In this document: piece by piece, positions 1 to 59,435 of the stretch
Layout of the letters: every line of letters begins with the position of its first letter
How positions within the stretch are numbered: the stretch's first letter is position 1
Assembly (NCBI GenBank): GCA_033549065.1
Contig: JAWSUE010000013.1
Span: 11,501 to 70,935, forward strand
Direction: 5' to 3'
Length of the DNA stretch: 59,435 nt
Source of the DNA: Bacillota bacterium
GTDB taxonomy: Bacteria > Bacillota > Dethiobacteria > DTU022
The notes under the pieces: model-generated
Databases searched by the model: none
Told to the model about the DNA's origin: nothing
The model's input: only the letters and a program-made list of their open reading frames with translations
Position numbers and translations under genes: made by a program

Positions 1-645
1 TTCTATCAGAAAAACTATCTTGACGCAAGCAGTATCAAACTGACTCAAAAGGGAAATACCCGGGTTTTAAAACTCACGGACGATCAATGGGACCTGATCC
101 AAACGATAGAACTTAATGTCTTTGTTGATGACGGTTACGGTTATATTGATTTAGGGCTCGATAACATCTATGAGTTTGACAGCGATGGCGATCTGATTAT
201 CGATTTTGACGGGACCTGGCTGGCTTTGGATAATCATGTTGTCGCATACTATGTAGAAAGCATTGAAGAATCCGGTGATTACTGGTCAATTACAGGACGC
301 ATCCCTGCCATGCTGAATGGAATGCTGGTAGATATAATCGTCCATTTCAACAACAGTTATCCCTATGGTATTGTTGCCGGCGCACGGATTAATTACGGCG
401 AAATAACCGATACTGTAGCCAAGGGGTTAATCGAGATCAATCGTGGTGATGTTATAGATTTTCTATGCGATTTTTATTCATACAACCAGGAATATGAGGA
501 TAGCTACAACCTGGGTGAACAGATGATTGTTTCGGGCGATCTCATGGTTAGCAATGTAAGCATCGGTGATGCCCGCTATCTGGTCACTTATCGTCTGACC
601 GATATTTACAACAACACTTACTGGACACCGGCAGTTGTGTATTAA
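1..645 (+). CDS. C-terminal part of a clostripain-like (peptidase C11 family) protein, 5' end outside window
   Basis: The reading frame is open from base 1 to the stop at 643-645, so this is the last 214 residues of a longer protein whose start lies outside the window. The visible part is rich in Asp, Tyr and beta-strand-like segments, including LGLDNIYEFDSDGD, FDGTWLALDN and TYRLTDIYNNTYWTPA. From memory this resembles the non-catalytic C-terminal region of secreted clostripain-family (C11) proteins, but the catalytic His and Cys would lie upstream and cannot be seen. There is no membrane segment or anchor at the C-terminus. The family call is an inference; coding is secure. Confidence 0.55.
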   Translation, partial: FYQKNYLDASSIKLTQKGNTRVLKLTDDQWDLIQTIELNVFVDDGYGYIDLGLDNIYEFDSDGDLIIDFDGTWLALDNHVVAYYVESIEESGDYWSITGRIPAMLNGMLVDIIVHFNNSYPYGIVAGARINYGEITDTVAKGLIEINRGDVIDFLCDFYSYNQEYEDSYNLGEQMIVSGDLMVSNVSIGDARYLVTYRLTDIYNNTYWTPAVVY

Positions 646-738
646 ATTATCCCACTGGCATGAGTAGCACAGCTAAAGGAGTTAGGCTCCATCCAATAGA
701 AAGTATATCTTTAAATATAATTACGGAGAGTGATATTG

Positions 739-1191
739 ATGAAAATCCTGGTATGCACCGACGGTTCAGCCCAAAGCCAGAAAGCTATAGATAAAACTCT
801 CGAAATAACCGGCGGATGCAATGTTGAAAAGGTCACGGTAATTCATATTTATCAGAAGAGGTATGATTTTTTTGAAACAACGACAGACAGGCTTCCTATT
901 ACCCATGAAGACGTGAAGCATTTTCAAAATATAGAAGCAGAAGTAGAGAAAATGCTCCAGGAGATGCTCGATGATGCCATAAAGCCTTTTAAAGAAAGAA
1001 ATATTAAAACCGATGCCGTTTTGAAGTCCGGCCACCCTTCCGAAACAATTGCCCGCTTTGCAGCCGAAGGAGACTACGATTTAATTGTGATTGGCAGCAG
1101 GGGATTGGGCGGTTTGAAAAAATTCTTTCTTGGCAGTGTAAGCAACGCTGTTCTGCAGGAAGCAGACCGTACAGTGATGGTTGTAAAATAA
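739..1191 (+). CDS. Universal stress protein, UspA family
   Basis: A 150-residue single-domain Usp protein, probably an ATP-binding cytoplasmic stress or starvation protein. It begins MKILVCTDGS, the usual first beta strand with the nucleotide-contacting Asp. Near the C-terminus it has the ATP-loop signature VIGSRGLGGLKKFFLGSVSN (G-x2-G-x9-G-S form), so it belongs to the ATP-binding branch. The start chosen is ATG 739, preceded by GGAG at 725-728; a GTG at 730 is in frame but would swallow that ribosome-binding site. It stands upstream of rsmD with a 24-bp gap and may be co-transcribed with it. Confidence 0.9.
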   Translation: MKILVCTDGSAQSQKAIDKTLEITGGCNVEKVTVIHIYQKRYDFFETTTDRLPITHEDVKHFQNIEAEVEKMLQEMLDDAIKPFKERNIKTDAVLKSGHPSETIARFAAEGDYDLIVIGSRGLGGLKKFFLGSVSNAVLQEADRTVMVVK

Positions 1192-1215
1192 ATTGATCGG
1201 TAAGTGGTGACTCCA

Positions 1216-1776
1216 GTGCGTGTTATAGCAGGCTCGGCAAAAGGGACAAAATTAAAAACGCCAAAGGGATTAACGGTCAGGCCAACAGCAGACCGGGTAA
1301 AAGAAGCGCTATTCAGCATTTTGGGATCATCTGTTATCGAATCGAACTTTCTCGATCTCTACGCAGGCAGCGGCGCTGTCGGCATTGAAGCTTTGAGCCG
1401 CGGGGCAGAAAGTGCTCTGTTTGTTGAAAATAAAAAGGAAAATATCGCTTTAATCAAGGACAATCTGGCCAAAACCAGGTTACTTGAAAGTGCCAGGTTA
1501 ATTCATCTGGATGTTCTGAAAGCAATAAGAAAACTCGGTGATGAAAACTATAAGGCGGATCTGACATTTTTAGATCCGCCTTACGATATTCAGGATTTAT
1601 CTTCAGTAGTTAAAAACATCTTCAAAGCAGAGATTATCGCCCGGGATGGGCTTATCATAGTCGAGCACTCCGTAAAAAACTGCGACTGGATAAAAAACTT
1701 CAGCAGTTACCGGCAGAAAAAGTATGGTGATACCTGCCTTACTTTAATTCGACCAGAACTTCTTTCAATGCGGTGA
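1216..1776 (+). CDS. rsmD: 16S rRNA (guanine(966)-N2)-methyltransferase RsmD
   Basis: A SAM-dependent methyltransferase of 186 residues that modifies G966 of 16S rRNA in the 30S subunit. It shows the family N-terminus RVIAGSAKGTKLKTP, the PTADRVKEALFSIL segment, the SAM loop FLDLYAGSGAVGIEALSRGA and the catalytic LTFLDPPYD motif. The start used is GTG 1216, which gives the standard MRVIAG beginning and has GGTGA at 1206-1210; GTG 1204 and 1207 are also in frame. Its last 38 bases overlap the convergent hisC gene. coaD, the usual neighbour of rsmD, is not found downstream. Confidence 0.93.
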   Translation: MRVIAGSAKGTKLKTPKGLTVRPTADRVKEALFSILGSSVIESNFLDLYAGSGAVGIEALSRGAESALFVENKKENIALIKDNLAKTRLLESARLIHLDVLKAIRKLGDENYKADLTFLDPPYDIQDLSSVVKNIFKAEIIARDGLIIVEHSVKNCDWIKNFSSYRQKKYGDTCLTLIRPELLSMR

Positions 1777-2845
1777 GGAAGCGCTTATTTTGTTCCTCTG
1801 TACCATAGGTTACCCTGATATATGTAGGATGACCGAAAATATCTCCGGTGCGGACAATTACACCCTTTCTTAGCAAGGCCTGAAAAGCCTGTTTCGAATC
1901 AACTTTGATATCGACAAAACAGAAATTAGCCTGATCGGGAACAGCTCTTAAGCCCAATTCAGCAAAGCCATCGGCCAGCTGCCTGCGGCTTTTCAGCACC
2001 AACTCACGGCTCTGCTCAAGGTGTTTAGTATCTCCCAGGGCTGCCCTGGCAGCAGCCTGGGCCATGGCGTTTACGTTAAATGGCTCACGGACCCGCCCCA
2101 GATCGGCAATAATTTCGGGAGTTGATATACCGTATCCGATCCGCAATCCGGCTAATCCGTAAATTTTTGAAAATGTCCTTAATGCTATTACCGGGTAACC
2201 CTTTTCGATATAATCCAATCCTGTCGGATGTTCCGGTTCATCAACATATTCAATGTAAGCCTGATCAAGAACAAGCAAAACATTATCCGGAAGTTTCTCA
2301 ACAAACCGATCAAGGTCTTCTTTATAGACGATTGACCCGGTAGGGTTATTGGGACTGCAGATAAAAACAATTCTTGTTTTTTCATTAACCGCATTCAGGA
2401 CTGCATCAAGATCGTAGGCAAAGTTCTCCCCGACCAGTGGGACTGCGCGGGGAATACCACCCATCAGCCGCATTGAAAAATCGTACTCGGAAAAGCTGGG
2501 CGCAACGGTAACAGCCTCTTCACCGGGGCTGACATAAAGCAGTGTAAGCAGAGCCAGCAGTTCGTCTGAACCGTTCCCGAAAACCAGCTGTTCAGGAGCA
2601 ATCTTTATCTTTTCCGCCAAGAGCTGTTTTAGGTAAAAACAGTTTCCGTCCGGATAGATATGCATTTTCCTGACAAATTGCTGCATCTCTTCAATCGCCG
2701 CAGCTGAAGGCCCCAATGGGTTTTCGTTTGACGCCAGCTTGATAACATCTTTTAAACCTAGCTCTCTCTCAACTTCTTCCACCGGTTTTCCAGGCTGATA
2801 TGGTTTGATCAATTGAAGGCATTCACGCATTAGCGGTTTCTTCAT
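1739..2845 (-). CDS. hisC: Histidinol-phosphate aminotransferase HisC
   Basis: A PLP-dependent class I/II aminotransferase of 368 residues that converts imidazole acetol phosphate and glutamate to histidinol phosphate. It shows the family signature IKLASNENPLGPS, SPNNPTGS, and the PLP-lysine segment RTFSKIYGLAGLRIGYG. The start is ATG 2845, with a GGGGGGATC ribosome-binding site just upstream; an in-frame ATG at 2863 would place that site inside the gene. It is divergent from hisH-hisF across about 150 bp, and its 3' end overlaps rsmD by 38 bp. The other his genes are not in the window. HisC enzymes can also serve in Phe/Tyr synthesis. Confidence 0.93.
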   Translation of the reverse strand: MKKPLMRECLQLIKPYQPGKPVEEVERELGLKDVIKLASNENPLGPSAAAIEEMQQFVRKMHIYPDGNCFYLKQLLAEKIKIAPEQLVFGNGSDELLALLTLLYVSPGEEAVTVAPSFSEYDFSMRLMGGIPRAVPLVGENFAYDLDAVLNAVNEKTRIVFICSPNNPTGSIVYKEDLDRFVEKLPDNVLLVLDQAYIEYVDEPEHPTGLDYIEKGYPVIALRTFSKIYGLAGLRIGYGISTPEIIADLGRVREPFNVNAMAQAAARAALGDTKHLEQSRELVLKSRRQLADGFAELGLRAVPDQANFCFVDIKVDSKQAFQALLRKGVIVRTGDIFGHPTYIRVTYGTEEQNKRFLTALKEVLVELK

Positions 2846-2995
2846 CAGATCCCCCCCTGACATATAAATTTATTATTATCTTTGCCGTAACCTTCAAATA
2901 TCCTTTAAGATAAAAGATAATGATCAAATTTTAACTTACCGGGCAGCATCTTATGCTATATTATAAGAGCAGATGATTTGCGAAAGGGGTTGCCT

Positions 2996-3628
2996 ATGTC
3001 TTCACTGGTAATCATTGACAGCGCATGCGCAAACTTAAACAGCATTTACAAGGCTGCGGCAAAAGCAGACTTATCACCGGTTATCTCTGATGATCCGCAG
3101 CAGATTAGCAACGCGGATGCAATCATCTTTCCCGGAGTCGGCTCCTTCGCCCATGCTTCAGGGATCATTGAATCCAGGGGCCTTACAAAAGCTTTACTGG
3201 CGGCAATTTCCCGCAACATTCCATTTTTGGGTATCTGCCTCGGTATGCAGCTCCTTTTTTCAGAAAGTGAAGAAACGGGCGAAAATTTAACTGACGTAAA
3301 AGGACTTGATGTTATTGCCGGAAAGGCCCGGCGTTTTCCAGATGGGCTGCCCGTTCCCCATGTTGGCTGGAACCAGGTTGAACCGGTAAAGGACAACAGT
3401 CTTTTTGAGGGTCTGGGAAAAGATACATTTTTCTACTTTACTCATTCCTACTATGTCCAGCCTGACATTAAAGAAAATACACTGGCACTGACCGAATACG
3501 GTTTTTCATTTACTTCTGCAGTAAATATAGGCAACCTGTACGGAGTGCAGTTTCACCCGGAAAAGAGCGGTCCTGCAGGCTTGCGCCTGCTCAGTAATTT
3601 TGGTAAGATTATAGCCGATCAACGATAG
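2996..3628 (+). CDS. hisH: Imidazole glycerol phosphate synthase, glutamine amidotransferase subunit HisH
   Basis: A class I glutaminase of 210 residues that feeds ammonia to HisF. It has the nucleophile elbow [12 protein letters not shown] (catalytic Cys) and the His-Glu pair in VQFHPEKSG, with [10 protein letters not shown] as the oxyanion region. The start is ATG 2996, preceded by AAAGGGG at 2984-2990; an in-frame TTG at 2978 lies upstream of that site. hisF follows after 28 bp, so the two subunits are made together. Coding begins shortly after an AT-rich region containing TATATTATAA near 2955, a plausible -10. Confidence 0.95.
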
Positions 3629-3656
3629 AAATTCGCTTAACTTTAGGAGATTTTCA

Positions 3657-4445
3657 ATGCTGGCTAAACGGATTATACCCTGTCTTGATATACGCGATGG
3701 ACGGGTCGTTAAGGGAACTAAGTTTGTAAATATCAGGGACGCCGGAGACCCCGTTGAACGGGCCTCCTTTTACGACAACGAAGGTGCCGATGAGCTGGTA
3801 TTCCTTGATATTACCGCTTCTGTCGAAAAACGCCGGGCTATTATTGATGTAGTCCGAAAAACTGCAGAAGTAGTCTTTATTCCGCTTACAGTCGGTGGTG
3901 GCATAAACTCAACCGATTTTATGCAGGAGCTGCTGCAGAGCGGTGCGGATAAAATATCGCTTAATACTGCTGTCTTGAGCAACCCATCGCTGATCAGCGC
4001 CGGCGCTGATAAATTTGGCAGCCAGTGCATAGTAGTGGCCATCGACGCCCGGCGCATCCGGGAAGAAGGTCACAGCGACAGTTCGGCCCGGTGGGAAGTA
4101 TACAGCCACGGCGGGCGTACTCCGACCGGCCTTGATACGGTTGAATGGGCCGCCAGGGCCGAACAGCTGGGCGCCGGAGAAATACTGCTTACTTCCATGG
4201 ATGCAGACGGAACGCTTGACGGTTACGACACAGAATTGCTGCAGGCTGTTACAGGCGCAGTTAAGATTCCGGTTATTGCTTCCGGGGGGGCGGGAACGCT
4301 GGAACATCTTTATGAAGCCCTGACAGTGGGTAATGCCCATGCCGTTTTGGCTGCCTCAATTTTACATTACGGGACTTATAGAATAGCAGATATAAAGAAA
4401 TATCTTTCCGACAAAGGGCTGCCGGTCAGGCCGGTAGCTGCATAA
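3657..4445 (+). CDS. hisF: Imidazole glycerol phosphate synthase, cyclase subunit HisF
   Basis: A (beta-alpha)8 barrel of 262 residues that uses HisH-derived ammonia to make IGP and AICAR, linking histidine and purine synthesis. Both catalytic aspartates are visible, in the N-terminal [16 protein letters not shown] and in VVAIDARR. The phosphate-binding loops appear as VGGGINS and [12 protein letters not shown]. An AGGAG site at 3645-3649 precedes ATG 3657. It is followed 30 bp later by pdxS, itself a barrel enzyme with a class I glutaminase partner. Confidence 0.96.
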
Positions 4446-4475
4446 CCAGATAATGAACCGTGAGAGGAGTATCAG

Positions 4476-5363
4476 ATGATGAAAGAACAGGGAACTTACA
4501 GGGTTAAAAAGGGAATGGCCCAAATGCAAAAGGGCGGAGTGATCATGGATGTCACTACCGTTGAACAGGCAAGAATCGCTGAAAAAGCCGGAGCTGTAGC
4601 CGTTATGGCTCTTGAAAGGGTTCCGGCCGATATCAGGGCTGCCGGCGGTGTAGCCAGGATGGCCGACCCGGAAATGATTCTGAAAATAATGGATGCGGTA
4701 ACCATCCCTGTCATGGCCAAAGTCAGGATCGGCCATTTTGCGGAAGCCCAGATCCTTGAAGAACTCGGTGTCGACTATATTGATGAAAGTGAAGTTCTCA
4801 CTCCTGCCGACGAGCAGTACCATATAAATAAACATCTCTTCAAAGTCCCCTTCGTCTGTGGGGCAAGAGACCTGGGTGAAGCGCTCCGCCGCATATCGGA
4901 AGGAGCAGCAATGATCCGCACCAAAGGCGAGCCTGGCACCGGTAACGTTGTTGAAGCAGTTCGCCACATGCGCAGAGTTATGGATCAGATTCGCCAGGTT
5001 AAAGCCAAAGCCGAAGACGAATTGGTTGTACTGGCCAAAGAAATGGGTGTATCGATTGACTACCTCCTCGAAGTTAGAAAGGAAGGCCGCCTGCCGGTTG
5101 TCAACTTTGCTGCCGGAGGAATTGCATCGCCTGCTGACGCGTCGCTGATGATGCAGTTGGGATCTGATGGAATTTTTGTCGGATCCGGGATATTTAAATC
5201 TGAAAACCCTGAAAAAGTTGCCGAAGCCATCGTTCAGGCGACGCTGCACTACGATGACCCGAAAATTTTGGCCAAAGTATCCAGGGGTCTTGGTGAAGCC
5301 ATGCCCGGCCTGGAAATGTCATCTTTGACAGAAGCGGACAGAATGCAGGAACGGGGCGTATAA
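4476..5363 (+). CDS. pdxS: Pyridoxal 5'-phosphate synthase, synthase subunit PdxS
   Basis: The barrel subunit (295 residues) of the deoxyxylulose-independent PLP synthase, which combines ribose 5-phosphate, glyceraldehyde 3-phosphate and ammonia. The family segments [20 protein letters not shown] and [11 protein letters not shown] are present. So are [15 protein letters not shown], with the Schiff-base lysine, and [24 protein letters not shown] precedes the ATG-ATG start; 4476 or 4479 could be used. pdxT follows after 5 bp. The supply of PLP to nearby HisC and other aminotransferases may explain the his-pdx grouping, but that is inference. Confidence 0.97.
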
Positions 5364-5368
5364 GAAGA

Positions 5369-5950
5369 ATGAAAATTGGAGTTCTCTCCGTTCAGGGCGC
5401 TGTCTCCGAGCACCTGAGACACCTTGAACGCTGCAATGTTGAAGCAGTTGCCGTTAAACATAAAGAAAGCCTGGATAGCGTTAGTGGTTTGATCCTCCCC
5501 GGGGGAGAGAGCACCACAATTGGCAAATTGATCGAGGTTTTCAGCCTGGCCGACTCAATACGCGAGCGGAACCGCAAAGGGAATCTGGCCATTTTCGGGA
5601 CCTGCGCCGGAATGGTCCTTTTGGCTAAAGATATACTTGACGGCGCAGTAAATCAACCGACTCTCGGTTTAATGGATATCAAAGTGAAACGTAACGCTTT
5701 CGGAAGGCAGCGGGAGAGTTTTGAAACCGACCTTCAGTTTAATTCTCTTGATACACCTCTCAAGGCGGTTTTCATCAGGGCGCCGATTATAAAAGAAGCC
5801 GCCGACTCCGTGGAGATACTGGCTGATATGCCCGAGGGCATAGTTGCAGCAAGACAGGGGAACCTGCTGACCACATCATTTCATCCCGAGCTTACCGATG
5901 ACCTGAGAGTTCACGAATATTTTATCAGGATCTGTAAAAATATAAGCTAA
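5369..5950 (+). CDS. pdxT: Pyridoxal 5'-phosphate synthase, glutaminase subunit PdxT
   Basis: A class I glutamine amidotransferase of 193 residues that delivers ammonia to PdxS. It has GVLSVQGAVSEH at the start, the oxyanion segment LPGGESTTIGKL, the nucleophile region IFGTCAGMVLLAK, and the His-Glu dyad in TTSFHPELTDD. It starts 5 bp after pdxS, so translation is probably coupled. The operon ends at a hairpin at 5957-5978 facing the convergent guaA gene. Confidence 0.96.
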   Translation: MKIGVLSVQGAVSEHLRHLERCNVEAVAVKHKESLDSVSGLILPGGESTTIGKLIEVFSLADSIRERNRKGNLAIFGTCAGMVLLAKDILDGAVNQPTLGLMDIKVKRNAFGRQRESFETDLQFNSLDTPLKAVFIRAPIIKEAADSVEILADMPEGIVAARQGNLLTTSFHPELTDDLRVHEYFIRICKNIS

Positions 5951-5956
5951 CTAGAA

Positions 5957-5978
5957 AGGGCACGAATTTTTGTGCCCT
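5957..5978. terminator. Hairpin between convergent pdxT and guaA
   Basis: AGGGCAC (5957-5963), an 8-base T-rich loop, then GTGCCCT (5972-5978). It sits between the pdxT stop and the guaA stop, so it could terminate either transcript. A T-run at 5994-6001 is further away than normal for a simple intrinsic terminator. The stem resembles the hairpins at 36220-36243 and 59416-59435. Confidence 0.55.
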
Positions 5979-6006
5979 GATGCATATTATTATCTTTTTT
6001 TCTGCC

Positions 6007-7587
6007 CTACTCCCACTCGATTGTTCCGGGGGGTTTCGAAGTTATATCATAGACCACTCTGGCCACTTCGGGGATTTCACCGGTTATTCTGGCTGAAACT
6101 TTCTCCAACAAATCGTGGGGCAGCCGGGCCCAGTCCGCTGTCATGGCATCTTCGGAAACTACTGCCCTGAGGGCAATAACCGGTCCGTAGTGGCGGTCGT
6201 CTCCCTTTACCCCGACTACATTTACTCCAGTCAGGACTGCAAAATACTGCCAGAGCTCTTCAGAATGGCCGGCGTTGATAATTTCCTCCCGGAAAATTGC
6301 ATCTGCCTTTTTAAGCAGATCCAGTTTTTCCGACGTAATATCATCAATTATGCGAACAGCCAGGCCGGGGCCGGGGAATGGCTGGCGTTTCAATATGGAA
6401 TCTGGAAGTTCCAGTTCAGCGCCGACCAACCTTACCTCATCTTTAAAAAGTTCCCGCAGAGGTTCAATCAAATCAAATCCCAATTCAGCCGGCAGCCCGC
6501 CTACGTTATGATGTGACTTGATCACGGCGGCGCCGCTGACAGTGCCACTCTCAATAACATCGGGATAGATGGTCCCCTGGGCCAGGTAAGTTATATCGCC
6601 CATGGAGAGCGCTTTTTCCTTGAAAACATTAATGAATTCGGCACCGATAATCTTTCTCTTTTCTTCAGGATCGGTTACTCCGGCAAGGCTGTTCAAAAAG
6701 CGTTCAACCGCATTAATATGAATAAACTGGCCTTTTAAACGCTCTTTAAACAACTTCACTACCTGTTCTGCTTCGTTTAACCGGAGCAGGCCGTGATCGA
6801 CAAAAATAAATACAGACCTTTCACCTAAAGCCTGATCCAACAGAAAAGCGACCACTGACGAATCCACGCCCCCGCTTAAGGCACATACCACTTTCTCTTT
6901 ATCGCCGACAGTTGTTCTTATTTTAGCCACAGCATCTTCTACAAAACTTCTGGGAGTCCAGGTATGGCTGCAGCCGCAAACCTGGTAAAGGAAGTTTTTC
7001 AGTACATGGTTACCTCCCGGTGTGTGAAAAACTTCAGGGTGAAACTGTACACCGTAAATTTTTCTGGCATGATCACCGATAGCGGCCATCGTATTGTTTT
7101 CTGTTCTGGCCAAAACTGAAAATCCGGGTGGAGGTGTCAGCACTTCGTCCTGGTGACTCATCCAACCACACTGCGCATCCTCCTTGCTGAAAACATTTCC
7201 ACTGAACAGCGGATCCAGCTCAACTATTTGAAATGTCGTCCGACCGAACTCAGACCTTGTTCCTCTCTTAACCTCCCCTCCCATCTCTTTGGCCAATAAC
7301 TGCATTCCGTAGCAGATGCCCAAAATGGGAATGCCGCCTGTAAATATAGCCGGATCGCAGCGCGGCGCATCTTCACTGTAAACACTGGCCGGGCTCCCGG
7401 AAAGGATCAACCCCAAAGGTTTCAACTCTTCTATTATATTCCAGGAAGTGGTGTAGGGTAGAAGCTCACAATAAACCCCGGCTTCACGCACTCTTCTGGC
7501 AATAAGCATGCTGTACTGTCCGCCGAAATCAAGGATTAGAACCTTCTCACGGGTACTTGCCGATTGATCATTCAAAAAATGTTCCAT
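6007..7587 (-). CDS. guaA: GMP synthase (glutamine-hydrolysing) GuaA
   Basis: This enzyme converts XMP to GMP using ATP and glutamine; length is 526 residues. The N-terminal class I glutaminase domain (about 15-210) has [20 protein letters not shown], the nucleophile [14 protein letters not shown] and VQFHPEV. The ATP-pyrophosphatase domain follows with the P-loop [18 protein letters not shown]. The C-terminal dimerization domain has [14 protein letters not shown] and ends in PPGTIEWE, as expected for a complete gene. A GGGAG site precedes ATG 7587. It follows purF by 7 bp. No guanine riboswitch is visible upstream. Confidence 0.97.
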
Positions 7588-7594
7588 ATTTATT

Positions 7595-9013
7595 TCACGC
7601 TCCCTTGTTTACTCCACGTTCGGGGTAATTACCTGAGAAGCAGGCGGTACAGAATTTATCATGATCGGCCTCGACTGCAATATAGAGATCTTCAGGTTCG
7701 GCAAAAGTTATGGAGTCTGCTCCAATCACTTCTGCAAGCCTGTCGAAGTTTTCATTCAGGGCTGCCAGTTCCTCGGCAACCGGTATGTCTATACCATAGT
7801 AACACGGGTTTTTATATGGTGGGGAAGCAATACAGAGGTGGACCTCTTTTGCCCCGGCATTTTTAAGCAGTGAAGTAAGGATCCTGGCTGTAGTTCCCCT
7901 GACCAGGGAATCGTCAACTACGGCAACTCTCTTGCCCTTGATTAGCTGGGCAATCGGGTTAAATTTAAGGCGTACTGCAACCTCCCGTTCACTCTGAGTC
8001 GGTTCTATAAATGTCCGCCCCAGATAGGGGTTACGGTGTACCGCCCACTCAAGCGGCAGGTTAAGTTTTTCAGCCAGGCCGATAGCGGCTGAAACCCCCG
8101 AGTCTGGAGACGGGATAATCATATCCAGTTTTGCTGAAATCCGGTTTGCCAGCAGGGCGCCAACTGCCTTGCGGACCAGGTGAACATTCCTGCCATCAAT
8201 TACACTGTCAGGGCGGGCAAAGTAAACATATTCAAATATACACAATGCCGGTGGCTGTATGCTATCTGGCGGGTATGAGGTCAAGCCTTTTGAATCGATA
8301 ACAACAATTTCCCCGGGAAGAACTTCACGCAAAAACTTTGCCCCAACTGTATCCAGGGCAGCTGTTTCCGATGCCAGAACATATGCCCCGTTGAGGGAGC
8401 CGATGACCAGCGGACGGAAACCCAGGTGATCCCTGAAAGCAACCAGTTGGTTTTCATCCATAACAACCGCTGCATATGCTCCCTGCGCAATACTCATTGT
8501 TTTCCGAACGGCATTGGCCAGTCCCAGTCGGCGGTATCTGAAAAGGTAAGTTAGCAGAATCTCCGTGTCTGACGAGGTATGAAAGATATGCCCTTCATCC
8601 AATAGTTCGTTGTAAAGACGCCTGGTGTTGGTCAGGTTGCCATTATGCGCAAGAGCAATTCCTTTTTGATCGTAAGAACGGGCAATCAGGGGTTGGGCAT
8701 TTGCAGGGCTGCTTGATCCTGTTGTCGAGTAGCGGACATGGCCGAGTATAGTACTTTCATTAATCATCGAGAGTTCCTGTCGTGAAAATACCTGTTCGAC
8801 CAGACCCATTTTTTTTATCGCCTGCAGGCCGGCAGCTCCCTTGAAAGCCATACCGGCGCTTTCCTGACCCCGGTGCTGAAGCGCCAGCAAGCCGAGGTAG
8901 GTCAACATTGCCGCATTGCCCGGCCTGGAATAGTTATAGATGGCAAATATACCACATTTTTCCTGCGGTTTTTCCGAAATATTTATTTCATGGTTAAAAT
9001 TCATCTTCAGCAT
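7595..9013 (-). CDS. purF: Amidophosphoribosyltransferase PurF
   Basis: The first committed step of purine synthesis, PRPP plus glutamine to phosphoribosylamine. The N-terminal Ntn-type glutaminase starts at the Cys of [12 protein letters not shown]. It is preceded by a short propeptide, as in the Bacillus-type enzyme, so the mature protein is probably autocleaved. The phosphoribosyltransferase domain has [16 protein letters not shown] (PRPP loop). Cysteines near the C-terminus ([13 protein letters not shown]) fit the Fe-S form. The start is uncertain: ATG 9013 or 9004 both give a propeptide of about 16-19 residues. Either overlaps the 3' end of the upstream GYF-domain gene, which implies translational coupling. 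Confidence 0.95.
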
Positions 9014-10364
9014 ATCGCCTGCCGGTTCCATCAGTTTTGATCTTGTAAATCGTGTCCTCTTCATCAAAATCTAAATAGTAGATCCAATCACCAATCACTG
9101 CGTTGTAACGAGCTGAATCGGCAGTGATTTTTTCACTGCTGCTTCCATCGGCCTCTATCCTGTAAAGGGCAAAATTATCGGCTTCATTTGAATAGTAGAC
9201 CCAGCCGCTGCTTGCATTGGCAAACCAGGCCGGGTGGTCGGTCAGCATTCTGTCACCGGTTCCATCAACCCTGACTCTGGCCAACCTTGAGCGATCAGCC
9301 TCATTAATATAATAGATCCAGCCATCTTCCGTAACAGTGATCCCGCTGGTAAATACATCATTAACCTGTTCTTTATCGCTGCCATCCAGACTTATTCTAT
9401 AGATTGTATCACGATCACTCTGGTTAATGTAATAAATCCAGCCATCAACCACATTCAAAAACCAACTGTAATCGGTATTCAGTCGCTGTTCGTTGTTACC
9501 GGCTGTATCGATCCTGTAGAGGTTATAAGCATCATCCTCATTGACATAGTAAAGCCAGCCATCAACCAGGTTTAAAAACCAGACACTGTCAGCGATGACA
9601 ACCGACCGGTCACTGCCATCGGTTCTAATCCTGTATAGATGGTTTTGATCGTCCCGGTTGACGTAAAAGATCCAATCATTCAGGACATTAATAAACCAGG
9701 CTGAATCGCTAGTAATCAGAGTTGTCTCTCCGGTGAGCATATTGCTCCTGGTCAGGGCACCGCCCTGATTTGAGCGAAAATATACCCAATTTCCTTCGAC
9801 AGCAGCAATTCCACCATTCGATATATTACCGGGAGCATTACCGGATCCCATCGGGAAATTCAAACCGAGCTCCTCCTCAACTGAAATTTCTTCAACTGTG
9901 GGAGGGAGGATCTCTTCTTCAATCACCGGTCCAATATCGACGACCTCTTCGTCCGGACCAACTGCCGGTACACCGGTATCTCTAAGCAGAAAATAATATA
10001 TGCCGGCACCTGACAGAAGAACTACAGCCAGAACAGCTATTATAATAATCGGTATCAGCTTGCCGCCGCTTTTTGCAGGTGCAGGCCCCGTAGCCTCGGT
10101 CTTCTTCTCCGTGACCTGTTTTTCAGGTTTCTGAACTGAAACCGATTTGACCAATTGGGCAGGCGGAGGGGGAGCTGACTTAACAAAATCTGGTATATTC
10201 GTCAAACCGGGGATCTGTCCTGCTTCAACCCAATTATCCAGCTCCTGATTCCAAACCTGATCAGTCGAATTCAGTTTTCCAGACTTCGATTCCTGCCATA
10301 ACTGTTCCCAGGTGAATGGTCCATGCTGCGTACCATCTTTATAGTAGTACCATCCCTCTTTCAT
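8994..10364 (-). CDS. Membrane protein: N-terminal GYF_2 domain, one transmembrane segment, C-terminal DUF5050-like beta-propeller
   Basis: A 456-residue protein. Residues 1-55 form a GYF_2-type module (GWYYYKDGTQHGPFTWEQLW). Then comes a Pro/Lys-rich linker, one membrane helix at about 107-127 (IPIIIIAVLAVVLLSGAGIYY) and an acidic spacer. About seven repeats of 35-40 residues follow, each with a W[IVL]YY[IVS]N or related core and LYRI..DG. These match the DUF5050 / LRP1-like beta-propeller pattern, so the C-terminal part is probably extracytoplasmic. AGGAGG lies inside the end of the upstream Lgt-like gene, whose stop abuts this ATG. Its function is unknown; GYF modules usually bind proline-rich peptides. 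Confidence 0.85.
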   Translation of the reverse strand: MKEGWYYYKDGTQHGPFTWEQLWQESKSGKLNSTDQVWNQELDNWVEAGQIPGLTNIPDFVKSAPPPPAQLVKSVSVQKPEKQVTEKKTEATGPAPAKSGGKLIPIIIIAVLAVVLLSGAGIYYFLLRDTGVPAVGPDEEVVDIGPVIEEEILPPTVEEISVEEELGLNFPMGSGNAPGNISNGGIAAVEGNWVYFRSNQGGALTRSNMLTGETTLITSDSAWFINVLNDWIFYVNRDDQNHLYRIRTDGSDRSVVIADSVWFLNLVDGWLYYVNEDDAYNLYRIDTAGNNEQRLNTDYSWFLNVVDGWIYYINQSDRDTIYRISLDGSDKEQVNDVFTSGITVTEDGWIYYINEADRSRLARVRVDGTGDRMLTDHPAWFANASSGWVYYSNEADNFALYRIEADGSSSEKITADSARYNAVIGDWIYYLDFDEEDTIYKIKTDGTGRRYAEDEF

Positions 10365-11189
10365 TTATACTACCTCCTGCCGTTTCTCAGAATTAAGTGC
10401 TATAAATATCCAGACAGAGAAAAAAAGAATTGCCAGGCTATATACCAGAGGCCCGCGGATCAAATTAGAGATATCACTGGCAATCGGAAAATCTCTAAAA
10501 TAATAGGTTATCAAACGTCCTGCTGAAAAAATCAGTCCGAATACAGCTGCAGCCAAACCTTCCTTTACTCTGCTTTTTATTAGTATCCACGCCGCCAGGG
10601 ATGCTATAAACGCTGCCCCCATTTCATAAAACTGAGTGGGATGAACCGCCCTGGGTGGTAAGAACATGGCCAGTGGCGAAACATAAATCTGGGCCAGGTG
10701 AGAACCGGAAGCTGCAGGAAATACTATACCCCAGGGAACAGTGGTTACCTTACCGTAACAACATCCATTCAGGAAACAGCCGGTCCTCATAAACATAACG
10801 GAAATACCAACATGAGGCGCCAGATAATCGGTCATCTTCATAAAAGGCACCTTGTTAAAACGTGTGGCAAGCCACCATGTGATCAGCGAAAGAAGAAGAC
10901 CCCCGTAAAGTGTAAAGTTTGCCAGCCTCAACTGCCATATTATGGACGGATTATCAATAACATCCTGTAGATAGAGTACCAGGTAGAGCAGTCGTGAACC
11001 GATTAAAAAAGCGGCGATTGTCAAAGAAATTACGATAATGATTTTCAGATTCGAAAGCCTTTCCTCTCTTAAATGCTTAACAGCAAAAACTGTTAAATAA
11101 ACTGCAGCAAGAAAACCGAAGAAACGGTAAGCGCCTACAGTAAAAGTACTTCCTTCAGCAAATGCTATTTCGAACAAGACTGGATACAT
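10365..11189 (-). CDS. Lgt-family integral membrane protein (prolipoprotein diacylglyceryl transferase-like)
   Basis: A 274-residue protein with about seven hydrophobic segments. The family core is present as MRTGCFLNGCCYGKVTT, PWGIVFP and HPTQFYEMGAAF, which corresponds to the R-x-G-x-F-x-N-G and H-P-x-Q-x-Y-E motifs of Lgt. The canonical NGE is replaced by NGCC. This marks the Cys-Cys-Tyr-Gly subgroup rather than the housekeeping enzyme, so transfer of diacylglycerol to lipoproteins is plausible but unproven. It lies between two GYF-domain membrane proteins with 0- and 49-bp gaps, so it is probably part of their system. Confidence 0.8.
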   Translation of the reverse strand: MYPVLFEIAFAEGSTFTVGAYRFFGFLAAVYLTVFAVKHLREERLSNLKIIIVISLTIAAFLIGSRLLYLVLYLQDVIDNPSIIWQLRLANFTLYGGLLLSLITWWLATRFNKVPFMKMTDYLAPHVGISVMFMRTGCFLNGCCYGKVTTVPWGIVFPAASGSHLAQIYVSPLAMFLPPRAVHPTQFYEMGAAFIASLAAWILIKSRVKEGLAAAVFGLIFSAGRLITYYFRDFPIASDISNLIRGPLVYSLAILFFSVWIFIALNSEKRQEVV

Positions 11190-11238
11190 AAACTTATCCT
11201 TCCGGAATGCTTATTCTCAGCCATCTTAACAAGTTCGC

Positions 11239-13629
11239 TTAACGACCCGCCCTGACCGCTCTCCAGGTGCCCGACATAAAAGTAGAACCGCTGCCTGATG
11301 GAACATTAAAGGTTCCGCTTATACTGTCGCTGCCCTGGGCTGTTCCTTCAAATACAGTAGTCCATCCCTGATCTGCCAAACTGAAACTGATTTTGCCGTC
11401 TTTATATACTGCCTTGAAGCTTTGTGGCTCTTCGTCTGCACTTACTCCATCAGGCAAAACCTGATCAAACTGGATTACTATAGTTCCGGTATAAGAATCT
11501 CCTACATCGGTCGGTTGAAATTCAAGTACCATGGGCACATCCACATTTAGCAGTGATCGAAAAACTTCCTGGATCATTTCGACAATACCTGCGCCCATAG
11601 CCTCTTCACAACCTTCGGCAGCTTCCTGTGCCACCGCCGGGTTTTCATCCAGGATGGCGCAGTAAGTCATCACCCAATAACCTTCCCACCTTCCGGTCAG
11701 ATCAATTTCGTCCAGGTTGAATGTTACATCAACTCTTGCACCCGGTTCCTTAAGTTTAAATTCTGCTTCCATCGTATCTTTTCCGTCAGGTCCGAGGCCG
11801 GAGAGAACTACCAGGCCGGTTGGTTCGGCATTTAGCAGCCCCAGCAGGGTAAACTTCATTTCCCATATACCGTCTTTATCGGTTTCTCCCTGCCAGAGAG
11901 CCTGATTCCGACCGGTTCCAATCATAACCGGCATACCCTCAACGCTGACCGGTTGACCGTCGATCTCACTGGGTATTACAGTAACCCGCAGTGTATATAC
12001 ACTGTTGAGCAAGCTGCCGATTCTTCTAACCTCATTGTTATAATAGCTCTGCTGCCTTTCTATCCTGATCTGTTTGGCCAGCCGCTGAAAAACAGGCTGC
12101 AGTGAATTAACCAGCTCGGCTTTATGGTTTTCGGCAATTCGCTTTTCCAGGGCCTGGTTGCTTCCCCCTGAATAGGTAAAGCCCTGGCTGGTATCACTAA
12201 AGGCAAAAGTCATCCCATCTGTATCGTTCCAGAAAGCGTAAACATAGCGGTTAATTTCTTCGGCGATCATTTTTTCAGCCTCTTCGGGTGAAGGTGCCTG
12301 GTTTGTTATTTTATAAAATGTCTTATACCAGTCAACATTATTCCTGACTTTAAACCCGGGGATGGTCGAATAGTCTGAGCCTCTGTAATAATAGCGACTG
12401 TAGGCATCAACATACATCTGTTCTCTACCGGCAATTGCCGTCGTGGCAAATTTATTCAAACTGTAATCGATGGCAAAGACACCGACAGAAGCAATTTTCA
12501 TTGCCGAAGTACCCCATTTGCCGATGGCATAGTTTCCAAGGTCTTTGGTAAAGGTTAGAACAGCGGGAGCAGGGTTCTGGCCGTCAAGATTTATCGCCAA
12601 CTGAACAAAGGCCAGACCCAAACCGAGATCGCCCATCCAGTTATTGATCGTATTCAGGGTGCCAACTTCAAATACTTCTTCCATGAAGGTCAAAGTCGGC
12701 CCCATTACACCAAACATTTCGGCAGCCGCGTCCCAACCGGCCTTGATCGCGCTGTCACCGGCAGCGCCACCCGAACCCATAGATGAGATCATGTCGGCAA
12801 TTTCCTCCGGGTCGGCTGTATAGGCGCTTCCAGGCAGGTATATTGGCGTGCGGACCCGGGCCATCGGGGAATCAGGATCGGTCGAAGATCTTCTCACCCT
12901 GGCAAATTCTGATAGGTGGTAAGTAAAAATAGTTATCGTGTTTTTCTGTGGGTTAACTTCATAAACAACATGTTCCCATTCTCCCGAAACTTCATTGTAA
13001 TAAAGGGCTCCAATATAATCTCCCGGGTTGACACCCTGGGGAATAGAAGCCGGATCATAAGGTATTTCAATTTCAAGGACTCCGGCCAGTTCATCGTAGC
13101 TGCCGAGAGTTATGTTATATGTATCGTCCAATTGGGCATCCTGCGGAGCTGCACTAAAATTACCCCTTAACGTAACATTCAAGTCCGCAGGTTCGTCAAG
13201 CATATCACCCGGAATGGTGATCCGGATCTCATCTGCCCTTCCAAATACCTGGGCATCTTCTGAGGGCTGCACGGTTTCCGAGATTAATACTTTATCTCCG
13301 CCTCCAAAAGGCAGCCCAATAAACCGAACCAAAATAAAAGCGGCCACAACAATTAAGAGTGCTGCGCCGCCGATGATAGCAAGTTTGGTAAAAGATTTTT
13401 TCTTTTGAGCCTTTACAGGGCTGCCGGCTTCAATTACTTCTCCGCCATAAGCATCAGCCGAACCGGAAAGCTCCGGAACTGTATCCACCCGTCTCCACTC
13501 ACCAAGGTGTTCACTCCAGACGAGATCGTTGTTGTAAATATTGCCTGTCTGCAAAAAGTACTGCATTTCTTCAAGAGTATAAGGGCCATAGTTATTACCT
13601 TCCCGTGAATAGAACCATTGAGTGGACAA
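11239..13629 (-). CDS. Large membrane-anchored protein with N-terminal GYF_2 domain
   Basis: A 796-residue protein. Residues 1-55 are a GYF_2 module (QWFYSREGNNYGPYTLEEMQ), followed by a linker and one transmembrane helix at about 81-103. A long extracytoplasmic part follows. It begins with a beta-rich domain (about 115-245), has a Gly/Ala-rich middle and an Arg/Gln helical region near 520-540, and ends in two beta domains. I do not recognise these as named families. The start is TTG 13629, supported by AAGGAG ten bases upstream. It is the first gene of the minus-strand run reaching guaA and shares its N-terminal architecture with the 8994-10364 protein. Confidence 0.8.
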   Translation of the reverse strand: MSTQWFYSREGNNYGPYTLEEMQYFLQTGNIYNNDLVWSEHLGEWRRVDTVPELSGSADAYGGEVIEAGSPVKAQKKKSFTKLAIIGGAALLIVVAAFILVRFIGLPFGGGDKVLISETVQPSEDAQVFGRADEIRITIPGDMLDEPADLNVTLRGNFSAAPQDAQLDDTYNITLGSYDELAGVLEIEIPYDPASIPQGVNPGDYIGALYYNEVSGEWEHVVYEVNPQKNTITIFTYHLSEFARVRRSSTDPDSPMARVRTPIYLPGSAYTADPEEIADMISSMGSGGAAGDSAIKAGWDAAAEMFGVMGPTLTFMEEVFEVGTLNTINNWMGDLGLGLAFVQLAINLDGQNPAPAVLTFTKDLGNYAIGKWGTSAMKIASVGVFAIDYSLNKFATTAIAGREQMYVDAYSRYYYRGSDYSTIPGFKVRNNVDWYKTFYKITNQAPSPEEAEKMIAEEINRYVYAFWNDTDGMTFAFSDTSQGFTYSGGSNQALEKRIAENHKAELVNSLQPVFQRLAKQIRIERQQSYYNNEVRRIGSLLNSVYTLRVTVIPSEIDGQPVSVEGMPVMIGTGRNQALWQGETDKDGIWEMKFTLLGLLNAEPTGLVVLSGLGPDGKDTMEAEFKLKEPGARVDVTFNLDEIDLTGRWEGYWVMTYCAILDENPAVAQEAAEGCEEAMGAGIVEMIQEVFRSLLNVDVPMVLEFQPTDVGDSYTGTIVIQFDQVLPDGVSADEEPQSFKAVYKDGKISFSLADQGWTTVFEGTAQGSDSISGTFNVPSGSGSTFMSGTWRAVRAGR

Positions 13630-13950
13630 GTGTACTCATCTCCTTATATTTCGGCTGGTAAATTATGAAGTTAAATCATAGTTTCAATTATAAACTATAC
13701 CTCAATTTGATAGAAGCATTTTTCATTAATTCATAGAAAAATAATCCGTGTATTATGAGAATAGTCATTAATTATCGAAAATATAAACTTATTCATTTCC
13801 CTTGACATCACATCATAAAAGTGATTAAAATGATTTTTACACCCATTTATTCAATCCGGTAAGCACCGGTATATAATACACGTTCACTTAACCGGGTTAT
13901 GGGCTCTTTTAATACCATTAAACATATCGAATAAGGAGGCTTTACCCCGG
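13630..13950. promoter_or_regulatory. Divergent intergenic region between the GYF operon and glutamate synthase
   Basis: A 321-bp AT-rich region with no ORF I can support. A plus-strand promoter candidate is TTGACA at 13802-13807, a 17-base spacer and TTAAAA at 13825-13830 (or TAAAAT with 18). Downstream is a short hairpin CCGGT-AAGC-ACCGG at 13856-13869. AAGGAGG at 13934-13940 precedes the first glutamate synthase gene. No promoter is assigned for the minus-strand GYF operon. Confidence 0.5.
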
Positions 13951-15027
13951 ATGTGTGGAATTGTCGGTCTCATTAACAGCAACAGAATAAAGGAAAACGG
14001 CACACGAATCAAAAAGGGCATCCATCTGATGAATGATCGGGGTAATGGCCTCGGTGCAGGATACGCTGCCTACGGGATTTATCCCGATTATCATGATTTT
14101 TATGCCCTGCATATCATGAGTACGGATGAAAAATCGATGGATAGGGCAAAACAGTATATTGACCGGTGGTTTAATATTGAGCACGACAGTTCTATCCCGG
14201 TTTGGTCCGGTAAAATTATTGACCATCCTCTCTTTCATCTTTTCTTCGTCAAGCCCTCACTACCCCCGGGTGAACGTGGCTCGGGAGAAGAGAGCGACGA
14301 TGACTATGTCGTCTCCAAATGTATGGAACTGAATAAGACTATCGATGGGGCGTACACGTGCTCGAATGGAAAAAACATGGGAGTGTTTAAGGGCGTGGGT
14401 ACGCCTCTTGATATTTATGACTTCTTCCAGCTCGATAACTACGAAGGTTACAGCTGGTTGGGCCATAACCGCTTTCCGACAAATACCCCCGGCTGGTGGG
14501 GTGGAGCTCACCCTTTCAGCATTCTTGAGTGGTCCATCGTCCATAACGGCGAAATATCTTCATATGGCATCAACAAGCGTTACCTCGAATCTTTTGGCTA
14601 TTTCTGCCAGCTTCAGACAGACAGTGAAGTTATCGCCTACCTGATTGATCTCTTGATCCGCCAGCACGGCTTAAGCATTACGGAAGCCACCACGGTTTTG
14701 GCTCCGCCATATTGGAGCACTATCGAACGGATGGAGGAGTCTGAAGAAAAAGATAAATTGACCACACTCCGGGTGATCTACGAACAGGCAATGCTGAACG
14801 GGCCCTTTGCGGTTTTAACCACATTTGACGCTGGAATGTTCAGCCTGACCGATAATACCAAGCTGCGCCCGATGACCGCAGGCCGCCATAATGATTATAC
14901 CTATTTTGCCAGTGAAATCGCTTCACTGTACGAAATGGATAACGATATAACCGATATAGTTACTCCCCGGGCAGGACAACCGATAACTGCCCTCTTTAAT
15001 GAAGAATCTGCCGGGGTTAATCTTTAA
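13951..15027 (+). CDS. Glutamate synthase domain 1 protein (class II glutamine amidotransferase subunit)
   Basis: A stand-alone glutaminase subunit (358 residues) of an archaeal-type split glutamate synthase. Cys2 in MCGIVGLINS is the Ntn nucleophile. Family features seen are MNDRGNGLGAGYAAYG, LGHNRFPTNTPGWWGGAHPFS and SIVHNGEISSYG. It supplies ammonia to the FMN domain encoded by the next gene, 12 bp downstream. In the usual bacterial GltB this domain is fused to the synthase domains; here it is separate. Confidence 0.9.
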   Translation: MCGIVGLINSNRIKENGTRIKKGIHLMNDRGNGLGAGYAAYGIYPDYHDFYALHIMSTDEKSMDRAKQYIDRWFNIEHDSSIPVWSGKIIDHPLFHLFFVKPSLPPGERGSGEESDDDYVVSKCMELNKTIDGAYTCSNGKNMGVFKGVGTPLDIYDFFQLDNYEGYSWLGHNRFPTNTPGWWGGAHPFSILEWSIVHNGEISSYGINKRYLESFGYFCQLQTDSEVIAYLIDLLIRQHGLSITEATTVLAPPYWSTIERMEESEEKDKLTTLRVIYEQAMLNGPFAVLTTFDAGMFSLTDNTKLRPMTAGRHNDYTYFASEIASLYEMDNDITDIVTPRAGQPITALFNEESAGVNL

Positions 15028-15039
15028 GGAAGGAGGATT

Positions 15040-16557
15040 ATGATAATGGAGCAAAGGATTGATCAACCGGGACAGTATTCAAACTTTCAACCGGTGTTTG
15101 ACCTGGAACTCTGCGATGGATGTGGCGAATGCGCGGTCCAGTGTACATTTAACGAGATCAGAATTGAACCGCGCGGCGACAGAAAAATTCCTGTGGCCAA
15201 CCGCCAGGCCTGTGGCGCCTGCCACCGCTGTGAGGTAATGTGCCCGCGACGGGCTATTTATATTGAAGAAAAACCGCTCGCCCTAAGAAAGCATGCTGTC
15301 TGGAAAGCGGCTGATCTTAAAAGGGTCCACTATCAATCTTCTTCCGGGGCGGTAAACCTGACCGGTTTCGGTTCTGACAAGGACCTGCCCACATACTGGG
15401 ATAACCTCGTTTTTAACGCCTGCCAGGTGACAAATCCCTCTATCGACCCCCAGCGGGAGCCGATGGAAACAGTGACCTACCTTGGGCGGAAAGCGTTATC
15501 AAGGCAGGAGGCTATCAAAAGCGGCAGTAATGGCAGTTTGATCAAGTTAAAGCTTCCGGTCGTCTTTGCCCCTATGTCTTACGGCAGTATCAGCCTTAAC
15601 CTTCAGAAAGCCATTGCCCGGACGGCAGTAGAGAAAGGTTTGATCTGGTACTCCGGTGAAGGCGGACTTCATGAAGATTTATATCCTTTTGCCGGCCATG
15701 CTGTTTTACAGGTTGCATCCGGTCGTTTTGGTGTTAATCCTTCATACCTGAAAGTTGCCCGGGCATACCAGATAAAAATCGGGCAGGGCGCAAAACCCGG
15801 AATCGGGGGACACCTGCCCGGGGAAAAAGTGCTATCCGGTATATCACAGACAAGAATGATTCCGGAAGGCAGCGATGCCATTTCACCGGCACCCCAACAC
15901 GACATTTATTCAATTGAAGATCTGCGCCTACTTATCTATGCTATCAAGGAAGCCAGCGGATATAAGCCGGTCTGTGTAAAGATTGCGGCAGTTAACAATT
16001 CTGCCGCCATTGCCAGCGGCATTGTCAGGGCCGGGGCCGATATGGTTTACATTGACGGATTCCGCGGAGGTTCGGGAGCAACCCCTTCCATAGTAAGAGA
16101 TAATGTTGGAATTCCCGCCGAACTCGCCCTGGCAGCAGTTGACCAGCGACTTCGGGAAGAGGGAATCCGCAACCAGGCATCGATCATTATTGCCGGGGGA
16201 TTCCGTAACAGCGCGGATGTTATGAAAGCAATTGCCCTCGGAGCTGATGCGGTTGCCATAGGCAGTACCGTTCTGGTTACCTGCGGCTGCCACGGCTGTC
16301 AGCGCTGCCACAGCGGAAAGTGTCCCTGGGGAATCACCACCAATGATCCCGAAATCAGCAAACGACTTGACGAAGATTGGGCATTCGAACGCTTAAGCAA
16401 CCTGATCGATGGTTGGAGTCACGAAATGAAAGAAATCATGGGTTTAAACGGAATTTACGATATCGGCTCTTTCAGGGGTAACAGGCTGATCCTGCGCGGG
16501 GTCGGACTTTCAGAAAAAGAACTTGACATCCTGGGCATTAAACACGCCGGAGAATAA
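15040..16557 (+). CDS. gltB: Glutamate synthase domain 2 (FMN-binding synthase subunit) with N-terminal ferredoxin domain
   Basis: A 505-residue protein. An N-terminal 2x[4Fe-4S] ferredoxin module carries CDGCGECAVQC and CGACHRCEVMCP. The FMN/alpha-ketoglutarate-binding barrel follows: YGSISLNLQKAIARTA, GEGGLHEDLYPF, GQGAKPGIGGHLPG and GGSGATPSIVRDN. The 3Fe-4S-type cysteine cluster is CGCHGCQRCHSGKCPWG. It reduces 2-oxoglutarate with the ammonia from the domain 1 protein. It lies between domain 1 and the domain 3 fusion with gaps of 12 and 9 bp, so the operon is tight. The gene symbol is by role; archaeal-type names vary. Confidence 0.93.
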   Translation: MIMEQRIDQPGQYSNFQPVFDLELCDGCGECAVQCTFNEIRIEPRGDRKIPVANRQACGACHRCEVMCPRRAIYIEEKPLALRKHAVWKAADLKRVHYQSSSGAVNLTGFGSDKDLPTYWDNLVFNACQVTNPSIDPQREPMETVTYLGRKALSRQEAIKSGSNGSLIKLKLPVVFAPMSYGSISLNLQKAIARTAVEKGLIWYSGEGGLHEDLYPFAGHAVLQVASGRFGVNPSYLKVARAYQIKIGQGAKPGIGGHLPGEKVLSGISQTRMIPEGSDAISPAPQHDIYSIEDLRLLIYAIKEASGYKPVCVKIAAVNNSAAIASGIVRAGADMVYIDGFRGGSGATPSIVRDNVGIPAELALAAVDQRLREEGIRNQASIIIAGGFRNSADVMKAIALGADAVAIGSTVLVTCGCHGCQRCHSGKCPWGITTNDPEISKRLDEDWAFERLSNLIDGWSHEMKEIMGLNGIYDIGSFRGNRLILRGVGLSEKELDILGIKHAGE

Positions 16558-16566
16558 GGTGATAAT

Positions 16567-18780
16567 ATGGTCCAAAAAGTTGTTCAACAAATAGATGCTA
16601 AAGGAATCTACTATCGTGAATTAAATGAAATGATCCGGCAGTCTGTAGAAAAAGGCAGCCGCCACATCAGGATTATTAATGTCCGGGGCCAGAGGTATCT
16701 GTCTGCAGGTTTGACAGAAGAAGACCTGCTGCTTGAGATTGAAGGGGTCCCCGGCGACGATTTGGCATTCTGTCTTGGGGGACCTACTGTAAAGGTTTAC
16801 GGTCACGGACAAAACGCAATTGCCAACACCATGGACAGCGGCAAGGTTTATGTCCATGGAATGGGCGGGGATGCCCTGGCCTATGGAATGCGCGGAGGGA
16901 AATTATTTATCCGCGACAATGTTGGCTACAGGGTTGGAATTCATATGAAAGAATATAAGGATTCGAAACCGGCAATTGTAATCGGCGGAACCACCGGTGA
17001 CTTTCTTGGAGAGTACATGGCCGGGGGAACCATTCTCATTCTTAACAGTAAAAATATTACCGATAATGTTGCCGGTCAAGCCGATAAAACACTGGCGACC
17101 GGTATTCATGGTGGAGAAATATACATCTTTAATTACGAAATTCCGGATTACATGCCCGGGATTGGCGCTGTAATAAGAAGTGTCAGCAAAAAAGAGTCCG
17201 AAACCATCAGACCCCTCGTGGAAGAATTCTGTGATGAGTTTGATTTTAATTCAAATGAACTGCTTGAAAGAGATCTGGTTAAGATAGAACCGGCCGGAAG
17301 CAGACCCTTCAGTAAATTTTATTATCCGGCATACCCGGTTAACACGGGGCTGGTCCCTGTCCAAAAAGAGATGGCCTCTCCCTGTGAATCAAACTGCCCG
17401 GTCGGCATTCCAACCGGTCGTTTTCTGGGCCATATTCGTCACGGCGAGTACAGCGAAGCGCTGGAGCTGATTGACTCTTACACTCCTTTCCGCTACAGCA
17501 ATTGCGGCTTCATCTGCGCTTACCTCTGCATGGATGCTTGCAGCAGGGGCAAAATCGATTTTTCTGTCCGTACTGCTGAACTGGCCCGCGGTTTTCACGG
17601 CAAACACAAAGTGGGTAAGATAGGCGAGCACAAGGGTAAAATTATTATCATCGGAGCCGGCCCGGCCGGTTTAAGCAGCGCATATTTTTTGGCCCGCCTC
17701 GGCTATGACGTAGAAATTTATGAAGCCGGTGATCAACCGGGAGGTAAAATGTACCAGGTAATTTCAAGGAAGAGGCTGCCCCTGGAAGATCTCGACCGGG
17801 ACATTAAAAATATTACCGATTTGGGTATAAAATTTCATTTTAACCAGAGGGTGAACAGTAAGCTCTTTAAAGAACTGATGGAGAGAGCTGACCATATTAT
17901 AGTTGCCATCGGCGCCCATCACCCCCTTCTTCCGCCGGTTAAAGGCAGGGAGCTGATCAAGGGCGGTATAGATTTTCTGAAATCTTTCAACTTAGGCGAA
18001 GAGATAAAGATCGGCCCCAGGGCAGTTCTGATCGGCTGCGGTGATGCCGCACTCGACGGAATGGAAGCGCTTTCAAAGCTCGGATTGAAACCGAACCAGA
18101 TAACCGCAATCGACATTCAGACCCCCTCTGCCAAACCGGAAGAACTGCAAAAATGGGTAAGTGCGGGTGTGGAAGTGATGTACCCCTACTTCCTGGAAGA
18201 AGTAGTTGAAGAAGGGGTTGTAGTTCGCGACAGTACAGGCAGCAAGACTTTTCTTCCCGGAGATGCTATCGCCTTTATCAACGAAAAACCAAAACTCGAC
18301 TTTCTCCCGGCCGACCTTACCGATCATCTCAATGCCCGCGGTTTTTTTGAAACGCTTGATGATACCGGTGCAACCACCCATCCGAATATTTCAATCACCG
18401 GAGATGCCGTCGGGCTTGGCCTGGTGGCCAATTCAATCCGAAAGGGCCGCGAATGTGCCAACCGCATCCATGCAAGCATGCAGGGCGAGGTTTACAAACC
18501 TGAAATTAAAGAAGCGATCGATCCTTTTGACCTACGCCTGCACACCAACAGGCCATACAATGATCCAGAGGAAATAACTATCAGGGAAGAATATACCCGC
18601 TGTCTCCACTGCGGGATTTGTGTCCGCTGTGACGAATGTGTCGAGGCCTGCCCACGGGAGGCCAGGACAAGAGAAGGAACAACATTCACCATAGACCTAA
18701 GCAAATGCGGAGGCTGTGGAACCTGTGCTGCAACCTGCAGGGGCGGGGTCATCAGAATGGTTCCCCGGGATAAAAACTGA
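16567..18780 (+). CDS. Fusion: glutamate synthase domain 3 (GXGXG) + GltD-like NAD(P)/FAD oxidoreductase + C-terminal ferredoxin
   Basis: A 737-residue protein. About 1-250 is the GXGXG right-handed helix domain of glutamate synthase (GHGQNAIANTM, MGGDALAYGMRGGKLFIRDN). About 265-345 is the Cys-rich helical domain of the GltD type. About 355-640 holds two nucleotide folds, FAD site IIGAGPAGLSSAYFLARLGY and NAD(P) site LIGCGDAALDGMEAL. The last 80 residues hold two [4Fe-4S] motifs, CLHCGICVRCDECVEACP and CGGCGTCAATC. These parts are separate proteins in most organisms, so electrons from NAD(P)H or ferredoxin would enter here. A strong terminator follows at 18842. Confidence 0.9.
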   Translation: MVQKVVQQIDAKGIYYRELNEMIRQSVEKGSRHIRIINVRGQRYLSAGLTEEDLLLEIEGVPGDDLAFCLGGPTVKVYGHGQNAIANTMDSGKVYVHGMGGDALAYGMRGGKLFIRDNVGYRVGIHMKEYKDSKPAIVIGGTTGDFLGEYMAGGTILILNSKNITDNVAGQADKTLATGIHGGEIYIFNYEIPDYMPGIGAVIRSVSKKESETIRPLVEEFCDEFDFNSNELLERDLVKIEPAGSRPFSKFYYPAYPVNTGLVPVQKEMASPCESNCPVGIPTGRFLGHIRHGEYSEALELIDSYTPFRYSNCGFICAYLCMDACSRGKIDFSVRTAELARGFHGKHKVGKIGEHKGKIIIIGAGPAGLSSAYFLARLGYDVEIYEAGDQPGGKMYQVISRKRLPLEDLDRDIKNITDLGIKFHFNQRVNSKLFKELMERADHIIVAIGAHHPLLPPVKGRELIKGGIDFLKSFNLGEEIKIGPRAVLIGCGDAALDGMEALSKLGLKPNQITAIDIQTPSAKPEELQKWVSAGVEVMYPYFLEEVVEEGVVVRDSTGSKTFLPGDAIAFINEKPKLDFLPADLTDHLNARGFFETLDDTGATTHPNISITGDAVGLGLVANSIRKGRECANRIHASMQGEVYKPEIKEAIDPFDLRLHTNRPYNDPEEITIREEYTRCLHCGICVRCDECVEACPREARTREGTTFTIDLSKCGGCGTCAATCRGGVIRMVPRDKN

Positions 18781-18841
18781 CAAAATCTTCAGTTATTACC
18801 TGTCAAGAATATGTGAAATTGTCACTTTGAGCGTAATATAT

Positions 18842-18867
18842 GGTGAGGCTGAATGCCTCACCTTTTT
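18842..18867 (+). terminator. Intrinsic terminator of the glutamate synthase operon
   Basis: A perfect 8-bp stem GGTGAGGC / GCCTCACC (18842-18849 and 18855-18862) with loop TGAAT and a run of five T at 18863-18867, about 60 bp after the stop of the fusion gene. Confidence 0.9.
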
Positions 18868-19086
18868 ACGTCAGCCCTTTGATTTAGTTCTTAATAACTG
18901 GGCTAACCATAATTCCTCTGCATCAGCTGATTGTTACGGGATACTGGCATTAACGGGGTTAAAATATTTATTTTCAGGTGGCCTGAAATTATAATGTTTT
19001 TTTCTATTTGACCAGCAAATTAATTAGAAAAATGCGAATAGTGCTAATTTACATCTGCGCAACTAATTCACTATTATTATGTAAAC

Positions 19087-19114
19087 ATGATTTAGAATTA
19101 TTATTCTAAATCAT
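19087..19114. repeat. 12-bp perfect inverted repeat upstream of the surface-protein gene
   Basis: ATGATTTAGAAT and its exact reverse complement are separated by TATT. It lies 28 bp before the start codon of the LPATG protein and just after a candidate -10 (TATTAT 19072-19077). It could be an operator for a dimeric repressor or a 5'-UTR stem-loop affecting mRNA stability; the sequence alone does not decide. Confidence 0.6.
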
Positions 19115-19142
19115 AATAAATCATAGAAGGGGGGGAAATGAA

Positions 19143-20897
19143 ATGACATTACGAATTAGAAAATTTAAGAAGTTTTGGATTCTGACTGCGGTCCTTATCG
19201 CAGCAATGCTGTTGCTTATTCCGGCGATTGCTTTCGCCGAAAGTGATGACAGTGTTGCTGTTGACAGCAGCTCTGATTCAGAAGAACTATCTAATTCCGA
19301 TGATTCTACAACAGAATTACCCTCCACAGATGCCGAAGCTAATGACAGTGAAGATGCTGGCAGCACAGAAATCTCAACCTCAGACAGTTCTGATACAGAT
19401 GAAACATCTGATTCCTCTGATTCCTCTGATTCCTCTGATTCTACAACAGAATTATCCTCCACAGATGATGATGCAACTGAAGAGAACACCATTCCTGACG
19501 AGGATGATCCCCTGTTACCGGAGAATGGCTCAACTGAAATCTCTGGCAGTGGAGGTAACTCCTACTCCGCAGTGATAACGCCAGATGACGATGACGAACT
19601 CGGGGTTAATGAACCAGCCAGTTTCACTGTTACTTTTACCGAGGAAAGTGACAGCACTCCACTAATCTCGGCACAGTTGATCATTCCAGATGAATTCACA
19701 TCCATTAGCCTGGGTGCAATTACTGCCTCTGATGACAAGAACTGGAATGGAGGGCTGGTTGGTCAGGTAATTTCTTTATGGGCTGATGCTCAAGATCACT
19801 ATCTTGGCCAGGATGACTGGGTTTCGGTAGTATTTACTGCCACGACCCCGTCAGTTCCCGGAGATTACACCTTTGAAACGCTGGCCTGGACGGATTCATT
19901 AGGAGACAACGATGAACCGGATGGGACACCAAAGAAATTAGAACTCGGAACAGCCGAATCTTTTGCGGTTTTAGCCGGCTCGGGAATTACCGTTGATGGA
20001 GCAGTCAACACTACCATAATCTATGGTGATATCGGTTCACATCCAATTGATACATACACTGGTGATGGAAACGTTGTTCAAACTGGTGGATTTGTATACC
20101 TTGCTGATGAAGGTGGTGTTGCAGAGCAGGCTAAGGCTGATCTGCTAACTGCTTATCTTGACGCTGCCGGAAGAGACAGTGATACGGATATTACCGGACT
20201 CGATCTGGGCAACCTTAGTTCATTGGCGGAGCCTTTAGAGCCCGGTGTATACACAGCAAGTTCCAGTTTGGGCTTGACGGGGACTCTCTATCTTTATGCC
20301 GATAGCCCATACGACGCTTTTATTTTCCAGATCGGAACAACGCTCACCACAGCATCATACAGCAACATTGTCCTTCTGGGTGAAGCTACTTTCTGCCAGG
20401 TTTTCTGGCAGGTCGGCAGCTCTGCGACCCTGGGAACATACTCCACTTTTGTGGGGCATATTCTGGCCTTGACAGATATCACAGCAACTACCGGTGCGAC
20501 AGTGATTGGTCAGTTATTAGCTTTAAATGGCGCAGTCACCCTTGATACTAATACCATCACGAACCGCCCTTGTAGTAGTATTAACGCTCCTGCTGATGGT
20601 TATGATGAAACCCTGGTTGTTACTATCGTTAATGGTGACGGAAACGGAACTGGTGACGGAAACGGAACTGGTGACGGAAACGGAACTGGTGACGGAAACG
20701 GAACTGGTGACGGAAACGGAGACGTAGATGGTACAACACTCTTGGGGTCGGAATATGACAGCAATTCAGATACTCTATCGGCCGGAATAGTTGCCCTGCC
20801 TGCAACAGGCGGACTGACGCTCGCACATGTTCTTTATGCTCTAGGTGGGATGATGATGACCGTTGGAGGAATTATGCTCAAAAGAAAAATCAAGTAA
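19143..20897 (+). CDS. Cell-wall-anchored (LPATG) Ser/Asp-rich protein with ice-binding-like DUF3494 domain
   Basis: A 584-residue secreted protein. Residues 1-32 are a signal peptide (RKFKKFW, hydrophobic core, AFA cut). About 33-135 is Ser/Asp/Glu/Thr-rich low complexity. About 138-265 is a beta-sandwich-like domain. About 271-476 matches the DUF3494 ice-binding-like beta-solenoid: ESFAVLAGSGITVDG, GDIGSHP, PGVYTASSSLGLTGTLYL, FIFQIGTTLTTASYS, VFWQVGSSATLGTYSTF, GAVTLDTNTI. A GDGNGT repeat linker follows, then LPATG at 552-556, a hydrophobic helix and the tail KRKIK. It is therefore a sortase substrate; no sortase gene is in the window. Ice binding, adhesion or another role cannot be told apart. 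ATG 19143 has a G-run site 7 bases upstream. Confidence 0.88.
   Translation: MTLRIRKFKKFWILTAVLIAAMLLLIPAIAFAESDDSVAVDSSSDSEELSNSDDSTTELPSTDAEANDSEDAGSTEISTSDSSDTDETSDSSDSSDSSDSTTELSSTDDDATEENTIPDEDDPLLPENGSTEISGSGGNSYSAVITPDDDDELGVNEPASFTVTFTEESDSTPLISAQLIIPDEFTSISLGAITASDDKNWNGGLVGQVISLWADAQDHYLGQDDWVSVVFTATTPSVPGDYTFETLAWTDSLGDNDEPDGTPKKLELGTAESFAVLAGSGITVDGAVNTTIIYGDIGSHPIDTYTGDGNVVQTGGFVYLADEGGVAEQAKADLLTAYLDAAGRDSDTDITGLDLGNLSSLAEPLEPGVYTASSSLGLTGTLYLYADSPYDAFIFQIGTTLTTASYSNIVLLGEATFCQVFWQVGSSATLGTYSTFVGHILALTDITATTGATVIGQLLALNGAVTLDTNTITNRPCSSINAPADGYDETLVVTIVNGDGNGTGDGNGTGDGNGTGDGNGTGDGNGDVDGTTLLGSEYDSNSDTLSAGIVALPATGGLTLAHVLYALGGMMMTVGGIMLKRKIK
19302..19467 (+). repeat. Internal duplications in the Ser/Asp-rich region
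   Basis: A 31-bp block at 19302-19332 recurs at 19437-19467 with one mismatch and encodes STTEL[PS]STD. Next to the second copy, a 9-bp unit TCTGATTCC (Ser-Asp-Ser) is repeated three times exactly and once imperfectly at 19407-19442. The repeats are in frame, so copy-number changes would alter stalk length without breaking the gene. Confidence 0.85.
20634..20723 (+). repeat. 18-bp tandem repeat encoding Gly-Asp-Gly-Asn-Gly-Thr
   Basis: GGTGACGGAAACGGAACT is present four times exactly and a fifth time with a changed end (20706-20723). It forms a flexible, Asp/Asn/Gly-rich, possibly calcium-binding linker between the DUF3494 domain and the sortase signal. Such DNA is prone to slippage, so length variation between strains is expected. 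Confidence 0.92.
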
Positions 20898-20936
20898 AAT
20901 TTCTCGTTAATGTCTATAATATATAAAAATGTCACC

Positions 20937-20965
20937 TTGACATAGATTAACGGCTCATATATAAT
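20937..20965 (+). promoter_or_regulatory. Sigma-A promoter of glnA
   Basis: A consensus -35 TTGACA (20937-20942), exactly 17 bases, and a consensus -10 TATAAT (20960-20965). The predicted start is near 20972, immediately before the leader hairpin. The -35 lies in an interrupted palindrome ATGTCA-CCT-TGACAT, a possible regulator site. Confidence 0.88.
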
Positions 20966-20980
20966 GATTTTGGGCAAAGG

Positions 20981-21029
20981 CGCCCGCATAAACAGTCTGA
21001 TGACTGCAAGCGGGCGTCTTCTCTTTTTA
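20981..21029 (+). terminator. Leader attenuator (intrinsic terminator) upstream of glnA
   Basis: Stem CGCCCGC (20981-20987) / GCGGGCG (21010-21016) with a nested CAGTC-TGAT-GACTG hairpin in the loop, followed by the T-rich tract 21017-21029. It lies in the 5' leader, between the promoter and the glnA start, so it can only work as an attenuator. The gene after glnA encodes an ANTAR protein, a class known to cause antitermination at hairpins in nitrogen-gene leaders, so it is the likely partner (inference). Confidence 0.75.
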
Positions 21030-21058
21030 TTCATAAACATTTTAAGGAGATGATCCAA

Positions 21059-22387
21059 TTGGGAATGACAAAAGAAGAAATACTGGCAATTGCAAAGGAA
21101 TCCGGAGTTAAATTTATCCGCCTTCAATTCACCGATCTAGTAGGCCAGCTAAAAAACGTGGCTATCACATCCGATCAGCTGCCGAAAGCACTCGATAATG
21201 AATTGATGTTCGACGGTTCTTCAATTGAGGGGTTTGTTCGAATTGAGGAATCTGATATGTACCTGCGGCCGGATCCCGATACCTTTACCATTTTCCCCTG
21301 GCGTCCCCAGGAAGGTGGGGTTGCCAGACTGATGTGTGATGTTTATACCCCCGAAGGAGAACCCTTTGCCGGGTGCCCCCGCAGCCAGCTTCAGCGGGTT
21401 ATTGCCATTGCTGCAGAAGACGGCTATTCCATGAACTGCGGACCGGAAGCTGAATTTTTCATGTTTCATACAGATGATCACGGCGCGCCCACTCTGCATA
21501 CCCATGACCAGGGCGGATATTTTGATCTCGCACCTACCGATCTCGGCGAAAACGCCCGCCGCGACATGGTATTGAATCTCGAACAGATGGGCCTGGAAAT
21601 AGAAGCCTCTCACCACGAGGTTGCTCCCGGCCAGCATGAAATAGATTTCAAATATAGCGATGCTCTGCGTACAGCCGATGACCTGTCAACCTTCAGATTT
21701 GTTGTCAGAACTGTAGCACAGCGCCACGGACTTTATGCTACCTTTATGCCGAAACCGATAGCCATGATAAACGGTTCCGGTATGCATACCCATCTTTCAT
21801 TGTTTAAAGACGGAAAAAATATATTCTATGACCCCGATGCACCTGAAGAGATGAGCCAGGAAATGCTATACTTCGTCGGAGGCCTTCTCAAACATGCCAA
21901 AGGTTTCACCGCCGTGACCAACCCTCTGGTCAATTCATATAAAAGACTGGTTCCCGGTTATGAAGCCCCGGTGTATATCGCCTGGTCTCATCGTAACCGC
22001 AGTCCGCTGGTAAGGGTACCGGCCCGCAGGGGAATTGGCACAAGGGTAGAACTACGCAGCCCTGATCCTTCCTGTAACCCCTATCTGGCCTTTGCCGTAA
22101 TGCTCAAAGCAGGTTTGGATGGAATCAAGAACAAGATTATGCCGCCCGATCCGGTAAATCTTAATATCTACGCGATGACTGATGAAGATAAGCAAAATCA
22201 CAAGATTGAAAGCCTGCCGGGAACTCTTTTTGAAGCGATCAAAGAGCTTGACAAAAGCCCGGTAATCCAGGAAGCGCTTGGCGAACATATTTACGACCGC
22301 TTCCGTGAAGGCCGGATGAAAGAATGGATGGATTACCGTATACAGGTCCATGACTGGGAAGTCAAACAGTACCTGGCCCGGTTCTAA
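21059..22387 (+). CDS. glnA: Glutamine synthetase type I GlnA
   Basis: Makes glutamine from glutamate, ammonia and ATP; 442 residues, the short GSI-alpha type of Gram-positives. Motifs are [13 protein letters not shown], the metal/glutamate segment [10 protein letters not shown], the ATP-site [10 protein letters not shown], and [23 protein letters not shown]. The E. coli-type adenylylation loop is not obvious. The best start is TTG 21059: AAGGAG at 21044-21049 ends nine bases before it. An ATG at 21050 directly abuts that site, and ATG 21065 is too far. Control probably acts on the leader attenuator at 20981-21029. Confidence 0.95.
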
Positions 22388-22424
22388 TCGAAAATTAAAA
22401 GTAAAACTATAAAATCTTTACTTT

Positions 22425-22449
22425 GAAGCCGCCCTTAATGGGCGGCTTC
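22425..22449 (+). terminator. Hairpin after glnA
   Basis: A perfect 10-bp stem GAAGCCGCCC / GGGCGGCTTC with loop TTAAT. It is not followed by a good T-run, so it may be a processing or partial-termination element that sets the ratio of glnA to the ANTAR gene. Confidence 0.65.
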
Positions 22450-22516
22450 ATGGTTTATGCACTCTTTCTCATGTTATAATATTGAAAACCATTTTCACTT
22501 GCCGAGGTCCTTGCAA

Positions 22517-23080
22517 ATGGCGGCACATAATTTTGATTACTGTATTGGTACAGCCAACTCTGCTTTCAAAAAAGTTGTATCAGGGATGTTAAACAGCTCC
22601 GGTTTCATCTCCGCCGGAGACGGAACAAGCACCCCTCTATTATTGCGTACTCTGCGTTCAGTTCAACCATGGCTTGCAGTGATCGATACAGAGCTACCGC
22701 CCGGAAACATTGAAGAACTGGCCGATATTATTGAAGCGGATAATCTGTCGGCTGCCATATTTATTAGCACCCGCGGAAGAAGTCTCAAAAATTACGTTCA
22801 GCTAGACTGGCCTGTTGAGCCTCGGGTTCTTACTGCCGTGGCCGAAGCTGTCTGTAACGAATTTGCCCGGAAAAAGAAACTGCAAAACCGGATAAATGAT
22901 CTGCAGAGAAAGTTAAATGAGAGAAAACTAATCGAAAAAGCTAAAGGCATCATAGCTGATAACCTAGGCTTCAACGAAGCAGATGCATATAATTATTTAA
23001 GGGAAAAAAGTATGGAGCGGAGAATATCGATGGCCGAAATGGCCGGTCTGGTAGTTACCGCGCCTGGCCTTTTTTCCTGA
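22517..23080 (+). CDS. ANTAR-domain RNA-binding antiterminator with degenerate receiver domain
   Basis: A 187-residue protein. About 1-120 is a pseudo-receiver domain (VIDTELPP replaces the usual phospho-Asp strand). It is followed by a coiled-coil [20 protein letters not shown] and a C-terminal ANTAR domain ([34 protein letters not shown]). ANTAR proteins bind paired hairpins in nascent mRNA and prevent termination. Its position right after glnA, which has a leader terminator, suggests that target. The start is ATG 22517 with GAGG nine bases upstream. The 3' end overlaps the convergent pyrG by 26 bp. Confidence 0.87.
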
Positions 23081-24665
23081 TAGCCGCACCGATGAAGTCT
23101 CTGAAAAGAGGATGTGCCTTTGTCGGTCTCGATTTAAATTCAGGATGGAACTGTACAGCCACAAACCAGGGGTGATCTTTTAATTCAATCATTTCAACCA
23201 GGTCGGCTTCTTCGTTGATCCCGCTGAAGACCATTCCCGCTTTTTCCAGCACCGGCATAAATTCATTGTTAAATTCATATCGGTGCCTGTGTCTTTCATT
23301 AATCTGGCGTTCCCCGTAAGCTTTTTCTGCCAGTGTTCCCGGTCTAATCGTGCAGGGATAAGCACCCAACCTTAAAGTCCCACCTATACGGGTAATTTCT
23401 TTCTGCCCCGGCAGGTAATCGATAACCGGTCCCGTGGTATCGGGACAAAACTCCGTACTGTGTGCTCCATTTATGCAGGCTACATTACGGGCAAACTCGA
23501 TAACCGCACACTGCATACCAAGGCATAAGCCGAGGAATGGAGTTTTACTTTCCCGGGCAAAACGAACTGCGTTGATCTTACCCTCTATTCCACGTTCACC
23601 AAATCCTCCGGGGACGAGAATACCATCAACTTTGTCTAATTTACCGCTTGCTGAAACCGATTCGAGATCTTCAGCCGGCACAAGAATAGTTTTAACCGCA
23701 GTATTGTGTTCCAATCCTGCATGGAAGAGCGCTTCGTTAATGCTGATATAAGCGTCTCGCAGCTGAACATATTTGCCAACCAGGGCTATGGTTACTTCTT
23801 CATTAAAATTATATGACTCGTGAACAAGATCCTTCCACCGCTGCATGTCTGAGGATTTGCAGGAGAGGTTAAGTTTGTCCAGAACCATCTGATCGAGATT
23901 TTGTTCCTGCAGTAGCAGTGGCACTTCGTAAATAACCCTGGTATCAAGGTTTTCAACCACTTCATTGGGCTGAACATTACAGAAGAGGGCTATTTTTTTT
24001 CTAAGATCATCCGAAAGCGGATACTCGGTCCGGCAAACAATAATATCCGGCTGAATACCGATACTGCGCAGTTCTTTTACACTGTGCTGTGTCGGCTTTG
24101 TCTTCAACTCACCGGACATTCGCAGATAGGGTACAAGAGTAACGTGAATAAAAATCACATTTTCCCAGCCAAGATCGTAACGAAGCTGTCTGATCGCTTC
24201 CATGAAGGGCAGGCTCTCTATATCACCAACCGTCCCACCGATTTCAGTTATTACTACATCGAGATCAAGGTTACGGTCCAGCTTGGTAACACAGTCTTTG
24301 ATCTGATCGGTGATATGGGGAATAACCTGGACTGTATTGCCATGATAATCACCGTCCCGTTCACCCTGAATAACCGACCAATATACCCTGCCGGCAGTAA
24401 CGTTGTTGTCACGGGTTAAATGTTCGTCAATAAATCGTTCATAATGCCCCAGGTCCAGGTCTGTTTCTGCCCCGTCATCGGTAACAAAAACCTCACCGTG
24501 CTGGTATGGGCTCATTGTTCCCGGATCATAGTTGATATAGGGGTCAAATTTTTGAATGGTCAGCTTTAAACCTCTGTTTTTCAGCAAGCAGCCCAGAGAA
24601 GCAGCTGTAATTCCCTTACCAAGAGATGAAACCACACCGCCTGTAATAAAAATATACTTTGTCAT
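23055..24665 (-). CDS. pyrG: CTP synthase PyrG
   Basis: Converts UTP to CTP with ATP and glutamine; 536 residues. The N-terminal amidoligase domain starts [20 protein letters not shown] and contains [17 protein letters not shown]. The class I glutaminase domain has [12 protein letters not shown], the nucleophile [17 protein letters not shown], and [11 protein letters not shown]. The start is ATG 24665 with a G-run (GGGGGG) upstream; the longer in-frame extension runs back over the FmdB gene and is not credible. Confidence 0.97.
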
Positions 24666-24711
24666 AAGCGCCCCCCTTACCGGCTCAGCAACTGCTGCAG
24701 CTGGTTTTGCT

Positions 24712-24894
24712 TCACCCGCCGCAACCTGAGGAGGCGGTTCCACTGTCAGAACTTCCTCCCGAGGTTCGAAATGTAGAGAAGATCTTCTTTGCATCCCGTC
24801 CGCACGAAGGACAGCTTACACTTTTTACTGTACTGCTGCACAACTCTTCGATTTTCTTTTTGCACTCAGAACAATAAAACTCGTAAAGAGGCAA
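24712..24894 (-). CDS. FmdB-family zinc ribbon protein
   Basis: A 60-residue protein of the FmdB/CxxC regulatory type. It opens [17 protein letters not shown] and has the second pair in [15 protein letters not shown], then a Gly/Ser-rich tail. Four cysteines in two CxxC pairs would bind one zinc. The start is TTG 24894, seven bases after AGGAGG; a GTG two codons upstream overlaps that site. The family is named after a formamidase-operon regulator, but its general role is unknown. Confidence 0.85.
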
Positions 24895-24960
24895 AACCAC
24901 ACCTCCTCCCTGCAATAATCTATTCTCATGAATATAATTTATGCCGCCCAGGGCGGCTTA

Positions 24961-25053
24961 CTAGGTCCGGCCCTTCAATCTCTTTCTTTTTTTGGCCCTT
25001 CTTCTTTTTTTGCGCTGTCTTTTAAGCTGTTTGCGTGATTTTTCTTTTGCCAT
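24961..25053 (-). CDS. 30-residue highly basic peptide
   Basis: ATG 25053 to TAG 24961. Nineteen of 30 residues are Lys or Arg (MAKEKSRKQLK, RQRKKRRRAKKRKR). A strong AAAGGAGGGG site lies upstream but at a long spacing of about 15 bases. A GC-rich hairpin (24943-24957) follows the stop on the minus strand. The composition suggests an RNA-binding or ribosome-associated peptide, as with the tiny basic ribosomal proteins, but I do not recognise the family. It could also be an untranslated artefact of A-rich DNA. Confidence 0.5.
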   Translation of the reverse strand: MAKEKSRKQLKRQRKKRRRAKKRKRLKGRT

Positions 25054-25318
25054 AGTCTGAACCGTTCCCCTCCTTTGCTCTACTTAAAGATTACTCTACA
25101 TGAAAATCAAGCCTTTAAAAACCTATGTGATATTATATCATTGCTTTACCAGTGAAAAAAGAGTTATTTTAAATCTGATTAATAAATATAATATTTTAAA
25201 AGGAAAAAAAATCTAAAAATAGAATGAATAATAGATTACAGGATCGCAAACCACTATAAATCTTTTCCATAAGTACTTCGGTTTGTAATCCCCAACACCT
25301 TCCGGGAGGAGCCGTCTA
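25054..25318. other. AT-rich intergenic region upstream of nrdJ
   Basis: This 265-bp divergent region holds no supportable ORF or classical riboswitch. I looked for a B12-box-type cobalamin element, since NrdJ needs adenosylcobalamin, and saw none. GGGAGGAG just before 25319 is the nrdJ ribosome-binding site. Confidence 0.4.
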
Positions 25319-28300
25319 ATGGAACTAAGCCCAAATGCCCGCATCACTTTCGAGAAAAGGTACTTGATTAAGGATGAAAAAGGTAACCCCACTGAAACTC
25401 CAGAAGATCTACTGCACAGAGTGGCTGCCAACATCGCGTCTATTGAAAAAAATTATGGAAAAACCAATGCTGAGATCAAGGCTATCGAAAAAAGTTTTTT
25501 CAAGATAATGGCCGATGCCCTGTTCATGCCGAATTCACCGACCCTGATGAATGCCGGTCGTGAACTACAGCAGTTGAGTGCCTGCTTTGTACTGCCTCTC
25601 GAAGACAGCATGGAAGGAATATTTACCGCTCTGAAAAATATGGCGCTGGTTCAGAAGACCGGCGGCGGAACCGGTTTTTCATTTGACCGCCTTAGGCCGA
25701 GCAATGATATAGTGCGCTCAACCAATGGAGTGGCCAGCGGTCCAATTTCATTCCTCAAAATATTTGATGCCGCTACAGAAGCGGTTAAGCAGGGTGGAAC
25801 CAGGCGGGGAGCCAACATGGGCTCACTGATCTACAACCACCCTAATATACTTGACTTCATCTGCTGCAAAGAAAAGGAAGATGAGATCAATAATTTTAAT
25901 CTCTCCATCACCGTATCGGATGAATTTATGAGCAAAGCTACCGGAAAAGATCCGGACCCCATATACAACCTGATCAACCCGAGGACCCAACAACCTTATA
26001 AAGATCCCGAAACAGGAAACATTGCTCAACTGGATGCAAAAGCAGTTTTCGATCTGATCGTTCAGAAAGCCTGGGAAAAGGGCGACCCCGGAATTATCTT
26101 TATCGACGAGATGAACAAATTTAACCCAACCCCGGCCATCGGCAAATACGAGACGACCAATCCCTGCGTACCGGCTGATACATTTGTAATGACCTCTGAG
26201 GGACCAAAGATGGTCAGGGATCTTATCGGGAAAAGAACCACCCTTATCGTCAATGGCAAATCTTTCCAGTCAACCGCTAAAGGCTTTTTCTCAACCGGTG
26301 TAAAACCGCTGCTATCAATTAAAACCCGTGAAGGTTACCAACTGCGCGCAACGGGAGATCATCCTGTATTAAGAATTAAAGTGAAAACAAGACACAAAAT
26401 TGAAACCGAATGGGTCAATACCATAAATCTTAAACCCGGTGATGAGATAGTTCTAAATGATCACCGCGAGCTTACCGGCTGGGAAGGGCTTTACGGGGAA
26501 AAAGAAGGTTACCTGATTGGCCTGTTAGTTGGGGATGGAACCCTGAAAGAAGATAAAGCTCTCCTCTCCGCCTGGCCGGATCAAAACGATTTGGGCATGA
26601 TGAATGCCGCTTACGAAGCTGCCGTTTCAATGCCTCATCGCCAGGATTTTAAAGGCTGGTGGAAAGTCAGCGGAAGAAATGAATTTCGGATGAGTCTGGC
26701 CGCAATTAAAACAATGGCCTTTAACCTGGGAATGAGACCGGGAGACAAATCTATAACTCCCTACCTTGAAACCAATACTTCATCAGCATTTACAAAAGGA
26801 TTCTTAAAAGGGTTCTTTGATGCTGACGGTTCCGTCCAGGGGTCCCGGGAAAAAGGTGTTTCCATCAGATTGGCTCAGAGTGATATTGATCGTTTGGAAG
26901 CTGTCCAACGCATGCTGCTCCGCTTCGGCATTGTCAGCACTATTTACAGAAATCGTCGTAACAACAACATTACCAGCCTGCCAAATGGTAAAAACGGGAT
27001 TGATCTATATGAAACTAAACCCCAGCACGAGCTGGTCATATCCAGAAACAATGTAGCAGTATTCGCCGATCGAATCGGCTTTAGCGATACAGGAAAGAAA
27101 ACACGGCTCTCAGATATCTTGACCGGATACCGCCGTGAGCTGAACCGGGAACGTTTCACGGCAATAGTAGACACTGTTGAATCAAATGGCATTGAAGAGG
27201 TTTACGATGTGCAGGTTCCCGGAATAAATTCATTTGATGCAAATGGAATTGTCGTTCACAATTGCGGCGAACAACCTCTACTCCCCTATGAAGCATGCTG
27301 TCTCGGTTCCCTGAACCTTGGGAAATTCGTTACCAGAAAAGGCGCCATCAGCTGGGACAAACTGGGCGAAGTGGTTCGGACAGCCGTCCGCTTCCTCGAC
27401 AATGTTATCGATGCCAGTAACTACGTGATTCCGGAGATCGCCGCCATGCACAAGGAAGGTAACCGCAAAATAGGTTTGGGTGTGATGGGCTGGCATGATA
27501 TGCTGGTCAGGCTCGGCATAAACTATGACAGCGATAAAGCGATTGAAACAGCCGAATCGGTTATGAAGTTTATTAATACCACGGCCAAAGAAGAATCAGT
27601 CCTCATAGCTGAAGAAAGGGGGACCTTCCCCAATTTCTCCGGCAGTATTTGTGATACCGGAAAACAGGAAGATATAGTTCGTAATGCCACCAGGACAACC
27701 ATTGCCCCGACGGGTACAATTTCTATCCTGGCCGGTGCCAGCAGTGGTATCGAACCCTATTTCAGTATTGCCTTCATCCGTAAAAATATATTAGGCGGGC
27801 TTGATCTGCCCGAAGTTAATCCACTTTTCCTTGAAATTGCCCAGGAAGAAGGATTTTATTCAGAAGAACTTATCCAGGAAATAGCATCCAGCGGGAAAAT
27901 ACCGCAGGGTGCAGATGTCCCCGATAATTATAAAGCGCTATTTAAGACAGCCATGGAAATTGATTTCAGCTGGCATGTAAAACATCAGGCGGCATTTCAG
28001 AAATACACGGACAACGCAGTCAGTAAAACAATCAATCTGGATAAAGATGCAACCGTGGAAGATGTCAGGTATGCCTATATAACTGCCTGGGAAGCAGGAT
28101 GTAAAGGCATAACCATCTACCGGGACAGTTCAAGAACAAAGCAGGTTCTCAATGTGGGTGATGGCGCAAAAGATGACAACCTGAAACCGACCAAGCGACC
28201 AAAAACCTTAAGCGGTAATACAACCAGTATCAGGACTGCCCTGGGCAACCTTTTTGTTACGGTCAACTCTACTGAAGGAAGACCGTTTGAGCTTTTCGCC

Positions 28301-28636
28301 CAGATCGGCAAAGCCGGTAGTGACGTTATCGCCTTTACCGAGGCAATCGCCCGTTTGATATCCCTTGCCTTAAGGTGCGGGGTTAGTGTTGATGAAATAG
28401 TTACCCAGCTCGAAGGGATCGGCGGCGCCCGTTCGGTAGGATTCGGGCCAAACCGAATTATGAGCGTGCCGGATGCCATCGGTCAGGCTTTAAGGAAACT
28501 TTCACAGTTTGAAACAGGATCCGAAGTAGTAAATAACAGCCATACCCGCGAGATTTGCCCCGATTGCGGGACCTGCGCCCTGATCAGGGCTGAAGGCTGC
28601 CTGAAGTGTGAAGCCTGCGGTTTTAGTGAATGTTAG
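25319..28636 (+). CDS. nrdJ: Adenosylcobalamin-dependent (class II) ribonucleotide reductase, intein-containing precursor
   Basis: Precursor of 1105 residues; after removal of a 366-residue intein the enzyme is 739 residues, normal for NrdJ. Extein features are the start region ([21 protein letters not shown]), [25 protein letters not shown] with the first redox Cys, [15 protein letters not shown], and the active-site block [21 protein letters not shown], rebuilt only after splicing. [14 protein letters not shown] and a C-terminal CxxC-rich tail ([22 protein letters not shown]) follow. It reduces ribonucleotides without oxygen, as suits an anaerobe. A GGGAGGAG site precedes ATG 25319. Confidence 0.95.
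   Translation: [1105 protein letters not shown]
26165..27262 (+). mobile_element. LAGLIDADG intein inside nrdJ
   Basis: Codons 283-648 of the precursor. The intein starts with Cys1 ([20 protein letters not shown], block A) and has a block B ATGDHPVL. Two LAGLIDADG helices are [10 protein letters not shown] (near residue 398) and [10 protein letters not shown] (near 495), and block F/G is VYDVQVPG followed by IVVHN. The +1 extein residue is Cys. Splicing joins TNP to CGEQ, so the insertion is at the catalytic thiyl-radical cysteine. The homing-endonuclease core looks complete, so the element may still be mobile. Confidence 0.95.
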
Positions 28637-28742
28637 TAAAATGTCAAAATATATAAACTTTTTTACGCATAAAAAAAGGAATTTCGACCTATTTGTAGAA
28701 TTAATGGTAGTTGATATATAAATAAAGAGAGAGTAACCTGAA

Positions 28743-28805
28743 ATGCCAATTATGCCCAATAAAGTGGTTGGTATACAGGTATTTAGTTTTTCGTCAGGGG
28801 GATGA
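28743..28805 (+). CDS. Possible 20-codon leader ORF overlapping the next gene
   Basis: ATG 28743 to TGA 28803-28805, preceded by GAGAGAG. Its stop overlaps the next start as ATGA (28802-28805), the classical coupling arrangement. The G-run before ATG 28802 is too close to serve as that gene's own site, which makes coupling attractive. Coding is not proven for such a short frame. Confidence 0.35.
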   Translation: MPIMPNKVVGIQVFSFSSGG

Positions 28806-29449
28806 ATATCATACGAGTTGATGAGAGACAGTTAAAAGATATTGAGTCTATTGTCGCTCAGGTTCAGGGAGTTATATCAGGAAGGTTAGTCTGCCAGGAT
28901 GGTGAAATTGTTGAAATTCATATCCTGTCGGATTCGAGCCGAGCGCCAAAACAGGTTGTCAGAGATATTGAATCTGCTGTTATGGTAAAAATGGGTTTAG
29001 CCCTGGATCACAAACGGATCAGCGTAGCCCAGCTTGATTCCGATTCCACATCACACCCCTCCAACGGTATAAGACTGCAGTTCAGAGCCATGAACTACAG
29101 TGCTGAAAACGGCACGGCAGCAATTACCATTACAATTAAAAAAGGTGATAAAAAATATTCAGCTACCGCCACTGGTCCCAATAGTATAAAAAACCGCCTA
29201 AAATTGGCTGCCGAAGCAACTATTGCCGCTGTAGGCCAGTTTATCAGTTTTGAGGGTAAACTGTATATCGGTGATATTCAGAAAATTAAACTCTGTAATT
29301 ACGATGTGATTGCAATAGCAGTTTGTGTAAACAGGGACTGCCAGGAAGAGATTTTGCTGGGAACAGCTTTAAATAAAGGGGATGAACTTGAATCGACCGT
29401 CCGTGCTTCTCTGGATGCAGTAAACCGAAGAATTATGATCATGACTTAA
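28802..29449 (+). CDS. Conserved-looking protein of unknown function
   Basis: A 215-residue cytoplasmic protein with no membrane segment. I do not recognise a named family. About 1-75 looks like a small alpha/beta domain (EIHILSDSSRAPKQVVRDIESAVMVKMGL). About 90-205 looks like an alternating strand domain (IRLQFRAMNYSAEN, ITITIKKGDKKYSATATGP, RASLDAVNRR). GGGGG abuts ATG 28802, so the start may be coupled to the small ORF at 28743-28805. It precedes the HD-GYP gene but is separated from it by the inverted-repeat element. Confidence 0.75.
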   Translation: MNIIRVDERQLKDIESIVAQVQGVISGRLVCQDGEIVEIHILSDSSRAPKQVVRDIESAVMVKMGLALDHKRISVAQLDSDSTSHPSNGIRLQFRAMNYSAENGTAAITITIKKGDKKYSATATGPNSIKNRLKLAAEATIAAVGQFISFEGKLYIGDIQKIKLCNYDVIAIAVCVNRDCQEEILLGTALNKGDELESTVRASLDAVNRRIMIMT

Positions 29450-29457
29450 ATTATATT

Positions 29458-29682
29458 TGAAGCCGGCAGTGGTTTTTCTGGGAAAGCAATTTTTTAACGA
29501 GCGGAACAAACGAGCGGAGCGTCGCCAGCGGCAAATAGCGGAAAACCGCTGAGCACCCATTAAAAGGGGGCTTAAACACATGAAGCTGACTCTGGCGAAA
29601 GCTCTAATCGCACTGGCTGGTCTTATCCTTGCTGGTGCTGCTGTATTTAGATGGTAAATAAATAACTTAACTGCCGGCTTCA
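29458..29682. repeat. 225-bp element bounded by 13-bp perfect inverted repeats
   Basis: TGAAGCCGGCAGT at 29458-29470 and its exact complement at 29670-29682. Inside are two direct copies of AACGAGCGGA 13 bases apart, alternative hairpins built on AGCGG-AAAA-CCGCT versus CAGCGG...CCGCTG, and a 25-codon ORF with a good ribosome-binding site. It could be a small non-autonomous insertion or a structured RNA that carries a membrane peptide. Confidence 0.6.
29580..29657 (+). CDS. 25-residue single-pass membrane peptide
   Basis: Begins MKLTLAKALIAL, continues as an uninterrupted Ala/Leu/Ile/Gly hydrophobic stretch and ends FRW. AAAAGGGGG lies nine bases before ATG 29580, a better site than many long genes here have. 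The size and composition resemble type I toxin peptides or small membrane regulators. It lies inside the inverted-repeat element at 29458-29682. The function is unknown. Confidence 0.5.
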   Translation: MKLTLAKALIALAGLILAGAAVFRW

Positions 29683-29703
29683 TTAACAACTAGGTGAATA
29701 ATA

Positions 29704-31008
29704 ATGGAAAATAATATATCTAAAAAGTCAATTATTTATATTACACTACTGGCGCTCGTATCTCTTTCTATAACTCTTTACTCATTCTTCATAATGAACT
29801 GGTCGCTCGCGTCCTGGTTTCCAATAGTTGTCTTTCTATTGCTTATTGCCCTCTCTGACTCTTTCCCGGTCACCTTACCCCGCGGAGGGAGTGTTTCTGT
29901 AAGTTTTGCCACGATTGCAGCGGCTATATTATTATTCCAGCCGTTTATTGTAATCATTATAACAATCGTCCGAGATACTTTTTTTCTGATTAAAGAAAAA
30001 CCTCGGATTAAGTACATCTTCAATATCGCACAGCTTTCTGTTTCTGCCGGATCCGCTTCACTGGTTTACCGGAATTTTATTCCCGCCGGCTCAGATTTTA
30101 ATTTCAGTCATATCCCTGCATTTATTGCGTCAATGGTTGTATTTTTCCTTCTGAACAGCTCCTTTGTTACATTAATTTTAGCCTTTGTTCAGGAAGAGAA
30201 ATTCAAGGCCATCTGGCTCTTCAATATCAAATGGTGTACTTTAACCTTTCTTAGCATGGCACCTCTTGGTGCTCTAATTGCTGTCATATATGTCAATATA
30301 GGTTTCTGGGGACTGGTCCTGTTCCTGCTCCCACTAATTCTGGCCCGTCATTCTTTCCAGTCTTACATGAATATGCGTCAGACCTTTCTTGATACCATCA
30401 AGAGCCTCTCTGTTGCCATTGACGCTAAAGATCCTTATACCAAGGGACATTCGTCACGTGTAGCCGACTATGTGGTTTCTCTGGCCAGGGAGCTGAAATG
30501 GCCTGAAGACAGGGTAGAATTCCTGCAGTATATCGCCCTGATTCATGATGTGGGTAAGGTAGCCGTACCGGAGGATATCCTTAAAAAGGATTCAATCCTA
30601 TCCGCCGAAGAATTCGCCATCATGAAAACTCACAGTGAAGCAGGGGCAGAAGTTATCAAGGGGATTAAATACTTTGCCTCCGGATCAGATATAATTAAAC
30701 ATCACCACGAACGCTGGGATGGTAACGGTTATCCGGAAAGAGTAAAAGGCGATGAAATCCCTGAAGGGGCCCGCATACTTGCCGTTGCCGATGCATTTGA
30801 TGCCATGACCAGCGACAGGCCGTATCGCAAGTCTTTACAGCCAAATTTAGCTTTAAAAGAACTCGAAGACTGCTCAGGCACACAATTTGACCCGAAAGTG
30901 GTCGAGGCTTTCATCCGCATTTATCCACAGATAATAATAGAAGAGGCCCAGGAATCAGCTGCTGATCCATTTGCCGAGAGTGCCGCCGCTGCTGACTTAT
31001 ATCAATAA
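29704..31008 (+). CDS. Membrane-bound HD-GYP domain phosphodiesterase
   Basis: A 434-residue protein. About 1-220 is an integral membrane sensor with six to eight helices. The C-terminal HD-GYP domain has the metal-binding HD in YIALIHDVGKVAVPE, the tandem histidines and GYP of HHERWDGNGYPERV, and ILAVADAFDAMTSDRPYR. All metal ligands of the class appear intact, so hydrolysis of cyclic-di-GMP is likely. No GGDEF protein is in the window. The DUF5317 membrane protein follows after 20 bp. Confidence 0.88.
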   Translation: MENNISKKSIIYITLLALVSLSITLYSFFIMNWSLASWFPIVVFLLLIALSDSFPVTLPRGGSVSVSFATIAAAILLFQPFIVIIITIVRDTFFLIKEKPRIKYIFNIAQLSVSAGSASLVYRNFIPAGSDFNFSHIPAFIASMVVFFLLNSSFVTLILAFVQEEKFKAIWLFNIKWCTLTFLSMAPLGALIAVIYVNIGFWGLVLFLLPLILARHSFQSYMNMRQTFLDTIKSLSVAIDAKDPYTKGHSSRVADYVVSLARELKWPEDRVEFLQYIALIHDVGKVAVPEDILKKDSILSAEEFAIMKTHSEAGAEVIKGIKYFASGSDIIKHHHERWDGNGYPERVKGDEIPEGARILAVADAFDAMTSDRPYRKSLQPNLALKELEDCSGTQFDPKVVEAFIRIYPQIIIEEAQESAADPFAESAAAADLYQ

Positions 31009-31028
31009 AAACTGACGGGGAGACTTAA

Positions 31029-31574
31029 ATGCTCTGGGAAGCTGTTCTGATCGGTTTGATAATCGGCTGGCTGCGTAATGGAAAAGTCAAAAACCTGGGT
31101 AAAAGCTCCTTCTCACTGTGGTTTATAATGTTTATAGCCATCGCCATACAGATTTTGATCTGGGTTGACTATACCTTTCTACCGGGTTATCTGGCTTCTT
31201 ATTACCCCTATCTCTACACCCTCTCTTTTTTCCTGCTGGTGACATTTATTATTTTCCAGGGCTGGCAGTTTGGAATCGTCATCATCGGTATCGGCATCCT
31301 GCTTAACTTCCTGGTAATCGCCGCCAATGATGGTAAGATGCCTGTCGATATTACAAAAATGCCGCCCGAGGCAGCAGAAGAACTGATAGCAAGTGACAGC
31401 AGCCCCTTTCACACCGCCATGACAGAGGAAACACCCCTGGCGATTTTAGGTGATCGCATCAGTGTTCCGTATAAAAAAAATCAGCTCCTCAGTATCGGCG
31501 ATATCATCCTGGCGGCCGGAGTCACCTTCTATATCCAGCATAATATGCGCAAGAAAAAGATCCCCAAACATTAA
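31029..31574 (+). CDS. DUF5317 family membrane protein
   Basis: A 181-residue protein with about five hydrophobic helices. It includes the conserved-looking centre VIAANDGKMPVDITKMP, the segment LAILGDRISVPYKKNQLLSIGDIIL and a basic tail (MRKKKIPKH). I recall this architecture as DUF5317, which has no known activity. It starts 20 bp after the HD-GYP gene, so the two probably form one transcript. The stop is one base upstream of the long inverted repeat at 31576. Confidence 0.75.
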   Translation: MLWEAVLIGLIIGWLRNGKVKNLGKSSFSLWFIMFIAIAIQILIWVDYTFLPGYLASYYPYLYTLSFFLLVTFIIFQGWQFGIVIIGIGILLNFLVIAANDGKMPVDITKMPPEAAEELIASDSSPFHTAMTEETPLAILGDRISVPYKKNQLLSIGDIILAAGVTFYIQHNMRKKKIPKH

Positions 31575-31575
31575 A

Positions 31576-31768
31576 ATAATTTCGGGACACATTAGTTAAT
31601 TATATTTTCTGACAACTATTCCACCTGATTTATCCCTGGAATAAATATCAATAATTATCTTTATTACATAATCACAAGCATATAAGAATGATTTGCTACA
31701 AAACAACCATTTAAAAATGGGGAGTTAATTTTTTGAAAGTTTAATTAACTAATGTGTCCCGAAATTAT
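31576..31768. mobile_element. MITE-like element with 27-bp perfect terminal inverted repeats
   Basis: Positions 31576-31602 and 31742-31768 are exact reverse complements over 27 bases (core TTTCGGGACACATTAG). The 139-bp interior is AT-rich and has no ORF. This is what a non-autonomous transposable element or a relic of an IS would look like. It sits between DUF5317 and a tRNA cluster, a common landing place. No clear target-site duplication is seen. It could also serve as a strong hairpin at the end of the HD-GYP transcript. Confidence 0.65.
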
Positions 31769-31817
31769 GAGAGAAAAAATCAGGGCTTGATGCCCTGATC
31801 TGGTGGGAAAATTCGTT

Positions 31818-31907
31818 TGGTGCCGGAGACCGGAATCGAACCGGTACGATCATGTTATGATCGAGGGATTTTAAGTCCCTTGCGTCTGCCTGTTCCGCCA
31901 CTCCGGC
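31818..31907 (-). tRNA. tRNA-Leu (UAA)
   Basis: Class II tRNA with a long variable arm. Acceptor GCCGGAG pairs with CTCCGGC, the anticodon loop is CTTAAAA, the T-loop is GGTTCGATTCC, and CCA is encoded (31818-31820). First (3'-most in transcription) of a five-tRNA minus-strand array. Confidence 0.96.
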
Positions 31908-31914
31908 GAAATTT

Positions 31915-31988
31915 TGGAGGCGACACCCGGATTCGAACCGGGGATGAAGGATTTGCAGTCCTCTGCCTTACCACTTGGCTATGTCGCC
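31915..31988 (-). tRNA. tRNA-Cys (GCA)
   Basis: Acceptor GGCGACA pairs with TGTCGCC, the anticodon loop is CTGCAAA, the T-loop region is GGTTCGAATCC, and CCA is encoded. It is seven bases from its tRNA-Leu neighbour. Confidence 0.96.
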
Positions 31989-31995
31989 AAAAAAA

Positions 31996-32070
31996 TGGAG
32001 CGGAAGACGGGATTTGAACCCGCGACCCTCGCCTTGGCAAGGCGATGCTCTACCACTGAGCCACTTCCGC
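31996..32070 (-). tRNA. tRNA-Gly (GCC)
   Basis: Acceptor GCGGAAG pairs with CTTCCGC, the anticodon loop is TTGCCAA, the T-loop region is GGTTCAAATCC, and CCA is encoded. Confidence 0.96.
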
Positions 32071-32075
32071 AAGTT

Positions 32076-32151
<76 letters not shown>

Positions 32152-32155
32152 CATA

Positions 32156-32232
32156 TGGCGGAGCTGACGGGACTCGAACCCGCGGTCTTCGGCTTGACAG
32201 GCCGATATGTTAACCAACTACACCACAGCTCC
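32156..32232 (-). tRNA. tRNA-Asp (GUC)
   Basis: Acceptor GGAGCTG pairs with CAGCTCC, the anticodon loop is CTGTCAA, the T-loop region is GGTTCGAGTCC, and CCA is encoded. It is the first transcribed gene of the array. Confidence 0.96.
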
Positions 32233-32317
32233 ATTCGCATAAATAAGTATACAGAAGCAATAATTAAAAGTCAATACAAACAGCCCTTTAAAGGGAAAAA
32301 ACTTGGCTTAAATCAAG

Positions 32318-33019
32318 CTATTCCAGGGATAGAGTCTTCGGTGATTTTTTAGTCACAGATTCATGTTCATGCTGCAGCCTGGCTATTCTTTCATCCTCTG
32401 CTGAGCTGTAGTAGATGAGGCTCTGGAGTTCTATAGTCAGGTCTGCATTATGGACATGGACGCCTTCAGGAACATGCAGTTTTACAGGAGCAAAGTTCAA
32501 TATGGCTTTTATACCGTGTTTTACGATCAGGTCTACTACTTCCTGGGCAGCAACTGCCGGAACTGCGATGATGGCAACCTTCAGTTTCCTGTCAGCCATA
32601 TATTCACCGATATAATCGAGAGAATAGATTTCTACTTCGTCAATCTTTTTCCCGATCAGCCTCGGGTCTTTATCAAATACGGCAACAACGTTGACGTAAG
32701 GATTTTTTGTTGTATTATACCGGGTCAGGGCAGTTCCCAGGTTACCGGCGCCGATGACGATAGTATCAATGGTCGTGTCGAGGCCGATGATTTTCATCAC
32801 CTTATCCCTCAAAAATGATGTGTTATAGCCTGCGCCCCTGGTACCAAAAGCACCAAAATATGCCAGATCTTTCCTGATTTGTTCAGCGGTAAATCCTGAC
32901 TCATTGCTCAATTCCTTGGAGGAGATCATATCCACGTTTCTTTCAACCAACTGATCGAGAATTCTTAAATAGATCGGTAATCTTTTGATTACAGATTTTG
33001 AAATGCTCTGGTTTGGCAT
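32318..33019 (-). CDS. rex: Redox-sensing transcriptional repressor Rex
   Basis: A 233-residue repressor that senses the NADH/NAD+ ratio and controls fermentation and respiration genes. The N-terminal winged helix (IKRLPIYLRILDQLVERN, SSKELSNESGFTAEQIRKDLAYFG) is followed by GTRGAGYN. The Rossmann domain has the NAD loop IVIGAGNLGTAL, AVFDKDPRLIG and a C-terminal swapped helix. AAGGAGG precedes ATG 33019. I did not find a full Rex operator (TTGTGAA-N4-TTCACAA) in the intergenic regions examined. Confidence 0.96.
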   Translation of the reverse strand: MPNQSISKSVIKRLPIYLRILDQLVERNVDMISSKELSNESGFTAEQIRKDLAYFGAFGTRGAGYNTSFLRDKVMKIIGLDTTIDTIVIGAGNLGTALTRYNTTKNPYVNVVAVFDKDPRLIGKKIDEVEIYSLDYIGEYMADRKLKVAIIAVPAVAAQEVVDLIVKHGIKAILNFAPVKLHVPEGVHVHNADLTIELQSLIYYSSAEDERIARLQHEHESVTKKSPKTLSLE

Positions 33020-33062
33020 ATGTTAAACCTCCTTAGCATGAAGCATAATTTTTAGTTTAAAT

Positions 33063-34052
33063 CTACCTGGTTCTCTTTAATATATCTCTAGCAAGTTCAA
33101 TCAAGACTTCTCTATGGTGGTTATCCGGTACAGAAAGTTTGTCAACCGCTGCTATGGCTTTATTGATATATTCTTCAGCCTTCCGGTACGTATAGCCCGG
33201 ACCGTCACCTTCAAGTACAGCATTTGCCACAACAGAAATTTCCTCACCGGTAACCTTGTCGGCATACATCAGGCTGTTGACCAACCTGTTACTTTGGGTG
33301 TCGCCGAGCGCGCGAATCAGCGGCAGGGTGATTACCCGGTTGCTTAGATCTCCATAAAGCGGCTTACCGGTTTGATCTTTTTTCCCTGTATAGTCGAGTA
33401 GATCATCAACCAACTGAAATGCGATACCCAGGTTATAACCGTAATCAAACCACCGGCTTGTTTCCCGAGGGCTGTCTTCTCGCATATGACTTCCAGCCTG
33501 GCAACATCCGGCGAAAAAATAAGCGCTCTTTTTGCCGATCCATTTAAAATAGCGCTCCTCAAGCATAGCTGTATCACAATTTGCGAAAGCCTGTTCAATT
33601 TCACCTTCAGACATATTTTCCACAATCTTGACTATAATATCCATCAAGCCCCAATTGTGATAGCTGACCAGCATTTCAAGAGCTCTGCTGAGCAGGTAAT
33701 CGCCGGTAAGAACTGAAATACGGTTGCTCCACTTGACATGAACTGTATCCTTGCCCCGCCTGATTGAAGCCATATCGATAACATCGTCGTGAAGCAGGGA
33801 AGCGGTGTGCACTAATTCCAGCGCAACTGCTGCATCGATATATTCTGTCAGGCTTCTACCGGGACGATAAGCTGCAAGCAATAATAAACCCGGCCGCATT
33901 CTCTTACCGGCACCGTTAAAAATATAGCTGCTTACTTCAAATATCTCCGGACTGGCTGTATCTGTAAATTCTTGAAGTCGAGTATCAACTAAAGCCATTT
34001 CGTCTTTGATTAATTGCCATTTGTTTGTCAGGTTACCCGAGCTCCTATTCAT
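33063..34052 (-). CDS. Polyprenyl diphosphate synthase (heptaprenyl diphosphate synthase component II type)
   Basis: A trans-isoprenyl diphosphate synthase of about 329 residues that builds the menaquinone side chain or a similar polyprenyl. Both aspartate-rich motifs are present: LLHDDVIDMASIRRGK (first, with the RRG) and FQLVDDLLDYTG (second). GAGKRMRPGLLLLAA is the IPP-binding lysine/arginine region. ATG 34052 is used; an in-frame start at 34079 exists, and no convincing ribosome-binding site separates them. Component I (HepS) is not adjacent. Confidence 0.88.
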   Translation of the reverse strand: MNRSSGNLTNKWQLIKDEMALVDTRLQEFTDTASPEIFEVSSYIFNGAGKRMRPGLLLLAAYRPGRSLTEYIDAAVALELVHTASLLHDDVIDMASIRRGKDTVHVKWSNRISVLTGDYLLSRALEMLVSYHNWGLMDIIVKIVENMSEGEIEQAFANCDTAMLEERYFKWIGKKSAYFFAGCCQAGSHMREDSPRETSRWFDYGYNLGIAFQLVDDLLDYTGKKDQTGKPLYGDLSNRVITLPLIRALGDTQSNRLVNSLMYADKVTGEEISVVANAVLEGDGPGYTYRKAEEYINKAIAAVDKLSVPDNHHREVLIELARDILKRTR

Positions 34053-34119
34053 TTTACGAGTTATATCAGAATATACCACATTTTCGACAAATTAGGTATT
34101 AAATCCTTGTTCAGATATG

Positions 34120-34695
34120 TTAATCGTAAAAAAGACTTTTTTGGATTACTATCAGTTCCGGCGGTTCGTTTTCCTGGTTCAGCAGGTTGAGATGCAAAAC
34201 AGTGTACTCGGCCGGAAGCAGACTCTTACCCATCTGCATTATTTTATCCAACTCAATTTTCCCTTCAGCGTGCCCTCTATAGGCTGTAATGACAATGATA
34301 CCTCCGGGAGCAAGCAATTTTAAGACTTCTTTCAAACTGTGGATCGTTGTTGTGCACCTGGTTGTTATTTGCTTGTTTCCTCCAGGCAGGTAACCGAGGT
34401 TATAAATCACAACGCTTATTCTAATATTTATATATTCGGCTATATTTTCATGGCTGTCGTGAATTAGGAGTACCCGTTCCGAAAGTTTTCGGTTCTTTAA
34501 ATTTTCGGCTGTCTTTTGCAGGGCTTCTTCCTGGATATCAAAGGCAAATACCTTACCTTCCGGTCCGACTTTTTCAGCCAAAAATAGAGTATCAATTCCG
34601 TTGCCGGCCGTAGCATCGACCACCGTATCTCCTTCATTTATGGCCATTCCGGCCAGGTGATGTGCAAGTTCTGCAATCTGCCTGAATTTAATCAC
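34120..34695 (-). CDS. mnmM: tRNA methyltransferase MnmM (YtqB/PF06962 family)
   Basis: A class I SAM-dependent methyltransferase of 191 residues. The SAM loop is VVDATAGNGIDTLFLAEKVG. The family hallmark is VIYNLGYLPGGNKQITT, followed by APGGIIVITAYRGHAEG. MnmM adds the final methyl of mnm5U at tRNA wobble position 34 in Gram-positives. The start is GTG 34695, eight bases after AAGGAG. A longer frame to 34773 would overlap ylxP and make the protein longer than the family, so it is rejected. It follows ylxP. Confidence 0.87.
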   Translation of the reverse strand: MIKFRQIAELAHHLAGMAINEGDTVVDATAGNGIDTLFLAEKVGPEGKVFAFDIQEEALQKTAENLKNRKLSERVLLIHDSHENIAEYINIRISVVIYNLGYLPGGNKQITTRCTTTIHSLKEVLKLLAPGGIIVITAYRGHAEGKIELDKIMQMGKSLLPAEYTVLHLNLLNQENEPPELIVIQKSLFYD

Positions 34696-34720
34696 CGACT
34701 GGCTCTCCTTATAAGGCAAA

Positions 34721-35002
34721 CTAGTATTTTTCTGAATGAAAAGAGATAATCTCGATCCCGTTTTCCGACTCAATGAAGGAAAAGATCTTCTCCATAATGC
34801 TATCGGCCCCGGCCCCGTTGTAGCATACAGCTGCTATACCCAGTTCTGTTCTCTGCCATAAGTCCTGGCTGCCTGTTTCAGAAACAGATATATTGAATTT
34901 GTTACGGAGGCGTTGGATCAGGCTTTTTACCACCTGCCGTTTACCTTTCAACGATGTAACCCCTGGAATATGCAGTTCAACAACTGCTACTGCGACGCGC
35001 AT
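34721..35002 (-). CDS. YlxP-like DUF503 protein
   Basis: A 93-residue protein matching DUF503: MRVAVAVVELHIPG, then SLKGKRQVVKSLIQRLRNKFNISVSE and WQRTELGIAAVC. YlxP is usually encoded near rbfA and infB and is thought to act in ribosome function. Here it is instead between a radical SAM gene and mnmM on the minus strand. Confidence 0.88.
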   Translation of the reverse strand: MRVAVAVVELHIPGVTSLKGKRQVVKSLIQRLRNKFNISVSETGSQDLWQRTELGIAAVCYNGAGADSIMEKIFSFIESENGIEIISFHSEKY

Positions 35003-35029
35003 AATATACTCTTTTCCCCTTTGTTAATG

Positions 35030-36172
35030 TCAGATAAACCTGAGCATAAGTTCGGCAATATACCGATCCATATCCATTCCATTCTGCCTCAGCTGTTCGT
35101 AAATCTCTTCAACTGCTGATCTTCGCCGGATATCAGAAAGATCTTTAAGCTGCCGGAAGTAGCCCATTCTTCTCCCCAGCCTGAAAATTTCGCGCTCCCG
35201 ATCAGGATAGGACAGGTATGTTCTGATCAGGTTTATCATATGCTCTTTCTCTTCAGGGAACCTGCCGTTAACCTCTTCCAAAAGGTTTAATACATGATCG
35301 CTGAAAAAGTGGGAGTTTATATTATCCAAATGCTCGATCAGGAGCAGTTCTTCTTTAACTGCAGTATCATCATCCAAAGGAATAAATGTACCCTGCTGAA
35401 CCGCTTCATAAAGCGGCGCAACCGGATGAACAGCCAGGGTTCTGACCCTGATAAAGTCAGGATTGATCTCATTTAAAACTTTCGCTGTATCCAGTGCATG
35501 TTCACGCCAAAGGTTTCTGCCGCCCAGACCGATCAAGACATATTCACTTAAAGAGATACCGGCCTTGACTACTCTTTGGCCTGCCTCAACATGCTCGGCA
35601 GCACTTACCCCTTTGTTCATGAATTCAAGGACCCGGTCATTTCCGCTTTCCAGGCCGACATGGATACGGCTTAAACCAGCATTCTTCAGTTTGCTTAAAT
35701 CTTCCACAGAATAGCGAAGAATACTTTTTGAACGGGCATAAGTGGTTATTCTGGTGATTCCGGGTATTTTTTCGTTAAGGAATTTAAGTATTGTCTGCAG
35801 CTGCTCCCTGGAGAGTCTCAGACCGTCTCCGTCCTGCAGGAAAACATTCTCTCCGCCATGATAAAGCCAGAAAGCAACAGATATATATTCCGGAAATCGA
35901 TTCTGTACAAGATCAAAAACGCTGGAGTTAACCACGCCGTTGAAACCCTGTTTATGCGATATGGTTTTTATCTTATCAACCGCGTCAGCAATAGCTGCAA
36001 TATCTTCTTTAATCTCATCGACTGAGCGGCGGCTGAACTTTTCACCCTTATAAATAGGACAAAAAAGACATTTGTTCCAGGGACAATTGCGGGTGAGTCG
36101 CAACAACAGGCTGTGCGCTTCGCTGGGCGGGCGTATCGGCCCCTGTTCATATGCCGGTTTCCGAACAGCCAT
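35030..36172 (-). CDS. Radical SAM protein of unknown substrate
   Basis: A 380-residue protein. The Fe-S cysteines are C30, C35 and C38 (RNCPWNKCLFCPIYKG), a C-x4-C-x2-C spacing seen in one group of Elp3/MiaB-like radical SAM proteins rather than the usual C-x3-C-x2-C. Downstream barrel motifs are SRIHVGLESGNDRVLEFMNKG and EYVLIGLGGRN. It has no TRAM, B12-binding or second cluster domain. AGGAGG precedes ATG 36172. The target of the reaction cannot be predicted from the sequence. Confidence 0.85.
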   Translation of the reverse strand: MAVRKPAYEQGPIRPPSEAHSLLLRLTRNCPWNKCLFCPIYKGEKFSRRSVDEIKEDIAAIADAVDKIKTISHKQGFNGVVNSSVFDLVQNRFPEYISVAFWLYHGGENVFLQDGDGLRLSREQLQTILKFLNEKIPGITRITTYARSKSILRYSVEDLSKLKNAGLSRIHVGLESGNDRVLEFMNKGVSAAEHVEAGQRVVKAGISLSEYVLIGLGGRNLWREHALDTAKVLNEINPDFIRVRTLAVHPVAPLYEAVQQGTFIPLDDDTAVKEELLLIEHLDNINSHFFSDHVLNLLEEVNGRFPEEKEHMINLIRTYLSYPDREREIFRLGRRMGYFRQLKDLSDIRRRSAVEEIYEQLRQNGMDMDRYIAELMLRFI

Positions 36173-36219
36173 AGAAACCTCCTTTTTAAAGACTATAAGT
36201 AATAGTTTTATATTTTTTA

Positions 36220-36243
36220 AAGGGCACAGTTAACTGTGCCCTT
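36220..36243. terminator. Palindromic hairpin between radical SAM and two-component genes
   Basis: A perfect 24-base palindrome, AAGGGCACAGTT followed by its complement. It lies downstream of the minus-strand response regulator, 30 bp after its stop, so it probably ends that transcript. The same GGGCACAGT arm recurs at the right window edge. Confidence 0.6.
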
Positions 36244-36272
36244 GATTTACTTCATTTTATATATTGTAAAGT

Positions 36273-36650
36273 TTATTCGACCTTCCCGGGGAGATAATGT
36301 TTAAGTAAATCCCAAAGCTCCTGGGGTTTAAAAGGTTTGGTCATGTAATTATTTGCTCCCAGATCCATCACTCTTTGACGGTCTTCTTCCTCTGCTTTCG
36401 CGGTTAAAACGATAACCGGAATTTCACTGGTTTCAGGATTTCCCTTGATAACTTTCAATACTTCAAAACCGTCAACTTTGGGTAAAAGAAGATCGAGAAG
36501 TATAAGATCTGGTTTTTCCCTGCCAATATATTTTAAAGCTTCCTCTCCGTCTTCCACTATATCTACCTGGTAGCCAACAGCATCAAGACAGGTGCGAACT
36601 CCCAATATTACATTTTTTTCATCTTCAACCAGTAACACTTTATTAGCCAT
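36273..36650 (-). CDS. Single-domain response regulator (CheY-like)
   Basis: A 125-residue receiver domain with no output domain. The acidic pair is in LLVEDEKN (D10, E11), the phospho-acceptor is D53 in LILLDLLLPKVDG, with T83 and K105 (MTKPFKP). It starts 3 bp after the histidine kinase stop, so the two form a pair. With no DNA-binding domain it probably acts by protein contact or as a phosphorelay step. Confidence 0.93.
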   Translation of the reverse strand: MANKVLLVEDEKNVILGVRTCLDAVGYQVDIVEDGEEALKYIGREKPDLILLDLLLPKVDGFEVLKVIKGNPETSEIPVIVLTAKAEEEDRQRVMDLGANNYMTKPFKPQELWDLLKHYLPGKVE

Positions 36651-36653
36651 AAC

Positions 36654-37763
36654 TTACCCTCCTTCTTGATCTTTGTCGGTTAATGTAACTGATTCCGGCC
36701 CCTGGTAGATGGGAAAAGTAAATGTAAAGGTTGTTCCCTCACCAACCTTGCTATCAACCCAAATTTCTCCACCGTGGGCCATAACAATATCTTTGGCTAT
36801 GGCCAGGCCTAATCCTACTCCACCTGCACCTTTTCGGCCATGCCCGCGAACCTGAATATATTTGCGGAATATCTTTTCCTGATGCTCAACGGGAATACCG
36901 CACCCGGTATCCTCAACCGAGAAGAAAAGTCGTTTGCCTTTTTGCCTGACCCTGACTGTAATTGTTCCCCCGGGGTCTGTATAACGCATTGCATTCCCGA
37001 CCAGGTTAGCCAAAACCCATACCGACTTGTTAAAATCGGCGACTACAGGAGGCAGTTCCGGCGGAAGATCGGTTATCAATTCAACACCCTGAGTATCTGC
37101 CTGGATCTGTAACGGTCGCACCGCCTCTTGCACCAGATCGGCCACATCGGTTGGCTGGGCATCAACATAAATAGTGCCCGATTCAATCCGGGATAGCTCC
37201 ATAAGGTTATCAATCAACCTGCTCAGTCTTTCGCAATCGGCCCCGATAGCTTCCAGAACTTCCTTGCCCCGGGGAGTCAAATCACCGAGCATGCCTTCTT
37301 TAAGCATTTCCACACCAACTATTATAGTTGTCAGCGGAGTCCTAAATTCGTGGGAAACAATAGATACGAAATCAGATTTAATCTTTTCCATTTCATGAAA
37401 ACGTGTAACGTCGGTTAGCTGGATGAGAGCACCGTACATCTTTTCCTCATGGAAAATAGGGTTAATGGCAATTTTAAAAAAATAGCGCTGGTCGAGCCGC
37501 TTGACCTTGACTGATGCTTCCTCGTAAGAACACTTCAGTGCCGCTTCCTTCTCAATTACATCTTTCAATAAATTTTCAAGTTTATCAAATCCGGTCAATT
37601 CAACAACTTTTTTATTTTGTGCTGTTTCGAAGCTGGTATTGAAGAATTCTTCAGCCTGTCGATTCAACCAGATAACCTTGTGATCCCTTCCAACCAAAAA
37701 TAGAGCATCATTTAGATTATTGGTGATTGTATCCAAGTTAACAAATTCCGGTATTGTACTCAA
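36654..37763 (-). CDS. PAS-domain sensor histidine kinase
   Basis: About 369 residues with no transmembrane helix, so a cytosolic sensor. An N-terminal PAS domain (ALFLVGRDHKVIWLNRQAEEFF, then QLTDVTRFHEMEKIKSDF) leads into the H-box VSIVSHEFRTPLTTI. ATPase boxes follow: N-box LANLVGNAMRYTDPG, G1 DTGCGIP, G2 GVGLGLAIAKDIV. The start used is TTG 37763, with AGGTG five bases upstream; an in-frame TTG at 37784 is the alternative. It is paired with the CheY-like gene downstream. Confidence 0.9.
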   Translation of the reverse strand: MSTIPEFVNLDTITNNLNDALFLVGRDHKVIWLNRQAEEFFNTSFETAQNKKVVELTGFDKLENLLKDVIEKEAALKCSYEEASVKVKRLDQRYFFKIAINPIFHEEKMYGALIQLTDVTRFHEMEKIKSDFVSIVSHEFRTPLTTIIVGVEMLKEGMLGDLTPRGKEVLEAIGADCERLSRLIDNLMELSRIESGTIYVDAQPTDVADLVQEAVRPLQIQADTQGVELITDLPPELPPVVADFNKSVWVLANLVGNAMRYTDPGGTITVRVRQKGKRLFFSVEDTGCGIPVEHQEKIFRKYIQVRGHGRKGAGGVGLGLAIAKDIVMAHGGEIWVDSKVGEGTTFTFTFPIYQGPESVTLTDKDQEGG

Positions 37764-37886
37764 TATTACACCTGCCTTTCTCAAACTGCCTGAAAAGTGC
37801 TGTCATCCGAGACGCTGTGTTTTCCAATTATATCATTATCGTGGATTTATGAAAAGCGGTCCAACCAGTAGAATACGGGAAAAAAG

Positions 37887-37919
37887 AAGAAAACCCCTGC
37901 TGAATACAGGGGTTTTCTT
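37887..37919 (-). terminator. Strong intrinsic terminator of the PaaK-like operon
   Basis: A 13-bp perfect stem AAGAAAACCCCTG / CAGGGGTTTTCTT with loop CTGAATA. It lies 10 bp beyond the stop of the minus-strand ligase gene. T-runs on both strands make it usable in both directions. Confidence 0.9.
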
Positions 37920-37929
37920 AATTTGTTAG

Positions 37930-39354
37930 TTATTTTGTACGGATATCGAAAATATTCTGTTCTGTAATAAATTTTTCGAGTCCGATTTTATTTGCTATGG
38001 CATCCAGAGAACTGCTTTCCAATGTAAATGGCAGTTTAAATTCACCCTCCAGATCCTCTTTCAAACTTCTTAGCAGCGCCTCCTCATCGCTACCGGAAAC
38101 ACCCTTAACCACAACTTTAATATTATCTTTTCCATCCGTATTTTTAATTTCAGCATACCAGATCAGTACATCATCATGAGTAAACATCATTTTGCGCATC
38201 TGGTTGCCATTAAAGATAACCTTACCCTCTCCGGTTTGCAGTTCGTAGTACATCGATTTCCGTTCGATGTCACCCATAATACGGGGAACCGTTCTCTTAC
38301 AGTTAGGGCAGGGTTCATGCACCAAACCACCGGTTGCAATATCTCCTGTTCTGAAGCGGAGAACAACTGTGCCGCGGGAATCGAGGTTTGTAACGACAAT
38401 CTCGCCTCTTTCTCCCTCGCCGAGGACGGTATCGCCATCGGGATCGACCACTTCGATCATTATGTGATCGGGGTTCGTATGATAACCAAAATCGGGAGCA
38501 CATTCTGCCCAACCTGATTTAGCCTCAGAAATGAAATATATACGCTGAACCCGGTCTACCTTGGCTCCTACAGATTTCATCAGCTTTTTAAGCTTTTCAA
38601 CTGCAGCAAGGGGTGCAAAATCTGTTCCGATTATTATTCTTTCCAGGTTTGAAGCGCTAAACCCGAAATGCTCCAGTGTGTGCAGGGCAAATCTTGCATA
38701 ACCCGGAGCCATCGTCAGAACAGGAGCCTCGGTACTGTCAAGGGCTTTTAGTATTTTTTCCAGCCCAAGAACCTTACCGCCACCTGTCTGAAGGGCCGTA
38801 CTGCCAATACCAATGGTACTGTAGAACATCTGCCAGAAATGCACATTGGGTGCAAAAGTAAAAGCATTGATCAGGGTATCATCCCGGGTAAGCTCCATAA
38901 TATCAAAAGCCCTTGAACCGGCTTCACGCAGGTTATCAAGGTCATAATGGGTATATTCAATGGGAACGGGCTTCGACGTTCTCCCGGCGGTGAAATAGAG
39001 CGTATGAAATTTATAATCCGATCTTTCCGGTTCGCTATCTTTTTTGCCAAAAAGAGAAAAGCCTTTTTTCTTGGTTTGTTGTCCATCATCCGAGGGAACT
39101 TCAATCACGAATTTTTTCGGAAACATCAGATCCCCGTCTGGTGTAAGCATATCTTCCTTACAGGTGAAGGGAATTTTTCCCAGATCAGCTTTTCCCCTGA
39201 TTTCCCTGGGATCAATGTTATTGGTTTTAAAAAGATCACGATAGTAAGGGTGCCTTACCGCCAGTTCATCATTGACCATTTTGTTCAGAAGTTCATCCTG
39301 CATCTTTGATATTGCCGGTGCCGGCATCCTGCTTATTTTACTCCACGCCTGCAT
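37930..39354 (-). CDS. Divergent phenylacetate-CoA ligase (PaaK)-like adenylating protein
   Basis: A 474-residue AMP-binding-family protein related to PaaK. It has RHPYYRDLFKTNNIDP at the start, then FTAGRTSKPVPIEYT where PaaK has a T-S-G-T-T-G-K-P loop, FRTGDIATGG, and a Cys pair in EPCPNCKRTVPRI. The usual Y-G-x-T-E motif is altered (FISEAKSGWAEC). A Lys/Ser-rich insert (KKKGFSLFGKKDSEPE, near 95-110) is unusual. It lies 33 bp downstream of a second such gene. Whether it still activates an acid or is a partner of its neighbour cannot be told. Confidence 0.8.
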   Translation of the reverse strand: MQAWSKISRMPAPAISKMQDELLNKMVNDELAVRHPYYRDLFKTNNIDPREIRGKADLGKIPFTCKEDMLTPDGDLMFPKKFVIEVPSDDGQQTKKKGFSLFGKKDSEPERSDYKFHTLYFTAGRTSKPVPIEYTHYDLDNLREAGSRAFDIMELTRDDTLINAFTFAPNVHFWQMFYSTIGIGSTALQTGGGKVLGLEKILKALDSTEAPVLTMAPGYARFALHTLEHFGFSASNLERIIIGTDFAPLAAVEKLKKLMKSVGAKVDRVQRIYFISEAKSGWAECAPDFGYHTNPDHIMIEVVDPDGDTVLGEGERGEIVVTNLDSRGTVVLRFRTGDIATGGLVHEPCPNCKRTVPRIMGDIERKSMYYELQTGEGKVIFNGNQMRKMMFTHDDVLIWYAEIKNTDGKDNIKVVVKGVSGSDEEALLRSLKEDLEGEFKLPFTLESSSLDAIANKIGLEKFITEQNIFDIRTK

Positions 39355-39387
39355 ACTTTGCCTCCTTTCTTCCTCACGGTGGTATTT

Positions 39388-40845
39388 TTAAGATGGCCTG
39401 TTGTCGATTATACGTTTTTCTTTCAGTTCGGTTTCCATACCAAGTTGTGAAACAAGCTCCGGGACCGACTTGAAGATAATATCGGTCAGGGAGACCTCAG
39501 TATCTCTCAGCACTTTCTGCTTGATATCTCCAGTGAATTTTTCCTTGTCAATTTCACCTTTGGTAGCCACATGAAGATATATTTCATCCAGGTCGAAGGG
39601 GTCATCGTTACGTTTACGCATTTCAACCTGCCACTCTTCAATGTCGGGATGGCTCATCATCAAGGGGAAGAAGTTATTTAAGTTAACCAGTGTCCCCTTG
39701 ACCTTGGTCATGTTAAATTCTTTCAGTTCCGACTTACGTTGAATGTTTGAACTGATTCGCGGAACTGTCCGGCCACAGTTGGGACAAGGCTCATACAATA
39801 GACCACCCTTGGCAATATCACCCGTCCGGTAGCGCAGAACCGCTGTACCGCGCCAATCCAGTGCGGTATAGACTATTTCCCCCTCTTCTCCTTCTCCCAC
39901 CGGCTCACCTGATTCGGGGTCAACCGTTTCGAATACTTCCATGTCGGGATAGAGATGATAACCGAAATATTCATCATGGGATGGACATTCAGCCCAGGCA
40001 ACCTTTGCCTCGGTCATACCATAAGTTGCAAGAACCGTAACCTCTTTTGCCCCGAGTTGGGCGAAAAGCTCTTTGATCTTATCCTTCAGTCCGGGAGGTA
40101 CTCTTTCCCCGCCGAAGAATATTTTATTTACGGAAGAGAAATCCCGTCCCTGTTTTACTGCTTCCCTGAGGAAGTAATAACAATAACCGGGGATGAAAAC
40201 AGCTACAGTCGGCTGTAAATATTCGAAAGCATCCATCAGGTTATTGGTCCCCACTATTTTTCCTCCACCGCTGTGAAAGCCGGCAACATTCATCTTCTCA
40301 CCTGCAAAAAAGGTCTGCCAGAATGCGAGATGCGGGGCAAAGGGAAAACAGTTCACCACAATATCATCGCTGGTTACCTTAAAGACATCCAGAAGACGGT
40401 ATCCCGATTCTTTCAAATTTTCAAGGTCACGTTTTGAATAAACAAATGGTGTGGGCAGAGCCGTTCGTCCGGTAGTAAAATGCATGTGTACCGGCTTAAA
40501 ATCATAAAGCTTTTCCTCCACCAGGGCTTTCCCGCCGGTCATCGACATTTTGGCCAGATGACCGTATTTTTCGGTAACTTCTTCGTCGGGACGTATAACA
40601 AAGTCTTTTGCTTTCATTGGCTCTTCGTCTGTTGGCGCGATATCCCATTTATAAGTAAACGGAAGATGACGCAGATCATCAATGCCCTTTACTTTGAAAG
40701 GATCGATCTTCTGTTCCTTCAGCAATTTGCTGTAATACGGGCTGTGTAAATATATCTGGTTGGCGATAAAGGCCCGCAGTTTGCGATCCTGCATATCTTT
40801 GATATCCTTGTAGGGCATTTTACTTAATTTCTCCCAATTCTCCAT
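39388..40845 (-). CDS. PaaK-like acyl/aryl-CoA ligase
   Basis: A 485-residue relative of phenylacetate-CoA ligase. Motifs are HSPYYSKLLKEQKIDP, the altered nucleotide loop HFTTGRTALPTPFVYS, a well preserved ATYGMTEAKVAWAECP (Y-G-x-T-E), RYRTGDIAKGG, and EPCPNCGRTVPRIS. The start is ATG 40845, with AGGAGGTG eight bases upstream. It shares the GRT substitution in the loop with the downstream paralogue but looks otherwise more active. A symporter gene lies 80 bp downstream of its start side, so it may activate the imported carboxylate (inference). Confidence 0.85.
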   Translation of the reverse strand: MENWEKLSKMPYKDIKDMQDRKLRAFIANQIYLHSPYYSKLLKEQKIDPFKVKGIDDLRHLPFTYKWDIAPTDEEPMKAKDFVIRPDEEVTEKYGHLAKMSMTGGKALVEEKLYDFKPVHMHFTTGRTALPTPFVYSKRDLENLKESGYRLLDVFKVTSDDIVVNCFPFAPHLAFWQTFFAGEKMNVAGFHSGGGKIVGTNNLMDAFEYLQPTVAVFIPGYCYYFLREAVKQGRDFSSVNKIFFGGERVPPGLKDKIKELFAQLGAKEVTVLATYGMTEAKVAWAECPSHDEYFGYHLYPDMEVFETVDPESGEPVGEGEEGEIVYTALDWRGTAVLRYRTGDIAKGGLLYEPCPNCGRTVPRISSNIQRKSELKEFNMTKVKGTLVNLNNFFPLMMSHPDIEEWQVEMRKRNDDPFDLDEIYLHVATKGEIDKEKFTGDIKQKVLRDTEVSLTDIIFKSVPELVSQLGMETELKEKRIIDNRPS

Positions 40846-40924
40846 AAAGCGACCACCTCCTGTACATAAAATAATCCGGCTAAAGCGGCCCTCCATCAGG
40901 GGAGAGCCGCTTCATGCCGCAGGG

Positions 40925-42583
40925 TTACTTGGGAAACACATCATATAGAGTAGTCATGAACCACATAATAACCACGGAAAGGACCAGAATTGTAATGGGC
41001 AAGCCTTTCCCGTTGTAACGCTTCGGGTCGTAATCAGACCAACCGTGCATTTCATCCACCTGTCTCTGGAGAGATTCATCAGGTGGCGGTGTAAACCAGG
41101 ATACCAGAATTGTCAGGATGAATGACACCGGAACGGCTACCGCTGTAACCTTGATAAAGCCCAGCGGCCCGTAGAAATACTTGGCGAAAAACGGGAAGGG
41201 AATATCGACCGGGTTCATTCCCATATAATCGATCATGATCCAACCCAAAAAACCGATCAGGGTGCCAACGATCATTCCGGCCCCAACACCATACTTGTTT
41301 GTCCTCTTCCACCAGATACCGAGTACGATGGGAACACCTAAACCGGCAGCGGCAATCCCGAAGGCCCACATGATCGCTTTCAGAATAAACTCCGGTGGGT
41401 TCAGGGAGAAGATGATCACCAGGACGCCGACCACAAGCATCGCGGCATAAGACAGCTTAAGTTTCTTCTCATCATCTACGTCAGGTTTTAGTTCCCCGTA
41501 GAGGTCATGGATCAAGCCGGCACCCATAATCATCAACAATCCGGCCACGGTGGAGAGTCCGGCCGCTACTGAACCGGCAACAGCCAGGGCCAGCCAGCCC
41601 TGTCCGGCCAGGGCATCAACCAGGATAAAGACCATGTAGTCGTATGCAGATGCAGGGATATTAACTCCCTGGGTATTCATATAGTAGACAGCGGCAAAAC
41701 CGGTTGCATATACAGTCGTATTTACCAGACCAACCAGGAATACGCAGAGTACTGTGCTCCAGCGGGCTTCCTTGGCATCACGGACAGTAAAATAACGCAT
41801 CACAAAGTGCGGCAGGCCGATAATTCCAAAGAAGGACCCAAGGAAGATGGCAATATAAACTACCGGGTGGACCAGCATGGGCCAGAAATAATGTGGGACA
41901 GTTTGAGTCATCAGCGGAACCATGCTACCGTATCCAAGCGGTGGAAAAGCCCATCCGGTAGCGCCCAATGCCCTCAAAACGATCGCAACGGGAAACATCA
42001 GGCAGAAAAGCAGAACGATGGTCTGGAATGTCTGGTTGTAGGTAACACCATACATACCGCCGAGTGTAACATAAAGCGTAACAACCAAACCACCGACTAT
42101 GATACCGACAATTTCCGGCACACCAAGCAGGAAGTAGAAAACAATCCCGATACCTTTCAGGTTACCGGCAAGGTATAAAACGCTGACAATCATCATGACA
42201 ATCACAGAGATATAGCGTAGCGTTTTACTGTTATATCTTTCAGAGATAAAGGCCATTGTGGTAAATGATTTATGCCGCCTCAGGTATGGAGCCGCCAAAA
42301 TCATTAAACCGATAAAAGCTGCGGTAAAGGAAGCATATACGGCTACTGCAATGTAAACCCCTTCTATAATCAGGGCTGTTAAACCGACAAAAGTTGTCAG
42401 ACTTAGCGCCAGTGAAACCATGGCCAAACCATTATTAATAGCACCGATACTACGCCCGGCCACATAATAGTCTCCCAGGTTCCGGGTGAACCTGCGAGCC
42501 CAAACAGAAATTAATACCGATATAACAAGAACAATAATACTGAGAATCAGACCTAAAACAAAAACTTCACCTCTTGGTTCCAT
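40925..42583 (-). CDS. Sodium:solute symporter (SSS family), probable carboxylate uptake
   Basis: A 552-residue transporter with about 13 hydrophobic helices. SSS features are YYVAGRSIGAINNGLAM, a helix with GLPHFVMRYFTVRDAKEARWS, and VAAGLSTVAGLLMIMGAG. It resembles the acetate/pyruvate (ActP-like) branch more than the proline branch. A small membrane protein lies directly upstream (42614), a typical partner in this branch. Ligases on both sides suggest a short-chain or aromatic carboxylate substrate, but this is inferred. Confidence 0.88.
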   Translation of the reverse strand: MEPRGEVFVLGLILSIIVLVISVLISVWARRFTRNLGDYYVAGRSIGAINNGLAMVSLALSLTTFVGLTALIIEGVYIAVAVYASFTAAFIGLMILAAPYLRRHKSFTTMAFISERYNSKTLRYISVIVMMIVSVLYLAGNLKGIGIVFYFLLGVPEIVGIIVGGLVVTLYVTLGGMYGVTYNQTFQTIVLLFCLMFPVAIVLRALGATGWAFPPLGYGSMVPLMTQTVPHYFWPMLVHPVVYIAIFLGSFFGIIGLPHFVMRYFTVRDAKEARWSTVLCVFLVGLVNTTVYATGFAAVYYMNTQGVNIPASAYDYMVFILVDALAGQGWLALAVAGSVAAGLSTVAGLLMIMGAGLIHDLYGELKPDVDDEKKLKLSYAAMLVVGVLVIIFSLNPPEFILKAIMWAFGIAAAGLGVPIVLGIWWKRTNKYGVGAGMIVGTLIGFLGWIMIDYMGMNPVDIPFPFFAKYFYGPLGFIKVTAVAVPVSFILTILVSWFTPPPDESLQRQVDEMHGWSDYDPKRYNGKGLPITILVLSVVIMWFMTTLYDVFPK

Positions 42584-42613
42584 GAATTATAAATCCCTCC
42601 TTTCAGCAGATAA

Positions 42614-42934
42614 TTAAGCTCTCTGTTTTTCTTCCAATCGATCCATAACGATACACCAGATCGCACCGATTACAGTTGCGCCGATCCAGCTGAGTACAAT
42701 TAACAAGAAATAATGCAGGGGGAAACCCATTACTGTCATACCTTCTTTGACAACAAACATCGATTCACCATAGAAAGGCACCAGCTGTTCGGGCGTAGGG
42801 ATCTGGTTAAAGAAACGTTCGTTAAGGATAACTACGAATGAACTGAAAAAGCCGCCGGTTATAGCGACAATTATAAAGCAGATGGCAGTAACCCATACTT
42901 CAAGCTTATAACTTCTTTTACTTTCATTGCTCAC
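42614..42934 (-). CDS. Small membrane subunit of the SSS symporter (DUF4212/DUF485-like)
   Basis: A 106-residue protein with two hydrophobic helices (about 10-34 and 70-95) and a charged C-terminal tail (CIVMDRLEEKQRA). It has the size, topology and position of the small proteins encoded just before SSS symporters. The exact family is uncertain. The gap to the symporter is 30 bp. Confidence 0.7.
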   Translation of the reverse strand: MSNESKRSYKLEVWVTAICFIIVAITGGFFSSFVVILNERFFNQIPTPEQLVPFYGESMFVVKEGMTVMGFPLHYFLLIVLSWIGATVIGAIWCIVMDRLEEKQRA

Positions 42935-43497
42935 CGAAAGTCACCTCCTTGCTTTGATCGATAATATCACTTTATTCTAATTTATTATATTATTTTAATA
43001 TTTCTCCTCCTTCCCAATTTATTCATATTGTTATAAATTGAGTATATTTATTCTACGCATCACTAAAAATATCCTTCTTGAAGGAGAAGGCAAATCATTT
43101 TTTTGGTTATATTTTTTCTGATTTTTTATCTGTTATACTTGTCGACAGCCATGGGGAGCAGGGTTAGGTCTATTTGTCGGTTTTTTCTTTTTCCCATTCG
43201 GGAACAGCACCGACCCCTTTCCGGGAGCCACCCTGGCTGAGCTGATCTTTAACCGCCCCTCGGATCAGGCAGTGCGTGCCGGAATAGGTGCATCTGTAGG
43301 ATTTTGGATTGCCGTGCCAATTAAACTTACTATTGAAGCAATTATGATCATTTGGTTTGTTTTTAGAATTATATGATATTACTCCTATATTGTTTATAAT
43401 TTTTTAAACTAAAAAGGAAATCTTAATATAGTATCGAATAGGATTATTAACAATAATCATACCAGTGCGTTACAGGCGCAAAAGGAGGAGTAATTAT
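42935..43497. other. 563-bp intergenic region with a gene remnant
   Basis: The first 180 bp is AT-rich and would hold the divergent promoter of the symporter genes. 43122-43376 is a DUF456 remnant (separate entry). The last 120 bp is AT-rich leader ending in AAAGGAGGAG before the acyl-CoA ligase. I see no terminator or riboswitch. Confidence 0.5.
43122..43376 (+). pseudogene. C-terminal remnant of a DUF456 membrane protein gene
   Basis: An open frame of 85 codons, stop included, with no ATG, GTG or TTG start in frame. A stop at 43119-43121 cuts it off upstream. It encodes a typical DUF456 end: WGAGLGLFVGFFFFPFGN, then PGATLAELIFNRPSDQAVRAG and a final hydrophobic helix ending IIWFVFRII. The upstream 80 or so residues that a whole DUF456 protein needs are absent. 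It appears to be a decayed or truncated gene. Confidence 0.75.
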
Positions 43498-45174
43498 ATG
43501 GAAAAAATTTGGCTTGAGCATTATGAACCAGGAGTTCCCCACAGTATTGACTACCCCAAATCTTCCGTTTACCAACTTTTTCAGGAATCAGTAAAAAAAT
43601 ATAAAGGCCAACCGGCTGTTCATTTTATGGGCCGTGAACTGACCTATGGAGAACTATCTGCCCAGGTTGACGCATTAGCTTCTGCTTTGGCAGAGATGGG
43701 AGTAAAAAAGGGCGATCGCGTTGCCATTCATTTGCCCAACAGCACTCAATTTCCGATTGCTTATTTCGCTGCCCTTGCGCTCGGAGCAATTGTCGTCCCC
43801 TGCAACCCGCTCTACGTTGCCAGGGAGATGGAGTACCAGTTAAAAGACTCCGGAGCTGAAACGATTATTACTCTGACCCGATTCTATAAAATGATCAAGG
43901 AAGTCCAGCCGAAGACCAACCTGAAGAATATTATTGTTTCCAATATAAAAGACTATTTCCCGGGATTTTTAAGCTTTTTATATACCGTGGCTAAAGAGAA
44001 AAAAGAAGGAGACAGGGTTGAACTGGCCAAAGAAGATCACTCATTTACCGATCTGATTAATAAAAATGCCGGAAAAGTTCCTCCAGTCGCAGAAGTGAAA
44101 CCCGAGGATCGTATGCTCTTTCTCTATACCGGTGGAACAACAGGAGTCTCGAAGGGTGCCGTCCTTCAGCACAGAAACCTCGTCGCTAACATGTACCAGG
44201 TTAAAGCCTGGTGCACGGACTTTCAGGATGGAAAAGAAGTCGTCCTCGGCGTGCTGCCTTTCTTCCACAGTTACGGGTTGACCACTATCCTGAACCTGGG
44301 AATGTTGAGCGGGGCCAAACTGGTCCTTCTGCCTCGCTTTGTTCTGGAAGATGTCCTGAAGACTATCGATAAGCAGAAACCGACCCTCTTTCCCGGGGTT
44401 CCAACCATTTACGTGGCGATCAATAACGCGCCAAATCTTGACAAATACGACATAAAATCAATCCGGGTCTGCATCAGCGGCGCTGCACCCCTGCCGGTCG
44501 AAGTCCAGCAGCAGTTTGAAAAGATTACCGGCGGCAGGCTGGTTGAAGGTTACGGTCTCTCAGAAACATCACCGGTAACCCATGCCAACCCGGTTTACGG
44601 CAAGAGAAAACCGGGCAGTATCGGTTTACCCATGCCCGACACGGAGTTTAAAATTGTCGACGTGGAAACCGGTGAGAAAGAACTGCCCATCGGTGAAATA
44701 GGTGAAATATGTTTACGCGGACCACAGGTAATGGAAGGCTATCTGAATATGCCGGAGGAAAATAAGCAGGCGATCAGGGATGGCTGGTTCTATACCGGTG
44801 ATATCGCAAAAGCCGATGAGGAAGGCTATGCATATATCGTCGATCGCAAGAAGGATATGGTCATCGCCGGAGGGTTCAACATTTATCCCCGGGACGTTGA
44901 AGAGGTCCTTTATACTCATCCAAAAATTATGGAAGCTGCAGTTGCCGGAATTAACGACCCCTATCGCGGGGAAACAATAAAAGCTTACGTGGTCTGCAAG
45001 GAAGGTGTGGAGATGACCGAGCAGGAAGTTTTTGATCACTGCAAAGAACACCTCGCACCCTACAAAGTGCCGAAACTGGTAGAATTCAGATCTGAACTTC
45101 CGAAAACCATGATCGGCAAAGTCCTGCGCCGGATGCTGCGCGAGGAAGAAGAAAAGAAACACCAGGCCGATTAA
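43498..45174 (+). CDS. Long-chain fatty acid-CoA ligase (FadD type)
   Basis: A 558-residue acyl-adenylate ligase. All the core motifs are canonical: A3 LFLYTGGTTGVSKGAVL, VLPFFHSYGLT, A5 GYGLSETSPVTH, A7 GWFYTGDIA, A8 YIVDRKKDMVIAGGFNIYPRDVEE, and the catalytic lysine in LPKTMIGKVLRR. The start is ATG 43498, nine bases after AAAGGAGGAG; a GTG at 43465 is in frame but lacks a site. It stands next to the symporter locus and before the cNMP/CBS protein, separated from the latter by a terminator. Confidence 0.93.
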   Translation: MEKIWLEHYEPGVPHSIDYPKSSVYQLFQESVKKYKGQPAVHFMGRELTYGELSAQVDALASALAEMGVKKGDRVAIHLPNSTQFPIAYFAALALGAIVVPCNPLYVAREMEYQLKDSGAETIITLTRFYKMIKEVQPKTNLKNIIVSNIKDYFPGFLSFLYTVAKEKKEGDRVELAKEDHSFTDLINKNAGKVPPVAEVKPEDRMLFLYTGGTTGVSKGAVLQHRNLVANMYQVKAWCTDFQDGKEVVLGVLPFFHSYGLTTILNLGMLSGAKLVLLPRFVLEDVLKTIDKQKPTLFPGVPTIYVAINNAPNLDKYDIKSIRVCISGAAPLPVEVQQQFEKITGGRLVEGYGLSETSPVTHANPVYGKRKPGSIGLPMPDTEFKIVDVETGEKELPIGEIGEICLRGPQVMEGYLNMPEENKQAIRDGWFYTGDIAKADEEGYAYIVDRKKDMVIAGGFNIYPRDVEEVLYTHPKIMEAAVAGINDPYRGETIKAYVVCKEGVEMTEQEVFDHCKEHLAPYKVPKLVEFRSELPKTMIGKVLRRMLREEEEKKHQAD

Positions 45175-45212
45175 TTTGTAGAACAGATTTATTTAATTTA
45201 ACGCATATCAAT

Positions 45213-45247
45213 GAAGCGGGTTCCCGTCCGGAACCCGCTTCTTCTTG
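45213..45247 (+). terminator. Intrinsic terminator after the acyl-CoA ligase
   Basis: A perfect 12-bp stem GAAGCGGGTTCC / GGAACCCGCTTC with loop CGTCC (45213-45241), then TTCTTG. Confidence 0.88.
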
Positions 45248-45315
45248 CCCCTCAATCTATGCAGGGTTATAATAAATAGCATAAGATTCTTAATATTTTT
45301 TCGGAGTGTTTACCG

Positions 45316-47244
45316 ATGCCGCAAGTCAGGGAAAATACCATTGAAATTACGGAATTCCTGAGCGAAATGCCTCCCTTCAGCTTTCTGGAAGAAAAAGTCC
45401 TGAAAGATGTAGCAGGGGGAGCTAAAACCGCCCATTTCCCTGAAGGAACTTATATATTCCGTGAGGGGGAAAGATCGAAAAAAACGCTCTATATTGTCTA
45501 CCGGGGACAGGCTAAATCCCTTGTTTCAATCGGCGGCGATGAAACGGTAACGACAGTTAGAAACAGGGGTGATTTCTTCGGAATAACCGTCCTGCTTACC
45601 GACGAACCCTACCCCATATCCATGCTGGCCTCCAAAGATTTAACCTGCCTGTTGATCAGCCGTAAACTGTTTCATGAGGCTTTGAGCAGCAGTGAACGTT
45701 TCGCTGACTACTTTACAAAAATACTGGCTTCCAGGCTTAAGGAACTCTACCAGACCATTACCGATAATTACTTCGAAGGAAGAATTGACAGCGGTCAATC
45801 GTTGAAACGAAAGATTGCTGAAATACTGACTGAAAAAGTTATTACCTGTCTGCCCATGGATACGATAAGTAAAGTGGCCAAAAAAATGGCTGAATATAAT
45901 GTGAGTTCGGTTGTCGTCACTGCCTTTAACGGTAAACCGGTGGGGATAATAACTGAGAAAGACATGGTCAATAAAGTTCTTTCCGCAGATAAACCCGACC
46001 TGGAGCAACGAGCCCACAAAATTATGTCTCATGAATTGATCACTGTCCAACCTAACGATTTCAGTTACCAGGCGCTCTTAATGATGACCAAACATAATAT
46101 CCAGCATGTTGTGGTTACTGATGACAACGACGTCCTGCACGGAATTGTTACTGTAAAAGATTTAATCCGCAACCGCGAAAGCGGGGCTATTTCCATTGTC
46201 CGGCAGATAGAACACCAGGATTCTTTCTCAGGGCTGGCTGCTCTGATAAAAGAAGTGGATCAGGTAGAACAGGCCCTGATAACCGACAGGGCTTTTGCCT
46301 CTGAAATCTGTGCTCTGGTAAATGAACTCTATGATCGGATTATCCGAAAGATGGTGCGCCTGTCAGAATTAGAACTTGAGAGCTCCGGACTGGGGCTTCC
46401 ACCGGTTAAATACTGTTTCATCAACATGGGCAGTGGCGGAAGAAAAGAGCAGTATTCACGAAGCGACCAGGATAACGGGATTATTTATGAAGATTCCACA
46501 GGTGATCTGTCAGTACTTTCAGCAGAATACTTTTTAACTTTGGGGCGATTAATTGTTAAGGGTCTGGAGGAATGTGGTTTTAAACGCTGTGCCGGCGACG
46601 TTATGGCCGAAAATCCGGCCTGGTGCAAACCTCTTTCGGCATGGAAAGCCGATACCCTCGCCTGGGTTGACAAACTTGATCCGAAAGATATACGCAACAT
46701 GACAATATTCCTTGATTACCGCCCGATTACCGGCGATATAAAGCTGTATGAAGATTTAAAAATATTTACAGCCGACCTTTTTAAAAAATCGAGACATGCC
46801 CTGCAATTTCTGGCCGAGGATGACTTAAGACAGCACACTCCGCTCAATCTATTCAGGCAGATAATCACCGGAAAATCAAGCAAAGATCGCAATAAATTGA
46901 ACCTGAAAAATGCCGTAATGGTTCATCTTGTTGACTGCCTGCGAATTTTTGCCCTGCGGGAAGGGATCAACGAAACCAACTCGTTTGAGCGAATTCAGAA
47001 GTTAAAAGAACGGGGAGTTTTTAAAGTTGAAGATGCGGAATATATTGAAGCAGCTTATGAAACACTGATGATGTTTCGCATCCGCAATGCCCTGGAAAAA
47101 GTTAAAGCGGGCAAGCAGCCCGATAATTTAATCAACCTGAAAACACTGAGTAAAAAAGAGATGACTATGCTTAAAGAATCACTGCTGGTTGTTAACCGCC
47201 TTCAATCTTTAACCATGCATGCTTTTCATGCACATAAAGCTTAA
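45316..47244 (+). CDS. Signal protein: cNMP-binding domain + CBS pair + DUF294 nucleotidyltransferase
   Basis: A 642-residue protein. About 15-135 is a cyclic-nucleotide-binding beta roll (FPEGTYIFREGERSKKTLYIVYRG, NRGDFFGITVLL). About 170-290 holds two CBS motifs (VSSVVVTAFNGKPVGIITEKDM, IQHVVVTDDNDVLHGIVTVKDL). About 370-430 is a DUF294 PolB-type nucleotidyltransferase core, GSGGRKEQYSRSDQDNGI, with the GS and D-x-D metal site kept. The rest is the DUF294 C-terminal helical domain. It resembles the PII uridylyltransferase class. The target is unknown; a DEDDh exonuclease gene follows after 20 bp. Confidence 0.92.
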   Translation: MPQVRENTIEITEFLSEMPPFSFLEEKVLKDVAGGAKTAHFPEGTYIFREGERSKKTLYIVYRGQAKSLVSIGGDETVTTVRNRGDFFGITVLLTDEPYPISMLASKDLTCLLISRKLFHEALSSSERFADYFTKILASRLKELYQTITDNYFEGRIDSGQSLKRKIAEILTEKVITCLPMDTISKVAKKMAEYNVSSVVVTAFNGKPVGIITEKDMVNKVLSADKPDLEQRAHKIMSHELITVQPNDFSYQALLMMTKHNIQHVVVTDDNDVLHGIVTVKDLIRNRESGAISIVRQIEHQDSFSGLAALIKEVDQVEQALITDRAFASEICALVNELYDRIIRKMVRLSELELESSGLGLPPVKYCFINMGSGGRKEQYSRSDQDNGIIYEDSTGDLSVLSAEYFLTLGRLIVKGLEECGFKRCAGDVMAENPAWCKPLSAWKADTLAWVDKLDPKDIRNMTIFLDYRPITGDIKLYEDLKIFTADLFKKSRHALQFLAEDDLRQHTPLNLFRQIITGKSSKDRNKLNLKNAVMVHLVDCLRIFALREGINETNSFERIQKLKERGVFKVEDAEYIEAAYETLMMFRIRNALEKVKAGKQPDNLINLKTLSKKEMTMLKESLLVVNRLQSLTMHAFHAHKA

Positions 47245-47264
47245 AGAAAGCAGGAAAACCGGGT

Positions 47265-48086
47265 ATGGACAATAAAACACATTTTGAGCCGGACTATCAA
47301 AAACTGAATCGCCAGGCAAAAAGAACTGCAGTCAACGGAAAGAAATTTATCCCCGATAAAATTTTCGACCGGATCATGCCTGGCAGTAAAAAATCAACTG
47401 TAGTTTCTTACGATACCGCGTTGCTGGAAAACCTTGACAGCCTTATTACTTTTATCAAAAGCAAAATTGATTGGGACCAGGAGCTGCAGGGAGGAACTTA
47501 TGTTGTTTTTGACACCGAGACAACCGGACTATATCCCTACCGCGGAGATGAGATCATATCGATTGGCGCTGTAATTGTTGAAAAGGAACAGGTTATCAGC
47601 CAGCCTGCTTTCTATCGTCTGGTTAACCCGGGCAGGTCCATTCCAGCCCAGATTACAAAGCTGACCGGAATAGACAATGAAATGGTCAATGATCAGCCCT
47701 ATGCGATTGAGGTAATAAAAGATTTTCTGGAATTTTGCGGCCCGCGGGTTCTTGTTGCCCATAATGCTCCATTTGATCTTGCTTTCCTGAACAGGCAGAT
47801 TGGCGAAGTAATCGGCAGGAGGGTGGTTAATCCCGTCATCGATACCGTTCTCCTCACTTCGGCGCTTTTTTATGCGCTGGGAGATTACTCTCTGGAAAAT
47901 GTGGCCAGGAATTTTAAGCTGGATCTGGAAGGTCGGCATCATGCATTAAGTGATGCCCGTATAGCTGCTTCACTCTTTATTAAACTGTTACCGACTTTAA
48001 AAGAAAATGGAGTAACCAGGTTACCCCATCTTGCTTCACTCTTCTCCGATATGGATTTGACCAGGGGTTATCCCCTGATCTTTTAA
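47265..48086 (+). CDS. DEDDh 3'-5' exonuclease (DnaQ-like)
   Basis: A 273-residue protein. After a 75-residue N-terminal extension it has ExoI YVVFDTETTGLYPYRGDEI, ExoII VAHNAPFDLAFLNRQIG and ExoIII HHALSDARIAASL, so all four acidic ligands and the His are present. Such genes often follow DUF294 cNMP/CBS proteins near acetate-uptake and acyl-CoA synthetase genes. A role in DNA replication is therefore not assumed; small RNA or nucleotide turnover is possible. A terminator hairpin lies in its last codons (48062). Confidence 0.9.
   Translation: MDNKTHFEPDYQKLNRQAKRTAVNGKKFIPDKIFDRIMPGSKKSTVVSYDTALLENLDSLITFIKSKIDWDQELQGGTYVVFDTETTGLYPYRGDEIISIGAVIVEKEQVISQPAFYRLVNPGRSIPAQITKLTGIDNEMVNDQPYAIEVIKDFLEFCGPRVLVAHNAPFDLAFLNRQIGEVIGRRVVNPVIDTVLLTSALFYALGDYSLENVARNFKLDLEGRHHALSDARIAASLFIKLLPTLKENGVTRLPHLASLFSDMDLTRGYPLIF
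48062..48084 (+). terminator. Terminator hairpin embedded in the exonuclease 3' end
   Basis: Stem CAGGGG (48062-48067) / CCCCTG (48072-48077), loop TTAT, then ATCTTTT. It overlaps the last coding bases and the stop codon, and the convergent argH ends 15 bp later. Confidence 0.65.
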
Positions 48087-48101
48087 CCCTTTAATATTTT
48101 A

Positions 48102-49478
48102 TCAACCCCGCAGTTTCTCATAAGCCAATTCAAGCTGTTTCTTTACCGCTTCAGGAGCAGTCCCGCCCCGGCTTTTCCGGGCTTCGACTACCCGTTTGGG
48201 ATCGAGCAGGTGCGAAATATCACCGGTAAGCGATGGGTGGAATTTTTTTCGTTCATCAGATGAAAGATCTTTTAAGCGGATATCCCTGCTTCTGCAGTAA
48301 GCAATCATTTGTCCCACCAGGTGGTGGGCATCCCTGAAGGCGACCCCCCGGGTGACCAGATAATCTGCCAGGTCCGTGGCGCATAGATAATCGTCGTCGA
48401 CTGCATATTCCAGGTTTTTATGATTGATACTCATGGTCTGCAGCATTTCTCCAAAGAGCGGTAAGATCTCTTTCAGATTATCAATAGTATCAAACAGGCC
48501 TTCCTTATCTTCCTGCATATCCTTGTTGTAAGCCAGAGGCAAACCTTTCATCATGGTCAGTATGGATAGAAGAGAACCGTAAAAACGACCGGCCTTGCCC
48601 CTTATTAATTCTGCCACATCAGGATTTTTCTTCTGGGGCATCATGCTGCTGCCCGTTGTGTAGGCATCATCAAGCTCGATAAAGGAAAATTCCGTTGAAG
48701 ACCAAAGGATCAACTCTTCACAAAACCGGCTCAAATGCATGATCAGGATCGAGGCAAATGATAAAAATTCAATGATATAATCCCGATCACTGACAGCATC
48801 GATACTGTTTTCATATAATTCCCGGAAACCGAGGCTACTGGCTACCATTGCCCGGTCGATATCAAAACCGGTACCGGAAAGGGCCCCGGCTCCCAGGGGC
48901 ATCAGATCTGTCCTTTTTTTAACTCCCTGCAGCCTCTCCCGGTCTCTCTGGAACATCCAAAAATAGGCCAGCAGGTGATGTGCCAATAGCAGTGGTTGAG
49001 CCCGCTGAAGGTGTGTATACCCGGGTATAAGCACTTCTTCATACTTTTCGGCAAGATTAAGCATGGTTTCCTGAAGCTGATACAGCTGATTTTCGATTTT
49101 TCCAATTTCATCCCTGACATAGAGGTGCATATCCAGGGCAACCTGGTCATTGCGGCTGCGGGCGGTGTGCAGTTTTCCTCCGACCGCACCGATCTTATCG
49201 GTAAGCCTCTTTTCAATATTCATATGAATATCTTCAAATTCCAGTGCATAGGGGAAACTGCCTTCTTCGATTTCTTCTTGAATTTCTCCCAGGCCTTTGA
49301 TGATCAGGTCGCGCTCTTCCCGGGTGATAATTTCCCTTGTTTCAAGCATTTGTACATGGACAATACTGCCCGATATGTCGTAAAGGGCAAGACGCTGATC
49401 AAAGGGCAGTGATGCCGTAAAACGGAGCACTGAATCAGCAGTATTTTTTAAAAACCTTCCCTGCCATGACTTTTTCAG
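48102..49478 (-). CDS. argH: Argininosuccinate lyase ArgH, apparent CTG start
   Basis: Cleaves argininosuccinate to arginine and fumarate. It has the signature GSSMMPQKKNPD, HTARSRNDQVALDMHL and GYTHLQRAQPL. The highly conserved N-terminus (K-L-W-G-G-R-F in relatives) is encoded upstream of the first GTG (49430) as SWQGRFLKNTADS. The frame reaches back to a CTG at 49478 with no ATG, GTG or TTG on the way. That CTG overlaps the argG stop as CTGA and has GGGAGG ten bases upstream. I use it as the start (458 residues, normal length). Confidence 0.93.
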   Translation of the reverse strand: MKKSWQGRFLKNTADSVLRFTASLPFDQRLALYDISGSIVHVQMLETREIITREERDLIIKGLGEIQEEIEEGSFPYALEFEDIHMNIEKRLTDKIGAVGGKLHTARSRNDQVALDMHLYVRDEIGKIENQLYQLQETMLNLAEKYEEVLIPGYTHLQRAQPLLLAHHLLAYFWMFQRDRERLQGVKKRTDLMPLGAGALSGTGFDIDRAMVASSLGFRELYENSIDAVSDRDYIIEFLSFASILIMHLSRFCEELILWSSTEFSFIELDDAYTTGSSMMPQKKNPDVAELIRGKAGRFYGSLLSILTMMKGLPLAYNKDMQEDKEGLFDTIDNLKEILPLFGEMLQTMSINHKNLEYAVDDDYLCATDLADYLVTRGVAFRDAHHLVGQMIAYCRSRDIRLKDLSSDERKKFHPSLTGDISHLLDPKRVVEARKSRGGTAPEAVKKQLELAYEKLRG

Positions 49479-50710
49479 CTTCCCGCTACCTCCCTGAGCT
49501 CTTTTTTCTTCTTCTGATCCATCATTCCCTTTATGGTCAGCGGTAAACCATAAAGATTGATAAAGCCCTGGGCATCTTTCTGTTCAAAAAGTGTATCGGC
49601 TTCGAAGGTTGCCATCGCCGGATGATAGAGAGTATGTTCAGACTCCCTTCCGGTTACTTCTATGTTCCCCTTGTAAAGCCTGAGACCGACCGATCCGGTA
49701 ACCGGTTCCTGCGTTTTTTGAATAAACCCATCCAGCGCTTCACGCAGCGGGGTAAACCAGAGACCGTAATAAATCATCTCTGCATACTTCAGGGCAATAA
49801 CTTCCTTGTAATGATATGTTTCACGGTCCAGGGTATACTGTTCAAGTTCCCGGTGGGCAAAAGAGAGCAGTGTGCCTCCCGGTGTTTCGTAAATGCCCCG
49901 GGATTTCATGCCGAGCAGGCGGTTTTCAACCATATCAATCCGGCCAATACCGTGTTTTCCGCCGATCCGGTTCAACTCTTCTATCAATTTAACAGGAGGT
50001 AGTTTATGACCGTTCACGCTAACAGGAATACCCTGTTCAAAGCTGATCACCAGATCTTCAGGTTCATCCGGTGCATCTTTCGGTGCAACTGTCAAACAGA
50101 ACATATCGCTTTCAGGCTCAACAGCCGGATCTTCCAATATTCCGCCTTCAAAGCTGATATGCCAGATATTGCGATCTATGCTGTACGGCTTTTCAATCGT
50201 TGCTGACACAGGAATACCATGGTTGCACGCATAATTCATGCAGTCACTGCGCGATTCCAGTTCCCATTCACGCCAGGGCGCAATTATTTTCAGGTAAGGA
50301 TTCAGGGCTTTTATGGCAAATTCAAAACGAACCTGATCATTTCCTTTTCCTGTTGCCCCGTGTGCTATTGCTTTGGCGCCAACTTTTTCGGCGATCTCCA
50401 CCAGCCGTTTCCCGATCAGGGGGCGGGCAATAGCAGTCCCCAGCAGGTATTTCCCTTCATAAACCGCTCCCGACTGAACCATGGGGTAAATGTAATCGGT
50501 TACCAGTTCTTCACGGATATCCTCAATAAACAGCTGGGATGCCCCTGTTTTAAGTGCTTTCTCTTCAAGGCTGCCTAAATCATCATCCCCCTGGCCGACA
50601 TTTGCAGTCATCGCTATAATTTCATAATCATAGGTCTCCTGCAGCCATTTGACAATAATAGATGTGTCGAGGCCTCCTGAATAGGCCAGTACTACTTTTT
50701 CTTTCGCCAT
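49475..50710 (-). CDS. argG: Argininosuccinate synthase ArgG
   Basis: Joins citrulline and aspartate with ATP; 411 residues. Motifs are VVLAYSGGLDTSIIVKWL (P-loop), AHGATGKGNDQVRFE, YSIDRNIWHISFEGGILEDP and the C-terminal GLRLYKGNIEVTGRES. The start is ATG 50710 after AAGGAGGAG; a longer in-frame start at 50743 would swallow that site. The leader is a T-box riboswitch. argH follows with overlap. Confidence 0.96.
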   Translation of the reverse strand: MAKEKVVLAYSGGLDTSIIVKWLQETYDYEIIAMTANVGQGDDDLGSLEEKALKTGASQLFIEDIREELVTDYIYPMVQSGAVYEGKYLLGTAIARPLIGKRLVEIAEKVGAKAIAHGATGKGNDQVRFEFAIKALNPYLKIIAPWREWELESRSDCMNYACNHGIPVSATIEKPYSIDRNIWHISFEGGILEDPAVEPESDMFCLTVAPKDAPDEPEDLVISFEQGIPVSVNGHKLPPVKLIEELNRIGGKHGIGRIDMVENRLLGMKSRGIYETPGGTLLSFAHRELEQYTLDRETYHYKEVIALKYAEMIYYGLWFTPLREALDGFIQKTQEPVTGSVGLRLYKGNIEVTGRESEHTLYHPAMATFEADTLFEQKDAQGFINLYGLPLTIKGMMDQKKKKELREVAGS

Positions 50711-50771
50711 TGTAAACTCCTCCTTAATTTCACCGCGTGACACTTATGTTTAAGATTTATAAATATAAAAT

Positions 50772-51032
50772 AAAAAACCCCTCGTCGGTTAAAGGACGAG
50801 GGGTTCGCGGTACCACCTTTATTGATCAACAAAATGGTTGATCCACTTACGCTGTTTTCACGAAAAACAGCCTTGATAACGGTATAAAACCGGATCGGCC
50901 TACACACCGGTAATTCTAACCGGCTTCAACCGTCACCTCCGGGGTGCGCTTCGCCGCCTGTTTCTGGTCCGGACTTCCACCAACTCCGGCTCGCTAGGCC
51001 TCCACAAAACGGATACTCTCCCCATCAACGGA
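50772..51032 (-). promoter_or_regulatory. T-box riboswitch controlling argG-argH
   Basis: Minus-strand leader. Stem I begins with GATGGGGAGAGTA (51014-51026). The T-box bulge sequence AAAGGTGGTACCGCG lies at 50806-50820 and pairs with uncharged tRNA NCCA. It is followed by an 11-bp terminator stem AACCCCTCGTC / GACGAGGGGTT (50776-50805) and a T-run. Gene context predicts tRNA-Arg as the ligand. I could not place the specifier codon with confidence. Confidence 0.93.
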
Positions 51033-51054
51033 TTCATATAACATTGAATGTTAT

Positions 51055-51082
51055 TTTATAACATTCCGGACAGTTATGTCAA
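51055..51082 (-). promoter_or_regulatory. Sigma-A promoter of the argGH T-box leader
   Basis: On the minus strand TTGACA (51082-51077), 16 bases, TATAAA (51060-51055, within TATAAAAT). It lies about 30 bp before the T-box Stem I. Confidence 0.75.
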
Positions 51083-51113
51083 TAGCTGTTTCTGCTATTT
51101 ATGATCGAACCCT

Positions 51114-52655
51114 TTACAGCGGTATATTGCCGTGTTTACGGACCAGCCTCTGTTCACGCTTATGTTCTACCATTTCAAGGCCGCGGATCAGGTATTCACG
51201 GGTCTGGCGGGGGTCGATAACTTCATCGATCCACCCCCTGGCTGCAGCAATATAAGGATTGGCATATTTGTTCTTGTACTGGTCAACCAGTTCATTACGT
51301 TTCTGATTTGCATCTTCAGCCTGATCGATTTCACGCCGGTTGACAATATTAACCGCACCTTCCGGGCCCATCACAGCAATCTCTGCCGAGGGCCAGGCCA
51401 GGCATAGGTCCGCACCCAACGACCGCGAATTCATCGCAATGTATGCCCCACCGTAGGCTTTCCTGAGGATGATCGAGATCTGGGGAACAGTGGCTTCTGA
51501 ATAAGCGTAAAGGACCTTGGCGCCGTGACGGATAACTCCTCCCCATTCCTGTTCAACACCGGGAAGGTAACCGGGAACATCCACAAAAGTAATCAGGGGT
51601 AAATTAAAGCAATCACAGAAGCGGACAAAACGGGCAATTTTATCTGAAGAATTAACATCAAGGCATCCCGCCTTAACCTGGGGCTGGTTGGCAATAATCC
51701 CGACCGGCCTGCCGTTAATCCGGGCAAAGCCGACTACCGCATTCTGGGCATAGCCGGCATGAACTTCCATCAGATCACTGCCATCAACAATTCGTTTGAC
51801 TACTTCGCGAACATCATAAGAGCGGTTTGGGTTATCGGGAATAATCGAAACAAGATCTTCCGCACTTAACTCGGGGAGAAGAGGCTCAACCAGGGGAGGG
51901 TCATCCACGTTATTGGAGGGAAGAAAACTGAGCAGCCTGCGGATCTGGCTGAAGCAGTTCTTTTCATCTTCAGCAAAGAAATGAGCCACCCCGCTGGTCT
52001 GGTTGTGGGTAGCCGCTCCGCCCAGATCTTCGGCCGAAACTTCTTCGCCGGTAACAGCCTTGATAACCTGGGGACCGGTAATAAACATATTCCCCGTACC
52101 ACTGACCATAAATATAAAGTCGGTGATCGCGGGAGAATATACGGCGCCCCCGGCACAGGGACCCATGATAACTGAAAGCTGTGGAATTACTCCGGAGCAA
52201 AGAGTGTTGCGATAGAAGATTGACCCGTATCCATTCAGAGCATATACCCCTTCCTGTATACGAGCCCCACCTGAATCATTGAGGCCGATAACCGGTGTGC
52301 CGTTCTGAGCAGCCAGATCAAGGATACGGCAGATCTTTGATGCATGCACTTCACTGAGCGAACCACCGGCCACAGTAAAATCCTGGGCATAAACATATAC
52401 ACTACGCCCACTTATTGTCCCGTAACCGGTAACAACCCCTTCGCCGGGATTGGGGTAATCGAGGCTGCTGGCATCTTCCAGGCCGGTCTGAGCAAAGGTC
52501 CCCAGCTCAACAAAGCTGTTTTCGTCGAGCAGCAGTTCAAGTCTTTCCCGGGCTGTAAGTTTCCCTTTCCCGTGTTGATCATTAATTCTTTTTTCTCCAC
52601 CACCGGCTGTTGTTAGCCGGCGACGCTCTTCAAGATGCTTTAACTTTTCATCCAA
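51114..52655 (-). CDS. Acyl-CoA carboxyltransferase subunit (methylmalonyl-CoA decarboxylase alpha / propionyl-CoA carboxylase beta type)
   Basis: A 513-residue biotin-dependent carboxyltransferase. It has KLTARERLELLLD near the N-terminus, the N-domain oxyanion LNDSGGARIQEGV, GPCAGGAVYSPAITDF, and the C-domain FVDVPGYLPGVEQE and RKAYGGAYIAM. With the mutase and epimerase genes it would interconvert propionyl-CoA and (S)-methylmalonyl-CoA. A biotin carboxyl carrier and a membrane decarboxylase subunit would also be needed; neither is in the window. Last gene of the operon. Confidence 0.92.
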   Translation of the reverse strand: MDEKLKHLEERRRLTTAGGGEKRINDQHGKGKLTARERLELLLDENSFVELGTFAQTGLEDASSLDYPNPGEGVVTGYGTISGRSVYVYAQDFTVAGGSLSEVHASKICRILDLAAQNGTPVIGLNDSGGARIQEGVYALNGYGSIFYRNTLCSGVIPQLSVIMGPCAGGAVYSPAITDFIFMVSGTGNMFITGPQVIKAVTGEEVSAEDLGGAATHNQTSGVAHFFAEDEKNCFSQIRRLLSFLPSNNVDDPPLVEPLLPELSAEDLVSIIPDNPNRSYDVREVVKRIVDGSDLMEVHAGYAQNAVVGFARINGRPVGIIANQPQVKAGCLDVNSSDKIARFVRFCDCFNLPLITFVDVPGYLPGVEQEWGGVIRHGAKVLYAYSEATVPQISIILRKAYGGAYIAMNSRSLGADLCLAWPSAEIAVMGPEGAVNIVNRREIDQAEDANQKRNELVDQYKNKYANPYIAAARGWIDEVIDPRQTREYLIRGLEMVEHKREQRLVRKHGNIPL

Positions 52656-52700
52656 TTACTTCACCACTTTCTGCAAAAAATTCAAACCCTGCAGCCATGA

Positions 52701-53108
52701 TCATCGTTCGCACAATTCGATCAAAATGCCACCGGTTGATTTAGGATGAAGAAAGGCTATCCTGGCCCCACCTGCGCCATACCTGGGTTTTTCATCAATC
52801 AATTCAACACCCTTATCTTTAAGCTGAGCAAGTTTCTCTTCAATATTGGTGACCCGGAAAGAGAGGTGATGAATACCTTCACCCTTTTTCTCAATAAATT
52901 TTCCAACCGGTCCATCGGGAACGGTTGATTCAAGCAGTTCTATTTTGCTCTCACCTACCGGGAAAAAAGCGACCTTAACCTTCTGTTCGTCAACTACTTC
53001 GGTCCCTTTGAATTCTATACCGATCTGATCCCGGTAAAAACTGATTGCTTTTTCCAAATCCTTTACGGCAACACCAATGTGGTCTACCTTCTCGAACAAA
53101 ATAACCAC
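52701..53108 (-). CDS. mce: Methylmalonyl-CoA epimerase
   Basis: A 135-residue vicinal-oxygen-chelate protein. [20 protein letters not shown] holds the first metal His, GIHHLSFRV the second, and GILIELCE the terminal Glu ligand. It interconverts (R)- and (S)-methylmalonyl-CoA. It lies between the mutase B12 subunit (7-bp gap) and the carboxyltransferase. Confidence 0.94.
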
Positions 53109-53115
53109 CCCTGCC

Positions 53116-53520
53116 TTATTGATTTTGCATAATCCTGTCTTTTATAAAACTAATTATATTTTCGGTGGACGAACCGGGCGTAAACACTTCTGCAATGCCC
53201 TGATCTTTTAAGTAAACTATATCTTCTCTCGGAATAATCCCACCAACAATGACAATTATATCATGGCTCCCCTGTTCACGCAGCATTTCCAGCACCGGGG
53301 GAAGCAGCTGCATATGGGCACCGGACAATATACTTAAGCCGATTACCTGAACATCTTCCTGAAGGGCTGTTTCTACAATCTGTTCCGGGGTTTGTCTCAA
53401 CCCGGTATAGATCACTTCCATACCGGCATCACGCAGCGCCTGGGCAACTACTTTGGCTCCGCGATCATGACCATCAAGACCAACCTTGCCAACAAGCACC
53501 CGCAAAGGTTTTTCTGCCAT
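53116..53520 (-). CDS. Methylmalonyl-CoA mutase, cobalamin-binding subunit
   Basis: A 134-residue B12-binding domain protein with the base-off signature [21 protein letters not shown] (D-x-H-x-x-G), then [10 protein letters not shown] and VVGGIIP. It completes the large subunit encoded 31 bp upstream; in many bacteria the two are fused. The substrate could in principle be another acyl-CoA, but the neighbours point to methylmalonyl-CoA. Confidence 0.94.
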
Positions 53521-53551
53521 TATCTTAATCCTCCTTATGCAGCCTGAATAT

Positions 53552-55225
53552 TTATAAGGTTATCTGCTGCTGATATTCGCCAAATACATCCCGTAAAACA
53601 CCGCATATTTCACCCAGTGTCGCATACGCTTTAACAGCATTCAGTATATGGGGCATAGTGTTTTCAGATGTTTTGGCTGCCTTGCGTAACTGCTGCAGCG
53701 CTTCTGAAACCTTGCCCTGATCACGGCTGAGGCGGACTTCTTTTAACCGTTCAACCTGGCGCTGGCTCGTGGCCGGGTCCATCCTAAGCAAATCGATAGG
53801 TTGCTCGCCGCTGACGGTAAAGCTGTTCACACCAACTACAACACGTTCTTTCGATTCGACCTCTTTCTGGTAGCGATATGCGCTGGCCTGGATCTCTTTC
53901 TGAATAAATCCCTTTTCAATTGCTTCCACCGCACCGCCAAGGTCATCGATACGTTTAATATATCTGAGCACTTCTTCCTCGATATGATCGGTAAGTTTTT
54001 CGATAAAATAAGAACCTCCCAGCGGATCGACCGTATCGGTAGCCCCTATTTCATAGCCGATAACCTGCTGAGTGCGCAGGGCAAGCAGCACGGATTGTTC
54101 ACTGGGCAAGGCCAGCGCTTCATCCCGGGAATTTGTATGCAGCGACTGGGTTCCCCCGAGGACAGCGCTCAATGCCTGGTAGGCAACCCGCATCAGGTTT
54201 ACATCAGGCTGTTGGGCAGTAAGTGTAGAGCCGGCTGTCTGGGTATGGAAGCGCAGCATCATGGAACGCGGATTTTTGGCGCCGAACCGTTCTTTCATCA
54301 AGGCTGCCCATACCCTTCTGGCCGCCCTGAACTTGGCAACTTCTTCAAAGAAGTTTGAATGGGCGTTAAAGAAGAATGAAAGGCGCGGACCGAACTGATC
54401 GACTTCCATGCCGGCCGCAATAGCCGCTTCAACATAAGCAATGGCATTGCTCAGGGTAAAGGCAACTTCCTGAACAGCCGTGGAACCCGCCTCCCTGATA
54501 TGATATCCACTGATGCTGATTGTATTCCAGGCCGGAATATTCTCACCGGCAAAAGCGAAGATGTCAACAATCAGGCGCATCGATTCCCGCGGGGGGAATA
54601 TATAAGTTCCCCGGGCGACATACTCTTTAAGTATATCGTTCTGGATCGTTCCGTTTAATTTATCCATGGGGATACCCTGTTTTTCGGCAACGGCCATATA
54701 CATGGCCAGCAGGACGGCTGCGGGGGAATTAATAGTCATTGAGGTGCTTACTTTATCCAGCGGTATCTTTTCCATCAGGATTTCCATATCCGCCAACGTA
54801 TCGATGGCTACGCCAACTTTCCCCACTTCACCGCGGGCCAGGGGATGATCGGAATCGTACCCGATCTGTGTCGGCAGGTCGAAGGCAACACTCAGACCGG
54901 TCTGCCCCTGATCCAGTAAATACCTGAATCTTTCATTGGTTTCTTCGGCGCTGCCGAATCCGGCATACTGGCGCATGGTCCACAGACGGCCCCTGTACAT
55001 GGTCGGCTGTATACCCCTCGTGTAAGGGTATTCGCCCGGCCAGTTCAGTTTGTCGGTATAATCAAAACCATCTAAACTGAGCGGGTCATAAACTGTTTCA
55101 AGTTCGAGATCTGAATCAAGTTTGAACTGCTTGCGCTCAGGATATTTCTCCAGAATCTCATTCAGCTTCCCGAGCCATTCTTTTTTTCTCTCATCTAATT
55201 GTATTTTGTTGTCCTGATCAGACAA
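53552..55225 (-). CDS. Methylmalonyl-CoA mutase, large (substrate-binding) subunit
   Basis: A 557-residue barrel subunit. Family segments are [64 protein letters not shown] and [18 protein letters not shown]. The tyrosine and arginine of [11 protein letters not shown] match the methylmalonyl-CoA type rather than the isobutyryl type. It interconverts methylmalonyl-CoA and succinyl-CoA with the B12 subunit encoded next. Confidence 0.94.
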
Positions 55226-55271
55226 TTTACCTGAATCCTCCTCTCATAGTTAATCTCATTAATGTAATTTC

Positions 55272-56138
55272 TTATAGAATATTTTTCAGCAATCCGGGCA
55301 CTTCGGTCGGCAGTTCGGCAACACGGACACCGGCTGCGGAAAGAGCTTTCACTTTGCTTTCAAAAGTACCGCGGCCCCGCTCGATAATAGCTCCGGCATG
55401 ACCCATCCTTTTGCCCGGAGGTGCGCTTTTACCCGCAAGATAGGCAATAACCGGCTTTTTCATCGAGGAGCTGATATAGGCTGCCGCCTCTTCCTCGGCG
55501 CTGCCGCCGATTTCACCAACCAGGATAATCGCTTTCGTTTCCTGATCTGCTTCAAATTGCTCTAGGACATCAATAAAATGCATACCCACAATCCGGTCCC
55601 CTCCAAGCCCTACAACACTTGTTGTCCCGATGTTATGTTCTGTTAACTGGCCAACAATTTCATAGCACAAGGTTCCGCTGCGGGAGACAATGCCGACCGG
55701 ACCGGGAATAAAATAGCGGTTAGGCATGATCCCGATTTTCGATTTACCGGAAGATACCAGGCCGAAGGTATTTGGACCGACAATTACCGCCTCTTTCTGC
55801 TTCGCATAGGCCATAATATCCATTGCGTCATGCAGGGGAATATGTTCAGGGATCAAGACTAAAATTTTCAAGCCCGCTTCCAGCGCTTCGTAGGCGGCGT
55901 CACGGACAAATGGCGCGGGTATGAATAAGATACTGGCATCCGGCTTCTGCTCTTCTACGGCAGCAAATACAGTATCGTAAACGGGAATACCTTCCACCGA
56001 TTGACCGCCTTTTCCGGGAGATATGCCACCGACAATATTTGTTCCGTAAGCGAGCATCTGGCCCGTATGGAAAGAGCCCTGTTTGCCGGTTATCCCCTGA
56101 ACTATAACACGTGTTGATTGATCTATATAAATTGACAT
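55272..56138 (-). CDS. sucD: Succinyl-CoA synthetase alpha subunit SucD
   Basis: A 288-residue CoA-binding and phosphohistidine subunit. It has IVQGITGKQGSFHTGQM, the VGPNTFGLV region and the active-site histidine in RMGHAGAIIERGRG. Together with SucC it links succinyl-CoA hydrolysis to ATP or GTP formation, a substrate-level energy step if propionate is oxidised. It lies 47 bp after sucC. Confidence 0.95.
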   Translation of the reverse strand: MSIYIDQSTRVIVQGITGKQGSFHTGQMLAYGTNIVGGISPGKGGQSVEGIPVYDTVFAAVEEQKPDASILFIPAPFVRDAAYEALEAGLKILVLIPEHIPLHDAMDIMAYAKQKEAVIVGPNTFGLVSSGKSKIGIMPNRYFIPGPVGIVSRSGTLCYEIVGQLTEHNIGTTSVVGLGGDRIVGMHFIDVLEQFEADQETKAIILVGEIGGSAEEEAAAYISSSMKKPVIAYLAGKSAPPGKRMGHAGAIIERGRGTFESKVKALSAAGVRVAELPTEVPGLLKNIL

Positions 56139-56185
56139 TTACTAAACTCCCTTCTTATCTGCTCGATGATCTGTCCCGATTACTA

Positions 56186-57292
56186 TCAGGCCCGGGAAAG
56201 TTCGACAGCATGTCTTACAGCATCATCCATCGAACTGAAAGCCTGAATACCGGCTTTTTCAAGAATAGCCCGGCCTTCCGTCTCGTTGGTGCCGACCATG
56301 CGGAATGCTACCGGCAGGTCTATGCCTTTACTCTCTCTCGTTTTGACAAAGGCTTCTGCAACCACATCACAGCGGGTGATTCCGCCAAAAATATTGATCA
56401 TCAATACCCTGGGGTTCGTTCCCAAGAGTAGTTCAAGCGCCTGGGCTGTCCGCTCGATATCAGCCCCGCCGCCAAAATCAAGAAAGTTTGCCGGTGAGCC
56501 GCCATAATGCTGGACCATATCGAGGGTAGCCATGGTTATTCCGGCCCCGTTGGCCATTACAGCAATATCTCCCCCGAGTTCCACGTAGGCCAGATCGAGT
56601 TCCTCTGCTTTAAGTTCAAGGGCAGTTTTCTCCGTTACCCTGGGAAGCTGCGGGTGCCGGTAGAGAGCATCGTCATCGATGGTAACTTTCGCGTCGGCCG
56701 CAACCAGTCCTTCAGGGGTCAGCGCGAGGGGATTTATTTCGGCCAGTTCTGCGTCAAGTTCCCTGAACATCTTGTAGAGCTTGGGCAGAAATTTTAAAAA
56801 TTCTTTCTGCAGATTCCCGCCTACTCCCATCAACCGGCAAATTTCACGAATCATGTAGTTCTGCAGACCGATAGAAGTGTCAACCGGCCACTTGATCATT
56901 CTCTCTTCGGCCACTTCCTCAACATCCATTCCTCCATCCAGCGAGGCAAGAACCAAGGGACAGCGGGCTGCTGGATCAACTGTAATCGCCAGGTAAAGCT
57001 CCTGTTCAATGTTTAATTTTTCTTCCACCAAAATCTTGTCAACTGTTACATCATTTAAGCGCATCTTCAGAATTTTTTCCGCTTCATCTTTCGCTTCAGC
57101 CGGGGTTGCAGCAAAGGCAATGCCTCCCGACTTACCCCTTTTTCCGGATAGAACCTGCGACTTTATAACAACTTCTCCAAACTCAGCCGCAGCCTCAGCT
57201 GCTTCTCCAGCACTTTCCACCAATTTTCCCCGGGGCACGGGAATGTCATAACGATAAAAGAGTTTTTTGCCCAGATATTCATAAAGTTTCAA
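56186..57292 (-). CDS. sucC: Succinyl-CoA synthetase beta subunit SucC
   Basis: A 368-residue ATP-grasp subunit. It has MKLYEYLGKKLFYRYDIPVP, VVIKSQVLSGKRGKSGGI, AEINPLALTPEGLVAADAKV, and NFLDFGGGADIERTAQAL with IFGGITRCDVVAEAF. It is the second gene of the operon, 30 bp after the regulator. Confidence 0.95.
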   Translation of the reverse strand: MKLYEYLGKKLFYRYDIPVPRGKLVESAGEAAEAAAEFGEVVIKSQVLSGKRGKSGGIAFAATPAEAKDEAEKILKMRLNDVTVDKILVEEKLNIEQELYLAITVDPAARCPLVLASLDGGMDVEEVAEERMIKWPVDTSIGLQNYMIREICRLMGVGGNLQKEFLKFLPKLYKMFRELDAELAEINPLALTPEGLVAADAKVTIDDDALYRHPQLPRVTEKTALELKAEELDLAYVELGGDIAVMANGAGITMATLDMVQHYGGSPANFLDFGGGADIERTAQALELLLGTNPRVLMINIFGGITRCDVVAEAFVKTRESKGIDLPVAFRMVGTNETEGRAILEKAGIQAFSSMDDAVRHAVELSRA

Positions 57293-57322
57293 TTTAAATC
57301 CCCCATTCTGTTCATTAATCTT

Positions 57323-59023
57323 CTAATCGCTGTACTTTTTCAATTTATTATAGAGGGTTGCCAAAGAAATATTCAAAGCCTGTGCTGCCTTCTTTTTACC
57401 TTGCAGTGACTCACCATATCTGGTTAAAGCCAGTTTTAACATCATCTCTTCCATTTTATCGATTGGAAGAATCTCGTCAAAAAGTGGAGCTTCCCGGACA
57501 CTCTGCCGCCCGATATAGGGTGACAGGTGATGAAATTCTATTGTATTGCTGTCAGAGACTACTATCGCCCGCTCCATAACACTTTTCAATTCGCTTATAT
57601 TTCCGGGCCAGTCGTAGACAGTTAGCTCCTGAAGGGCCCGTGGGGAGATTTCGCAAACTTTCTTACCCAGTTTTCTGTTCAGGCGATCCATCAGAGACGC
57701 AGCCAACAGGGGTATATCCTCTGTCCGTTTTCTAAGCGGCGGAATATTAATACTTAACTGCCCCAGCTTGCGGTAGAGAGCTTCAGAAAAATGGCCCTGC
57801 ATGAAAGCTTTGATCAGATCTTCACTGGCTGAGGCAATAATCCTCACATTAACCGGAATCGCCTGATCGCCGCCTATTCTGGTGAAAGATTTTTCTTCCA
57901 AAACTGAAAGCAGTTTATTCTGCAGGTAAGGGTTGAGGGAATTTACTTCCTTGATAAAGAGGCTGCTCCCTTCAGCCAGTTCAATTTTGCCCAGTCGTGT
58001 TCTCAATATACCGGGCAGTGCCCCTTTCTCACAACCAAAAAGTTCAATCTCCTGGACTGAATCGGGAACCGCAGAACAATCCAAAATAATCAAGGGTCTT
58101 TTATTTCTGCTGCTGCTGTTATGGATGGCCGAAGCGAAAAGACTTTTTCCCGTGCCGCTTTCACCGCTGAGCAATAAAGTTGACTCGCTCCTAGATGCCT
58201 TGCGTGCTTTATCTACCGTGGCCAGAAAAACTTTACTGTGCCCGGTTAGCGACTCAAAGGTAATCCGGTTTCCCGATATCTGGTCAATCTGGGCATACAG
58301 GTTGTCGATAATTACATTGCTGTGCTTCAGTTCATCCATTAACCGGAGGATATCTCCGACAGGCTGAAATACCACAACGGCCCCCATTAGTTCACCATCA
58401 ACAATTATGGGCGACGCGTTGGATACAACATCGGCGTCTGAACCGCCCACGTAAGTTCTGTAACCGGTAACCGGTTTCTGCTGGATCAGTGACTGGGCCA
58501 GCGCCCCGTGGGGAGAGACATCAAATATGCTGTGGTTGATCCTTTTTTTCTCCGGTATTCCCGTTACCCTGGTGAATGCCGGATTAACGTACTTAACAAT
58601 TCCTTTGTTATCAACTACCTCGATCGCATCCTGAACCGAATTCAGAATCGCGTAAAGCTCGCCCTTGACCAGCCGTGTTTCCAACAGTTGTTCTCCCGAA
58701 TTAACTATAGCGTCCAGGACCGACCGCGGTTTGATCTCTTCCAAGCGGATATGTTCGTTCAACTTTTCTCTCAGATAATCGCTTACCGCAGGTTCTTCCG
58801 TTCCATCAATAATTGTTTCCAGGCCGGGCAGTGCTATGATCTTATCAATATCTGCCGTTACATAGTATTTCTGCCGTTCCGATTCGCTTAACCAGTCAAT
58901 TTCACCATCAGGACAGGCAACGCCCAGCAGATCGACTTCGGCACACTGCTGCAGCAACCTGAACAGGTTAATTCCTTTTTGCCCACTGACTACCAAAGCC
59001 GTTTTAATCAACTGGCAAGGCAC
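57323..59023 (-). CDS. PAS / AAA+ / Fis-type regulator, degenerate sigma-54 activator
   Basis: A 566-residue protein. About 1-100 is an N-terminal domain of unknown type, about 120-220 a PAS domain (ILNSVQDAIEVVDNKGIVKYVNPAF), about 255-480 an AAA+ domain, and the C-terminus a Fis-like HTH (GKKKAAQALNISLATLYNKLKKY). Walker A GESGTGKS (287-294) is intact. GAFTGA is replaced by GALPGI (334-339), the Walker B Asp by Lys in SLFIKE, and both arginine-finger positions are lost (HFSEALYRKL). It cannot be a standard sigma-54 ATPase. It heads the sucCD-mutase operon and probably senses a pathway metabolite. Confidence 0.9.
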   Translation of the reverse strand: MPCQLIKTALVVSGQKGINLFRLLQQCAEVDLLGVACPDGEIDWLSESERQKYYVTADIDKIIALPGLETIIDGTEEPAVSDYLREKLNEHIRLEEIKPRSVLDAIVNSGEQLLETRLVKGELYAILNSVQDAIEVVDNKGIVKYVNPAFTRVTGIPEKKRINHSIFDVSPHGALAQSLIQQKPVTGYRTYVGGSDADVVSNASPIIVDGELMGAVVVFQPVGDILRLMDELKHSNVIIDNLYAQIDQISGNRITFESLTGHSKVFLATVDKARKASRSESTLLLSGESGTGKSLFASAIHNSSSRNKRPLIILDCSAVPDSVQEIELFGCEKGALPGILRTRLGKIELAEGSSLFIKEVNSLNPYLQNKLLSVLEEKSFTRIGGDQAIPVNVRIIASASEDLIKAFMQGHFSEALYRKLGQLSINIPPLRKRTEDIPLLAASLMDRLNRKLGKKVCEISPRALQELTVYDWPGNISELKSVMERAIVVSDSNTIEFHHLSPYIGRQSVREAPLFDEILPIDKMEEMMLKLALTRYGESLQGKKKAAQALNISLATLYNKLKKYSD

Positions 59024-59067
59024 CCGCCTTTCTTTACCTTAGAATATTCGTAAAAATTAGAAGAACT

Positions 59068-59080
59068 CCTGCCAGGCAGG
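59068..59080. promoter_or_regulatory. Palindrome upstream of the methylmalonyl operon
   Basis: CCTGCC-A-GGCAGG, a perfect 6-bp inverted repeat with one central base, 45 bp before the regulator gene. It could be an operator, for example for autoregulation, or a small hairpin in the leader. Confidence 0.4.
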
Positions 59081-59154
59081 CTTTATTTTAAGGAACTGCC
59101 CTTCTAAATTTTTTAATATCTCACTTGGAAGTAATTGAATCGGGCTTTGAAAAG

Positions 59155-59183
59155 TTGAATTATAGGGGGAAACCATTTATAAT
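59155..59183 (+). promoter_or_regulatory. Promoter of tRNA-Leu
   Basis: TTGAAT (59155-59160), 17 bases, TATAAT (59178-59183), ending 17 bp before the tRNA 5' end. Confidence 0.75.
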
Positions 59184-59200
59184 AAGGGAGATGTGATCGA

Positions 59201-59287
59201 GCGGGCGTGGCGGAACTGGCAGACGCGCTGGACTTAGGATCCAGTGGGAGCAATCCTGTGGAGGTTCAAATCCTCTCGCCCGCACCA
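59201..59287 (+). tRNA. tRNA-Leu (UAG)
   Basis: Class II tRNA. Acceptor GCGGGCG pairs with CGCCCGC, the anticodon stem-loop contains CTTAGGA, there is a long variable arm, the T-loop region is GGTTCAAATCC, and CCA is encoded at 59285-59287. Confidence 0.96.
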
Positions 59288-59415
59288 TATACATTCATCA
59301 ATCAGATAACCCACTAATAAACATGTAATTTAAAAATAACCTGCTTGTAATGCTCCTGTAAACTTCATGCTTTAAAATAGAAAGTGAGTTGACCCCCTCT
59401 TTTTATATATATATC

Positions 59416-59435
59416 GGGCACAGTAAAAACTGTGC
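59416..59435 (+). terminator. Hairpin at window edge (partial)
   Basis: GCACAGT-AAAA-ACTGTGC, with GG before it; the sequence is cut off at the window end, so the rest of the stem and any T-run are not visible. Same arm as the palindrome at 36220-36243. Confidence 0.45.

Follow-up and report, generated by a model that had tools for sequence, protein, structure and literature searches.

Several relatives of the sigma-54 activators lack the GAFTGA loop and act at sigma-70-type promoters, among them TyrR, DhaR, HupR, VpsR and the NtrC proteins of Rhodobacter and Caulobacter (PMC3162934, PMC10274813), and a preference for proline at the fourth position of GAFTGA has already been noted in defective homologs (PMC3162934). 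The regulator described here is encoded at the head of a methylmalonyl-CoA (propionate) operon in a stretch of 59,435 nucleotides, all of which was analysed and which we call the window. It resembles the TyrR group in that GAFTGA is absent, the AAA+ fold and a Fis-type helix-turn-helix (HTH) are kept, and sigma-54 appears to play no part. Several members of that group carry loop deletions, whereas here the loop residues have been replaced. Unlike the TyrR group, the regulator has also lost the Walker B aspartate, the sensor I residue, both arginine fingers, the sensor II residue and the signature of an NAD(P) site; moreover, canonical and intermediate stages survive at its locus, and its putative target is a sigma-H-type promoter of propionate metabolism.

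Two named regulators were considered as identities for the protein and rejected. PrdR (NCBIfam NF041552), a representative of the PAS-containing sigma-54 activators of Bacillota with which it shares PAS, AAA+ and HTH domains, is its best NCBIfam match, but the score of 320 bits falls far short of the 795-bit cut-off, and the regulator differs from PrdR in its target operon and in the loss of catalytic residues. PrpR (TIGR02329), which activates propionate catabolism with sigma-54, has in common with it a propionate-related target, the AAA+ domain and the HTH; however, the operon here belongs to the methylmalonyl-CoA and not the methylcitrate pathway, the protein does not look competent for sigma-54 by its sequence, a PrpR_N domain was not found by Pfam, and 199 bits were obtained where 499 are needed. 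As to the promoter, the closest described cases are the sigma-H metabolic promoters of Sporomusa and relatives, in which AGGA and GAAT separated by 17 or 18 nt precede genes of energy metabolism (PMC12456013), as they do here. Unlike those promoters, the one in the window is overlapped by palindromes, precedes a methylmalonyl-CoA operon, and lies in a genome without a Spo0A above cut-off. We consider it probable that the regulator is a former sigma-54 activator, no longer working with sigma-54 and now engaged at the sigma-H-type promoter of the propionate operon. This view draws on the losses, their gradient among orthologs, the synteny, the lack of a -24/-12 site near the operon, the promoter-like element and a shared palindrome, all of which can be read directly from the sequences.

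Table 1. Features of the regulator gene, its upstream region and the operon (window coordinates).
Feature	Position	Strand	Basis
Regulator ORF, 566 aa from GTG	57323..59023	-	ORF list, Pfam, alignment
N-terminal NAD(P)-type Rossmann fold (predicted), residues 5-112, GxGxxG loop lost	58688..59011	-	AF2, Foldseek, Pfam matches of relatives
PAS domain, residues 121-222, mean pairwise identity 83% in family	58358..58663	-	Pfam, alignment
AAA+ core of sigma-54-activator type, residues 258-430, degenerate	57734..58252	-	Pfam, alignment
Walker A GESGTGKS, residues 287-294, retained	58142..58165	-	alignment
GALPGI replacing GAFTGA, residues 334-339	58007..58024	-	sequence, alignment
Walker B K358-E359 (canonical D-E; Glu kept)	57947..57952	-	alignment
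Sensor I position S400 (canonical Asn)	57824..57826	-	alignment
Arginine-finger positions S413 and K419 (canonical Arg, Arg)	57767..57787	-	alignment
Sensor II position S477 (canonical Arg in WPGNxREL)	57593..57595	-	alignment
Fis-type HTH, residues 520-564, mean pairwise identity 87.5%	57332..57466	-	alignment
Conserved promoter/operator element GCAGGAGTTCTTCTAATTTTTACGAATATTCTAAGG, single copy in genome	59029..59079	-	
Sigma-H-type -35 (GCAGGAGTT)	59064..59072	-	matches published consensus (PMC4754846; PMC12456013)
Sigma-H-type -10 TACGAAT; AGGA to GAAT 17 nt	59046..59052	-	
Candidate operator 1, TTCTAA-TTT-TTACGA, 2 mismatches, overlaps spacer and -10	59048..59062	-	
Candidate operator 2, TTCTAA-GGT-AAAGAA, 2 mismatches, just downstream of -10	59030..59044	-	
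Third, weaker palindrome match, upstream of promoter	59102..59116	-	
Succinate-CoA ligase beta (sucC), start 30 bp past regulator	56186..57292	-	
Succinate-CoA ligase alpha (sucD)	55272..56138	-	
Methylmalonyl-CoA mutase large subunit	53552..55225	-	
Methylmalonyl-CoA mutase B12-binding subunit	53116..53520	-	
Methylmalonyl-CoA epimerase	52701..53108	-	
Carboxyltransferase (mmdA-like)	51114..52655	-	

Pfam recognised in the regulator a PAS domain (3.9e-9) and the AAA+ domain of sigma-54 activators (2.7e-47; 161 bits for the core and 84 bits for the lid), and the Fis-type HTH (HTH_8) was recognisable at 20.7 bits, slightly below the Pfam cut-off of 22 bits. Of the features expected of a bacterial enhancer-binding protein (bEBP), the Walker A P-loop and the homology of AAA+ core, lid and HTH are present, and the GAFTGA loop, Walker B Asp, sensor I Asn, arginine fingers and sensor II Arg are missing; loss of GAFTGA in an otherwise homologous protein, the mark of the TyrR/VpsR/HupR type, is what was found here. 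An earlier sequence-only reading had noted that Walker A remained, that GAFTGA read GALPGI, that the Walker B Asp was Lys and the arginine-finger positions Ser and Lys, and that PAS and HTH were intact. The alignment bore out each of these points, and the HTH proved to be the most conserved domain of the family. That reading had overlooked the losses at sensor I and sensor II and the additional N-terminal domain with its Rossmann fold, as well as the sigma-H-type promoter and the operator described below. Although the P-loop lysine (K293) is invariant in the family alignment, the Mg, sensor and arginine-finger residues are gone; binding of ATP through the retained P-loop, which that reading had suggested, is possible. 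The annotated start has probably been set 12 nt too far upstream, because orthologs begin at the residue of TTG codon 5 and the spacing to the upstream element is constant, and the true start is likely this TTG at 59011, which would give a protein of 562 aa.

The losses are a property of the whole family to which the regulator belongs. This family comprises 43 genomes, and residues were counted in the 27 sequences that cover the AAA+ region: the Walker B Lys is present in all 27, and Pro occupies position 4 of GAFTGA in 26 (GA[ML]PG). Sequencing error was rejected since the same losses recur in the 27 family sequences, and a pseudogene was rejected on their agreement together with dN values well below dS. 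In every domain, including AAA+, dN was far below dS, the latter being saturated in several pairs. RpoN was found in 41 of the 43 genomes and is present in that of the window, so the loss is specific to the regulator and cannot be put down to disappearance of RpoN. Nine further activators in the same genome score in full and have GAFTGA or GSFTGA together with Asp-Glu, the nearest canonical paralog being about 35% identical to the regulator. Conservation in canonical relatives is highest in the AAA+ core (mean pairwise identity 77%, with PAS at 69%); in the regulator's family the corresponding values are 64.5% for the AAA+ core, 83% for PAS, 87.5% for the HTH and 46% for the N-terminal domain. 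Constraint thus appears to have shifted from the AAA+ core to PAS and HTH.

The full-length AlphaFold model was too poor to use (mean pLDDT 56), and only the N-terminal domain was interpreted. Modelled by AF2 with a pLDDT of 83, it has a predicted Rossmann fold that in Foldseek resembles NAD(P) dehydrogenases and Rex. The N-termini of canonical relatives keep GxGxxG and match NAD-binding Pfam families (GFO_IDH_MocA, 1.9e-7, in L151), and in the window regulator the glycine loop is absent and the domain has no Pfam match. Given that loop and match are lost while the fold is still predicted, a redox-nucleotide sensor has probably decayed in parallel with the ATPase.

The regulator was compared with those that head mmc-type clusters, as had been proposed in order to learn whether the losses are shared. 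These regulators are orthologs, and those found in synteny in other classes (L151-L156) are fully canonical, so the losses common to the regulator's family are derived. Graded states were found within its own class, sister families being intermediate. Some members of family f6 are canonical (L096, L101, L102); L097 and L103 have lost the second arginine finger, and L098-L100 have lost that finger and the sensor I Asn; family f5 has GAFSGA or GAFCGA with Asp-Asn at Walker B, and L087 (f3) and L088 (f4) have decayed further. L093-L095 carry a signature that looks separate, GAFPGA with Glu-Asp. When the columns of the AAA+ core were left out, a tree made by a quick method without bootstrapping united 45 sequences in one clade (SH-aLRT 99), 44 of them mmc heads and the remaining one L183; canonical members lay outside, and nested inside was the decayed f3/f4/f5/f1 group. 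If L093-L095 follow taxonomy, there would have been at least two independent losses. L183 itself is long-branched, has GAYPGA with an intact Asp-Glu and no nearby -24/-12 site, and may represent another early stage of decay.

To look for sigma-54 sites, a 23-bp -24/-12 matrix was derived from 23 sites that lie downstream of canonical relatives, most of them non-mmc. A scan of the whole 59-kb window returned none at or above 14 bits and none serving the operon, by which a missed sigma-54 promoter at the operon was excluded. Of the nine canonical activators that this genome encodes, six have a -24/-12 site of 17-24 bits within 3.5 kb. Among 80 related and hence non-independent family sequences, such a site lies near 30 of the 46 that pass a GAFTGA/Walker B test and near none of the 34 that fail it, an association confounded by shared descent. 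Of the 13 passers in the mmc clade, only one (L153) has a nearby site; since the other 12 are also without one, loss of the site does not track loss of the AAA+ residues there. Either the -24/-12 site went first, as we argue, or those 12 proteins serve distant sigma-54 promoters. The earlier proposal that the regulator has become independent of sigma-54 gains from these results, as all contact residues and most ATPase residues are lost and the operon is without a -24/-12 site in a genome that has RpoN. Two paralogs outside the mmc clade (L166 and L173, family f111) have deleted the GAFTGA loop, keep the Walker B, sensor and arginine-finger residues intact, and also lack a nearby -24/-12 site; by deletion, they appear to have left sigma-54 control along a second route.

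Within the class, orthologs head the gene order regulator-sucC-sucD-mutase large-mutase small-epimerase-carboxyltransferase, with a few genomes shorter or carrying insertions. The regulator had previously been linked to propionate metabolism, and the invariant synteny, together with a candidate operator inside the operon's own promoter, strengthens that link. In L100 the gap between regulator and sucC contains an insertion of GC-rich tandem-like repeats (CTCACCCTCGCCCTCTCCC). Upstream of the regulator is a conserved 36-bp element, GCAGGAnTTCTTCTAATATTTACGAATATTCTAAGG, which occurs once in the genome at up to three mismatches and is found at mmc heads of families f1, f4, f5, f6 and f45. Where other genes split the regulator from sucC, a second copy lies directly before sucC (L096, 11664-11705; L102, 3497-3540), which argues that the element is the promoter of the operon. 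Sigma-H promoters have a published consensus (PMC4754846), with AGGA and GAAT cores 17 or 18 nt apart (PMC12456013); the element has both cores at the shorter spacing, and the cognate SigH is encoded in the genome (372 bits over cut-off). Of 40 clade members, 33 carry AGGA-N17/18-GAA[TC] upstream of the regulator gene, as do 12 of the 26 other relatives, with 0-1 in controls; these sequences are related and not independent. We infer that the operon promoter uses sigma-H. The presence of SigH where no Spo0A was found above the curated cut-off suggests that SigH serves vegetative metabolism in this genome. On the far side of the regulator's promoter, at a distance of about 120 bp, is a divergent tRNA-Leu gene (59201-59287, plus strand).

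The search for a binding site used no prior motif. Between canonical regulators and their sigma-54 promoters, TTAGAA/TTCTAA was the most enriched hexamer (24 of 27 loci vs 7.7 expected), often arranged as TTCTAA-N3-TTAGAA, and in canonical relatives most palindromes within one mismatch of this lie shortly after the regulator gene; the arrangement would fit the expected enhancer of this regulator family. Among the results listed in a literature search, none tied this palindrome to a bacterial enhancer-binding protein. At the mmc promoter the motif, with two mismatches, gave 49 matches in 35 upstream regions against 1.1 expected; the regions are related and not independent, but the motif itself came from other sites. 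The exact palindrome is absent from the genome of the window, and two-mismatch matches are not in excess over the window as a whole (6 vs 3.6 expected); three of the six fall inside 87 bp. In candidate operator 1 the right half merges with the -10. The regulator probably binds these candidate operators, and PAS presumably carries the signal. Because the sites cover the spacer, the -10 and the start region, repression is likelier than activation; an operator placed over a core promoter suggests this sign and does not prove it, and we lean towards repression.

The history that we propose would run as follows. In an ancestor, the regulator gene would have been transcribed from a sigma-H-type promoter, and its product, bound to TTCTAA-N3-TTAGAA enhancers that lie past the regulator gene, would have used ATP hydrolysis to fire the -24/-12 promoter of the next operon. 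In the lineage of the methylmalonyl-CoA operon that promoter would have disappeared, possibly before decay of the ATPase set in, leaving the operon to be transcribed by read-through from the sigma-H-type promoter of the regulator. Once the protein no longer had to engage sigma-54, the active site of the AAA+ domain and the NAD(P)-binding site of the Rossmann domain would have decayed stepwise, PAS and HTH meanwhile remaining under strong constraint. Today, most likely, oligomers built on the AAA+ scaffold bind the two tandem operator copies over spacer, -10 and start, and the protein most likely represses the whole propionate operon, its own gene included, under the control of PAS. The complete scheme we hold to be somewhat less likely than not: a sigma-54 enhancer-binding activator would have become a core-promoter repressor of a sigma-H promoter through promoter loss followed by operon fusion, one palindrome serving as enhancer and later as operator, with living intermediates at one syntenic locus and a fixed Walker B Lys that may replace Mg2+ and so lock the nucleotide as a structural cofactor.

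The same rewiring could instead have yielded an activator of TyrR/VpsR type that aids polymerase carrying sigma-H (or sigma-A), a nucleotide or a ligand of the PAS domain being its co-effector. Activation of sigma-70 promoters is known from relatives without GAFTGA (PMC3162934, PMC10274813), and invariance of the P-loop lysine speaks for such an activator; however, the candidate sites lie across the spacer, the -10 and the start region, which activators seldom occupy, and we regard activation as rather unlikely. Very improbable, in our estimate, is an inactive subunit that joins one of the nine canonical activators in heteromeric rings and still takes part in sigma-54 transcription. Its AAA+ fold, lid and oligomerisation scaffold would permit this, and RpoN and canonical paralogs are at hand, but GAFTGA has given way to a loop with a fixed Pro, the operon has no nearby -24/-12 site, and even the closest of the potential partners is a distant paralog. 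Damage to both nucleotide-binding sites might also be taken to mean a functionless relic carried along by the operon. The ORF is nonetheless intact in many genera, dN stays well below dS in every domain, PAS and HTH are highly conserved, and so are K358 and the replacement Pro; we give the relic hardly any credence.

As far as the literature was searched, the syntenic intermediates, the coupled decay of an NAD(P)-type domain, the takeover by a sigma-H-type promoter and the candidate operator are new. The escape of ATP-driven activators from sigma-54 control has so far been told mostly from its end points. One operon here holds a series that extends from a canonical regulator with a sigma-54 promoter (L153) through canonical proteins without one and partial active-site losses to full loss, which makes the order of events, promoter first and enzyme later, testable. 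Our reading also predicts a regulator, an operator and a sigma factor for a central propionate operon of uncultured syntroph-like Bacillota, and the annotation label "sigma-54 interaction domain" would be wrong for this regulator family. Elsewhere in the window, at 45316-47244 on the plus strand, is a gene for a 642-aa protein that partly matches IMP dehydrogenase, next to a long-chain acyl-CoA ligase.
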